Below, in pieces: positions 1 through 64,000 of a stretch of DNA of 64,000 nt; the stretch's first letter is position 1, and the number at the start of each line of letters is the position of its first letter. The position numbers and the translations under genes were made by a program. The notes under the pieces were generated by a model. The model saw nothing but the letters and a program-made list of their open reading frames with translations. It was not told the DNA's origin and did no database searches. The DNA comes from Arabidopsis thaliana (taxonomy: Eukaryota > Streptophyta > Magnoliopsida > Brassicales > Brassicaceae), in the NCBI RefSeq assembly GCF_000001735.4, contig NC_003070.9:19949971-20013970 (forward strand), written 5' to 3'.

Positions 1-2
1 TA

Positions 3-1592
3 ATCGCAGCGTGTGTAGCTTTCGGGTTGCTGGTACTTGTAATCCTCAGGCTAACAGGTTACTTAGGTGGAAAAGAAGTGGATGAAAATGGTAACAAAGA
101 AAACATCATTCTCTTGTTCAAAAATGCTCTTTGTCATTTTCAAGACCTGATTGTTTCTTACTTTCTTGTTTGATCAGAAGAGCTTCGGGGACTCGATTTG
201 CAGACAGGATCGTTCACATTGAAGCAAATCAAACGTGCTACTAACAACTTTGATCCAGAAAACAAGATTGGAGAAGGAGGATTTGGACCGGTTTATAAGG
301 TGATGATTGCTTTGGCTTTACACCTTCATAAGTTCTGTAAGATTGGATTATAAGTATTGATGTGTTTTTGTTATTAGGGTGTTCTCGCTGATGGGATGAC
401 CATAGCGGTGAAGCAGCTTTCATCGAAATCTAAGCAAGGAAACCGAGAATTTGTGACTGAGATCGGTATGATATCTGCGTTGCAACACCCTAATCTTGTG
501 AAACTTTATGGTTGTTGCATCGAAGGGAAAGAGCTTTTGCTTGTGTATGAATACTTAGAGAACAACAGTCTCGCTCGCGCACTCTTTGGTTAGTTTTTTC
601 TATCCATCTAAGATAGGCAGGCCGAAGTTCTTGATCTTCAAGCTAAAGTCTCTTGGATTTAACAGGCACAGAGAAACAAAGACTTCACTTGGATTGGTCC
701 ACGAGGAACAAGGTATGCATAGGGATTGCGAAAGGATTGGCTTATCTACACGAGGAATCAAGGCTGAAGATTGTGCACAGAGACATTAAAGCGACAAATG
801 TGCTTCTTGATCTGTCTCTAAATGCTAAGATCTCTGATTTTGGTCTAGCGAAACTCGATGAAGAAGAGAATACACATATCAGCACAAGGATTGCAGGAAC
901 AATGTGAGTGTTCATTACTTATCTTTTGTAATATTCATCGTGAATGGTTAACACTTACCGACTTAATATTTCATTGATGCAGAGGTTACATGGCTCCAGA
1001 GTATGCAATGAGAGGTTACTTAACAGACAAAGCAGATGTTTATAGCTTCGGTGTAGTCTGTTTAGAGATTGTTAGCGGAAAGAGCAACACAAATTACAGA
1101 CCAAAAGAAGAGTTTATTTACCTTCTTGACTGGGCATATGTCTTGCAAGAACAAGGGAGTCTTCTAGAACTCGTGGATCCAGATCTCGGTACAAGCTTTT
1201 CGAAGAAAGAAGCAATGAGGATGTTGAACATAGCTTTACTCTGTACAAACCCATCTCCAACATTGAGACCACCGATGTCATCTGTTGTAAGTATGCTACA
1301 AGGAAAAATCAAAGTCCAACCACCACTGGTGAAACGTGAAGCTGATCCAAGTGGTTCAGCCGCAATGAGGTTTAAGGCCTTAGAGCATTTGTCACAAGAC
1401 AGCGAGTCACAAGTCTCAACCTATACAAGAAACAAAGAACACAAAAGCTCCTCCTCGATGGACGGTCCTTGGGTCGATTCTTCCTTCTCTGATCCGAGCA
1501 AAGATGTTAGCCTATTACAGCAAGAAGAAGGAAATTCATCATCTTCGTCGAGGAGACTGTTAGATGATCTTACTGATGTGGAGATTGAGTAA
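3..1592 (+). CDS. LRR receptor-like kinase, 3' part (AT1G53440-like)
   Basis: This is the 3' half of a plasma-membrane leucine-rich-repeat receptor kinase of the LRR-VIII-2 type; the ectodomain lies outside the window. Exons I read: up to 90, 178-299, 378-588, 666-903 and 983-1592, all joined in frame by GT-AG introns. The first exon ends the transmembrane helix (IAACVAFGLLVLVILRL). The kinase then follows in order: glycine loop GEGGFGPVYK, ATP lysine in IAVKQL, catalytic loop HRDIKATNVLLD (an RD kinase), DFGLAKL and GYMAPEYAM. A Ser-rich tail ends at DVEIE. Every catalytic landmark is intact, so it should be active. The neighbouring gene is convergent, with stop codons 184 bp apart. The locus name is from remembered gene order; the family call is from the sequence. 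Confidence 0.93.
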
Positions 1593-1776
1593 TGAATTGT
1601 ATATATTCTTTTATTCAATCTACAAACACAACAGTATTTACCAACATATCAACTTTCAAAATTGAATCGTTATTACGCTGTGAAATTTCTCTGTTGGATT
1701 GATGAGTTTAATTTACTATATACAATATAGTCTTTTGACGAGACTACACAAACCAAAAACTTGCCCTTACATATTT

Positions 1777-3887
1777 TCAGAACTCGAAAGCATTGTTGAT
1801 CTGAATGGAGAAAGAAGGTCGAGCAACGTTTGGAAGAGGAGTATCAGCTCTAACAACTATTCCTGTTCGTCCAATGTTCCCATTCCACTTAGACCGACCA
1901 AACTGCGGTTTTAGAGAAAAACTGAAATGAGTGCAAATAACAACCGTAGAGAGTATGGAAACAGAAAGAAAGATTAGCTTACGGAAACAGATGCAAATGT
2001 TGAAGGATGAGCTGTGAATGCACAGCCACATATCATATTGATATTATCATTCAACGACTGAATAACTTCGGTTTTAATCCCGGGATTGCTTCCACCAAAT
2101 GTAGAGCACACACTGTTTCCATGTTTGCAAGTTAAAAAAAATAAATAATTTTGACTGTAAGAAAGAAGGCGGGTTTTTAATTTACCTAAGTTGAATTGCA
2201 GGTTTCAACATGACACCGGACCTACGCCAAGCCAAGGCTTGAGAAACACCCAATGCCAATGATTTGTCAGGCCAGTTTATCATCGGTGTGATTCGTGTTC
2301 CCTGTTTACTCTGTTTCATCAAAGGCGAAAAACAGGTTTTTAAGCTCTTGAATAAAGGAACTGTGACTATACTTGATCATTATTAACCAACCTTGCAAGA
2401 GAAACTGAATCTCATATCTCCTGGATATTGACCTTGCGCTTGAAGGAGACCGCCGCATAAAGGAACAAAGACACTTGTCGTCAATCCCTCACCAGAAACA
2501 TATGTTAATTGTCCATTTGGGAATTGCAAGTCTACAAATGACTGTTTCAAGTGCCAGAAAAAGACAAAGCGTCGAGCATTAGTCCACTATGTAAGAATAT
2601 AGAAAGGCAAACAAACACACATAGAAAGATTGTTAAGTAAAGACACTTACGCAATCTAAAGGATTGAGGCAGAGCATTGACATCATAAGCCACCTTCGAT
2701 GCTTTGACCACAAAGCTGGACACAGTGAATGCATACCTTTCTGAGACGAGATTCCCATATGAGTATTACCCGAGTATTGAAATAATAAGCAACTCGAGAT
2801 GTGAAGACCAACACAAGTGTTGAAGCTTTCAGCATACCTTTCTATCATATCCGTACCAGAGCAAGTGTTGCTTTGATAAATGAACAGGCAAAAGAAGAGT
2901 TGAATCGCGCAGAAATAACAGAGGTCCAAGCTGGAGTAGAAAGAGAGACGAGCTATCATCTCTCACAGGGGAATTTGAAGTAGAAGCTTCTACTCTCCAA
3001 AGATCTCCCCTGGCTGCTAACGAATGTTCCATACTACTTGTCCTAGTTTCATAACTTGATGATAGCTCAACCGTTCCCTACAAGGAGCAGAAACTGCAAG
3101 CTGTAAACAAATTTCACTCTTGGCAGGAACTCCATTAAACTTGATTCAAAACATCAATAATTTCTTCCAGACTCTTATTGATTGAAGCCATAGCCTAAAA
3201 CAATCCTATTTTCGCAAGGTAGTAGTAATCAGAAAGCCCCTAAATTCCAAAACTTTGCATATGCTCATTCTCAATCTCTAAGAAATCTCCTACATTCAAA
3301 TACAATCTAGATATCTCTGCAGTAAGAAACAAAATAAAAACTTGAAATTGCAGAACTACAACAAGTACCTTTGCTCTCCTATGTAATCCAATAGTCCTTA
3401 AATCGAATTCTGTAACTTTCTCCTCATACACAGTACCAGAGGAAGCAGTATCTGTCTTAGAAAACGCTGAGTTCTCCTTTGTGTCTACATAAGCCCTATG
3501 GCTCCTCGTGACAGTATCTCTCTCAGTAGAAACAAACACGTTCTCATCGTGTCGGAACGGTACAGGCAACCTTCTGAAGAACTGCTGAACCATCACATTC
3601 AATCCAGAGCCAAAATCAACACCCGCTTGACCAATCTTGTTCCCAATATCAAGAATAGCCGAAACGCCATTGATGGGTTGGTGGATAGAAAACCTAGAAT
3701 CCCTAATCCCGAAATGCTGACTAGAGAACTCAAGATCAAATAGCTTCGATGGAAATGAAGGTGGGTTGATTTGAATCAAACCGTTAAAGCCCTGAGCAAG
3801 TCGGTCAGCTAAGTCTTGTCCATGTCTCTGAACTTCTTCCCAAGCTTCCAAAGATCTTTCCACTGACATTTTTTCTTCGGTATTCAA
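1777..3887 (-). CDS. Conserved plant protein of unknown function (AT1G53450-like)
   Basis: A seven-exon gene, CDS blocks 3369-3887, 2838-3077, 2651-2740, 2392-2541, 2186-2301, 1983-2112 and 1777-1902. Frames join cleanly to give 456 aa from the first ATG. A second ATG 18 bases downstream (3869, MSVERSLEAWEEVQRHG) looks like the more typical start of this family and would give 450 aa. No catalytic motif is visible. The N-terminal third is hydrophilic; the middle holds a hydrophobic stretch (SLFLLQLGPLLFLRDS), and the C-terminal half is rich in Gly and aromatic residues (PLCGGLLQAQGQYPG, WNGNIGRTGIVVR), which suggests a beta-rich membrane-associated fold. Its function is unknown to me. The C-terminus resembles the paralogue I remember as AT3G14830. 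Confidence 0.85.
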
Positions 3888-4587
3888 ATCCTCATGCGAG
3901 ACAAACTCGGAATCTCGGGAGATTTTATCAAAGGATTAAACTTTGCAACTCTACTAAGAGTAAAAAGGTAAGAACTTGAGGTTTAAGCAGAGTGTTTAGC
4001 TCAAAATCTCAGAAACTCGAGAAAGCCACAAATTTACGATATCCACTCACTGTAATCAAAATTAGGTTTCAAGAGAAGTTGGAAACTAAAAAGGTTGGAA
4101 CTTTATGTTTTTCTCTTGGAGAGTTTAACAAAAAATCCTAAGTATGGAGATGCTATGGAATCTAGCGAGAGTGAACTTTAAAGTGAAGAAAGACGCAAAC
4201 AAATCAATCACCTTACCGCCACGTTTGATAGGAATGCCTGTGGCTCTTGATGATAGGCTTGTTTTTCAGGCAAGCCTTTGTCTCTTCTGAACAAGACCCA
4301 TTCCTTTCATACTTATCCAGAAAGTTTCTGGCTCAGCCATAAGGTTCACAATGATATTCCTTTGTTCTCAGTGAAAAAATATCTTCTTCAACAGATGATT
4401 TAGGGGCACAAAATCGAGATAAAAGCTGAAAACATAACTAACTACTTATGGGATCTGTACCCTTAGCTGTTGCAAGTGAAAGTAGAAGTGAAGGATTTTT
4501 CTTCATAAGAGTCTTTTTTGGTTCAACTTCCATTTGCAAGATCACTAGATTGATGTTTACTACAAACAAATATTTGATAATGTTAAC
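3888..4587. other. Intergenic, 5' leader and 3' UTR
   Basis: About 700 bp between the start of one minus-strand gene and the stop of the next. It should hold the leader and promoter of the upstream-reading gene and the 3' UTR of the other. A short perfect inverted repeat (AGGCTTG...CAAGCCT, near 4255-4277) is the only structure I noticed. No coding signal. Confidence 0.5.
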
Positions 4588-6539
4588 TCATGCGAGAGGA
4601 GTACAGATAGTTCGGCTTAGGTTCTGAATCTCCGTCAGCAATCTTGAAACTGAGTCTTGTACCTCTTGAGGAACTTGTAGCTTCGGATGAGTCAAGTCTA
4701 ATGGATATAGTGTGATGACTTTCATCACAACAGACAAGTGCAAGTGCTTTGTTTTGCCATCCCATACACTCTGGTTTGGAAACTTGCACTTCTCTTTTAA
4801 CACGCATTTCTCGCACACCTATTATGCAACAAAAAAAGACTTGGTTAGATGCTGTTGGTGAGTTACAAAATGAGATAGAGACAGTGTGGTGTGTGATAGG
4901 CTTACATTATTCTCATGGATATCGAAAAAGTTGCGCAATGTTTTAGCAGCGAATACCGCCCTTTTTTCCAAACTCGGGCAACCAAAGAGCACAATCTTCT
5001 TCAGGTCACTACCTGATAACCACCTGTGTAAGTTAAATTTGAGGTTATAAAAAGCCGTGGAGACAATAGAATGATTGAATCAATTTCAAACTGCCTAGCT
5101 GCAACAATAGCTAAGGGGCGAACAAAATACTGCTTCAGGGATGAAGCCAAATAAGACCATACATTTGAGGCATCAACGAATGTATTAATCACTTCTTACA
5201 TCAGAATCTCTCTACCAATGCGACAACTAGCCTATGACCGAAACACGAGACATCAATTCATCACATAAGATTCCTCATTCCATTAGAACTAGCACTGAAC
5301 CCCTCCTTTCCCAACTCCACTATACTCCCCAAGAAATGTTAAACATGCAACAATGCAAACGCTAAGCAGTTTCGCACTGTATAGAAATGAACTGCGTACT
5401 GAGAAGTTTTCACCAGAACATGCCCAAGTTTTTCATCAGAGACCCATGAAGAACATTTCTCTAAACGAACCCTAATCTTTATCCATCAATTTTCCAAACA
5501 ACAATTTAACTAAGAGCAAATAAAATGAAATGCTGCAGGGTATGGCAATCAAGACCGTACAAGAGATTCTAAAACTCGACAGTCCAAATAACTCCATTTA
5601 AAGCATCTACAAATGTATTAACAACTTCTTACATCAGAATTTCTCAACCAATGCTACAAGTAGCGTGCGATCAAACTACAAGAGCTCAATTCATCACAAA
5701 AGATTCCTCATTCCTAAAGAACTAGCAGTGAACCCCTCCTTTTCCAACCCCAACCTATACTCCACACGAAATGTTACATATACTACAATGCAAACTCACT
5801 GACAAGTTTTTCAGCTGAAGATGAACATTTTTCACATACATTTTCTCTAAACGAAGCCTAAGGAGGATCACTGATCCAAAATTTTAACAATCTAACAGAA
5901 TAAACACAATATATGATCAATACAGAAGTAAAAAGATTCTCACTTTGCTATCTCCTGGTAATCCTTTCCAAATCTTTCGGCAGCAAACTTAACAAAAGTT
6001 CTAGCATACTCTTCATCAAGATTCCCCATATCCAACTTTTCTCCAGTAATGAAATTAGCCTTGTTCAAATACCCTTCTTTATGCAGAAGCCTCACAAACG
6101 ACACCATCTCTATAGGAAGCTCCTTATAAACCCTAATTACGTCCTCCTTTTCCTTACTATGTTTCTTTACCTCTTTCTCTTCATCTCCCTTAAACAACTT
6201 GTAAAGATTATGCCTTTTCTCGTTTTGCTCTGATATCACAACCTCTCCCTTCTGTTTTTTCTTTCTCACAGGTTCCGATTTCTTCAGTTCTATGAGTTTC
6301 CTTTCCAATTCCAAAAGCTTTCTCTTCAACTCGTTGCCTTCTTCTTCTTCTTCTTCGATTTCGCTCGTTTCTGATTTGGGTCTCAATCCAACAGCCTCTT
6401 CGAAGAAAACAGAGAGTGGCTTCTTATAAGCTTCTTCCGATGTAAAGTTTCTGGAGACAATCAAAGGCGCGCATTGAGGTTTCAAGAGAGTCTTAAACAA
6501 AGTTTGATTTTTGAGAATTGATCTGAGCAGAATCGCCAT
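4588..6539 (-). CDS. Unknown protein, probable mitochondrial import signal (AT1G53460-like)
   Basis: Three coding exons: 5944-6539, 4906-5023 and 4588-4818, totalling 314 aa. The ORF is open further 5' but I chose the ATG at 6539, because it starts a typical mitochondrial presequence (MAILLRSILKNQTLFKTLLK: basic, hydroxylated, no acidic residues). Residues about 70-130 are highly charged, with a Glu run and Lys-rich segments that look like a coiled coil. The last exons encode a compact domain with a Cys pair (VCEKCVLKEKCKF). It has been labelled craniofacial-development-like, which says little; I recognise no catalytic motif. The first intron (5024-5943, about 920 bp) is unusually long here and contains a duplicated block. 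Confidence 0.85.
5128..5865. repeat. Imperfect direct repeat inside an intron
   Basis: Two diverged copies, roughly 5128-5475 and 5530-5865, share long matching stretches such as ACTTCTTACATCAGAAT and CACTGAACCCCTCCTTT, plus a common end TTCTCTAAACGAA. The whole repeat lies in the first intron of the AT1G53460-like gene. Small indels and many substitutions show it is old. No terminal repeats or transposon signature were seen. Confidence 0.75.
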
Positions 6540-6813
6540 GGCTTCAAAGGAGTCAGCTTGCGAAATCAATTTGTGAGATTCAGTGATTAATAGTAACCAA
6601 TAAGCCAGCCATTGGAGCAACCGAGAGATTCTCTAGAGAAGAGACGCAAAGGGTTTTAGAAGAGAAGAAATGATTCTCCAAACCAGAATAATATAGAACA
6701 TATAATAAACCAAACCATCCGGTTTAATTAAATTTGTACCGGAAATTTAGGTTTCCAATCGTCGGAGTTGCAAACAATGCACAAATTGCACATCGTCGAT
6801 CTAGAAAATTTTC

Positions 6814-6926
6814 AAAAAAAAAATTAGACCAATTATCGAGTAAAGGGTGTCAACGTTGCACAGGGGTCATGCTAATATTCTCTGTATCGTTCCAACTTTA
6901 GTGAAGGTGACAGTCTCATCTTCGAC
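6814..6926 (-). pseudogene. Degenerate U6 snRNA gene copy
   Basis: Read on the minus strand, the block contains GGAACGATACAGAGAA and the TTAGCATGACCCCTG stretch, which are the hallmark of U6 snRNA (normally ATTAGCATGGCCCCTG). They are followed by remnants of the 3' part (CTCGATAATTGGTCT) and a T-run that would be a Pol III terminator. The 5' stem-loop and the 3' third carry many substitutions, so I treat it as a decayed copy rather than a working gene. A plant upstream sequence element lies about 72 bp upstream in the right orientation, so this copy once had its own promoter. Confidence 0.85.
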
Positions 6927-6967
6927 TCTAATGATTTTTTTTTTTTTGTCAAACCGACTCTAATGAT
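6923..6967. repeat. Tiny poly-A-tailed insertion with 13-bp target-site duplication
   Basis: The 13-mer CGACTCTAATGAT occurs at 6923-6935 and again at 6955-6967. Between them lie 19 bases: a T-run followed by GTCAAAC. On the minus strand this reads GTTTGAC plus poly-A flanked by a perfect target duplication, the pattern of an extremely 5'-truncated LINE or SINE insertion. It sits just upstream of the U6 5' end. Confidence 0.7.
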
Positions 6968-6997
6968 AAATGTTACTCTTTTCACTTGTAAGATAAG

Positions 6998-7008
6998 CGA
7001 TATGGGAC
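6998..7008 (-). promoter_or_regulatory. Plant snRNA upstream sequence element (USE)
   Basis: Minus strand GTCCCATATCG matches the plant snRNA promoter consensus RTCCCACATCG at 10 of 11 positions. An AT-rich TATA-like stretch (ATTTATC, about 6962-6970) follows downstream before the U6 relic. The wild-type spacing has been stretched by the 32-bp insertion described separately. Confidence 0.7.
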
Positions 7009-8616
7009 TTTAAGATAGAACAAGAGTTGAATATTGGGCTATTTTAATGAACTGAATGAGCCCAATAAGATAACTAGTTAGGCCCGTTGAGATATGGAAA
7101 GTTTTTTTTTCTGGTGTAAGATATTGGATTAGTCATTTATAAAAAAAAACTTACAATCTCCCCTAATTGGAAAACATGGATTTTGTTATAAAATCATATT
7201 ATTATTTTTTTGTTAAAAGGCCTTCTTTATAAAATAATATCAAAAGTAATTTACAAATGATTCGAGGAGACGATTTACAGTTTAGAATGTTTCTAAATTG
7301 ATACAAATCATTGATCCAATATGCCTTCCCAAGTTTGTGTAACCATAGACCAAAGTTAACCATTATATCTTCTTTTTTCAAAATATCTAAAACAATTAAT
7401 GATTTTTTCACTTTTCGGAAAACAAATCTAGGAAATCTATTTGTATCATTCACATGCATCAAACAGCTTTTTATTTTATGTTTTGGTCACATGTATCAAA
7501 CTGTTTTCTTCTGATTCATGCATTTAAATTTGCAAATAAAATAATACTCACAATAATATAAACCCTTTCACAAAAAAAAAAAAAAAAAAAAATCACAATA
7601 CATTGTTATTCTTTTATCTGGCCAGTAATAATTATTACATTTTATATTCACATTAGACAATTATCGGGGTATATGAAAACAAATTCTTCTGTGACCACTC
7701 TTATTGAACCATGTGTCTCTGTTCACACGTTACCTAAGCTGCATTTTGTATCCTAATCGACCTGCCGTTTTATCAAAAAACGTGTCATTTTCGTGTCGTT
7801 TTCTACTTGTTTCGAATTAGGTATCGTTTAAAATTCGTATATACGCCTCACAAAAACAAAACAAAAAAAAACTACAAGGAGACCAAAGATTAGCCAACCA
7901 CGTGCCTGACTCATATACCATTAGTAAATTCATTATCACATTCGCGCCGTAAGATCTCACCACGTAAGCTAGTTTCACCAATCCGATAGGTTTATTTATT
8001 AGTTAATTTGTGGTACAACAATTTTTATTACTTCTTCAACTGCTTCGTTTCTCGACAGTGAACATGGCCCCCATTTTTTCTTCAACAATTTTAAAATATA
8101 AAATAACTAGCTTACAAATAACTAATTTTAAAATAAAACAAAATTACTTTAAAAAAAAAAATTATTTTCTTGTATAAAAAATCTCGAGCTTCCAAGTTCC
8201 AACACCAATTGTGTTACTTTTGACTTTTTAATCGAGTGTTTTTTTTGTTTTGTAGTTTGCGTGAGAGCGAGACACGAGTCTATGTTTTGGTCTGAGTAGT
8301 CGTGAAATGTTTTAAAATGATTCAGAAGCGGAAAATAGAAAATATGATAATATCACCTGGTTTAAACATTGTCTTTTTAGCCCTAGCAAGATCATCACAA
8401 TCTCACATGGTTCAACATTACCAAAAATAAATAAAACAAAATCAATCAAAAAGATTTAAATATTTAGAAAAATCAACATTACCATTACATCTAGAAATCA
8501 AGAACCAACTTTTCTTTTTCCTCTTTCTCAAAAAAATATATAAACGAACGTTTTACTTTGAAGAAAAACAAAAATCTCGGCGAGATTTTACTATAGAAAG
8601 TTTCATTCCTTCTAAC
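7009..8616. other. AT-rich intergenic region, MSL4 promoter
   Basis: About 1.6 kb without a credible coding region. Poly-A and poly-T tracts are common (for example near 7571-7591). A TATA box (AATATATAAACGAACG, about 8536-8551) lies some 75 bp before the MSL4 start codon and is its likely core promoter. Two TGGGCY-type motifs near 7035-7090 may belong to the minus-strand side. Confidence 0.5.
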
Positions 8617-11608
8617 ATGGCCGTTGATTCAACTGATCAACGGCGAGATTTTGTTGTAAGGATCGACGGTGAAGACAATGGTGACTCAGAAAAGTTTTGG
8701 AGAGAGTCAAGCATTAACTTCTGGCATAATGATAAGAGCTCTAAACCACCCGGAGGTGAAGAAGACGACGGAAGCTTTGATTTCATGCGGCGGAGTAGTG
8801 AGAAATCGGAGGAGCCAGATCCACCGTCGAAGCTTATAAATCAATTTCTCAACAAGCAAAAAGCTTCCGGTGATGAAATCTCTCTCGACATGGAAGCTAA
8901 CATGCCTGAGCTTCAAAAAAATACGGTTCCTCCTCTGTCGTCAACGGCAGTTTCCGGTTCTGCTTCACCAGTAACCGCGCCAGTGACGGCGAGTTATCGT
9001 AATGGAACCGGTGATGCGATTAGACGGAGACAGAACAGAGTCACGCTTTCTCCGTCTGTTAAAGATGGTGATAGTAGTGAAGATGAAGAAAACAGAGTAG
9101 ATGGATCAGAGGTTGTGAAGTGTACCTCTAATAGATCGACGATGAGGACTAAGACTTTGATGAAGATGAAGACTAGATCTAGATTGATGGATCCTCCTAC
9201 TCCGACGTATCCGGATATGGTTTCGGGTCGGACTCCAAGGTCCGGGAATCTAAATCCCGGGTTTAGTGGGAGAAACACTAAACCGGGAACTCCAAACCAA
9301 GGAGGATCCAAGGATTTGGAAGAAGAGGAAGATCCCTTCTCAGAGGAGGATTTACCTGAAGGTTTAAGGAAGGAGAAGATTTGTGTTTGGGTTATTATAG
9401 AATGGATATTTCTGATTTTGATCATTGCTAGTTTGATTTGTAGCCTAGTCATACCTTACTTGCGTGGCAAGACACTTTGGGACCTAGCTCTATGGAAATG
9501 GGAAGTGATGGTTCTTGTCTTGATATGTGGGAGATTGGTTTCTAGTTGGATTGTGAAGCTATTCGTTTACTTCGTTGAAAGCAATTTTCTTTGGAGGAAA
9601 AAGGTTTTGTATTTCGTTTACGGGATTCGAAAGCCGGTGCAGAATTGTCTATGGCTAGGGCTTGTGTTGATCGCATGGCATTTCTTGTTCGACAAGAAAG
9701 TTGAAAGAGAGATGCGAAGTACTGTGCTTAAGTATGTGACTAAAGTATTAATCTGTTTACTTGTTGCTGTTATCATCTGGCTCATAAAGACTTTACTGGT
9801 TAAAGTTCTTGCTTCCTCTTTCCATATGAGTACTTACTTCGATCGGATTCAAGAATCGTTGTTTACTCAATACGTGATTGAGACGCTCTCGGGACCTCCT
9901 CGTATTGAGATTCATATAGAAGAGGAGAAAGTAGCAAATGATGTTAAAACCTTCGAGATAGTTGGACGTAAGCTATCTCCTCTAGGTCCAAAGGCGGTTT
10001 CTTCTCCACCACAAGTGACTGTTGGAAGCGGAAGGCTGCAGAAGAGTCCAAGCAGAGTTGGGAAAAGTCCGGTGCTTTCGCGGTCTGGTTCTAAGAAAGA
10101 AGGAGGGGAAGAAGGGATACGGATCGATCATTTGCAGAGAATGAACACTAAGAACGTTTCAGCTTGGAAAATGAAGAAACTGATGAATGTTATCAAAAAA
10201 GGAACTCTTTCTACTTTAGATGAACAGATACAAGACACGACGACTCAGGAAGATGATAAGGCCACACAGATAAGAAGTGAATTCGAAGCAAAACTTGCAG
10301 CGAGGAAGATTTTTCAGAATGTTGCTGAGCCTGGATCCAGGTATATATATTATAATCTTATGAACAACTTTGATTTGATGTTTGTTAAGAGATCAAGATA
10401 GAAACAGAGTATTTTTTTCCGGGTCTTAGGTACATATATATGGAAGACTTTATGCGTTTTCTGTCCGAAGATGAGTCTGAAAGAGCAATGGATCTATTTG
10501 AAGGAGCTTCTGAATGTCACAAAATCAGCAAATCTTGTCTGAAGAATTGGGTGGTAAGTGTTTGTTTTCAGTTCAAATTTCAAAAACTTTCTTACGTATG
10601 ACAATGATGCTAGATTCTTAAATCTTTTTCTAGGTTAATGCCTTTAGAGAACGAAGAGCACTAGCTTTAACATTAAACGATACAAAAACAGCAGTGAACA
10701 GGCTTCATCGAATCGTTGATGTATTGGTCAGCATTGTGATTTTAATCATCTGGCTTCTCATTCTGGGAATCGCTACAACCAAGTTCTTGCTTGTCATAAG
10801 CTCTCAGCTTCTTCTTGTAGTCTTTGTGTTTGGAAATTCATGTAAAACCATCTTTGAAGCGGTCATCTTCGTCTTCGTTATGCATCCATTTGATGTCGGT
10901 GACAGGTGTGAAATAGACGGTGTCCAGGTTTGTCCCTTGAAACTCTGTTTCTGTTTTTTTACCCGTCGTTATGCATCAAAACTTAAAGAAAGAGCTAATC
11001 CTCTGTTTTTTTTATGTATAGATGATTGTGGAAGAGATGAACATTTTGACTACTGTCTTTCTTCGATTTGATAATCAGAAGATTGTATATCCAAACAGTC
11101 TTCTCGGAACAAAACCTATCGCTAACTATTACCGCAGTCCTGATATGCAAGATGCCATTGAATTCTTTGTCCATATAGCAACTCCACCTGAAAAGACAAC
11201 TGCCTTAAGACAGAGGATACTCAGGTTAGTAGCTAAAACCCTAAACCCTCAATCCTAAACATTTTAAAAACATCACTTAATATGATTTTTTTTATGTGTT
11301 TATGCAGCTATGTAGATAACAAGAAGGATCATTGGCATCCATCGCCGATGATTGTGTTTAGAGATATGTGTGGATTAAACAGTGTGAAGATCGCAATGTG
11401 GCCAACACATAAGATGAATCATCAAAATATGGGAGAGAGATATGTGAGGAGAGGTCAATTACTTGAAGAGATTGGTAGATTATGCAGAGAGTTGGATATC
11501 GAATATCGGTTATATCCTCTTAACATCAACGTAAAAAGTCTTCCTGCTGCTACTCCCATCACTTCTGATCGCATTCCTCCTAGCTGGAATCAACAACGCA
11601 GTGTTTGA
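8617..11608 (+). CDS. MSL4: Mechanosensitive channel of small conductance-like 4
   Basis: A MscS-type ion channel opened by membrane tension, of the plant plasma-membrane class. Exons: 8617-10340, 10430-10553, 10634-10927, 11022-11224, 11308-11608; joined they give 881 aa. Layout: a long acidic, Ser-rich cytosolic N-terminus (residues 1-250), four predicted helices at about 254-283, 290-320, 345-362 and 372-395, a cytosolic loop of roughly 230 residues, then two more helices including the pore-lining one. After the pore comes the conserved MscS segment MHPFDVGDRCEIDGVQ and the soluble beta domain. The family has six helices, as seen here. The 1.7-kb first exon encodes all of the N-terminal part. 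The gene stands alone, with AT-rich spacers on both sides. Confidence 0.96.
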
Positions 11609-13505
11609 AGATTGGAAAATTTTGAGTACTTTTTGGTGTTTTTGGTATTTGCAGTGAGTGAAAAAGAGAGATTTTTCTGTCTTCATTTTCTTTCTCTTTT
11701 ATTGTTTTAAGGACTTGAGGATTCTTCATTTTCATTGCAAAAAGCGAGTCTGCTTTTGTGTATATCTGTGTTGAGTGGTTATAGACTTATAGTCGATAAA
11801 ATAAAAAGCTTACAGCATTTGAATCTTTATATTAATGTTACGTAAGTACCTTTAAAAGTATAACATTGATTTTTTTTTAATAAATATATGTATTATGTTA
11901 TAACGATATTGGAAAAAATTTTGTAACCATCAATTTAATTGACATCAATAAAATTTATAAAGTCAATTTACTTTTGAAAAATCCAATTGTTCTAATCGCG
12001 AATCATGGATCTATATTAGGGGTCTATGAGATTTCTTTCTTCTGAATGAGGATTTATTGAGATTTTGATTTTTTTTTAAACATCCTACACAATATCTAAA
12101 ATAGCAATATCATTTATTTATCCATTATAAATTTATAATTTGGATATGCCAAACAGAATTCTATTTCTATATATGGATCAGAGTTATGCATCTATCTCAT
12201 CTAGCTTGGGCAGCTGACATGGGTGTGAGCTATTTGTTATTGATAACATTGAGTAACTGTGTGGTATTGGAGGTCCATGAAAATAAAATTCTTTGGCAGT
12301 GAATTTTGAATAAGACACATTCTAATATATGGTAGATGAATGTTCCAATCAAGATCGGGTACGTTCTGAGCACAAACGTGCTCTGAAATCACTGCAATAC
12401 GGATCTGAAGAATAACGAAATTCCAAAGGTCTCGAGCATCATTCCGAGGATAGACAATCAAGGCAACAAAGAAGACATCACTGCTAAAAGATATTGTTCC
12501 CTGAGTGGACACACAAATATAACATTAAAGAGCAATATTGTAACATCTATATGAGACTTTCCGGAGATATTGACAAGCAATTAGAAGTTAAAATTTGGAC
12601 GATTAAAGAAAACATCCAACGTAGACTTGCATCTCATTGTTAAGGTGATCTCTGAGATGAACAATAACTATATAAAAAAGACAAGCTCTCAAAACTTTAT
12701 TCTAAAATGTATAATATATAAAATTTATCAAAAACAAAATTTAACATGTGTTGTAGCATGAGTCCAGAATTCAAGATACATATGGTGTTTTAGTTTATGT
12801 AAAACAAAAAACTATTCAAAATGAATCGTAAAAAACCGAGTTACATACGTTTTCTATATAGTTTTAGTTTTTATAAAACCAAAACCAAACTGAAAAACCG
12901 AATATCCATCCCTATTACATAATAATTAAGAATTTATATTATATAGAGAATGATTAAAACTATACTATAAAGCAAACAATAGTCCAACATTAAATAAGTA
13001 TTTTAAATTTTAATTTTTACCCGTGTTGCACCAGCACGGATTACAAGTTGGTTCTATAAGATGTGTTGTTTCTGTCTTTTTTTTTTTTTTTTTGGCTCAA
13101 CATCAACTTTCCACTAACCAATTCAAAGGTACAAGTCATTCGACCAAAACATATTTTAACCAAATACAATGAATCAGTCTATTATCACCTTGAAACACTA
13201 TGATGGATTCAACGCTACCCAACCGAAATTCACTGTATTTTTCCAACCACAACGAGATGAATTACACCACGACTCTAAGTGAAATCATCTTTTAAACCAC
13301 CAAAATTCACCCAATGACACGAAAACATTTCTAGCACAAAGAAAATCAAATCCTATCCTGAGATCCAATCCAATTCCAAGCTATTAGTCCCTCATGATCC
13401 GAGTGTAGAACATGTCCTAATAGCATCTACGCCAAAAGCGCAACTTCAGAAGGGTTTTGACTCCTCTGCTTTCACTATTTCGGTCCTAAGCCTAAAACGG
13501 ACATA
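11609..13505. other. AT-rich intergenic region with repeat debris
   Basis: About 1.9 kb. The first 200 bases are MSL4 3' UTR. A 91-codon open frame on the minus strand (12237-12512) has ordinary codon use but I recognise no protein. Around 12890-12915 is a run of the AAACCGAA type that often marks old transposon ends in this genome. At 13021-13040 CCCGTGTTGCACCAGCACGG forms a stem followed by ATTACAAGT, similar to a Helitron 3' end but with CAAG instead of CTAG. Confidence 0.4.
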
Positions 13506-13958
13506 CTAATCCGACTGATACTCAACCGGATCAACCGGGCTGAGACAAAAATTTCTTGAAGTCGAGGCTTTATTGGAGAGCTTTCCTTCTTCTTCTACAA
13601 TCCAAATGGTTTTCTTTTCTCCCCCATTTCTCATTAATTCTCCATCAGGAGTCGTTGACGGCAGCATAGCTAATACGCCTTGAATCATGTAAATCTGCCC
13701 GGGATCGATAGGATCTTCACAACCAAGCTCGAAAACCACGATCCGCCTACCTCTGTACCTTCTTAACACTGAGCCACCACTACCAAGGAGGTTCATCGGA
13801 GGAGAGGTACCTCCGCGAAGAGACTGACGAAGAAATCCACCAGATCTGCTGCCGTCGTCGAGAGTCATAGTTCCCCATTGTAGATCTACCAACGAACCTC
13901 CATCTGAGAGAACTATCTCCGCTCGCCGTCGACTTAAAACTCTTTGATTAAGCCACAA
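13506..13958 (-). CDS. 150-aa protein of unknown function, possibly MRD1
   Basis: A single-exon ORF of 150 codons, clearly GC-richer than its surroundings and with good coding character. Visible features: a basic start (MWLNQRVLSRRRAEIV), a Gly/Ser-rich middle, and a hydrophobic segment RRIVVFELGCEDPIDPGQ. No signal peptide or helix is evident. By gene order between MSL4 and HEI10 it should be AT1G53480, named MTO1 RESPONDING DOWN 1, but that is inference from position and I do not recognise the sequence. It is head-to-head with HEI10, and the two probably share the region 13960-14400 as promoter. Confidence 0.6.
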   Translation of the reverse strand: MWLNQRVLSRRRAEIVLSDGGSLVDLQWGTMTLDDGSRSGGFLRQSLRGGTSPPMNLLGSGGSVLRRYRGRRIVVFELGCEDPIDPGQIYMIQGVLAMLPSTTPDGELMRNGGEKKTIWIVEEEGKLSNKASTSRNFCLSPVDPVEYQSD

Positions 13959-15175
13959 AGAAGGAGGAGCCGCCGCCGGCTAAAAAAAATCGACACAAAG
14001 GAAAAAAAAAACTAAAAAGAGAAGAGAGGCCCTCTCACGGTGCCGGCCGAAACCGACCACCAAAGAGGCAAAACGGCGTTTGAAGATTTGATCTGGTTTG
14101 CGGCGGCTAACTAGAGAGAGAGAACTAGGGTTTTTTGTTTAGTTTGTGTTTTTGTTGTTGTATTTTACTTAAGATGTTGTTTTTGTTTAAATGAACCAAA
14201 AAAAGGAAGTCTTAGCTTAACAAACCGACGCCGTTTAGCGATGTGCATTTCAACAAACTGCGATGTCGTTTTGACATTTTATTGCTCACTCAAGTCATTT
14301 TGCTACTGCTGATTATCTCTGGAAATTTGAAATCTTCGTTTCTCGCGCCGGCATTGAAATCAGCGAGAGAGGTAACGATCCTGGAAACTCTTGTGTTTTC
14401 TCTCGGATTTGCATCTGCCTCTTCTTCGATTTTCAATTTTTGAGATCCTTCGCTGCTGTTTTTGGTGTTATACTTCAGATCGGTAAGCTTAATCGCCGTT
14501 TGTTGTTCTTCAATCACTTTCTGCGACGCGTTCTCTCTCTATCGCTCTGTCAAAATCGCAGGTAAGCTTCTTCAATTTCTTCTTAGATCTTCACATTCCT
14601 GCTGCGATTTCGTTGCTATACCTAAGCTCTTTACAATTTCTAAGGTTTGTGTCAATCTCGAATCAGGGAGATTGATAAACCGATTTGTCTCCAGTATTCT
14701 GAAGAATCGTAAGTCGGAATCTAACTGTTGAGTTGAGTTCATCGCTGTGATGTAGAAACCCTTAATTTCGGGACTGTGCAGTCGAAATTTTGCCGATCTC
14801 TGAAATCTATGCATATGCCCAATTTCTAGGGTTTCCGTTTTCTAAATCGTTTTTATGACTAGAAACTAGTTGATCATCACAGTTACTGTTAGTTTTGTAC
14901 CTCTCCGATGACTATGAACTGCTAACTACTGAAGTTTGACAGGTCTTAATGCTTACTTTGTACCCATTCGTGTTTGCAGTTTAACAATTTTCAGTAGTTA
15001 GAATGAATATAGGTTAATTAAAACTTGTATTGTGAATACTAGTTAATTGGTGATCTCAATGAGTTAGTTCAGTGGAGAATGGAAGTTTCATTTAGAGCAT
15101 GGTTCTTCATCTTGTTTGATATGAAGTTAATTTGCAGGTGCGTAGCAGCTTGAGATACTTATATTAGAGGTTGAC
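13959..15175. other. Shared promoter and long HEI10 5' leader
   Basis: The block separates two divergent start codons by 1.2 kb. The part from about 14390 on is C/T-rich with splice-like signals (several GTAAGC and TTGCAG), as expected for a transcribed leader with one or more introns. Short open frames here lack protein character. No TATA box is obvious, which fits a housekeeping or meiotic promoter. Confidence 0.45.
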
Positions 15176-16841
15176 ATGAGATGCAACGCGTGTTGGAGGG
15201 ACCTGGAGGGCAGGGCCATTTCCACCACTTGCGGTCACTTATTATGTATCCTATTTACACTTTCTACTTTTCTTTTGCGTAGCAACACTTGTGAGCTTGA
15301 ATAAGATGACCTTAACACCATGAAAAGGTACTGAAGATGCCAGCAAGATTCTCAGTAATGATGGGGCATGTCCCATTTGTGATCAAGTACTCTCCAAGAG
15401 GTAAAACTTTCCTAGCCTAGCTTCAGTTTAGCTCTAGTCGCCTTATTCTCCATTTGACAGTTAGTCTTTATCTTTCCATCTTAGTTTAATGAAACCTGTG
15501 GATATCAATCCAAATGAAGAATGGATAAATGTAAGTGGTTAAGCTGAAATACGCAAGGATACTATAGCTTTTCTTCTTTTCCAGTTTTCAATATTCCCAT
15601 CTTACATCTCCTCGTTGCTTACATGTGTTATCAGATGGCGATGGCTGGAATTTCTCCACAAATACGTATCCTTTTCATAGATGTGCTCTTGGTAGAATTT
15701 TCAAGTTGTAACTATGGTTTTTCAATTGAAAATTGTCCCGCTGTATCTCAAATCTAAACTCAAGTGGTATAACTTTATCTCTTTTGCCTTTGTAAGAGTT
15801 GGTAAAACAACAGTTTAAGGTTCAAAAACCTCCTGTTTTTCTTAACTGAATCTAGTGATGAAGAGTGCATACCGAAGTGTAATGTTTTACATTGCCCAAA
15901 GAGACTTAGAGATGCAGTACAAGATGAATAGAGTTGTTGCACAGTGTCGTCAGAAATGTGAGGGTATGCAAGCAAAGTTTAGCGAGAAAATGGAGCAGGT
16001 CCATACAGCATATCAGAAGATGGGCAAGAGGTGTCAGATGATGGAGCAAGAGGTAGAAAACTTGACCAAGGATAAGCAAGAGCTCCAAGAGAAGTTCTCT
16101 GAGAAATCAAGGTCAGTCACTTAAGATATGTTTTCCTGGTTCTGTTCCCTATATTAATCTCAACTACAATAACAATGTACCTTAATTGTTTTTAAATTAC
16201 CAGACAGAAGAGGAAGCTTGATGAGATGTATGACCAGCTAAGAAGTGAGTATGAGTCAGTTAAACGTACAGCCATCCAACCAGCAAACAACTTCTACCCG
16301 CGACACCAAGAACCCGACTTTTTCTCAAACCCAGCAGTTAATATGATGGAGAACAGAGAGACCATTCGCAAAGGTTAATTTAACTACACTATTTCTGTGT
16401 CTTGAGCTTAGTGCTTCATATGATCCTGAGTCTATTTTGGTTAAATATCTCCAAATCAAGTTGACTTATTTGGTGCAGACCGGTCGTTTTTCTCTCCTGC
16501 AACACCAGGACCTAAAGATGAGATATGGCCAGCAAGACAGAACAGTTCAAACTCAGGTCCATTCGACATCTCCACCGACTCACCTGCGATTCCATCCGAT
16601 CTTGGAAACAGAAGAGCTGGCAGAGGACATCCTGTATACGGTGGTGGTGGCACTGCTAATCCCCAGTCAACTCTACGAAACCTTATTCTCTCCCCTATTA
16701 AACGTTCTCAGCTCTCTCGTTCCCGCCCTCAGCTGTTCACGTAAGAAAAGTAGAAAACTATAACCTTAAAATAGACCAAACTCACATCATGTACTTGGGT
16801 TTGTTCTAAAATATTTTGTTGCTTCTATTCTCAGGCTATAG
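15176..16841 (+). CDS. HEI10: Meiotic crossover RING-type E3 ligase
   Basis: HEI10 marks class I crossover sites on the synaptonemal complex as a ubiquitin/SUMO ligase and is dose-limiting for crossovers. Exons: 15176-15245, 15328-15400, 15485-15530, 15635-15665, 15856-16111, 16204-16373, 16479-16740 and a 7-nt final coding part 16835-16841; total 304 aa. The N-terminal RING has C3, C6, C19, H21, C24, C38 and C41 (CNAC, CGHLLC, CPIC). Residues about 110-190 form a coiled coil rich in Glu, Lys and Gln. The tail is Ser/Pro/Asn-rich and basic near its end (IKRSQLSRSRPQL). The last coding exon adds only Leu and the stop. Convergent with RHM2 (stops 345 bp apart). Confidence 0.96.
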
Positions 16842-17186
16842 CTTAAGGATCAAGTTCAAGTGTTCTGAAACTGCCTAGGTGGAAGTCCTAATGGTCACAA
16901 CCAGTAAGTGACTCTTCTTTTTTATAAGCTGTCTGACTTAGTAAGTAAAAATCTGAGGGAAAATGTAGTATTTGAGGAAAAGAAAAACTCTCGTCTATAT
17001 AAATATTAATAATCGTAAATCATATTTTAGTAGAATCAATATAGTGAAACTACCTACAAGGATCATAAGACGATGAGTAAATATAAAAAAGATATATCTG
17101 TTGGAAGAAAAGGCAAAAAGAAAAAAAAACAAAACAAAACAGTTTAAAGTAAGCACTTGTGGAAGAGTGTGATGTTCATTGAAGGC

Positions 17187-19269
17187 TTAGGTTCTCTTGT
17201 TTGGTTCAAAGACGTATTTGAGCAGTGACTCTTTGATGGAGAGCATCTCTGGGAACTCCTTGCTTAGTTTAGATCCATCCATTTCGTTGTTGCTTCGAGC
17301 AGCAACAATGACCTTTGCTTGTTCTTCCACTGTGAAGTTGGACCATTTAAAACCTGGCTCGATGTAATTCTTGTACATCTCCAATATCTCGTTGTGGCTC
17401 ACCACCCCTGGGTTGGTGAAATTCCATATGCCTCTTAGGTTTCTCTTCGCCATCTCGATAGAGATTGGGAGAAGCTCGTCTAGTACGGTCATGCTGTTCG
17501 GGATGTCCACCACTTTGTTGTAGCGCGAGATCTTCGTGATGAAGTTTCTCGGGTTGTTTAGGTCTGAGGAGATTGGCATCCGGACTCTCAAGGTACATAC
17601 ATTGTCAAATTCTCTCAAGAGCTCCTCAACCTGGTGGAAAAACAGAGCAATTATGAACAAAGACACATATGGTTTTCGAGAATGTTGATAATGTGTACTC
17701 TATTATTACCATGGCTTTGGTTTTCGAGTAGAAAGAACCAAAGAAATTTGGCTTGTCTTCTTCCTTGAAACCTATACCCGAACCCTCAGGATGTGTAGCG
17801 TCATACTCAAAGATGCAACCGGTGGCGAAGTTCATCATCAAGAGATCATTCTCTCTGCAAACATCAGCTAGAGTCAAAGTACCTGCGACATTTACACGAA
17901 TGGTCTCTGGTTTGTGAGATTCACACCAGTCAACGTTGGGTCTGCCAGTTAAACCAGCAGCATTAAACACATGAGTAGGTTTGATGCTACGAATATCCGC
18001 CACAAGAGAAGCTCTATCCTCCAGACGTCCTTTCCCATACTCATATGTAATCCCTTGCTTCTCACATAGTTTCCCTAGAAGACCACCAAGCCAACCAGTC
18101 TTACCATAGATCAAAAACTTCAACGAAGCTTTGTCACCAGAATCACCATTCTTAGGTGTTACAACCGTAAATGTCTGGACCGTGTTGCTTGAAACGTCTT
18201 TCTTCTCACTAGATCCATCAGAAAGTCTTCCACCGGGCATCATAAGCATTCTCGGATGAGGAAGCAAAGCTCCAGAAACATCACCCCACCACTCAGGATT
18301 CTGAGTGTACCAGTCCATTGTCTTCTTCAATCCATCTTCCCAATTTGTTCGCTCTTGCCACCCCAATTTCTTCAGCTTCTGATCATCAAGGAAGTACCTT
18401 TGATCATTAAAGGGCCGGTTCTCCACAAACTGAATGCTTGACTCAGGGTCTTTCCCGAAAAGTTTGCAGATGTCTCTAGCCACATCGATCACTCTCCTTT
18501 CTCTTTTTGTGCCGACATTGTAGACATGACCGATTTCTCCTTTGTGAAGAACAACCTCAAAAGCCTCAGCAACGTCTTCGCAGTACAAGTAACTCCGGAC
18601 ATTAGATCCATCTCCATGGATGGGAAGCGGCTTCCCACTCATAGCCAACAAGATGAACTTAGGAATCATTTTTTCAGGAAACTGGTTAGGCCCATAAACA
18701 TTGTTCCCGCGAGTCGTAATAACAGGCAATCCATATGATCTACCATAAGCCATCACAAGCATCTCAGCACCAGCCTTAGTTGCAGAGTAAGGATTCGTCG
18801 GTAACAGCTGAGAAGCTTCATGGTTTCCTACAGCAGCATCCTCATCGGTTTCTCCATAGACTTCATCGGTACTCACATGGATAAACCTCCTGATCTGTCC
18901 TGTAACTTTACAGGCTTCCAAAAGAACATGAGTACCATAAATATTGTTCTTGGTAAACTCAAAGCTATTACCAAAAGAGTTATCAACATGAGTTTGAGCA
19001 GCAAAATGCATTATCGTATCAATGTTTTCAGTGATGAGAAGGTAGTTAACGAGATCATCACTCGCGATATCTCCTTTGACAAACTTGAAATTTGGTGAAG
19101 AAAAAGAAGGATCAAGATTCTTCAGATCTGAACAGTAATCAAGCTTGTCAAGAACAACGATCTTGTAATCAGGATAGTTACGGATTAATCTGTTGGCAAC
19201 ATGAGAAGCAATAAATCCAGCAGCTCCAGTAATGAGAATGTTCTTTGGCTTATACGTAGTATCATCCAT
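17187..19269 (-). CDS. MUM4: UDP-L-rhamnose synthase RHM2 / MUM4
   Basis: This trifunctional cytosolic enzyme turns UDP-glucose into UDP-L-rhamnose for pectin, including seed-coat mucilage. Two exons, 17710-19269 and 17187-17630, give 667 aa. I used the ATG at 19269 (MDDTTYKPKNILITGAAGF); an in-frame ATG 15 bases upstream is less likely. The N-terminal half is a 4,6-dehydratase of the SDR fold, with ITGAAGFIASHV (NAD site) and YSATKAG (catalytic YxxxK). The C-terminal half, from about residue 385, is an epimerase/reductase with GKTGWLGGLLGK (NADPH site) and YSKTKAM at the exon junction. Both active sites are intact. The 5' flank has a GA microsatellite near 19570-19588. Confidence 0.97.
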
Positions 19270-20990
19270 CCTTGAAATCTGCAAAAAAAAAACATCAAAT
19301 GGAAAATTCAGAAGCGGATCATATGAAAAAGAAGTCAGATCCAGATCTCCAATTCAGCAACAGATCTTAAACATGTCACATGGGATCATAAACAGACAAC
19401 ATAGAGATGTATTTGTCACTCACGTACAACATTTCACAAAATTAGTTTTAGAAATAGAAACAGAAAGAGAGAAACAATTTCACGTACCGACACAATTCTG
19501 GTTAGAGTCAGATAACCCAAGAGAGAAAGAGATCTTAAGAGAGATAAAGATAGAAACTTCACCAACTATAGAGAGAGAGAGAGAGAGAAATATGAAAAGA
19601 AAAAACAGTAGAGAGGAAGAGGAAGAAGAAGAAGAGGGAATCTACGGTCTACGGAGCTTCTCTCAGCAATGTGCCTCTTATATTCTGAGACAGTTACGGA
19701 GAACCGTAGGAGGAAATTGACTAATTTACCCTTGATCGTCTTAGATATTACGGATTTCTCGTGAGTCTAGCGTCCGACATTAAACTCATGTCTTTTTCTC
19801 TTTCTTGTTTTGTTTTTCAACATAAATGTGAGTCTATTTATTAGCTCTCTACTAAATTAGGACATTTCAGATCAATTAAAATAGAATGAAATTTTGATAA
19901 TTAATTAAGTATGTGTATAAAGAAAGAAATAAATATATTGCATCGTTTTCCAAATTATAGTGATTGACGAATAAAATATGATTTTCCTTATTTTAGAAGG
20001 TTAATCGTGGTATTTAATTAAAACACCTGGTTTATTTATGATATAACGTAGACATGTCAGTTCAAATATTTAATTAGTTGATTACAAAGATAAGTACATG
20101 TCAACCTAAAATTTAATATCATCATTTCAACCCAAAAAAAACCTGAGATTATATATAACGGATCATTCAATGCAAGATGCTTAATGCCACCGTCACGTAA
20201 CGAAATAATTGATTTGCTTCCTTTTTGGTTAATAAATATTAAATAGATCAAATGTGTACACTTTCTCATGACTTGTTAAATTGAGAAAGTGATATTCGTT
20301 ATGATTAATGGACGCCTAATATTACCTTTAATGGGCTAAACTCAGGCCTACAAACTTGGCGGGTAAATTATAAACATTTCAACGGCGTCAAAATTTCGAA
20401 GTTAAGGCGAATTTCATTGTTAACCATGATGAGTCTTGAGGTCAAGAGCATTCCTTTTTTTCATTGGCAAGTTTTTTTTTTTCTTTTTGTAACCATTGAA
20501 TAAAATTGACTAATTATATAATCTGAGAAAGAGTGGTTTACAGAAGAAAAATCTAAGGACCAATGTTTTATTTTGTTACTTCCACATTCTTCGGCATAAT
20601 GTTGTCTATATTAACCAATCAAGACCATATTTTCCAATAACCAAAGAGATTCCTTTTTTTGTTGAAGAACAATAAAGACTAATGGGACCGATTAAGAAGT
20701 TTAAGAAGTATATAATCACCACGATATTCTTCTCTACGGTGAACTACGCTTATGGCAAATTCAAAGATTATGGAGCCAACAAGATAACCGAAACAATAAC
20801 CGGGACTGACCCGCAATCAGACTAATCCAAGGCGATCTTGTTCTGGAGAGTTACAACTAAATAAAAGTCTTTCTTATATCATTGCAACGTAGTTCATATC
20901 AGAGCCTGGACTGAATAATACTTACATAAAAACTAGAGAATCACCTGGTGGAGGAAGATGTGGTGGTTAAAGATCTGTCTGAAGTGTTGT
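19270..20990. other. RHM2 upstream region and MPK18 3' flank
   Basis: About 1.7 kb. The first 450 bases are purine-rich on the plus strand and include a GA run at 19570-19588, likely RHM2 leader and core promoter. TGGGCT and GGCCTA motifs sit near 20333-20352. The rest is AT-rich with no convincing ORF or transposon end. Confidence 0.45.
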
Positions 20991-24188
<3,198 letters not shown>

Positions 24189-26514
24189 CTTCTTCTTCAA
24201 AATTATCAAAAATCTGGATCGGCTTTTCGAAAAGTAAAAAAAAAAAAAAAACCTAGATTGCTAAGAATCCGAAAACTAGAAGAACTCAAAATCAAGCCCA
24301 GTCTGTGAAGAAGACGATACAGAGAAGAGCAAAACCTAGATCCAGCGATCGAAGAAGAAGAAGACGAGAGAGGATTTTAAAAATACCGAATTTGAGATAT
24401 TTTTTCTAAATTTGAATAAAAATAATTTCTAATTCTAGCAATTTCTCGTGGTACTTATTGCGTACGGGTGTGACAAATCCCAGATAGTGGCAGTTTCGTA
24501 GTTTTAGACAACATTTGAGGGTAAAGTAAATATTGGTTTTCTCCCACTGTGGTCTGTGGACGACCTTTTTGGAAAATGACCCAATGGTTTAGACACCTGT
24601 TGCTGGACTTGGACCGTTTTATTTTTCTTAAATTCCGATTTTGACCCCTATCTTAATTTTGTTTTGATTCTAACCATTCTTTTTGATAAGTGGTCAATTT
24701 AACCCCCACGTGATAGTATTTCTCGTACCACTGAAAGGAATATTATTAACATTATCTCAATTTTGCTTATTATATTCCTTGATTTAAATTTTTAAGATTG
24801 AAAAATCTATATACAATTGACTAATTCATATGTAAATAAATATTGTTGAAGGATATTTGTCTTAGATTTTAATTTATTTTGGTAAAGACGATACACGATT
24901 AATATATTAGGATAAAATACCATCTTTGATGAACATTTATTCCATGTAAATCAACTAACCTTGAGAAAAAGACCTTCCAAGTGTCAAGTTGTTTGCTTGA
25001 TACTATGGGATGATAAAAACAAAATCAAAAGAAAAAAAAAAACTGCCATCCTCATTGGTATATGACTTAGTATTTGATAGAAAATAAAATAAAATAAATA
25101 GATTAATAATTTTGCAATTCGTGTGAAACTAATATTCACATGTCAATTTACACAATTTGGCTTTTGTATTTATTGAAAAGACCAACATATTTAGTGTCTG
25201 GCTCATATTAAAAGTTTATCACAATAGGGGCAAATCCACAAAAAGGTGAAGATTATGATAATATTATAACTGATCTTGATTAAAACAAATCCAACATCTT
25301 ATTATTCATTTGTATCTGAGGCATTCAAATCCAAAGTTGGTTCATTATCTAAAGTACAAAATATCATAATTTCAAATTATCATACTCCATATAATTTCAC
25401 ACTATACGACGATGTAGGTGGTGCATGTGTCAATTTATTGTCAATATTTTAAGGCGTTATAACTTATAACTAAAGTTGATCCTTTTTGCATATTTCATTG
25501 CTTTTCATTTTCTTCTACTTTCGGTTTTAAAATCATAATTTTACTCTCTTTTGACTAAGTGCGCATTTTAAAATAATTATCGGCCAAAGATAAATATAAA
25601 TGATGGTTGACTGGTTCTATCTATTTAGACCAGGCTCTGCATAATATATATAACCAGCATATCTATTTTTAAAATAGTTTTAATGGTTTTTCAAAATGAT
25701 ATATATAATATTTTGAATTGCAAGTTTAATAATTCGAAGATATATATATATATATATATAATCATGAGTCAGAATTCAACAGAGTGGACACAATATTACC
25801 ATTCATCACATGAATCATGCTTTTCGTGTATGTATGTTTTAGAGTTTTGACTGGAGGAGCCAAAATATCTCCACCAAGCAGATTTATTTTGTTTGTTTAT
25901 TTATTTGAGTTACATCTTATTAAAATTCCATGAACCATATATAATGATAGAAGAAAAAAGGGATCACCCATAAATAATGATAATTTGTGCACAACTATAT
26001 ATTATTGTTTTCTTAACTTTTGGTTGCCAACAACTCTATATTATTAGTGCAAATATAATAATGTTGATGAATAAAAGACAATGCATCCTAATAATAAACC
26101 AAAATATAATGTGTAAATGTGGTCCAGTGAGAGAAGAAGTTGCATGTGGTAAAGGGCACACACCAAGAAAAGGACTCACTTTGATCAACTTGGCCAAAAC
26201 AACATAATTTCATTCATCTTCTCTTGTCCTCCACAATCATATTTATTTCCCATTGTAGTAAGTAGAAACTATGATCTTGACTTAAACTTTTCAATTTTAA
26301 TTCTTACCTAACTTCCAACTGTTTGGACTACATGTAAAAATTAGGGATCAAAACCCATTTTTATAGTTTACTTTGCTTTGATACTATTTTAAGATTTCTA
26401 GTATTTAATTTGAGCATGGTAGCTAACTTTAAGGGGTTAAGAAGACAGCATAAAGAGAGATTAATTAACACATTGCAAGATTCATGATATACAATTACAA
26501 CATGGTCTTTACTT
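24189..26514. other. AT-rich intergenic region between MPK18 and FAP3
   Basis: About 2.3 kb. It begins with the MPK18 leader and promoter and ends with the FAP3 3' UTR. A (TA)n microsatellite lies at 25741-25760. A 76-codon open frame (25977-26207, +) has no recognisable features. I saw no transposon ends or RNA gene. Confidence 0.5.
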
Positions 26515-28278
<1,764 letters not shown>

Positions 28279-29808
28279 ATGAGAATGACATTTTTGAGTT
28301 ATCTGAAGCAATGGCGTGGAACAGCGAAAGAAGCATTCGAGAATGTATCAATCGTCGCCAAGTTTCTCTGTTTGCTTCATGTCACCGATCGATACATAAT
28401 CTCCACGACCCACGTCTGTAATTGTTTGTAACCTAACGAAACTGAATCTATTTCTCTTTCGTATTCTCCAAGGAATCTGATTTTGTTTGATTTGGGTTTT
28501 AGGTTCACGGGCCGAGCATGCTTCCGACGCTTAATCTAACCGGCGATGTAATATTGGCGGAACATTTATCACACCGGTTTGGTAAGATTGGACTCGGTGA
28601 CGTTGTATTGGTTCGATCTCCTAGAGACCCAAAAAGGATGGTGACAAAGCGAATCTTGGGTTTAGAAGGCGATAGACTCACTTTTTCTGCTGACCCATTG
28701 GTCGGTGATGCTTCAGTGAGCGTTTTGGTATGAACATTGACCAATCTCTCTCTTAAAAATTCAGTCTTTTGTTGCATTTGGTAAAACAATTGATAGAATT
28801 TGCAAATTTCTAGGGTTTAGGGTTTTTATCTGTGTGTGATTAACGATTTGGGATGGTTTAGAAGATGAATCATTGCTAGTAACTGGTTTTTATTTAAGTC
28901 GATTGCAGAGTAGCTTTTAGGGCTTATAAGATGGGATGTACTTATTTCTAGGGTTTAGGGTTTATCTGTGTATGATCGATGATTTGGGATGGTTTAGAAG
29001 ATGAAGCATTGCTAGTTACTGTTTCGAGTATAGCTGATTTCGGAGTTGTTATAGCATTAAGGGTTTACTGTAAAAATGAAGATGGAAATTGCAAGTTTCT
29101 CCAGGGTTTAGAGTGTCTGTGTATGATTGATAATTTTGGATGGTCTAGGATACAAAGCATTGCTTCGATGAAATTCAATTTCAGAGTAGTTATAGCATTA
29201 AGGGTTTAACTTAAACCGTTTAAGGTAAAACAACATGGAATTGCAAACTTAGGGTTAAGGGTTAAGCGGTGTATGATTGACGAGTTGGGATGGTCTAGAA
29301 GGTAAAGCATTGCTAGTTACTGATTCAAGGTAAAACGATGCAATTTGCAAATTTCTAGATCTAGAGCTAGGTTTCAATTGTGTATGATTGATGATTTGGG
29401 ATGGTCTAGATTGTGGATCATTGCTAGTTATTGGTTTCAATGAAACTCAATTTCAGAGTAATTATAAAAACTTATGCTTTTTGCTATCTTACATCTCTAC
29501 ACTGCGTCCAATCTCTGTTTTTGCAGCACTAAAGCTTGTCTAATAAAAGGTTATGTGTTTACTTCTTCAATAGGTTCCGAAAGGTCATGTTTGGATTCAG
29601 GGAGATAACTTGTATGCTTCAACTGATTCACGTCATTTTGGGCCTGTACCTTACAGTCTCATTGAAGGAAAAGCTCTTCTACGGGTAACTCTTTTCTCAA
29701 AATTTCTAGCTGTGAAGTTATTATGAAACAATGACAATAATCTCATCAGTAACCATCTGTTTGCTTGTCTAGGTCTGGCCACCAGAATACTTTGGGTCAT
29801 TGAGATGA
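28279..29808 (+). CDS. Mitochondrial inner-membrane protease subunit, IMP1-like (signal peptidase S26)
   Basis: A type I signal peptidase that trims proteins sorted to the mitochondrial intermembrane space. Exons: 28279-28413, 28503-28727, 29574-29684, 29773-29808; total 168 aa, the usual size for Imp1/Imp2. The catalytic serine lies in [10 protein letters not shown], and the lysine box is [18 protein letters not shown]. The third conserved block [23 protein letters not shown] is the S26 signature GDN...SRxFGPV. The first donor site is the weaker GTCTGT, chosen because it restores HVHGPSM. The 846-bp second intron is filled by five imperfect repeats. I recall this as AT1G53530. Confidence 0.93.
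28800..29465 (+). repeat. Five imperfect tandem repeats within an intron
   Basis: Units of about 105-150 bp begin near 28808, 28946, 29097, 29246 and 29351. Each has a version of TTTCTAGGGTTTAGGGTTT, then GTGTATGATTGATGATTTG, GGATGGTCTAGAAG and GCATTGCTAGTTACTG. The first two are the best preserved and contain plant telo-box sequence (AGGGTTTAGGGTTT). They lie wholly inside the second intron of the signal peptidase gene. Confidence 0.85.
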
Positions 29809-30275
29809 CGATTATATACACATACACATTCAGGTAATCAGGTTGTCTGCCTACTGTATACGTCAAGAGATCACTCCAACGATTTTGTTGCACTGTAACT
29901 CATGCGAGTAATGTATCATTCATGTGGGATAAGCATTTTCGTCTACTCTCCTTTTTGGCAGTAATAGAAGAAAAGCCATGGTCCTGATATTGTTTCTGAA
30001 ACCCGAACTTCAATATCAAATGTTAAGATTCATATTGTTGGTATCGAAAAAGCTGGTGCGTTATGGGATGATAATTGTGTCCTTGATACAAAGTTTTATA
30101 GATGTTTTGATTCATTTGGGGGACTCAAGCCAATTGTTCAATGTTCACCAAAAAAATAAATTTAGACGAAATCATTAATGGGCCTCGATATTATAGCCCA
30201 AGAAAAAACAAAAAAACGGCAAGGCGTTCACTCGCCGACCTGATGCATTGCACGTCGTCTCAGCCCTCAACACCA
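29809..30275. other. Peptidase 3' UTR and distal heat-shock promoter
   Basis: About 470 bp of spacer. The left part is probably 3' UTR. TGGGCC and AGCCCA motifs lie at about 30180-30200. No coding region seen. Confidence 0.45.
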
Positions 30276-30288
30276 GAAACTTCTTGAA
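30276..30288 (+). promoter_or_regulatory. Distal heat shock element
   Basis: GAAacTTCttGAA is a perfect three-unit inverted array of the nGAAn module, the binding site of a heat-shock-factor trimer. It lies about 260 bp before the HSP17.6C start codon. Confidence 0.8.
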
Positions 30289-30372
30289 AGCACCTGAGAA
30301 GTCTGGTAACGTCGTTAAAAGAAAGAAACGAAGATCCCTGATTTTTCAAGGATACCATCGATCAAAATAATT

Positions 30373-30395
30373 TTCAAGAAACTCGCAGAATGTTC
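30373..30395 (+). promoter_or_regulatory. Proximal heat shock element array
   Basis: Five nGAAn modules in strict alternation at 5-bp pitch: TTC (30373), GAA (30378), TCG (30383, the one imperfect unit), GAA (30388), TTC (30393). It lies about 25 bp upstream of the TATA box CTATAAATATG (about 30420-30429), the usual layout of strong small-HSP promoters. Confidence 0.88.
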
Positions 30396-30539
30396 TATCT
30401 TACTTTCCATACTCTCTCCCTATAAATATGCGAAGGCTCGTAGCTGTACGAACCAACAAGGAGCAAAGAGTTCATAGCAAAGCAAAGCTTCAAAACAGAG
30501 CAAACGCAAAGAGTAGCAATCACAAGAGGAAGTGAAACG

Positions 30540-31013
30540 ATGTCTCTAATTCCAAGCATCTTCGGAGGAAGAAGAACAAACGTTTTCGATCCGTTCTCGC
30601 TGGATGTTTTCGATCCGTTCGAAGGTTTCTTGACGCCGTCAGGATTGGCAAACGCACCCGCTATGGATGTGGCAGCGTTCACAAACGCTAAAGTGGATTG
30701 GAGGGAGACACCTGAGGCGCACGTGTTCAAGGCGGATTTACCGGGACTGAGGAAGGAAGAGGTGAAAGTGGAGGTTGAGGATGGCAACATACTTCAGATA
30801 AGTGGAGAGAGGAGCAATGAGAATGAAGAGAAGAATGACAAGTGGCACCGTGTGGAGCGGTCGAGTGGGAAGTTCACGAGGAGGTTTAGGCTGCCGGAGA
30901 ATGCTAAGATGGAGGAAATCAAAGCCAGTATGGAAAATGGTGTGTTGTCGGTTACCGTGCCCAAGGTGCCAGAGAAAAAGCCAGAGGTTAAGTCCATTGA
31001 TATCTCTGGTTAA
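30540..31013 (+). CDS. HSP17.6C: 17.6-kDa class I small heat shock protein
   Basis: A cytosolic ATP-independent chaperone that forms dodecamers and holds unfolding proteins during heat stress. Intronless, 157 aa. The N-terminal arm is typical of class I ([20 protein letters not shown]). The alpha-crystallin domain spans about residues 50-140, with [17 protein letters not shown] and the conserved block GVLSVTVPK. The tail carries the I-x-I anchor in KSIDISG. A short leader of about 95 nt follows the TATA box, and two heat shock elements lie upstream, so heat-shock-factor control is clear from sequence. I recall the locus as AT1G53540. Confidence 0.96.
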
Positions 31014-32550
31014 AGGGAATTGTTTAAGACCAAAAATGTGTGATGGTAGTGAAATAATTGGTGTGTGATGTGTTTTTCTTGTAATCATGAATCTCGTTGT
31101 ATCATTATCATAAAATCTTAATAAGAGTGTGCTTTGTATACTTCTGCCTCTCGGATTGTTTGAAGTACGTATTGCGATTTACAAGGATTCCCCATTTCAT
31201 TAGCTAATCAAAAGAGAACCGGTTCGGTCATGTTTTTAACCAATGTTGTGACGACAATACAAGAAAAATGGGGCTAATAGATAACTTATAGGTACGTTTT
31301 TGGAAAACTTCTGAAGTCAAGGCTCTTTTACGCAATATAAAGATAGGTTGAAAATTAGGTTTAAGGGTAAAATAGACAATTCAATACTGAAGGTTTTCTT
31401 CTTCCTCATGCTGCTTATAAATAAACATCGCCGCGATAAGGGTAGAATCCAAGTGCCTTTGAGAGATCAGAGCAGCGAGTTACAATGCTGTTCTTGTTCC
31501 GTTGCGGGCATAAATCGAAACCCATTGATCTTTTCTTTGCTTCCTCTTGCAAGTAATCTTCTTTACTGCAAATCGGAAGAAAAGATCTCACATTTCTTTG
31601 ATCAGGAACCAAACTCTCTTATCGTTTCTTTTCCTTCTTGTTGTTGTTTTTGTGATTATGTTTGTGATATGGCCGATCCAAATGGGTTCGTTCATCTTTA
31701 TATTAGTTCCCAATTTCACCCGGCCGAAATTTAAAATCAATTTAATGGAGCAGTCTCTCTATTTTTATGATTCTCTACATGTATATTTTTTCATGTCGGA
31801 AATCAGAGATTCTGCCCTAAAATTTATTCGTCAATTTTTGTAATTTATCTCCGTATAATAGAGATCTTAGACGTAAATATTTATCTTTTCTGTTTTGTTT
31901 GATTCACTTACCAAACAATGTTAAGTTTCGATGTCTGAGTTATTTGTGTAGTATTTAATAACAAATGGATTCGACTATGAAAGAAAAAATTGTCTGTAAT
32001 GAATTTATATGTAGCATTACTTCAAAGACTGGTTTATGGTAGTGAATGCGTGCTTTATAGTGGAAGTATGACTGTAATTGATTTTTCAGTTGGTATGGAC
32101 CAAGCTCCGACTAAGCAGCATTCGATTCATCTTTCACATTGGTTGAAGAAGTAATGTGATTGATTGCTGCCAAAATTGGAGTTGGTTAATAATGAAAACG
32201 CTGAACAAACATGTTATGAAATCAGCATAAGACGATTTTAATTAACCTAATAATGTCAGAAATCTTGTAATTCACATGGATAAGTTATGGTTTAGCATTA
32301 ACTTACGATAATCTGAATGGAGATGCTTTTAAAACTAGATCCTCATTCTATCTCAATAATTTGAACGGAGATGCCAAATGATAATTACAAATGTTAAAGA
32401 TTGGTCTACAATTCGCGAGTAGATTTTGGGCTCTATCCTATGATTTAGCACTTGGGTTCATGTAATCTCTCCTATTTAAGGACTCAAAAGAAAAGCAACA
32501 CAAGCGGACAGTTTAAGTTTTATCTAGGGTTTCATGACATCCTTTATGAA
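31014..32550. other. Intergenic spacer downstream of HSP17.6C
   Basis: About 1.5 kb. The first 130 bases are HSP17.6C 3' UTR with AATAAG-type poly(A) signals. Open frames near 31348-31843 overlap in two frames and lack protein character. The stretch 31385-31700 is less AT-rich than its flanks and could be transcribed, but I cannot support a gene. Confidence 0.4.
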
Positions 32551-32760
32551 TTTATGATAAGTAAACGTAAGCAACAAGTTATCGAGGATAACTTAACCGT
32601 ATCTAGTTCAATAAACGATATCTACAATCTCCAAATGAGAAGAAATATAATGCTTTGTTCTAATCCCTGTTGATCTCGTCATCAATATTTTGTCAAGATT
32701 GTCATTAAAGTTGATAGTCGTTTTGTATCAAAGTTGTGGTCATCTATACTTTTTTCATCT
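32551..32760 (+). pseudogene. Truncated copy of the neighbouring F-box gene
   Basis: The block aligns with the first 210 bases of the F-box gene 0.9 kb downstream: AAACGTAAGCAACAAGTT, GTTGATCTCGTCATCAATAT, TTGTCAAGATTGTC and the segment encoding VSKLWSSI are shared. The copy opens with MISKRKQQVIEDNL against MRKRKQQVYNDNL. It loses frame before the F-box core and stops after the first 70 codons' worth of sequence, so it is a broken 5' fragment. About 80% identity by eye suggests an old local duplication. Confidence 0.85.
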
Positions 32761-33440
32761 GTTACTATCCCCAAACACAAACCAAACTTAACTAACTTCG
32801 GTTGAGCTTGGTTAGAGTTTTACAAGTCTTAAATAAACCGAACCGCACCCAAACCCGAAGTTAAACCGAAAAGTCCACCCTAGTCTTTGGTGGTAACCTC
32901 CTTTAAAAACAAGAGCCTCCCTCAGTTACTCTATTGCGAGAACGAATCGAGATTTCATTAAAATTAGTATAAGACAGTAGTTTTGACCTTAAAGTGAATT
33001 AACTTAACATATCTTACCAAGAAAAACTGATCAATTTTTTAAATTCATGTAGATGAGAGTTATTTGCTTACAGTGGATCTTTAGTGGTATGAAGACAAGA
33101 CACATTGAAGACTTCATGAAGAACCATATACTGGTCTAATTAATATTAATCTGGCTATTCAAAAAGATGAATGAATTCATGTAGATTGTATTTTACATAT
33201 GTGTTTAAACAAATGTGATATTTCAATGTTCAAACTTTAGGTCTGAGGAGGGGCCTGCAATTAATTTAGTGATGAGTAGGTATCGGGGCCTAATTAAGCC
33301 CAACTTATTGAGCTTGGATGAAGCATCAGATATAAGACAGAGTCTTCCAATTCCTTGATATGTAGGAATTATTATTCCATACCTCTTGTTTCAGACTGTG
33401 ACCAACATCACAGAGCCAAAATCTAGGGTTTTAATTCATC
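32761..33440. other. Spacer with possible transposon debris and F-box promoter
   Basis: The stretch 32765-32885 has the AACCGAACC / AAACCGAAAAGTCCACCC style common in decayed hAT or MITE flanks. A TATA-like GATATAAGACAG lies near 33328-33339, about 105 bp before the F-box ATG. Nothing else seen. Confidence 0.35.
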
Positions 33441-34667
33441 ATGAGAAAACGTAAGCAGCAAGTTTACAACGATAACCTTATCGTATCCAGATCCAATAAA
33501 CGATCTTCAACATCTGGAAAGGAAACGTGCTACTTTGATCCGATTCCCGTTGATCTCGTCATCAATATCTTGTCGAGATTGTCTCTGGAGTGTATAGCAA
33601 GGTGTCGTTGTGTATCGAAACTGTGGTCGTCCATAATTCGCCGTCCAAATTACAACCAGTTGTTCCCGGTCAAGTCTTCGGCTACACCGCGTCTTCTTTT
33701 CGTCTTCAAAGTTGCACGAGAGTTGTTTTTCAACTCTTCACCTCAGCATTTCAATCCGAATAACTCGTCTCTTGTCGCCACTTCTCTTCAGAAGACTTCT
33801 AGCACAAGATTCTCTCAATTATGTCGTCCTGTCCATGGACTGATATGTAGTCAGCATATCGAAGAGAATTATTTATTTGCCTTGATTTCTAATCCCACGA
33901 CAGGAGAGTATATAGCCTTACCCAAACAGAGAATGGAGGAGATGAATTCAGAGACGATAATTGAAAAAGTAAGATATTCTTTTGGGTATGATCCGATTGA
34001 CAAACAATTCAAGGTATTGCGTATCACATGGTTGCATAGAGGCTCACACGAGTGGTCTAGTGAGTATCAAGTTCTGACATTAGGGTTTGGAAATATTTCA
34101 TGGAGAAATACTCAATGTTGCGTAGTTCATTATCTACTTGAAGATAGTGGTATATGCATCAATGGTGTTTTGTATTATCCAGCTAGGCTCGATAACAGAA
34201 AATATACCATTGTTTGCTTTGATGTTATGACTGAAAAATTCAGTTTTACTAGTATTGATAAAGACATGACAATAATGACCAATCTCAGTTTTAGTCTCAT
34301 CGACTACAAGGGTAAGTTAGGTGCTTGTATTTGTGATCACACTCTTTTTGAGTTGTGGGTTTTAGAGAACGCGGAGGAACATAAATGGTCAAAGAATATC
34401 TACAACATGCCCTATTCACGATCACGGCTGGAGGAAACGAGCTACTTAAAATGTGCTGGAATGATTGCAAGTGGTGAAATTTTGTTGTACCCAATCTCTA
34501 GTGCTAACACAAGTACTGATGCAAGGTATCCTTTCATCTACTACTACAATCTCGAGAGGAACATTATTACAAGAGTAACACTTCAAGTACCAATACTTAA
34601 ACAGTTTACTTATGCTAGATTATTTTACACATTTTCAAATTTTTTAGAGAATGTGACGCTTATCTAA
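33441..34667 (+). CDS. F-box protein with F-box-associated domain
   Basis: A substrate-recognition subunit of an SCF ubiquitin ligase, of the large FBA-type family expanded in Arabidopsis. One exon, 408 aa. The F-box is at residues about 33-70 (FDPIPVDLVINILSRLS, CIARCRCVSKLW). The FBA region follows with family-typical FGYDPIDKQFKVLRI, SFSLIDYKGKLGACIC and ELWVLENAEEHKWS. Short basic N-terminus (MRKRKQQ). The frame is intact end to end, but members of this family turn over fast and the substrate cannot be guessed. A truncated copy lies just upstream. I recall the locus as AT1G53550. Confidence 0.92.
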   Translation: MRKRKQQVYNDNLIVSRSNKRSSTSGKETCYFDPIPVDLVINILSRLSLECIARCRCVSKLWSSIIRRPNYNQLFPVKSSATPRLLFVFKVARELFFNSSPQHFNPNNSSLVATSLQKTSSTRFSQLCRPVHGLICSQHIEENYLFALISNPTTGEYIALPKQRMEEMNSETIIEKVRYSFGYDPIDKQFKVLRITWLHRGSHEWSSEYQVLTLGFGNISWRNTQCCVVHYLLEDSGICINGVLYYPARLDNRKYTIVCFDVMTEKFSFTSIDKDMTIMTNLSFSLIDYKGKLGACICDHTLFELWVLENAEEHKWSKNIYNMPYSRSRLEETSYLKCAGMIASGEILLYPISSANTSTDARYPFIYYYNLERNIITRVTLQVPILKQFTYARLFYTFSNFLENVTLI

Positions 34668-34790
34668 GTGTTTACTTTCTCCCAAACATAACTAATCACA
34701 TTTATCTATCTTCTTCTTTTTTTTCTGTTTCTCTTTGTTTTCTTGTGCTTCTTTTTAAGTTTTTGTATATTTCTCTGTTTAGTTACTAGC

Positions 34791-34939
34791 TCAAGATACT
34801 TGATGAAGAATGTATTTATTTGCACACTTAAATCAACAAGCACTCCCACACTTAAATCATCCCCATTAAAAACACCAAAAAGGTTTCTCCTATACAAGTT
34901 CAAGATACTTGATGAACAATGTATTTATTTGCACACTTC
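34791..34939. repeat. Short direct repeat at the 3' end of the L18ae-family gene
   Basis: CAAGATACTTGATGAAGAAT with TGTATTTATTTGCACACTT occurs at about 34792-34829 and again, one base different, at 34901-34938. The second copy runs up to the stop codon of the minus-strand gene, so the repeat duplicates the first bases of its 3' UTR. Confidence 0.8.
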
Positions 34940-35990
34940 ACGACCAAACTCCTCTTCCTCCCATGACACCAAAAACTATGGTAATTGTAGCAACAACAGC
35001 CTGTGAAAGTATAAAGTGTTAAAAAGTGATTAAATCACAAGATTAATGTATTAAACACGATTATCTTTTAGTGAAAGACTCACTGCAATGGTACAAGCTA
35101 CGTATCCTGGTTTCTCTCGTGGATCGATCCTAGCACATACTAGAATGAATACGCCTACATACCATGGAATTGCACCAAGGAGGAAACCAATGATGAACCT
35201 TTACCAAAAAAGGATTGAGTTTTTTCAGACAAAATGTATTGAAACAAAGTCTAATTTGAGATTGCTCGGGAAAAACAAGAACTTACAAGAACCAACCGAG
35301 GCCAAGACCACAACAAGGAAGACGGTTTTGTCTTGCAGGTCTTCCTTGAGAAACAGGGTAACCTGCAACATTTAGTTACACATTTACTTTTAACTTTTTG
35401 TGTAGTACTAATGTAGAAACAGAGAGAGCTTCCCAACATTGAATATAGTTTTAAGCTTTTGCTTCTGGAAGAGATAAACTCTGATATCATTTGTTAAGAA
35501 TCTTACAACTCTTGTCAATGAGAAGTAACTTTACTACAGAGATCTTATTTTGCGCAATTGATCCAAACTAAAGTGAATCCAGCTCAGTTGGTTTATAAAG
35601 AAAAGAAGAGGCAACTTTAGTATCAAGCTCATGCATAGTCTCAGTTTCATCTTTAGTAAACCATGGAGATACTATCAAAAGGGTTGACGAAAGATGAAGC
35701 AAAATATAAACTTTTCATTTCGAAGATCAAGATTCCAGGCTAGCTCTAACAAAGGTCTTTAAAGATTCGGAGAGTTAGTTACCAGCAACGGTTTGATGTT
35801 CTTGAATGTATTGATGAACGGAAATGTCGTGATGAGGTGATCCGGGAGGTGGAGACGGCTGAGGAATTCCGATGACTGGATGATGCGACGGAGGATGAGG
35901 ATAGGACGGTGGAGGATAAGTAGGGACACCTTGAAACGTGCCGTAAGATGAAGGAGAAGCTCCTCTGTTTTTGTCTTTTTCTTTGCCCAT
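34938..35990 (-). CDS. Ribosomal protein L18ae family membrane protein (non-ribosomal)
   Basis: Four exons: 35783-35990, 35287-35362, 35084-35198, 34938-35000; total 153 aa. Despite the family name it is not a ribosomal protein. The N-terminal half is hydrophilic and Pro/His-rich (SYPHPPSHHPVIGIPQPSPPPGS split by short spacers). The C-terminal half has NRLPCCGLGLGWFLFIIGF, LGAIPWYVGVFILVC and a last hydrophobic stretch (CTIAAVVATITIVFGVM), which I read as two or three membrane helices. The CCGLG motif is typical of this plant family, whose role is poorly defined. I recall it as AT1G53560. Confidence 0.9.
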
Positions 35991-36039
35991 TATCTCTCTC
36001 TCTATCTCTCTGTCTCTCTATCTCATTATTGTTTAATCA
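35991..36039. repeat. CT microsatellite in 5' leader
   Basis: TATCTCTCTCTCTATCTC repeats directly upstream of the minus-strand ATG, so on the sense strand the leader carries a GA run. Confidence 0.6.
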
Positions 36040-36790
36040 GATTTAAGGTTGTGGCAAATTAGACACGTGGCAGCAGACACATGGACGAGTGGTTGTTGTT
36101 AGAAAAGCTCATTTAGATTATGGTATTGTTAAATTGAAGTAGTTGACACATCCATCAATCAGCAAACCAAACAAAAGTTGAACACGCAATTACTGTCTTC
36201 ATCGAATCTTCGTAACAAATCCCACATGTTCATTGTTCAATCTAATTTACACATTCTTCTAACGATCTTATCTTATTAACCTAGCTTGACATAATGAATT
36301 TTGCGTGTTTTGTATTACCGCAAAACCTTTCTAGTCATGAGCTTGATAGATCAATGTGTCTTTTGGCAATGTAGATTATCTGGTAAAAAGATCAACAATA
36401 GCATTTTAGATTGAATTTTTTGAACAGTACGAGTGACTTTGCATATGGACTCACTCTTGCCTATGACTCAGGCTGTGAATGTACAAACTCGTAGTTGTAG
36501 AGTTGATCCGAGCTTCTACCCTGAAACACCGAGGAAAATTAACATAGTAAAGCAAACAGTGGAAATGTAAACAATTACATCAACCAACAGAAACAAACCT
36601 TAAGAAGTCCACTTCCATTGAGTGTTCATAACATAGATAGTCTTTAAGCCTAAACTCATTTATCAATTTTAATCTCCAGTCACAAATGTAACACATCTTG
36701 CTATATAACACAATAGAATCAGAAAAATCCGATAAACAAAGTAGAAAAAACATGATGAAGAAAAGAGTTAGCACACTAATTAACCAAAGA
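36040..36790 (-). pseudogene. Partial GLY3/ETHE1 gene copy with its 3' flank
   Basis: The block parallels 41240-42800 in the same order. Matching pieces: the 3' flank (AGCTCAT, CAACAAACCAAACAAAAG, ACTGTCTTCATC, CACATGTTCA), the exon encoding [13 protein letters not shown] (GATAGATCAATGTGTC), the next exon (TGAATGTAC...TCGTAG, GAAACACCGAGGAAAA) and part of exon 2 (CCTTAAGAAGTCCA, GAGTGTTCATA). The sequence between the last two, holding two exons of GLY3, is missing, as are the terminal exons. Frames are broken. It lies upstream of MAPKKK3 while the parent lies downstream. Confidence 0.85.
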
Positions 36791-37420
36791 CTAATTATCT
36801 AAATTGATGATGTTTTGGAAACCAATTATCTAAAACTAGTTTATGATTTTACTTTCGTTTTCTAAACCAATAAACCCCCTTGAATGATTTAGAAAAAAGA
36901 AACATATATACAATAATAATCTTTATAAATTAATAAAAAAATTTGGTTATATTTTGGGACCGGTATAAGAAATTGACATTATTGTTTTAAAAGTTTTATA
37001 GAAACATATAGTCCATTAATAACATAAATTAATAATTCTATAAACTTATGAAAATATATATACATTTCTCGAAATTTCTTACACATACCAATTATAGGTA
37101 AGAAAACTTTTTTAAAAAAAGACCGGAAAAAATCCCATCTTGAAGCAAAACATATTGTAACTTACCACCAGGGCAGAGCAGGTGGTTTAATCCGACGGCG
37201 AGAAGATAGAAAAAAAAAGTGAAAAAGGTCGCAACTTGTTGTGTCTCTCTTTCTCCAACTACCCTTTCGAGCTTAGCTGTCCACTCTTCTCTCCCGATGA
37301 AATCTTCATCTTTCGTATCTCTCCTCCTTCTCATGCCCTAAATTTCATCTCCTCTCTTGTATTGATTCTGTTAAAAATCTCACCTTTCAATTCAAAACCC
37401 CTTCCATTTTTGTGATTAAT
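36791..37420. other. MAPKKK3 promoter and leader
   Basis: About 630 bp of AT-rich sequence leading into a C/T-rich leader (about 37200-37420). A GATTCGCTT-free, generally TATA-poor region; no ORF of substance. Confidence 0.4.
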
Positions 37421-40400
37421 ATGCCTACTTGGTGGGGAAGAAAGTCCTGCAAGAACAAGGACGATAATCACAGAGGAATCATCTCCACAGATAGAGATAT
37501 CAAGAGCTCTGCTGTTGTTGTTGATCCTCCTCTCACTCCTACTCGTGGTGGTACACCTCGTTGCAGTCGTGAATTCGCTGGAGCTTCTTCTGCTTTCTCT
37601 GGTTTTGACTCTGATTCTACCGAGAAGAAAGGTCACCCTCTTCCTCGTCCTTTGCTCTCTCCTGTTTCGATCCATCATCAAGATCATGTAAGCGGATCCA
37701 CTTCTGGATCTACATCTGTTTCTAGCGTTAGCTCATCTGGATCAGCTGATGATCAGAGTCAACTTGTTGCTTCTAGGTTCGCTTTTTCCCCTTTATTAGT
37801 ATCTGTGCATCTACTTGTATGGATCCAGAACCTCTTAATCAATCAAAGTTTACGTCTTTTTGCTGCTTTGATTGTGGGTTTTGTGGTTATAACTCAATAG
37901 TCATATAGCAGGGGTCGTGGTGATGTGAAATTCAATGTAGCAGCAGCACCACGTAGTCCTGAGAGAGTTTCTCCAAAGGCAGCTACTATTACTACTAGGC
38001 CCACGTCTCCACGGCATCAGCGTTTGTCTGGAGTTGTGAGCTTAGAGTCTTCTACAGGGAGGAATGATGATGGAAGGTCCTCCTCTGAGTGTCATCCTTT
38101 GCCTCGACCACCTACTTCTCCTACAAGCCCTTCTGCTGTGCATGGTTCCAGGATTGGAGGAGGCTACGAGACCTCTCCTTCGGGGTTTTCCACGTGGAAA
38201 AAAGGGAAATTTCTTGGGAGTGGCACCTTTGGTCAAGTCTATCTTGGTTTCAACAGGTGAGATAATCAGATTCTTCTACTCTGATTCGCTTAAAGGAATG
38301 TCATAGTTTTAGATAAGGAACATCTTATCAAGTGAGTGAGTTGACTTAGTTTCTAGGTGACAAGAGTTAGTTAGATAGCTAACCTTGGTTGTAGCAAAGC
38401 CTTCACACTTCTTTAGATCACGTAATGTGTGATGTCCAGATAGATAGGGCGTTTGATACTAGCTTTCTCCATAGGTGGAAACAATATTGTATCGTGTGGA
38501 TCCAGAGGCCATTAACATATATCTCTAGGTCAATAGCTATCTTTAACCAGAGATGCTTACATGTGATGGGTTTGTGTATATGTGATGACTCCTGACTCCT
38601 GAGAGGGCTTACTTGTGATATGCTGTTGAGTTATGTTTGTGGGCCGTGTGGACAATTCTGATGGTTCATGTCTGCAATTACTTGATCAAAATTTAAGGTT
38701 AACTTCACCTGCAATCTAGATAAAGGCAATAGAAAGAAAAAGTTTCTATTATGCTAGCTCTTTACATTGTAACTCTAAACTGCTTGTTTCCATCGTATAA
38801 TGTTTTCGCCAACTTACAGTGAGAAAGGGAAAATGTGTGCTATTAAAGAGGTCAAGGTCATTTCTGACGATCAAACATCAAAAGAATGTCTGAAGCAACT
38901 AAATCAGGTATATCTAATTCGCCTCATCTTTTGTGTATGTCAGAATTAAAACGAAAGTATGAACCACTCTATTTTATTTGCAGGAGATAAATTTGCTTAA
39001 CCAGCTTTGTCATCCGAATATTGTCCAGTATTACGGAAGTGAACTGGTATGTATCAATATCTGTGAGCTCAGGAAAAGAAGAGATCATATATGCTTGTTG
39101 AGTTTGGGCAGCGTAATATTGTTATATAGAAACCAATATTGAAGCGTGGCCTGGACATTGTTATGCTTGTAGAGTGAAGAAACCTTGTCCGTCTACTTGG
39201 AGTACGTGTCAGGTGGTTCAATCCATAAACTACTTAAGGATTATGGTTCTTTCACTGAACCCGTTATCCAAAACTACACGCGGCAGATTCTTGCTGGGCT
39301 TGCCTATTTACATGGACGAAATACAGTACATAGGTATTCAAAATGACATCTTAAAGGTTGAATGGAATTCAATTTGTCTCTTCTTGGACATTTAATAAAG
39401 AGTTATTTTGTTCTAACAGGGACATCAAAGGAGCAAATATATTAGTGGATCCGAATGGTGAAATCAAGTTGGCAGACTTTGGGATGGCCAAACATGTAAG
39501 TATATCTATGTACTTCATAAAAATGATCTCTAGAATGTCATCAATGGGCAACAGAAGATATCAATTGTTTTATCGCCTTATTATCATATAGTTCCTGAAA
39601 CTTTTGCATGCATAAGCTCTAATAGCCAATTTTTTCGGCAACAGGTAACAGCCTTTTCTACTATGCTTTCTTTTAAAGGGAGTCCTTACTGGATGGCACC
39701 CGAGGTAGTTCTACTATTCTACCTTTTTTTTTTATAACTTTTCTCTGGCAAGTTGTGCAGTGGAAGGCCATTATGTTGTTGCAGCTGATAGAAAATCACA
39801 TCATGCTTCCGTTCTTTTCCAGGTTGTGATGAGCCAAAATGGCTACACTCATGCAGTCGATATCTGGAGTTTGGGTTGTACTATTCTGGAAATGGCAACA
39901 TCAAAGCCACCTTGGAGCCAGTTTGAAGGGGTATAGGATACTGACGACTGGACATAATCTTTTGTGTACTCTTCTTCTTAATAGTCTGAATTTTTTCTAA
40001 TTCCTAAGTTATCTTGTGCCATTATTTGTATCAGGTTGCTGCGATTTTCAAAATCGGAAACAGTAAAGACACCCCGGAAATACCTGATCACCTTTCAAAT
40101 GATGCAAAGAATTTTATAAGGCTTTGTCTGCAACGAAATCCGACAGTACGTCCTACAGCTTCTCAGCTTCTAGAACACCCTTTTCTACGTAACACAACAA
40201 GAGTGGCTAGTACTAGTTTGCCCAAAGACTTCCCCCCACGTTCCTATGATGGAAACTTCTCACTGGTATGTGTATAATGCATATGTTGGGGGCTGGGTCA
40301 ATTTGATTTCCTACCATCAAGTTAAACTTGACTTTCTTCTTTAGCAGCCTACAAGGGAACCCTATCCAGGGAGACTGAGCCATGATAATTATGCAAAACA

Positions 40401-40763
40401 GCCATTGTCTAGAACTATAAAGAGCCCGAGGTAAAAGTGTTGTAGCTCAATCTATTTGATACTTGGTCGTGTCAAGTGTCAACTAATTTCGTATTTGGTT
40501 CTTGCAGCAGAGAAAACGTAAGAGCTATCACATCCTTACCAGTATCTCCATGTTCAAGCCCTTTACGCCAACTTGGGCCAGCATACAAAAGTTGTTTCCT
40601 GTCACCTCCTCACCCGTCTTACGCATTTCCTGGGCAAGACAGTGGGTACAACCTAGCAGAGTTTGCTGCAAGCCCTTTCAGGATGAAGAAAGACGCAATG
40701 ATGGAACCATCTAGTTTCAGGACTCAAACACCGAATTCACCATTGAGATCAAGACTGGTGTAG
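37421..40763 (+). CDS. MAPKKK3: MAP kinase kinase kinase 3 (MEKK family)
   Basis: A MEKK-type MAP3K; in Arabidopsis MAPKKK3 and MAPKKK5 relay chitin and other pattern signals to MKK4/5 and MPK3/6. Exons: 37421-37776, 37912-38256, 38820-38907, 38984-39046, 39173-39333, 39420-39495, 39645-39704, 39823-39930, 40035-40265, 40345-40430, 40508-40763; 609 aa. The N-terminus (about 1-210) is Ser/Pro-rich and disordered. Kinase motifs: [47 protein letters not shown]. The C-terminal tail is Ser/Pro-rich and ends PLRSRLV. Two exons have tandem AG acceptors, so one-residue isoforms are likely. I chose the second in-frame ATG (MPTWWGRK), which matches the family. Confidence 0.96.
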
Positions 40764-41571
40764 AAATGGAGCAAAGATTGAGAGACTGAAAGCCACATAC
40801 TATAAACAAGGCCCAATGACCATGTATAAAACAGTGTCTACCCCTAGTTTTGGCCTTCTCCTTCTCAACACCCAGGGAAATATGAAGTTATGAGACCTTA
40901 GTTGTGTGTGTGTGGAGCATCTCCTAGAAGTGGAGATTTTTGGAACAAGAAGGAGAAATTTGGGGGGAAAACAGAAAGATGTAAAGAGAAACATGAAAAT
41001 GAATACAAAGTTTATAGAGTGTGAGAAGTATAGATAGTAAGTTGTGTTGTCACACAAAGATAATATTCAACCATTTGTTTTCAACCTACAGTGTGAATAT
41101 ACTTTTCAGAAAGTAAATTAGTTACTCATGTTTGTTTTCCTTTAGATATTTGACATTAGTTGAGGAGATGGTCGAATTTTCAAGTTTCCCACTAAGAAAA
41201 AGATAGGAAGATTGTCTCTCTCTCACGCTGAGTCATTGTTTGATCACTAAGATTAAAAGGTTTTAGCAATTTCGACACGTAGCAGCAGAACATAAACGAA
41301 TGGTGGTTGAAAAAGCTCATGTAGATTTATGTTAATTGAAAAGTAGTTGACACATCAATCAACAAACCAAACAAAAGTCGAACACGCAAATACTGTCTTC
41401 ATCTTCATAACAAATTCCACATGTTCAATCTAATTTACACAATTTTCTAATGAACTTATCTACAACGGAAGCAAATCTTATTGTAGAAATTACTCTCAAG
41501 AGTTTTTATTGGCTTTGGTAAATATAGAATGACATCGATAAAAAGACAAACATTATATGTAAGAGTTTTTT
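40764..41571. other. Spacer between MAPKKK3 and GLY3
   Basis: About 800 bp between two convergent stop codons. The segment 41240-41480 is the parent of the duplicated block at 36040-36280. The rest is probably 3' UTR; an 85-codon minus-strand frame (40800-41057) has no protein character. Confidence 0.5.
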
Positions 41572-43280
41572 TTAGTTGGCTTGAGAAGGCACATCTTGTA
41601 ACCCACAGACCATATTTGCTGGTACTGCAACATCAATCATCTTCGGATACGACAGATTCAGATCTGTCAAGAGCAAAAACGGCGGTCATTTATGAGATGA
41701 TGAATACTTTAGCATCATACTAAGTAGAAGAAACTTACTTGACATAATGGTTTTGAATGTTTCTTTATCTTTAGTTAGACGCGGGTTGTGTTGCATCTCT
41801 TCTCCAACTGTACTTACCTGAATTTTAACAGAAACGATGTAAAAACCATTGCGTGGATGAGTCATATTTTCCATTAAACAAGCCAATGTAAATGAATTTG
41901 CGTTTTGCATTACCTCGAAACCTTTGTAGTCGTGAGCAGGATAGATCAATGTGTCCTTTGGCAATGTAAATATCTGGTAAAAGAAAAAACAAAAGCGTTT
42001 AAACAGAGTCCTTGAAAATATGAACCACTTGCCTATGGAATGTAAAACACTTGCCTGTGAATGTACAGACTCGTAGAGTTGATCTGAGCTTCCTTCCTGA
42101 AACACCGAGGAAAACATCGTAGTACAGTTAAACGATGCCTCATTACAGAATCTATAGAGCTTATGCATACAAAATCAGATCTTATGCATCTACATTGCAG
42201 ACTCTAAAACACAAAATCTAGATGTTATGCATCTACATTGTGGTTTATGGTTCTTAATAACCGACTTTTTCTCTGTTTTGTGTACCTGAAAGTCAGTCCT
42301 CCCACAACCACGGATGAGTACAGCATCCCCGGTAAAAGCCATTCTTGGTTGGGGCTGATCAGCTCCTTCACCAGTCACATATGTAACACATCCTGCAGTG
42401 TGTCCAGGTGTAGCACGAACCTGAGACAAATGTACACTCTTCACTTTCTAGCCTCTCATTTATTGTACCGGTTTGAAATTGTGGTTTCATACCTCAAGGT
42501 ATATATCACCAATAGATACTTTGTCACCAGGTTCAAGAAACAAATCAGCTTTGGAACCACTTGCTTTCGAAATAACGGATTTCACACCCGGGAGCTTCGT
42601 CTGTGTGGAGCAAACAAAGATAGATCACTGAATCTTCGATTTAAACCAAAACCATGGAAATATAAACAAATAACATCAAGCAAGAGAAAACAGACCTTAA
42701 GAAGTCCAGTACCAGTGACATGATCAGCATGAACATGAGTGTTCATAGCATAGATAAGCTTTAGTCCTAACTCATCAATCAGTTTCAAGTCTCTATCCAC
42801 AGTCTTGTCCACCGGATCAATCAACTGCTCATCACATCACATAAAACAATCCAAATTCAACAAATCAGATGAACAAAGAACATAACTTGATCCAAAATTG
42901 ATGATCTTTTCAAAACTAAATGAATCCAGTTCCTATTATTCATCATGAAGATCAGAACTAGGATTCGAAAAACAAAGACCAGACACGAAAAAACCAAAAC
43001 CCATGTCGAAAAATTCAATCTTTAGGAAGCAAAAACATACCAAAGCAGGTTTATCAGGATGAGAAACGTCGGCGAGAAGATAAGTAAAGGTGGAAGATTC
43101 GTTCTCAAAGAGTTGACGAAAGAGAAGCTTCGAGGAAGAAGAGGAGAAAGAAGAAGACGAACCCATCACTGATCGGAGAAATGTTGGAGGAGGAGAACGG
43201 AGAGGACGAGGTTGAGAAGAGAGGAATTTGGGTTGGAGAAGAAGAAGTTGTCGGAGACGTGAAAAATGTGTCATCACCAT
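41572..43280 (-). CDS. GLY3: Mitochondrial persulfide dioxygenase (ETHE1 / glyoxalase II-like 3)
   Basis: A metallo-beta-lactamase-fold enzyme; this member is the mitochondrial sulfur dioxygenase ETHE1, which oxidises glutathione persulfide, rather than a true glyoxalase II. Exons: 43041-43280, 42696-42824, 42493-42600, 42286-42420, 42055-42096, 41914-41973, 41739-41817, 41572-41663; 294 aa. A basic, Pro/Ser-rich presequence covers about residues 1-50. Iron ligands are visible in [10 protein letters not shown], the His of TPGHTAGC, the Asp of FTGDAVL and the His of YPAHDYKG. The intron 41974-42054 starts with GC (CAG|GCAAGT), and exon 7 begins GTAAGT directly after the acceptor AG. A broken partial copy lies 5 kb away. 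Confidence 0.95.
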
Positions 43281-43711
43281 TTGGAATCAGCCGACGTTAA
43301 TAGCTTCTTGAAACAAACAATGTGGTGGGACCCGTGATTGATCAGTTCTGCACGATTCAGTAACAATTATGGAAGCAAATGATTTTTATCAGATAAGATT
43401 AAACAATCATCTGAGAACAGTGATTGGAGATTCATGAAGCCAATCTTAAACCTTGAAGATGATGATGAAGTTTTCGAGTGTAGATGGACTTAATAGGGCC
43501 TACACTAATGGGCTTATATTGGGCTATTGGGCTTAATCTTAACTAAAAACCAAAGTGTTGCCGACAACAAGTCATATGTCTGGTGGACTCCACGGTTTAG
43601 GTCAACAGTCAGGATCTTCGTTATGATTCTATTTGTAGGTCCATTACAAAGATGAAATTATAGCATTTGGTTTTGACCTTTGAGTTTGAGTACAACTTCA
43701 TAAATATCAAA
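43281..43711. promoter_or_regulatory. GLY3 promoter with clustered TGGGCY motifs
   Basis: Within 43490-43540, about 210-260 bp before the ATG, lie GGGCCTAC, TGGGCTTA, TGGGCTAT and again TGGGCTTA. These match site II elements (TGGGCY), which TCP factors bind and which are common in promoters of mitochondrial protein genes. No TATA box was obvious. Confidence 0.55.
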
Positions 43712-45763
43712 CTAGATTTTAACCGCGGTATATCGCGGGACGATTTATTTTTTAAAAGTAATATATATTAAAACTTGCAAATTTTATTTTTATTAAATAT
43801 TTATATTTTACAGTTTATAATTGTTATTAAGTAACGGTATACCACGAATCCATGAGATAATTGTTAAAAAACTGAAGTTTTAACCCCTATTAAAACAGTA
43901 TATTAATAATATTTTTAAATTTTATAAATATTGATTCAAATACATCCACCATATAACCCAATTCCAAAATAGAACTCATTCTGTAATTTTTTTACCGTCC
44001 CATGATTTTTTTTTTTAAATAGTAATTTTTAACATTTAAGAATAATTTTTTATATAGAAAAGTTTTGCAAATTGTATCATTCTCTAATACATTTATATCT
44101 ATAGTTTAATTTTATATATAGTAACATTATACATACCACATAACATTTTTGGTTTTATATAATCTTTTCTAAATTAGGATGATTTGATATGTTTAATATT
44201 AGTGGTCTTAAAAAATAATAAATTAAAGATTTAACCCGTATTGAAACGGTCGATTAATTATATTTTACTTTTTTATTAATGTTGATTCAAAAACCCGTCC
44301 CTCCAAATCCGTCTTGCCAAAAAGCTATTTATTTTGTTAATATTAATTTTATTAATGGTATGACTCTGAATTAGAATCTAAACATTTTAGCTAATAACAT
44401 AAGAGTGCACCATATTTATTTAATAGGAGAATGTATCATATGACCCGAATGCACTTTTATCCAAATCCACCAAAAAAGTCTTGCAAAAATACTATAGAGA
44501 TAAGAAACGATAGTCAGTTTTGATAGGTATAAGATTAGCAAATATATTAGTTAGCTTAAATTAGTTAAAGAATACAAATTGAAAAGGTATATTACACTTT
44601 ATTCGAATATAGTATCAAAACTTATATAACACAGAGATTTGATAATTTTTTAATTGATGAATACTTTTTTTGTGCTAATTTTTATGTGATTAAGATTTAA
44701 TTGATTTTGTATATAAAATATTAAATTGACTTATTTGTTTATAATTTGGTAACAGATAGATATTTGAATATTCAATATATTTTGCTTCAGTTTAAAAAAT
44801 CTTTGATGATCCGTCTTTAGATCCAATAAGCCCTATAATCTAGATATTAACCTGCAGTATATATTTTAGTTAAACTAAAATTTTTTTATTGTAAAGATGA
44901 TTTAAAAATATTTGATATTATTTTATTTGATTTTAAATGTATAGTAAACTGTGAGTTGTATATGTTTTGTTGATATTATCTATATTGTTTAGTGTTTAAG
45001 ATTATACACTTGTACTTTGATTGTTAATTTAAGAGTTTCACCTATAGTATACCATTTTGTATTAATATCGATCTAAACATGCAATTCTAGGATTTCTAAC
45101 TTGTATCAAAAATTGAATCACATCTAATATGTTATTAATTATTGTAGTATATAAGATTATAAATTTTCAATATAATATGTATGAAATTGAATATAAATAT
45201 TTCAAATTATGACTCGTTACTCAGTAGAAAATTTTCTTAAATCTATTTTTTACCCGTTATAATATTTTTTTATGTATTGAACAGTTTATATTTGTTTTTA
45301 AAAATTCAAATAATGGCATATGGGAAAAAACTCTAATTATTTTTTTATAATGATGATATTATTTTTCCGCAAAAATAGAATCATATAAAGATGAGAAGTG
45401 AAGTATAATAATTAATAAAAAATTAATATGATAATTTAGATATCAAATATAATTTGTTGATTTTAATTGGTTACTTTTTTGGAAATTAATAATGTATTTC
45501 GTTTTTCTAATTAAATTAAATTAATTAAAATTTAGATATCAAATCTTATATGTTGATTTTGATTGGTTATTATTTTTGGAAATTAATAATGTATTTCGTT
45601 TTTTAATTAAATTTAATTAATTAAATTAGTATTTGACTTTTTAATCCTTAAAGAGATAAATTAATTTACTCTTTAAAATTTTATTTCTAATGGCATACCT
45701 ATGTAATTACTTACAAAAATTAAGGTTACATTTAAAATGTACTTCCCAAATAATATAGTAGGA
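43712..45763 (-). mobile_element. Non-autonomous Helitron (ATREP-like), both ends present
   Basis: On the minus strand the element starts TCCTACTATATTATTTGGG (TC at 45763-45762) with host A just before it. It ends with a palindromic hairpin (TCCCGCGATATACCGCGG) followed seven bases later by CTAG at 43715-43712 and host T. The A|TC...CTAG|T junction, the 3' hairpin and the lack of terminal repeats or target duplication are the full Helitron signature. The 5' sequence resembles the ATREP families. The 2,052-bp interior is strongly AT-rich with no Rep-helicase coding sequence, so it depended on an autonomous partner. It contains two internal repeat sets. Confidence 0.9.
45428..45625. repeat. Tandem repeat within the Helitron
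   Basis: Two adjacent units of about 95-100 bp share TTTAGATATCAAAT, TGTTGATTTTGATTGGTTA and GGAAATTAATAATGTATTTC followed by an AATTAAATT run. By eye about 90% identical. A second, dispersed pair (about 43876-43970 and 44226-44310) shares TTTAACCC, ATTGATTCAAA and a Pro-codon-like ACCC/CCAT stretch. Confidence 0.8.
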
Positions 45764-46585
45764 TCTAGTAACATTATTAATTCATAACTCATAAACTACA
45801 AAAACTACAACATTAAACAAATAATATGGTGGGAAATACCGCGGTACAAATACGATTAGTACACTAAGAACGATTGAGATATATGATTAGAAAAGTGATT
45901 TTTTCTTCTTTTCTACCCGTGTCCACAAAAATAGGGTTAAAATTGAAATGAATATGTTGAAAAGTGAACTTTTTTTTTTAATGAATTTTGGAGTGGAATA
46001 TTTATTCAATTCCATTCAACATAAATAGTTAGATTTTACAAAACCGTTGATTAACGCTTCATTATCTTTCCTTATCCCTCGAGTATACATCTATTTACAT
46101 TTCAAGTAATGTTTTAATCTATGCGTAAAAACGTTAAAAGAACATGAAAAAAATAAAACTTGAAGTGGTTACAATGTTTTTAAGCTAAATGACTTTAACC
46201 AAAAGAATAGCCCTTTTCTAATGTCAAACCGTAATGACAGTATGAAACATTTCCAGTATAGTCGTGAGGACGACGTCGTCTCATCTGGGAAGCATCCCAA
46301 GAGAAAATCTCAAGATTAGTCAAACTTAAGAATTGAAGATTTTAAGACTTGAGAAGAAGGGAAACTCAAGGGATAATCGTAAATCACCATCAATGCTTCA
46401 TTCCGCGCTACAGTATCTCTTGTCGTGTTCTTGGCTTTTTCGATCTTTCTAAACTGAAACCACTTTCCCTTTCAAGTTCGAATCAATTCAGATGATTCTG
46501 GAATTTTGATTAAAAGACTTAAATCTTTGAGAATTTTGTCGGCTCTTCTCTTCTGGGTTTGGTTCTGATCATAGAAAAGGATACG
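45764..46585. other. NTMC2T6.1 upstream region
   Basis: About 820 bp between the Helitron 5' end and the next start codon. It becomes C/T-rich from about 46390 on, suggesting the leader. No ORF or RNA gene seen. Confidence 0.45.
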
Positions 46586-49500
46586 ATGGAGTCTTCTTTA
46601 ATTCATCATATCATCATTGTGTTGCTGTTACTCTGGTTCATCTCTTCCTTGAATCGATCCCACGCCTTTTTCTATTTCCTCGCTCTCATTTATCTCTACC
46701 TGGTACTGGAATTTGCTTCTTTCATGTTATGTTTCTTATAGGATTTTGATAGAATGTGTAAAGATTGTTGCTTTATCTTCTTTTTTAAAAGGTTCACGAA
46801 CGGTATGTGATGAGATTGAAGAGAAAATTGCAGTTCGAAGAGAGGAAGCAAGCAAATCAGAGAAGGGTAACTTTTTGTACTCTTCTTTAGGTGGAAAGAT
46901 TCTATCTTTGTGTGTTAACCGTTAATGGTGTTTATCTAGTTTGGTTGAGAGAGTGATTACCCTAAACAAAATGTTATTAAGAGCTAGACTTATAACTTCC
47001 AAAGCTCCTAGGTTGCTTTTCCTCTCTGTAATGGTTGAAATCGTATAGTGAAGCTGTGAAAGAGCTAGACTTTAGCCAGTTTATGGACAGACTTAGTTCT
47101 AAGGTTACTCACTCTTTCGCTTTCGCCTGTGTATTAGCTGTATGCGATTAACCTCATGTGGATTTGTGTTTTCTTTTCCGAGTTTTCCTTACCCTGCATA
47201 AAAGTTTTTTGTTTCATTCGCTCTATCTTTCAGGTTCTATCTGATTCTGAATCTGTGAGATGGATGAATTATGCTGTGGAGAAGATATGGCCAATATGCA
47301 TGGAACAGATAGCGTCTCAGAAGATTCTGGGTCCAATCATACCTTGGTTCTTGGAAAAATATAGACCTTGGACAGCGGTATCCGTGTCTAAGAAATATTT
47401 ACTTCTGGTCTTAACTCTGTATGGCTTGTAAGAAGTCACTTGCTGGTATTGACATCTATTACGATTTATGTGCAGAAAAAAGCTGTGATACAGCACCTTT
47501 ACATGGGAAGAAACCCACCTCTGTTGACTGATATTAGGGTCCTTCGTCAATCTACGGGTGATGATCACTTGGTATATTTGTAACGCCTCATAGAACATCA
47601 TACTTTGGCCTCTTCCCTCCTTGATCTATAGTAGAACTTATGCTGGAGTTTATGCAGGTACTGGAACTTGGTATGAATTTTCTCGCAGCAGATGATATGA
47701 GTGCAATACTTGCTGTGAAATTAAGGAAAAGGCTTGGTTTTGGGATGTGGACAAAGTTGCATTTGACAGGAATGCACGTGGAAGGAAAGGTAGGGCAGCC
47801 TTTTCTTTATCTGATTGGGACCTTTTTCATTTTTGTAAACACATTTTTGCGTTCTACTCTTAAAAGGTGTTGATCGGAGTGAAGTTCCTTCGTCGGTGGC
47901 CTTTCTTGGGGCGTTTACGTGTGTGTTTTGCAGAGCCTCCATATTTCCAGATGACTGTTAAACCAATCTTCACTCATGGGCTTGATGTTGCAGTACTCCC
48001 AGGTATCGCAGGATGGCTAGTAAGTACTACACAGCCTAATAATCTTAACAAGAGTTTTGAATCTCTTCTTCGCACGCATTTGTTTTTTTTTTCCCTTCTA
48101 AAAGTCACCCCCTTTCTTTAATTTCTTAATCAGGATAAACTTCTTTCTATAGCATTTGAACAGACCCTTGTTCAGGTAAGAATGACGGTTTGTTGGGTTA
48201 TTTTCTATGCTTGTTCTGAATATCCCCTTCTTGTAGTTAAGCAAAGAATGGATCCGTCTAAAGATATTGTTTTACTATTTTTTAATTTCCCTGCAATTTG
48301 GTTGCAGCCAAATATGCTTGTTGTTGACATGGAGAAATTTGTTAGCCCAACGTCAGGTATTTATTGCAGCAACTCCTTAGCTTCCATCTTATTTTCTGTT
48401 TTGTTACTTAGTCACTTGTAACATCTGTCTACACTCCTGGCACTTAAATCACTTTTTCTCTCCGTTGGCCTCCAGAAAATTGGTTCTTTGTTGATGAGAA
48501 AGAACCGGTTGCACACGTCTTAGTTGAAGTCTTTGAAGCATCAGATCTTAAACCATCTGATCTAAATGGTTAGTTTTGATATTACCACATGCATTAGTCT
48601 TTTTTTCCTTTCAGTTTGAAAGACTTGGATGTTCTGGTTTCAGGTTTGGCTGATCCTTATGTGAAAGGGAAACTTGGTGCTTACCGATTCAAAACCAAGA
48701 TACAGAAGAAAACATTGTCCCCGAAATGGCACGAAGAGTTTAAGATACCAATCTTTACATGGGATTCTCCTAGTATACTTAACATTGAAGTTGGAGACAA
48801 AGACCGATTTGTGGATGATACCCTTGGGTTTGCTCCTGAACCCCAATTTCAGTACTCCAAACTAGTAGAATATCAAAAGTTTATTGTTTTGAGTTCCTGT
48901 TTTGTTGCAGTGAATGTTCAGTGAATATTGAAGAGTTTAGAGGCGGCCAAAGAAACGATATGTGGTTGTCTCTTCAGAACATCAAAATGGGAAGGCTTCA
49001 TCTTGCTATAACAGTAATTGAGGACAATGCGAAGGTAAAACTTCTTTCTAACTTACATACGAAATTTTTTCAAGATTAGCTTGGTCAAATGCTTCTCATT
49101 TTTGAAACAGTCGAGTGATGATCCCTTAAAAAAAGCGAAACTAAACAAGGAAGACATACAGACTTCTTTTGCTTCTGATACTACAAATTTAGGCTCTTTC
49201 TCGTCGGACAAATCTCCAAGTGTTGTGGATAACTTTGAGCCAATAAAAATTGACGGGCAAGAAGAGACTGCAATATGGGTTCAAAAACCGGGAGCAGAAG
49301 TATCACAGATTTGGGAACCAAGAAAAGGTAAGAGTAGACGTCTTGATAGCCAAATACAAAGAACCCCTAATGATGAATCATTGAGCAATGGAAGCAGCAG
49401 CACTGACGACAATCAAGAGGGATCAAAGAATCCAATGAAGTCTGTTGGTAGAGGATTGAGGAAAATCGGGTCAATGTTTCACAGGAATGTCAAAAAGGAA

Positions 49501-50157
49501 GAATTTTTAATAGGAAGCATTGAAGAAGAGTCACAGTCTCAGTCTCCTCGGATCAATCTGAAGGCAGTAAACCAAAAGGATGTTGGACTTAACTTCATCG
49601 TTGATGACAATCTCTCGGGTCCACTTTCAGGCAAGAGTTTAGATGGTGAGAGTTTGGATGCAGAGGAAAATTCAGGTAAAGGCCATATGAAGGATGTGGC
49701 AAAGAGTTTTCTGAAACAAGCTGAGAAATCTGCAAAACAGATAAAGCATGCGTTTTCCCGTAAAGGATCCATGAAACCAAGAGATGGGCATAAAGAAATC
49801 GTTCCTGAATCTGATTCTGGAACTGATTCTGAATCTTCTGATGATGATGATGCGTTTACCTGTGTAAAGAACCTGGCAACAGAACCAGGAAAACTTACAC
49901 GCGATGGGAATATTGAAAGAACAGGAGATGATGATCATGTAGATTCAACAACATTAGCAACCGCTAAGGAAGATTCAAGTGGTGATATATTAGAGGATTC
50001 GACAGATGTTGAAGCTAAAGAGGAGAAATTAAAGGAAGCAGCAGAGTCAGAAACTAGAGATATGGACACCGCCATGAACATCAAAACTGAAGATGAGAAA
50101 GGAGACACGCTTAAAAATATCGAAGAAGGGGAAGAAAAGGAATCATCTTCAAAGTAA
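46586..50157 (+). CDS. NTMC2T6.1: Synaptotagmin-like SMP/C2 membrane-contact protein
   Basis: An N-terminal-TM-C2 protein, related to extended synaptotagmins that tether ER to plasma membrane and move lipids. Exons: 46586-46702, 46792-46866, 47234-47377, 47476-47571, 47658-47789, 47867-48019, 48134-48175, 48308-48356, 48476-48568, 48644-48827, 48911-49034, 49111-50157; 751 aa. A hydrophobic hairpin or helix covers about residues 8-39. The SMP lipid-binding domain runs from about 65 to 255 (WPICMEQIASQKI, HVEGKVLIGVKFLRRWPF, PGIAGWLDKLL). One C2 domain follows (about 285-400: VLVEVFEASDLKPSDLNG, DPYVKG, WHEEFKIPI). The single last exon encodes a 350-residue acidic, Ser-rich tail with no fold. 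Confidence 0.94.
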
Positions 50158-50522
50158 AAACGTATATCATATGCACATTAACGTTCATGTATATGTTTCT
50201 GTGTTTACTGAATTCGAAACCTGCGAATCAAATGAAGGTTCTTGAGCTTGTTGTATAAACTAATTTTTCTTTTCATCATCTGTTTTTTTTTCCCTAATCT
50301 TTGACGATGGTTAAACAACGGCTCTTTTTCATAGTTTGAACTTTGAAGAAAATAAGTCAGTTGGCTCCGAAACCTTTAACAGTGTCAAGAAAAAAATGAC
50401 AAGAAATCTTAATTACATCATCTCTGGCACGCAAAAACTTAACATATAACATTCATATTCACATGATATTGGAATAAATGACTAGAGACGAAAAAACAGA
50501 GAAGCAAGAAACAGTTACGATG
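50158..50522. other. 3' UTRs between convergent genes
   Basis: About 365 bp; probably the 3' UTR of NTMC2T6.1 and of the small minus-strand gene. Nothing else seen. Confidence 0.4.
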
Positions 50523-50733
50523 ATTAAGCCACGGTGTTAGCCGTCGTATCAACATAGCTACCGGTGGTGCTGTTTTCACGACCATTCTTCTCAAACCAGG
50601 CTTGACGATTGACGAAACCTAGCTAAGACACAACTAAAGATATTTTTTTGGTTTTGAACAAATAATGATACTTGAGAAGAAGAAAGCCTAGTAAGGCTAA
50701 GTAGATTACAGAATCTATCATTTTTCGATCCAT
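50523..50733 (-). CDS. Small membrane-anchored microprotein, structure uncertain
   Basis: From the ATG at 50733 the frame reads MDRKMIDSVIYLALLGFLLL, an anchor like those of the microprotein cluster at 54-62 kb, and reaches TAG at 50623 (36 aa). The same frame then continues open after that stop (LGFVNRQAWFEKNGREN to a TAA at 50523). A GT-AG intron of 103 nt (50569-50671) would skip the TAG and give a 35-aa protein ending TTGSYVDTTANTVA. Otherwise it is a one-stop pseudogene or a readthrough case. A TATA-like TATATTATAGAG lies about 35 bp upstream. The upstream sequence matches that of the small gene at 55.8 kb, which supports a real relationship. Confidence 0.45.
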
Positions 50734-51292
50734 CGATTGATCTCTAAATGATTTGATCACGACTCTATAATATATACTGTACTGTTTCTAATCATATGCA
50801 AAAATGTTTTTGGAGGTTAGCTGTTTTCTGACTTTGTATTTGCAATTTCTACTGATATATATACACTAATACAAGTTGTTTCCTATAGACTTTGATTTTT
50901 ATTATAATTTAGGGGAATGTGTAAATAATTTAGGGGAATATGTCAATATGCTAGTTGAGACGTGCAATGTATTGACCAAACCCATTATATACATTTGTCG
51001 TGCCAAGTTGCCTCAGTCTTTAGTTTGATTGATGTTTAAAAACTATTTGACCGTTAATAGGATGGAAATGGTACACAAAAATCTCATGAGTCATGGATGA
51101 TATGAAACTGTATATAATCTCATAATTATAGTTATTGTTTATCCCAAATTGGATCATTCTATGGCTGATGTGGCAAAATTATATTGTCAATTAACTTGTG
51201 AACTACATAAACAGAATTATTATATAAGCTTTAAAACCCTAAATATTTACCCGGCTTTTTTTTCTTCTCGCATCCTTTGAAATCGCTAGTCA
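50734..51292. promoter_or_regulatory. Promoter region shared in sequence with the 55.8-kb small gene
   Basis: Stretches about 50805-51060 parallel 56040-56210: TTTTTGGAGGT, GACTTTGTATTT, GCTAGTTGAGA and CTCAGTCTTT occur in the same order. The region also has to serve the divergent PPR gene, whose TATA-like TTATATAAGCTTT is at about 51220-51232. Confidence 0.6.
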
Positions 51293-53446
51293 ATGGTGAT
51301 GAGACCGATTTCGAACAAAGGATTAATTTACAGACACAATATTTGTCTGAGATGTAATTCTACGCTTGCTGTCTCTAACCACGAGCCCATTACCCAGAAA
51401 ACACGAAACTTTCTGGAGACGACGACAACGAGCACAGCTATCTTTCAATGTAATTCTCAGATTTCGAAGCACGCGAGAAATGGGAATCTCCAAGAAGCTG
51501 AAGCTATTTTCAGACAGATGTCAAATAGAAGTATTGTCTCTTGGATTGCGATGATTTCTGCTTACGCAGAGAATGGTAAGATGAGTAAAGCATGGCAAGT
51601 GTTCGATGAAATGCCTGTGAGAGTTACAACTTCTTATAATGCGATGATTACGGCTATGATTAAAAACAAGTGTGATTTGGGTAAAGCTTATGAATTGTTT
51701 TGTGATATACCGGAGAAGAATGCGGTTTCTTATGCGACGATGATTACCGGTTTTGTTCGGGCTGGGCGGTTTGATGAGGCCGAATTTTTGTATGCTGAGA
51801 CACCTGTGAAGTTTCGTGATTCTGTTGCTTCGAATGTTTTGTTAAGTGGGTATTTGAGAGCAGGGAAATGGAACGAGGCTGTTCGTGTTTTTCAGGGTAT
51901 GGCTGTGAAAGAAGTGGTATCGTGTAGCTCAATGGTTCATGGGTATTGCAAAATGGGGAGAATTGTTGATGCGAGAAGTCTTTTTGATAGAATGACTGAG
52001 AGAAATGTGATTACTTGGACTGCTATGATTGATGGGTATTTTAAAGCTGGGTTTTTTGAAGATGGGTTTGGTCTGTTTCTGAGAATGAGACAGGAGGGAG
52101 ATGTCAAGGTTAATTCTAATACTTTGGCTGTCATGTTTAAAGCTTGTCGAGATTTTGTCAGATACCGAGAGGGAAGTCAGATTCATGGGTTAGTTTCACG
52201 AATGCCTCTGGAGTTTGATCTGTTTCTAGGGAATTCATTGATGTCAATGTACTCTAAGCTTGGTTATATGGGAGAGGCCAAAGCAGTGTTTGGGGTGATG
52301 AAAAATAAAGACAGTGTTTCTTGGAATTCCTTGATCACGGGTCTTGTTCAGCGCAAACAGATTTCTGAAGCTTATGAACTTTTCGAGAAGATGCCGGGTA
52401 AAGATATGGTGTCCTGGACAGATATGATCAAGGGATTTTCTGGAAAAGGAGAAATCTCTAAATGTGTAGAGTTATTTGGAATGATGCCTGAGAAGGACAA
52501 CATAACATGGACTGCTATGATATCTGCTTTTGTGAGCAATGGATATTATGAGGAGGCACTTTGCTGGTTTCATAAGATGCTCCAGAAAGAGGTTTGTCCT
52601 AATTCCTACACTTTCAGTAGTGTCCTCAGTGCAACAGCTAGTTTAGCGGATTTAATTGAAGGATTACAAATCCACGGTAGAGTTGTGAAGATGAACATAG
52701 TGAATGACTTGTCTGTTCAGAATTCATTGGTATCGATGTATTGTAAATGCGGGAACACAAATGATGCTTACAAGATATTTTCATGCATCAGTGAGCCCAA
52801 TATTGTTTCTTATAACACGATGATCAGCGGGTATTCCTATAATGGTTTTGGTAAGAAAGCTCTAAAATTGTTCTCCATGTTGGAAAGTTCAGGAAAAGAG
52901 CCAAATGGTGTTACCTTTCTTGCTCTGTTATCAGCTTGTGTTCATGTTGGATATGTGGACTTAGGATGGAAATACTTCAAATCGATGAAATCCTCTTACA
53001 ACATTGAACCAGGACCTGATCATTATGCATGCATGGTTGATCTCCTTGGCAGAAGTGGATTACTTGATGACGCATCTAACTTGATCTCTACAATGCCTTG
53101 TAAGCCTCATTCTGGGGTTTGGGGCAGCTTGCTTAGTGCAAGCAAGACTCATTTACGTGTCGATCTAGCTGAGCTTGCTGCTAAGAAACTAATCGAACTT
53201 GAGCCTGATAGTGCAACACCTTACGTGGTATTGTCCCAGCTATATTCAATTATTGGGAAAAACAGAGATTGTGATCGAATAATGAATATCAAGAAATCGA
53301 AAAGAATAAAGAAGGATCCTGGGTCTAGCTGGATCATCTTAAAGGGTGAAGTACATAATTTTCTTGCAGGAGATGAATCTCAGCTGAATCTTGAAGAGAT
53401 AGGTTTCACATTGAAGATGATTAGAAAGGAAATGGAATTGATTTGA
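51293..53446 (+). CDS. PLS-class pentatricopeptide repeat protein, E subgroup
   Basis: An organellar RNA-binding protein of the kind that specifies C-to-U editing sites. Single exon, 717 aa, typical of the family. The N-terminus (about 1-45, basic, Ser/Thr-rich) looks like a mitochondrial targeting peptide. About fifteen degenerate 31-36-residue repeats follow, for example VSWIAMISAYAENGKMSKAW and VITWTAMIDGYFKAGFFEDG. The C-terminal E and E+ motifs (PYVVLSQLYSIIGKNRDCDR, KDPGSSWIILKGEVHNFLAG) are present but there is no DYW domain, so a deaminase partner would be needed for editing. The 3' end of the frame takes part in a tandem duplication. I recall it as AT1G53600. Confidence 0.95.
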   Translation: MVMRPISNKGLIYRHNICLRCNSTLAVSNHEPITQKTRNFLETTTTSTAIFQCNSQISKHARNGNLQEAEAIFRQMSNRSIVSWIAMISAYAENGKMSKAWQVFDEMPVRVTTSYNAMITAMIKNKCDLGKAYELFCDIPEKNAVSYATMITGFVRAGRFDEAEFLYAETPVKFRDSVASNVLLSGYLRAGKWNEAVRVFQGMAVKEVVSCSSMVHGYCKMGRIVDARSLFDRMTERNVITWTAMIDGYFKAGFFEDGFGLFLRMRQEGDVKVNSNTLAVMFKACRDFVRYREGSQIHGLVSRMPLEFDLFLGNSLMSMYSKLGYMGEAKAVFGVMKNKDSVSWNSLITGLVQRKQISEAYELFEKMPGKDMVSWTDMIKGFSGKGEISKCVELFGMMPEKDNITWTAMISAFVSNGYYEEALCWFHKMLQKEVCPNSYTFSSVLSATASLADLIEGLQIHGRVVKMNIVNDLSVQNSLVSMYCKCGNTNDAYKIFSCISEPNIVSYNTMISGYSYNGFGKKALKLFSMLESSGKEPNGVTFLALLSACVHVGYVDLGWKYFKSMKSSYNIEPGPDHYACMVDLLGRSGLLDDASNLISTMPCKPHSGVWGSLLSASKTHLRVDLAELAAKKLIELEPDSATPYVVLSQLYSIIGKNRDCDRIMNIKKSKRIKKDPGSSWIILKGEVHNFLAGDESQLNLEEIGFTLKMIRKEMELI

Positions 53447-53820
53447 GTCAGCCATCACATGAAAGCAGTTTTCCAATGAAGCAAGATGCAAGCACATGGT
53501 TTTCACTTCATCAACAGAGAGCAAGAAGCTCTCACTTGGTCATATGCATCTAATAATGGATGGGTTTGTCTATATATATTCTTCACAGTAAAGTGGTGTA
53601 GAGGTTTCTATCTCTCACTTCATCAAATGGAATTGATTTGAGTCAGCCATCACATGAAAGCAGTTTTCCAATGAAGCAAGATGCAAGCACATGGTTTTCA
53701 CTTCATCAACAGAGAGCAAGAAGCTCTCACTTGGTCATATGCATCTAATAATGGATGGGTTTGTCTATATATATTCTTCACAGTAAAGTGGTGTAGAGGT
53801 TTCTATCTCTCACTTCATCA
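53431..53820 (+). repeat. Tandem duplication of the PPR gene 3' end
   Basis: Two back-to-back 195-bp units, 53431-53625 and 53626-53820, which appear identical. Unit 1 begins in the last five codons of the PPR frame and includes its stop, so the second unit carries a spare stop and 3' UTR. The break is flanked by a CACTTCATCA repeat, suggesting unequal exchange. A third, diverged part (about 53958-54030) keeps ATATGCAT, AATGGATGG and GCTTCACAGT. Confidence 0.9.
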
Positions 53821-54705
53821 ACAGAGATCACGAAGCTCACTTGATCGCCTTGTAAAAACTAAATGCCTCAAGTTTGTCTTCCTAGAACGAACCGAAGATA
53901 ACATTGTTAGCTTAGCTCCTCTATGAATGAGTTTTAATGTTTTCGATTATACTTCACACATATGCATTTATATAATGGATGGTGTTTGTGTACATATGCT
54001 TCACAGTGAAGCCTGTAAAGTGGTTATGCAGAGGAATTACCGATATGTATTTATTATTGTTTTAATCAAAACCATTTCCTTCGAGCAATGGATCATCGAT
54101 TAAAAAAGCACATTGGCAAAATAATTTCATTATCAAATCCATATACTGTAGCTAATGATGTCTGCTATAGTTTGGTTGATTTTATTATTTCTTTCTAATT
54201 ATTTTTTCTATTGGATTATTTCCTTTTCAATAGCTATCTTTCTTAATATTATCAAATAAAAGTTAAATGCACCAAAATTATTTTTTCTTTTATTAAACTG
54301 ATTTTTTTTTTTTTTACAAAAAACGAATTTTATCTTTCAGTACAATAACTCAACTTAATTCACCTTACCAATAAGTTTTCTCATTGATTTCAATTTTTGA
54401 TCTAATAATTTTAGGAGAGGATAACTCGAACTTGTAAAATCAACAAAGTTCAATCTCAAAGTTTAATATTTTTTTAATGAATCACTATTGGTAACATTAT
54501 TATTAGTTTTAACTTTTAAGTATAAATTAGGTCAATCACAGTATTGGACGTAAGTCATCAATTAACTACGCCTCTAGCCCAAAGTCCTTAACCTAATCCA
54601 AATACAAAATAAATAATAATTTCTGACCAGAAAACAGATAATGAGTATAAATACGGTTGCATTGGTTGGAAGAAAACGTGATTATTTGAAAATTTATACT
54701 ATTCC
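53821..54705. other. AT-rich spacer and promoter of the 54.7-kb small gene
   Basis: About 880 bp with long A/T tracts. A TATA box (GTATAAATAC, about 54644-54653) lies some 80 bp before the next start codon. No ORF of substance. Confidence 0.5.
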
Positions 54706-54732
54706 AGAGAGAGAGAGAGAGAGAGAGAGATC
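54706..54732 (+). repeat. GA microsatellite abutting a start codon
   Basis: An uninterrupted (GA)n run of about 24 bases ends two bases before the ATG at 54733, so it forms the end of the 5' leader. Confidence 0.9.
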
Positions 54733-55101
54733 ATGGTAACTCCTTTTTTTGGTGTCATAGCTATTTGTGGTTTCTTTGCTTTGATGGTAATAATCGTGTG
54801 CATTTTGGAGTGGGGGAAGAAGGAGACTGTCATTAATGAGGGATCTGCACAAAAGCCTAACAACCAGAGAACAAGAGCAGTAAGAACAAGCAATGGTAGC
54901 TACATGTTTTATCCAGCTGCTGCGTCGACTCTCCCTATCTCCGATTCCGACAATCACCGCCACCATCATGCCGGTTATCATCACGGTGGACATCATGGAG
55001 GCGGTGGTTGTGGTGGTGGACATCATGGTGGTGGAGGAGGAGGATGTGGTGGTTGTGGTGGAGGAGGATGTGGTGGTGGAGGCGACGGAGGAGGAAGTTA
55101 G
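54733..55101 (+). CDS. Membrane-anchored His/Gly/Cys-rich small protein
   Basis: 122 aa in one exon. Residues about 5-28 form one hydrophobic helix (FFGVIAICGFFALMVIIVCI). A short basic and polar linker follows (residues 30-75). The last 50 residues are almost only Gly, His and Cys: HRHHHAGYHHGGHHGGGGCG, then CGGCGGGGC, ending DGGGS. Such a tail could bind metal ions. It is the only cluster member on the plus strand and the only one with many histidines. No known enzyme domain. TATA box about 80 bp upstream, GA-rich leader. Confidence 0.8.
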   Translation: MVTPFFGVIAICGFFALMVIIVCILEWGKKETVINEGSAQKPNNQRTRAVRTSNGSYMFYPAAASTLPISDSDNHRHHHAGYHHGGHHGGGGCGGGHHGGGGGGCGGCGGGGCGGGGDGGGS

Positions 55102-55785
55102 TTATGTACTTATAACGATTTCTAGTTTAGATGCTGCGTTACTATAGTTTTTTGGGTAAAAATATATATTTTTTTCTTCTTATTTTCTATTGGATTTAAT
55201 CTCTTTTTCTTTTATCAGCCGATTTTGTTGGACTGAATATATCTGATAATGCTGAAGCTGATCCAACCAATTTTATAAGTACTATTATTTAACCATCATA
55301 AATAACAATAATCTGATAACTTGAAAATAATTTAAGAGAAGTTACACATTTTATTTAGATTGAGAAAACATTACACAAACCAAAATAAATAAATATGATA
55401 GTAACAATTATGAATATCATAATCCTGTATTTTTACCTTTTTTTTGGGATAAAATACTTAGATTATTTGCAAATTAATATTAGTTTTCAAAGTTAGATAT
55501 CAGCTAGCACTACATATATATATATATATGTTCTACGATTAAACGTTATATATTTTAAATTATACAAAATCTAGTAGTTTGCAATATATAATAAAATATG
55601 ATGTAAAATAAACAATAAAACAAATTGTTTCATGTCTATGGTTTGTTTCATCTCTACAACTTGCTCACACAAACCCAAACTATAGAGCATCTTTCATATT
55701 TCAAAAACAAATACATATAATCATAAAAATCTTTGTAAGAAATGGTTTGAGTGACAAGTCGTGCGGTGGTAGCCGCCTCGACGCT
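55102..55785. other. Convergent spacer
   Basis: About 680 bp, very AT-rich, between two convergent small genes. A (TA)n run lies at 55513-55530. No coding signal. Confidence 0.5.
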
Positions 55786-55917
55786 TCAGCAACAGCCACC
55801 GGCCTCTTTCCGGCCGTTGTTCTGACTCTTTTGGTAACGAAAGTAGAAGAGACATAAGATGAATATTATCAAGAATATTACCGCAATCACTATGTCCATA
55901 ATCTTCAAAGGAGTCAT
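55786..55917 (-). CDS. 43-aa membrane microprotein with Cys-pair tail
   Basis: Too short for ordinary gene finding, but convincing. The frame starts MTPLKIMDIVIAVIFLIIFI, forms one helix (about residues 6-26), continues with a basic and polar stretch (YFRYQKSQNNGRKEAG) and ends GGCC. A Cys-Cys end after a hydrophobic helix recalls palmitoylated or CYSTM-like small proteins, but here the helix comes first. TATA box CTATAAAGAGC at about 55992-56002, 75-85 bp before the ATG. Its upstream DNA matches that of the 50.5-kb small gene. Confidence 0.65.
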   Translation of the reverse strand: MTPLKIMDIVIAVIFLIIFILCLFYFRYQKSQNNGRKEAGGCC

Positions 55918-56795
55918 TCGTTTTTGTTTTACTTGATTTCTAATTTATGATGTTGTTTCTTAGAGAGAAACAATAATTTCTCTTTTTCTTGCTCTTTATA
56001 GATATGTGTAGTTTCTTATTATATACAACAAGTTTTTTTTTGGAGGTGAGCCATTTTGGAGACTTTGTATTTTTGGAAGTTGTGTCGGTGACTTTTATTT
56101 TTTAATTATTATAATAAGTAAGGGAATTTAGATTTGATAAAATGTGCCAATTAAGCTAGTTGAGAATTGTGATTTAACCATTCTGCTTGTCTCAGTCTTT
56201 GGCTTGTACTTCACATGAATGGAATTGGTATTACAAATATATTATCTATACAATATTTTCACTATATTTATATATGTTCTTTTTTTTTCTTCATAGCTGT
56301 AAAGTGAAATGTGTTTCTTTATAAGTTATCGTTTATCTATTGACAAATAAGATGTGAAAAATAAAATATGTGATTTTTTATACGGCCATGCATCAAATCT
56401 TAGAATATATCTGTTATGAACCGATTGTTAAACAACAGTAGATCCATAAGTCAAGAAGTCGAGAAGTCAAGAAACACATTGTATTTGTTCATACAATCCA
56501 TTAACCAATTTTTGATATATTGAACTCATTAAGATTTAAGAAAAGGGATATTTTGAAGTAAACTGTTGACTAATAAGAAGAGACTTTCAATCAATTTTCC
56601 CGGTTATACACAAGCACATGCATAGACCATTTTTGCATAATTACGAACTTAGAACAATCTATTATATGAATGATACTTCAAAAGATATACAATTAACGAA
56701 GAACTTGTATGGATAAATATATATATATATATATATCCCAACAAAAATATTGAAACTACACGTTTCCATGCACCGATGCACGAGTAAGATTAAAG
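55918..56795. other. Promoter of the 55.8-kb gene and AT-rich spacer
   Basis: About 880 bp. The first 300 bases are promoter sequence duplicated from or to 50.8-51.06 kb. A (TA)n run lies at 56717-56736. No other feature. Confidence 0.45.
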
Positions 56796-56954
56796 TCAAC
56801 CGCCAAAATCACCACCGTAACCGCTGCCAAGACAGGCGATGCTTTCCTTGCCATCCTTCTTAGCTTTGTGGTAGAGAAAGTGAATGAGCCACAAGATGAA
56901 CAAAAACATGAGAAATGCCCCAAACACTATGAACAGAATGGCCACAGGACTCAT
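56796..56954 (-). CDS. 52-aa membrane microprotein, tandem pair member 1
   Basis: I take the ATG at 56954 (MSPVAILFIVFGAFLMFLFI); the frame is open to another ATG at 56993 that would add 13 polar residues. One long helix covers residues about 4-26. Then comes WLIHFLYHKAKKDGKESIAC and a short Gly-rich end (GSGYGGDFGG). The block WLIHFLY-KxKKDG is shared with the gene at 58.0 kb, showing a tandem duplication. TATA-like TATATATAC lies about 70 bp upstream (57020-57030). Function unknown. Confidence 0.7.
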   Translation of the reverse strand: MSPVAILFIVFGAFLMFLFILWLIHFLYHKAKKDGKESIACLGSGYGGDFGG

Positions 56955-57988
56955 TTGACTAACTTCTTTTTGATTGTTAATTTTGTTTTTCACTCCTCCG
57001 ATAAGGAAACAACAAGATGTATATATATAGAGAGATTGATGACATTTATTATGAAAGTCTCGTTGTCTTAATATTTAAGTCATCTTGTTAACCATTGACT
57101 TTTGTGTTAGGTTTTATCTGAATTTCAAACGGAATATTCGGATATTAATGTAGTCGTTACTTTTGGCTTTTTCTTCAAGCCCAAATGGAGATGAAATTTA
57201 GAATTTTTATTTCGAAAAGATTATTGAACCGAAAATTATGTTCGTCAGGTGTCGGATTAATCATGACCCTAGTATTTGTTTCCTGTTAATAGATAGATAG
57301 CACAATACACTCTTTGTTTTATTTTATGTTTTCGTAGAGATATTAAATATGTTTTCGAAAAAACATACATATAGACAGTAATCATGAGACCAAGTCATAC
57401 CTGGATTAGTGTATTACAATCAATTAGTACAAGTCATGTTTTTATAACCTTGATATAGTTAAATACATACTCCAACGAAGAGTATCATTTGAAATAGACA
57501 AATTCTTCGAAATTATAGAATTTTAATGAAATGTTATATGGTCACCAATCACCAATTTTTACATGAAGTTTTATTAATTCTTTAACATCAACTAGATTGC
57601 GTTTGATATTATAATAGGCTAAACCATAGTAACTGTTTTCTTGATTTTTTCGTAACTTTTCTTGTTAAATAGACATTCCGAGTAGATTTTCGGTATGTAT
57701 GATGTGTTGGGTAAACAATGGAGAAAAACATTTCTTCGAACTTAATTAGTGCTTAGAGCGATCGAGTTTGTCCTAATTCAGACAGAGAATGTTTTTGGGA
57801 TTAATTTTTTTTTAAATCATGATCATTTGCTAAATTAGGTCTGTAATTGGTTTTGAAATAATGATATTAAATATATTCATAGATTACATACAATTATACA
57901 AATAAGAATTAGGATAATGGTTTCCACAAAGAGAGTAGAGTTTAATGATGCATTCCATAAAGATACGCAAAGGTTGTTGTTGGTGACA
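56955..57988. other. AT-rich spacer
   Basis: About 1 kb between the two members of the pair. The first 100 bases are the core promoter of the 56.8-kb gene (GGAAACAACAAGATGTATA on the plus strand). Otherwise no feature seen. Confidence 0.45.
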
Positions 57989-58141
57989 TCAGACGCCGTC
58001 GTCATAGCCGAAGGGGTGGCAACTGGTTCTTATCTTGCCGCCATCTTTCTTAGTTTTGTTGTAGAGAAAGTGGATTAGCCAAATGATTAAGATTAGCAAG
58101 AAAACTGCCATAAAGACTATAAACATAATCATTTTCCCCAT
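57989..58141 (-). CDS. 50-aa membrane microprotein, tandem pair member 2
   Basis: Starts MGKMIMFIVFMAVFLLILII, a single helix, followed by WLIHFLYNKTKKDGGKIRTS and CHPFGYDDGV. It is clearly related to the 56.8-kb protein over WLIHFLY-KxKKDG, while the tail has diverged and lost most glycines. Both genes share a core promoter with GGAAAC...AAGATGTATATATA on the plus strand, here at about 58214-58237, some 90 bp upstream. Too short for usual gene finding. Confidence 0.65.
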   Translation of the reverse strand: MGKMIMFIVFMAVFLLILIIWLIHFLYNKTKKDGGKIRTSCHPFGYDDGV

Positions 58142-58224
58142 CGATGATCGATCTATTAGTTTTTCTCTCTTCTTTTAATTAATTCATACTAAATATGATT
58201 TGATTCTCATACAGGGAAACATGA

Positions 58225-58260
58225 AGATGTATATATAGATATAGATATAGATATAGGTAA
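58225..58260. repeat. ATAGAT microsatellite in a promoter
   Basis: A TATATAGATATAGATATAG run overlaps the TATA region of the 58.0-kb microprotein gene and may be an expanded TATA box. Confidence 0.7.
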
Positions 58261-59050
58261 ACAGATGATATGCTACTTGTGTTAATTTATACTAAATTGT
58301 TGTTTGACTTTTGTATTTCAATTATAAGTACATATTCATGGAAACATCCAAAGTTGCACATATTGTAACTAACACTCCATATTCTACAATAATCTCATAA
58401 TTATATATATGTTTGTTTAGCTTATCTTGAAAGGATAGTAATAATAATTTCATCATCCTCAAATTATTATTTTTGAATATCTACACAAACACACACAATT
58501 CTTTCATCCTCGAATGCTGAATATCTATCATATTTGAATTCTTATTTTAATTTAAAGCATGTATACAGTATTTACATAGGTGAGTAACAGATGACCAGCT
58601 TAGATTTTCAGAAATTTCAAACCAAAAACATTATCTCAAAAGCTGTTACTAAGCTGTTTACGCCAATAAGAAAAATAACTTACAAGTTACAATATGAGAA
58701 AAAGAGTTAAATTTTCATTTTCGAGGGATTTATGAAATTTTATTTTACTCTTAGTTCAAAATTAATAAATTATAGTAAAAAAAAAAAAAATCCTCACAAG
58801 AATTTTAATCATTTACTTATCTATATATATGTGCATCACCGTTTGTGTCCATGCATACTTTATATCATCCAAATTATTATATAAAGAGAAATGAAAGTTT
58901 ACAAGAAAATTAATATTGTGTAAACCAGCAATTCATATTCACACGATCATTATTTACCTTATGATACCATTTCCATCCTCACGAGAGTTTAAATCTTACA
59001 TTATATGCATATATATAGATAACTATCAAATCCCACAATATACGAAACCC

Positions 59051-59350
59051 TTAACCTCCACAGCCGCCGCAACCTCCACAACCGCCGCCATCTCCTCCAC
59101 CATCACCACCTCCTCCACAACAACAACCATTGTAATCATCAGTGGTTACAGCTGCAGCTACAACAGCTGTGGTGGCATCATTTCCTGTCAAAACAACAAG
59201 TCCTCCATCTTTTGTTCCCGTTACACCCGTTTCCAAATCTCGTGGCTGAGACAAAGGCTCTTTCTTCCTATAGGAGACACAGCCTATGACAATCAACGCG
59301 AAAATAACACAGGCAGATACTGCAATAACGACATTAACAACAGGCTCCAT
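59051..59350 (-). CDS. Membrane-anchored Gly/Cys-rich small protein (unit A)
   Basis: 99 aa, one exon. MEPVVNVVIAVSACVIFALI begins a single helix (about residues 4-26), then SYRKKEPLSQPRDLETG (basic, polar) and a conserved block KDGGLVVLTG. An Ala/Val/Thr-rich stretch leads to a tail of Gly with regularly spaced Cys, ending CGGCGGCGG. Almost the same protein is encoded in unit C, 2.6 kb away. No catalytic motif. The TATA box is about 65 bp upstream, so the leader is very short. Confidence 0.82.
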   Translation of the reverse strand: MEPVVNVVIAVSACVIFALIVIGCVSYRKKEPLSQPRDLETGVTGTKDGGLVVLTGNDATTAVVAAAVTTDDYNGCCCGGGGDGGGDGGGCGGCGGCGG

Positions 59351-59414
59351 TATATCTTTTTTTTTTTTTGAAACTGAACTGATACCAAAAAGATGATGGG
59401 AGAGAATAGTTTCC

Positions 59415-59423
59415 TTTTATATA
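59415..59423 (-). promoter_or_regulatory. TATA box of unit A gene
   Basis: Minus strand TATATAAAAG within TTCTATATAAAAGGAAAC. The same block recurs in front of units B and C at nearly the same distance from the ATG. Confidence 0.75.
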
Positions 59424-60755
59424 GAAGGTTAAGGCATAAACCTATTTAGTTTCTTAAAGATACACGAAATTGCAAAGGAAAATTCAATTCTACTAGCAAA
59501 AAATTCTTGATTACTTTTTCTTTTTAATGACATTTCATATGTTTCAAAATTGCTTTGACTTTTATTATTATTAAAAAAAATCATTTTGTGTTTTGTCGCT
59601 TACACAACTTAGCAGATTGATGTTTCGGCTCACAGCCCATACGTGTTATTCATGACAACAACCCCCTAAGAATTGGTATATTTTCCTACTCAGTTGTTCT
59701 TTCTGTTATACAGCAGACTTTTCATTATTTGTAAAATATAATTTAAAATATTGATTAAAACTTTCTAGAACTAGTAAAAAGTTTTGATTTCATCTTTTAA
59801 AGGGTTTCATTCCCCTTCTTGTTCTCTCTTTATACAATTTTTGTAATGAGCACTATATTTTATTTGATATAAGGAAAACATATTTTCCAAAACCAATTAT
59901 AGAATGATAAATCAATGTTTAAAACTCAAATGTGTTTCTAATAGGTTGTAATATTATAACGAACATAAGAAAATGTAAGGAAAAACAGAACGTAGGTAAG
60001 TTTTATTTAGAGGCTATTTATTATTTTAGTTGTATAAGGAGGATAAATGGATAATGATATTTGCATGTTCAACGGTTAGGGATCGGTGTAATGTATACGG
60101 TCAAATATAAAATGAGATCAGCATTATAGATTGAATATTTGAAACATCATTCTACACACTATGCAGTATATTACTTTTGGTCAATACGAAAATGTGCGAC
60201 TTACCCATACATCAACATCAGATATGCGAGAAATATTAGAAAATATAAATAGATCATACTAGTATTTCAAACGGAATTTTATTATTGATATTCTTGGATA
60301 TTCGAACTTTTATTCGGTCGATCGATATAAATGATTAATTAAAAAAACATGTATTACTTTTATTTGATTTTATCAACGGCACATATAAATTAGAAATGAA
60401 ACTTTTTGATTGGTCACTATTGGATATGGCCTTCTTTTTTCAGATTCGGCCCAGGTTGAAAGTTTTGTCACAAATGCTACGTCAGTGACTAAAGTCAACG
60501 AAACTCAGTCCGCATATACATTCTTTAAACGAAATGAAAGAGAAAATAAAATTTATAATAAGATTAATGTTTTGTATATCAGCAATTTACATTTACACAA
60601 TCATATCTTCAGCTCATGATACAATTTTTTTTCTTCTATATAACATGTTTTTTTTTTGGGTCACAAATCACGAGTTTAAATCTTACCTATACATGCATGG
60701 ATAATAAAGGAGATCATTATCAAATCCCACGACACAAGACATGACTATACGAAAC

Positions 60756-60917
60756 TCAGTCCCCTCCACAGCCACCGGAACCTCCCTCACCGCCTCCACA
60801 ACCTCCACCATCATCACCGCCTATAGGCTTCCTATAGGAGGAGACACAACATATGACGATTGACGGGAAAATAACAAATCCACATACTATAATAATGACA
60901 ACGTCAAAAGGATTCAT
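60756..60917 (-). CDS. 53-aa membrane-anchored Gly/Cys-rich microprotein (unit B)
   Basis: Reads MNPFDVVIIIVCGFVIFPSI, then VICCVSSYRKPIGG and a short tail DDGGGCGGGEGG with SGGCGGD. The helix and the Y-R-K junction match the unit A and C proteins, but the whole middle (EPLSQPRDLE to VVAAAVTT) is missing. It is thus either a deleted, still-open paralogue or a minimal family member. TATA box about 70 bp upstream. Confidence 0.65.
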   Translation of the reverse strand: MNPFDVVIIIVCGFVIFPSIVICCVSSYRKPIGGDDGGGCGGGEGGSGGCGGD

Positions 60918-60984
60918 TATTTCTTCTTAAATGTTAAAAAAAAAAAAACTGAATTGATACCCAAATGAGGCGAGAATAGTGTCC

Positions 60985-60993
60985 TTTTATATA
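60985..60993 (-). promoter_or_regulatory. TATA box of unit B gene
   Basis: Minus strand TATATAAAAG in TTCTATATAAAAGGACAC, matching units A and C. Confidence 0.75.
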
Positions 60994-61631
60994 GAATGTT
61001 ATGACGTAAACCTGTTTAGTTTATTAAAGGTACACGAAATTTCAAAAGAAATTTCAATTTTCTAGTAAAATTAAGACATTTTCAATAAAAATTCATAAGT
61101 TACTACAACTTGCTTTTGAGTATTTCGCATACTGCTCATAAAGAAGAATATTCATTCTTGGTCATGTAAAATATTATTTTAAACTGTAGTTAGAGTTTCT
61201 AAAATTAGTACATAGAGTTCTGATTTTGTCTTCGAGTTCCCTTTTTCTTCTTTTTCTTTTTCTGTAATGAACACTGTATATATTTGATGAAAAATAACAT
61301 AAGAAAGGTGTATGGGTTCTCTACTATTTTAAGTTTTAACTGTATATGGAGGACAAAATGTAGTATATCATATAAGAGGTTGAATATATGTTTCAACGGT
61401 TAGGATCATTGGTGTCCTTTTTCATCCAAATTATTCTAATTAAGAGAAAAGAAAGTTTCAAAAAGAATTGATATTTTGTAAACAAAGAATCATATTTACA
61501 CGATCATTTCTTCACGTTATGATACAATTTCCAACCTCACAAGAGTTGAAATCTTACATTTGTTTTTGTTAATAGTTTATATGCAAAGTTAATAAAGAGA
61601 TAATTTCACACCCACAAACTATACGAAACCC

Positions 61632-61937
61632 TTAACCTCCACAGCCGCCACAACCTCCACAACCGCCACCATCTCCTCCACCAGCATCACCATCACAACC
61701 GCCACCATCTCCTCCACCGCCGCAACCGCCAGAACGTTCTGTGGTTACACCCGCAGCAACAACAGCTGTTCCTGTCAAAACAACAAGTCCTCCATCTTTT
61801 ATTCCCGCTAAACCGTTTTCCAAATCCCGCGGCTGAAACAAAGGCTCTTTCTTCCTATGGGAGATACAGCATATGACAGTCAACACGAAAATAACACAGG
61901 CACCTAATATAATGATGACATTAACAACAGGCTCCAT
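61632..61937 (-). CDS. Membrane-anchored Gly/Cys-rich small protein (unit C)
   Basis: 101 aa from the ATG at 61937 (MEPVVNVIIILGACVIFVLT), the same start as the unit A protein; an in-frame ATG 51 bases upstream lies in the leader and is not conserved. One helix, then SHRKKEPLFQPRDLENG, the shared block KDGGLVVLTG, and a Gly/Cys/Asp tail with GGGGDGGGCDGDAGGGDGGG and a CGGCGGCGG end. Unit A and C are close paralogues whose tails differ mainly by length, as expected for slippage in GGN repeats. Confidence 0.82.
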   Translation of the reverse strand: MEPVVNVIIILGACVIFVLTVICCISHRKKEPLFQPRDLENGLAGIKDGGLVVLTGTAVVAAGVTTERSGGCGGGGDGGGCDGDAGGGDGGGCGGCGGCGG

Positions 61938-61999
61938 TATATCTTTTAACTTTTTTTTGTGAAACTGAACTGATACCAAAGGATGCAAGAATAGTGTCC

Positions 62000-62008
62000 T
62001 TTTATATA
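62000..62008 (-). promoter_or_regulatory. TATA box of unit C gene
   Basis: Minus strand TATATAAAAG in TTTCTATATAAAAGGACAC, some 65-70 bp upstream of the ATG. Confidence 0.75.
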
Positions 62009-62766
62009 GAAAGGTTATGAAATAAACCTCTCTAGTTTCTTAAACATACACGAAATTGCAAAGGAAATTTCAACATTACTTGCAAAAATTTAGACATTTT
62101 CTTGATTATTTTCTTATAAATCCAATGAAATTCCATAAATTTTAAACTTGCGTTTTATTATTTAAATAAATATATACATTGAATTTTTCGCTGACACAAC
62201 TTCGTAGATGTTTCTGCTCACACAGCCATACAGCAGAATATTCATTCTTCGTCGTGTAGAATATTATTTAAAATTATGATTACAGTTTTCAAGAATTAGT
62301 ACAAAGTTTTATTTTGTCTTTCAAAGGGTTTTAATAATTTCTTCCCTTTCTTGTTTTCGTGTGATACGATTTTTGTAGTGAACACTGTATTTACTTGATG
62401 TAAGAAAGAAAAATCATTTCCAAAACTAATTAAAGAAATGATTAATTAAAAAACAAAAACAAAAAAACCAATGGTTTTGGTATTGGTTGTAATGCTATAA
62501 TGAACATAAGAAAATGTAGGGGAAAGAATAAGTAAGTATTCTTACAGGTTCTCTATTATTTTAGTTATAAAGATAATAATATTGCTTATTCATGTTCAAC
62601 AGTTAGGGGTCGGTACGGTGTATTTTATAAGGTCAAATATAAAATGAGATCACCATAATAGGTTGAACATTTGTAACATCATTCTAATGCTATGCAGTGT
62701 TAGTCTTGGTCAATACGAAAACGTGCGACTTACCTATTACACGTCAGACATGCGAGAAATATTCGG

Positions 62767-64000
62767 ACCACATTATTTTTAACGGGTAATTCTATTTTAA
62801 TATGTGTGGCCAATCTAAATCTTTTAAATATTCAAAGTTTTATATCAGAAGATGTGATTTCGATCCGATATCATTACATCATTACATATTTCAACATCAT
62901 TATTCATTACACAGAAATTTCATTCGAAAAATGTGATTTCTATCCATATTTGTACAAGTATGGTTCTATGTATGCAACAAAGCTTTTAAAATTTGTAACA
63001 AGTATCCATACCCACAAATATTTGAAACTGAGATCTCAGATATTAAAGAATTCATGGAAAAAGTGGGACACACAAGGTTTCCCTGATAATCTAATTTCTA
63101 AAATGTATTTTGAGAAATTGATATGAACTCAAACCAAATTTAATTACTAAAAATAGTAACATTATTGATAATAAATAATTTTTTCCTTAAATAATATCTT
63201 AATTCTCACCTAACATAACTAATGACCAGGTTCATGCAAATCAAATTCTCATTTGGATTTACTAAACCATCTAAACCAATTTTTAGCTCAGAAAATTCTT
63301 GCACATCAGCTTTTATTTCTTACGTTCCTTAGACTCAATAGTCAATAGTATTTAGCAAATTCATAACGGAGAACTTCAACATGTTTGAAACTAATTATTA
63401 ATGTTCAAACTACGGAGATCCAAGTACACTATTTTAATGTTGTATTTGAAAAAAAAAATTTGTAAGACATGGTATACGAACTAATCTTTACCCAAAATAA
63501 ATAAATATAATCTTTGACAAATCAACGGTATTACTATTACGGGTCGTCTGTGGATAGATATATAAAAAATTACAAACAATCGAATAACCAATGAGATATC
63601 ACAATTAGGTTGGGTGATCAAAAAAAGTCCACGGATGATACATTTGGTCATGAGAAAGCGTGTGCTTTTATATCCAAACATTATATTTGAAACATTATTT
63701 TAAAGTCCTGCATTTTTTAAAGGTGGGACTCACACCAAAAGTTAAATTCATTTTTTGTTAAGAAATATTTTTCTAATAAGCATCGAAGCAGAACTTCCAT
63801 TTAAAAAATTTACCACTATACCAACACAATGTTGATAATATTAATTGTTTTCATCTCTAAATCAAAAACCATCATTTCTAAAAGAAGATATCTGGAAATT
63901 TACGATGTCTACCTGGTAGGTAATGTGACTGCGAGACTTCTTCAATACATACGCTATTTAATAGAAACATACCCGGCCACCGACTTAACAAGCTGATCGA
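62767..64000. other. AT-rich region with no supported gene
   Basis: About 1.2 kb to the window end. A 106-codon frame (62806-63126, +) is Ile/Tyr/His-rich, as AT-rich noncoding DNA tends to be. No repeat of the A/B/C type, RNA gene or transposon end was seen. Confidence 0.45.

Follow-up and report, generated by a model that had tools for sequence, protein, structure and literature searches.

A tandem array of candidate genes for membrane-anchored microproteins with Gly/Cys-rich tails in Arabidopsis thaliana

Seven short frames with a hydrophobic N-terminus

Does a stretch of the Arabidopsis thaliana genome that is crowded with very short open frames encode a set of tiny membrane proteins? The question was raised by a prediction of eight genes at 50523-61937 of the window (the whole 64,000-nucleotide stretch of NC_003070.9 that was analysed), each with one N-terminal hydrophobic helix. 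Hydropathy was scored near the N-terminus of the ORFs as the mean Kyte-Doolittle value over 19 residues (KD19). Seven of the eight frames, from 54733 onwards, appear to be genuine genes encoding very small proteins with a membrane anchor, whereas the eighth was background. The frames are as follows.

50623 to 50733, minus strand: presumed eighth frame of the original prediction, 36 aa, KD19 1.6, judged background and not a member
54733 to 55101, plus strand: 122-aa frame with an N-terminal helix and a Gly/His/Cys tail, a singleton by sequence
55786 to 55917, minus strand: 43-aa frame, first member of a trio, with a helix, a basic stretch and a GGCC end
56796 to 56954, minus strand: 52-aa frame, second member of the trio, with a helix ending in LWLIHFLY and a KKDG junction
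57989 to 58141, minus strand: 50-aa frame, third member of the trio, with a helix ending in IWLIHFLY
59051 to 59350, minus strand: gene A, 99 aa, with a helix, a CVSYRKKEP junction, a KDGGLVVL motif and a CCCGGG...CGGCGGCGG tail
60756 to 60917, minus strand: gene B, 53 aa, with a helix and a Gly/Cys tail like those of A and C, the KDGGLVVL-bearing middle being missing
61632 to 61937, minus strand: gene C, 101 aa, closely similar to A (77-80% identity), of which it is a tandem copy

In all seven accepted frames the predicted helix was present, the hydrophobic stretch beginning at residues 5-7 with a KD19 of 3.03-3.35. The region 53447-62600 contained seven ORFs with a KD19 of at least 2.9, against a mean of 0.013 and a maximum of 1 in 300 dinucleotide shuffles; this threshold was picked after the scores were known, and laxer thresholds agreed (7 ORFs at KD19 of at least 2.5 versus a shuffle mean of 0.137 and a maximum of 3; 11 ORFs at 2.0 or above versus 0.73 and 4). 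Six other 9,154-bp tiles of the window, the last of which overlaps the array region and cuts the 122-aa ORF, held no ORF at KD19 of at least 2.5 or 2.9 and 1-3 each at 2.0 or above.

It is therefore very improbable that the seven are chance open frames in A+T-rich DNA. The frames are short, and background frames with a KD19 of 1.6-2.6 do occur in the same region; against chance stand the excess of hydropathic frames over the shuffles, the paralogy of the array frames and the published expression of AGI-coded genes from the same stretch. For 50623-50733 chance was accepted. This frame is without a Gly/Cys/His tail and overlaps a PPR gene, and no ATG frame of at least 30 aa begins or ends at 50523.

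Other parts of the prediction held less evenly. Six of the seven accepted frames lie on the minus strand and the 122-aa frame on the plus strand, instead of seven of eight on one strand. A basic or polar junction was borne out by a net positive charge over the 15 residues past the helix in five frames, but not in the 122-aa (-1) and 53-aa (0) proteins. The Gly/Cys/His-rich tail was clear in the proteins of 122, 99, 53 and 101 aa, but the 43/52/50-aa trio has a short or weak one.

Extent and composition of the array

The array occupies about 54.65-62.0 kb of the window and then runs past its right edge. The seven frames make up about half of a longer array, which comprises about a dozen short genes over about 21 kb from 54.7 kb. 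Within 11.5 kb beyond the edge, five more paralogues were found together with one look-alike, gene H, which resembles the array in its helix, ICCY, KKKK and Gly/Cys stretch. In a genome search the strong paralogue matches of the array proteins fell inside the array, and the sequences support growth of the array by local expansion.

A single locally expanded family had been proposed. The local expansion stands, but by sequence the seven frames split into two small families (99/53/101 aa and 43/52/50 aa) and the 122-aa singleton. The 52-aa and 50-aa members of the trio share 53% identity. The 122-aa protein, with 34 Gly, 10 His and 6 Cys in all, matched itself alone in protein searches. Profile comparison of the Gly/Cys family with the trio gave a probability of 13% (E 0.0021), and one sequence family for all seven frames is unsupported. 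Most of the genes had also been thought to lie below gene-finder cut-offs, which is false for the array as a whole because the AGI codes AT1G53625, AT1G53635 and AT1G53640 are in print.

The Gly/Cys family

Eight copies of the family were aligned. Six of them (A, C and the distal genes D, E, F and G) have an anchor with Cys, a basic linker, a KDGGL core and a Gly/Cys tail, KDGGL and one V being invariant in all six. The core is absent from gene B, the DNA of which aligns to unit C in three pieces (76-79% identity), and from a 79-aa copy that has neither KDGG nor tail. The pattern KDGG-hydrophobic-hydrophobic-V occurs at 21 places in the genome, five of which are array genes (A, C, D, E and F), the other 16 reading KDGGFLV (15) or KDGGVIV (1), and its reversed form, used as control, at one place; the motif tests were selected after inspection of the sequences, and the tested genes are related to each other. 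CGGCGG was found at 31 places, from which 30 loci were extracted. ATG frames of at least 30 aa reading this pattern were the array genes of 122, 99 and 101 aa and two others (L059 and L080-L082), which have no hydrophobic N-terminus.

A DNA search with unit C reached, beyond A-C, the coding part of D as its sole array match; three short Gly-codon matches elsewhere were not counted as members. With gene G as protein query the array was recovered weakly (E 0.54-0.77). Weak protein matches at C2:18962799, C3:17167912, C3:19964274, C5:24317746, C1:18229595 and C3:6482934 were likewise not counted. None of 591 pattern matches in prokaryote genome contigs encodes a relative, and the one match among solved structures was at chance level (E 0.73).

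None of the 13 array proteins (7 in the window, 6 distal) reached a Pfam cut-off. Plant GRPs (PF07172) resemble the array in placing a Gly-rich part behind a hydrophobic N-terminus, but the array has the KDGGL core, and D and G are without the hydrophobic start. The 101-aa protein alone was listed for PF07172, with 12.5 bits versus a cut-off of 30, and GRP membership was ruled out. PCM proteins are described in the accessible text of PMC8049917 as Cys-rich, of 71-82 aa, several at the plasma membrane, partly tandem and SA/pathogen-responsive; CYSTM/PCM genes are thus like the array small, Cys-rich and partly tandem. They differ in having a C-terminal Cys-rich transmembrane domain, whereas the array combines an N-terminal helix (the best hydrophobic stretch starts at residues 5-7 in the seven window proteins) with a Gly/Cys-rich tail. 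CYSTM was not among the Pfam matches of the 13 proteins at E of at most 1, and membership was ruled out.

Upstream regions

TATA boxes had been predicted 65-90 bp upstream of several frames. All seven have TATAWA before the ATG, at distances of 46-112 bp. Those of the Gly/Cys family are the following.

59418 to 59423, minus strand: TATA box 73 bp before the ATG of gene A
60988 to 60993, minus strand: TATA box 76 bp before the ATG of gene B
62003 to 62008, minus strand: TATA box 71 bp before the ATG of gene C

Across the 100 bp preceding the ATG, A and C are 86% identical. A TATA box was present in 9 of 12 array genes versus 3 of 12 in the mirrored position (p 0.039). A W-box lay within 300 bp upstream of nine of the 12 genes and downstream of two (Fisher p 0.012); for comparison, one occurred in 12 of 47 non-coding tiles. 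No W-box precedes the window genes B and C or the 43-aa gene within this distance. Six E/G-box words were sought in the 300 bp upstream of gene G and not found.

Substitution rates

A dN/dS below 1 between A and C had been proposed as a check. The overall ratio was 0.51 (95% bootstrap of the whole-protein pN/pS 0.28-1.04), but without the tail pN/pS rose to 1.34, which gives no clear support. For whole proteins the upper bound was below 1 in 7 of 12 pairs, at first sight purifying selection. With the tail excluded, the 14 pairs other than A-C gave 0.55-0.97, and none of the 15 fell below the 2.5% point (0.52) of an alignment-bias control, from which they were indistinguishable. This control consisted of protein-aligned non-coding sequence (median 0.76; n=613, drawn from about 7 of 10 gene pairs). 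No coding constraint is evident from the substitution rates.

One reading of such values is that these are young tandem genes of fast turnover and little constraint. They would be transcribed and translated, but most would have no function of their own, their helix and Gly tail being tolerated and not selected. The A-C ratio outside the tail, the control-like ratios elsewhere and the reduced copies (B and the 79-aa copy) agree with this. KDGGL was, however, kept in six paralogues though the unit C DNA search extended so little beyond A-C, and the hydropathy is far above that of the shuffles. We consider this explanation improbable.

Anchor and topology

In genes D and G no ATG-started frame contains a helix (KD19 of the open-frame head 1.76 and 1.34), and both begin with a Cys-rich stretch that aligns near the A/C junction. 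Genes E and F have a moderately hydrophobic segment (2.14 and 2.54) if upstream ATGs are used. An anchor swap is clear in D and in G (and in the decayed copy of 79 aa) alone. The tail had been placed on either the apoplastic or the cytosolic side. As D and G carry homologous tails without a helix or a signal-like start, the apoplast is less likely, and from the sequences the Gly/Cys tail probably faces the cytosol. A type III-like orientation (N-out, C-in) would ask for an uncleaved N-terminal helix with positive charge on its C-terminal flank; a net charge of this sign was observed there in five of the seven window proteins. The gene C protein, predicted from its single sequence, had a helix at 2-29 and a mean pLDDT of 55.7, most of the rest being under 50.

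Published regulation of the array genes

The array probably includes genes already published as iron-deficiency- or stress-responsive, the function of which is not known. In the accessible parts of the papers, AT1G53635 belongs to a set of 32 genes that are robustly FIT-induced (iron deficiency; PMC5048462) and has SNP C1_20023793 assigned to it (PMC8067046); both describe it as an unknown protein. This SNP falls in front of gene G, 51 bp upstream of its ATG. AT1G53635 is hence a distal array member, by SNP coordinate gene G, which shares KDGGL and the Cys/Gly tail with the array and differs from the window genes in having no transmembrane helix. Gene G reads 74 aa versus 79-128 aa published for the protein set that includes AT1G53635 (PMC5048462), so that AT1G53635 may correspond to F, the neighbour, or to a different model of G.

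AT1G53625, placed in the array by AGI order alone, was up 14.88-fold in ndb2, occurs in a cytokinin table and was listed as sterol-dependent by a proteomics study of the plasma membrane (PMC3957024), according to the accessible text. The regulation of both genes fits the earlier guess of a metal or stress role. AT1G53610, AT1G53620, AT1G53630 and AT1G53633 were not found, by AGI code, in the open-licence papers searched. Nor did the accessible open-licence texts (main articles outside subscription journals) yield a treatment of the array genes as one family.

These data bear on a possible, though somewhat doubtful, alternative: membrane-tethered immune or stress signalling microproteins that would work like the pathogen-induced CYSTM/PCM proteins, their tail being a flexible oligomerization or partner-binding segment that binds no metal. 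The W-boxes upstream of 9 of 12 genes agree with it, as do, in the accessible sources, the induction of AT1G53625 in ndb2 in the same table as WRKY30 (PMC9716356), the presence of FLG22-induced receptor-like kinase 1 in the cytokinin table, the small, Cys-rich, partly tandem PCM genes (PMC8049917) and the anchoring of PCC1 to the plasma membrane (PMC3903633). Against it count the selection of AT1G53635 as iron/FIT-regulated, the lack of a CYSTM match and the three window genes without a W-box.

A proposed mechanism

The reading that we favour, with about an even chance of being right, is a tandem, fast-evolving family of stress- or iron-responsive membrane-tethered microproteins with a possibly metal- or thiol-binding tail. 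The microproteins made by the array genes would be held at a membrane, which is probably the plasma membrane, by an N-terminal transmembrane helix in the window genes and by a short Cys-rich, probably S-acylated N-terminus in at least two distal genes. Behind the tether would follow a basic linker and, in six genes, the KDGGL core, and then a disordered Gly/Cys(/His) tail toward the cytosol. Copies would be gained by tandem duplication and lost by deletion and frame loss. Members would respond to stress, and one to iron deficiency. The tail would most likely bind metal ions or make reversible thiol links at the membrane surface, its putative role being to buffer or sense the iron or redox state or to cluster partners.

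A wider proposal, which we think unlikely, is that this is an unrecognised and perhaps lineage-restricted plant family in which the tandem copies kept a cytosolic KDGGL-Gly/Cys metal/thiol module while tether (transmembrane helix versus S-acylated N-terminus) and promoter input (iron/FIT versus immune) were swapped. The outcome would be a locally diversified set of iron/redox buffers or sensors at the membrane surface, by which iron status and immunity are connected. The analysis ties the FIT-induced AT1G53635 (by SNP coordinate) and the stress-induced, membrane-fraction AT1G53625 (by AGI order) to one tandem array. Since they would belong to one array of paralogues, redundancy may mask single-gene knock-outs.

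Short hydrophobic frames in the window

The window covers Chr1 19949971-20013970. A PPR gene of 717 aa (window 51293-53446) precedes the microprotein region. In the first 15 positions of seven ORFs of at least 30 aa between 53447 and 62600, the 19-residue Kyte-Doolittle mean (KD19) reached 2.9 or more, and seven ORFs passed KD19 >=2.5 combined with a loose Gly/Cys/His tail filter. The corresponding means in 300 dinucleotide shuffles were 0.013 and 0.017 (maximum 1 each), and six equal-length tiles elsewhere in the window, the last of which overlaps the region, contained 0 such ORFs. The original prediction listed eight membrane-anchored frames: seven are as described, with hydropathy above shuffles and tiles, whereas the eighth (50623-50733) is background, with a KD19 of 1.6.

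Antisense frames of 110 aa (54694-55026) and 136 aa (58961-59371) lie opposite the 122-aa and 99-aa genes and are probably shadows of repetitive Gly codons. By eye, window 53432-53822 holds a direct tandem duplication offset by 195 bp; it includes the last PPR-gene codons and yields two short frames that are nearly identical (53486-53641 and 53681-53926).

Extent of the array and sequence families

The array is larger than originally reported and continues past the window with the following genes (Chr1).

Array members beyond the window
D, 20014545-20014814, minus strand, 89 aa
E, 20017504-20017797, minus strand, 97 aa
Decayed copy, 20019500-20019739, minus strand, 79 aa
F, 20020885-20021106, minus strand, 73 aa
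G, 20023518-20023742, minus strand, 74 aa
H, first exon from 20025461, minus strand; helix, ICCY and KKKK, with a Gly/Cys stretch further along; intron likely

Families were assigned by genome searches with each protein as query. The 101-aa protein C matched the 99-aa A at 77% (E 2.6e-32) and three distal array genes (E 1.1e-4 to 0.046); a chromosome 5 match was judged spurious. D retrieved A (E 3.0e-10), C (0.026) and G (0.066), and G matched A and F at E 0.54-0.77 only. As a protein, the 53-aa B found itself and two weak chromosome 3 matches; its DNA shares three pieces with unit C (76-79%). A 57-aa frame on chromosome 3 (about 19964268-19964441; L024:1495-1668), a weak B match (E 0.0056), has a similar layout of hydrophobic helix, CCC, acidic stretch and short Cys/Gly end.

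In the minus-strand trio, the 50-aa query matched the 52-aa (E 3.1e-8) and 43-aa (E 0.044) proteins, plus a weak chromosome 2 match, and the 52-aa query matched the other two. The 122-aa query matched nothing but itself in the genome. Profile comparison of the trio with the Gly/Cys group (A, B, C and distal relatives) gave a probability of 13% (E 0.0021) over 27 hydrophobic columns. The KKDG of the trio appears to resemble the KKDGG of D.

With the chosen starts, D-G have KD19 values of 0.36-0.70. Upstream of D and G there is no in-frame ATG, and the open frame lacks a helix (KD19 1.76 and 1.34). E and F have upstream in-frame ATGs that would add segments of KD19 2.14 and 2.54; their shorter starts seem preferable because the upstream ATGs coincide with the TATA box or precede it. 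Only D and G thus show a clear anchor swap. Just 5' of the chosen ATG of F, the leader (L020:8086-8461, in the locus right of the window) encodes a hydrophobic stretch in frame (KD19 2.54), perhaps a helix relic or an indication that translation starts further upstream. Between D and E (Chr1 about 20016400-20017100; L020:3600-4300), broken frames resembling a decayed retroelement were seen by eye.

Divergence between copies and core motif

A and C are close copies, with identities of 75-86% in upstream blocks, 83-88% in the CDS and 80% downstream. When unit C DNA was the query, D was the only array gene matched beyond A-C, in its coding part (66%); outside the array there were three short matches to Gly codons. 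The A-C dN/dS, originally proposed as a check, was below 1 overall (0.51, 93 codons; pN/pS 95% bootstrap 0.28-1.04), and whole-protein pN/pS had an upper bound <1 in 7/12 pairs. With the tail removed, A-C pN/pS was 1.34 (59 codons); in the remaining 14 pairings of A, C, D, E, F and G it ranged from 0.55 to 0.97. Protein-aligned upstream DNA, serving as the control, had a median of 0.76 and a 2.5% point of 0.52 (n=613). Constraint is therefore neither supported nor refuted by this comparison.

Invariant in the alignment of A, C, D, E, F and G are KDGGL, one V and five tail residues. KDGG-hydrophobic-hydrophobic-V occurs at 21 genome places (reversed pattern, 1), five being A, C, D, E and F; G, with KDGGLRV, falls outside. 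Of the other 16, one is KDGGVIV and 15 are KDGGFLV, of which 11 are copies of a single sequence and 4 form a local group. The four grouped matches lie in one 47-kb stretch (C3:21563356-21610667), perhaps another local tandem family. None of 13 scanned array proteins reached any Pfam family cut-off.

Promoters and published regulation

TATAWA at -46 to -112 was found in 9/12 genes (7/7 window genes) versus 3/12 mirrored downstream (p 0.039), and a W-box within 300 bp upstream in 9/12 versus 2/12 downstream (p 0.012), with small numbers, motifs picked after looking and related genes. W-boxes occurred in 12/47 non-coding array tiles and were absent within 300 bp upstream of B, C and the 43-aa gene. 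H, left out of these counts, has a W-box and no TATA. An immune reading of the array, which the W-boxes favour, seems less likely than the metal reading given below.

AT1G53625 and AT1G53640 presumably belong to the array, where we place them by AGI order along the chromosome. Published work describes AT1G53635 as a novel, robustly FIT-induced gene (PMC5048462; repeated in review PMC10406446), and SnpEff with TAIR10 assigned to it SNP C1_20023793, associated with CMV virulence (PMC8067046). This SNP lies 51 bp 5' of the G ATG, between it and a TATA box at -88/-90. By this coordinate AT1G53635 may be G, although PMC5048462 gives 79-128 aa for a set of four unknown proteins to which it belongs and G has 74; the alternative is F, also an array member. 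In published tables AT1G53625 is 14.88-fold up in ndb2 (PMC9716356), log2 -1.7 and +1.5 for the two treatments in a cytokinin table (PMC8706806) and 'down' in one column for sterol-dependent proteins (PMC3957024). An intronic SNP of AT1G53640, linked to triploid seed development (PMC6675909), is consistent with an intron in H; the gene also has one entry in a co-expression table (PMC5550703). PCM/CYSTM features for comparison are from PMC8049917, and the plasma-membrane anchoring of PCC1 is from PMC3903633.

Proposed role of the tail

The tail would face the cytosol in helix-bearing (A, C) and helix-less (D, G) members, because the tails are homologous and an N-terminus that is short and Cys-rich does not constitute a signal peptide. 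In a single-sequence model the Gly/Cys tail has low pLDDT; a disordered tail of this kind beside the membrane would suit metal or thiol chemistry, or clustering. The metal reading, favoured because one member is induced by iron deficiency, is about evenly poised. Frames, paralogy, array, motif and promoter elements are demonstrated here, and regulation of the AGI-coded genes is published. The array is a real tandem microprotein family of putative function, whose genes are in part already known in the literature, gene by gene.
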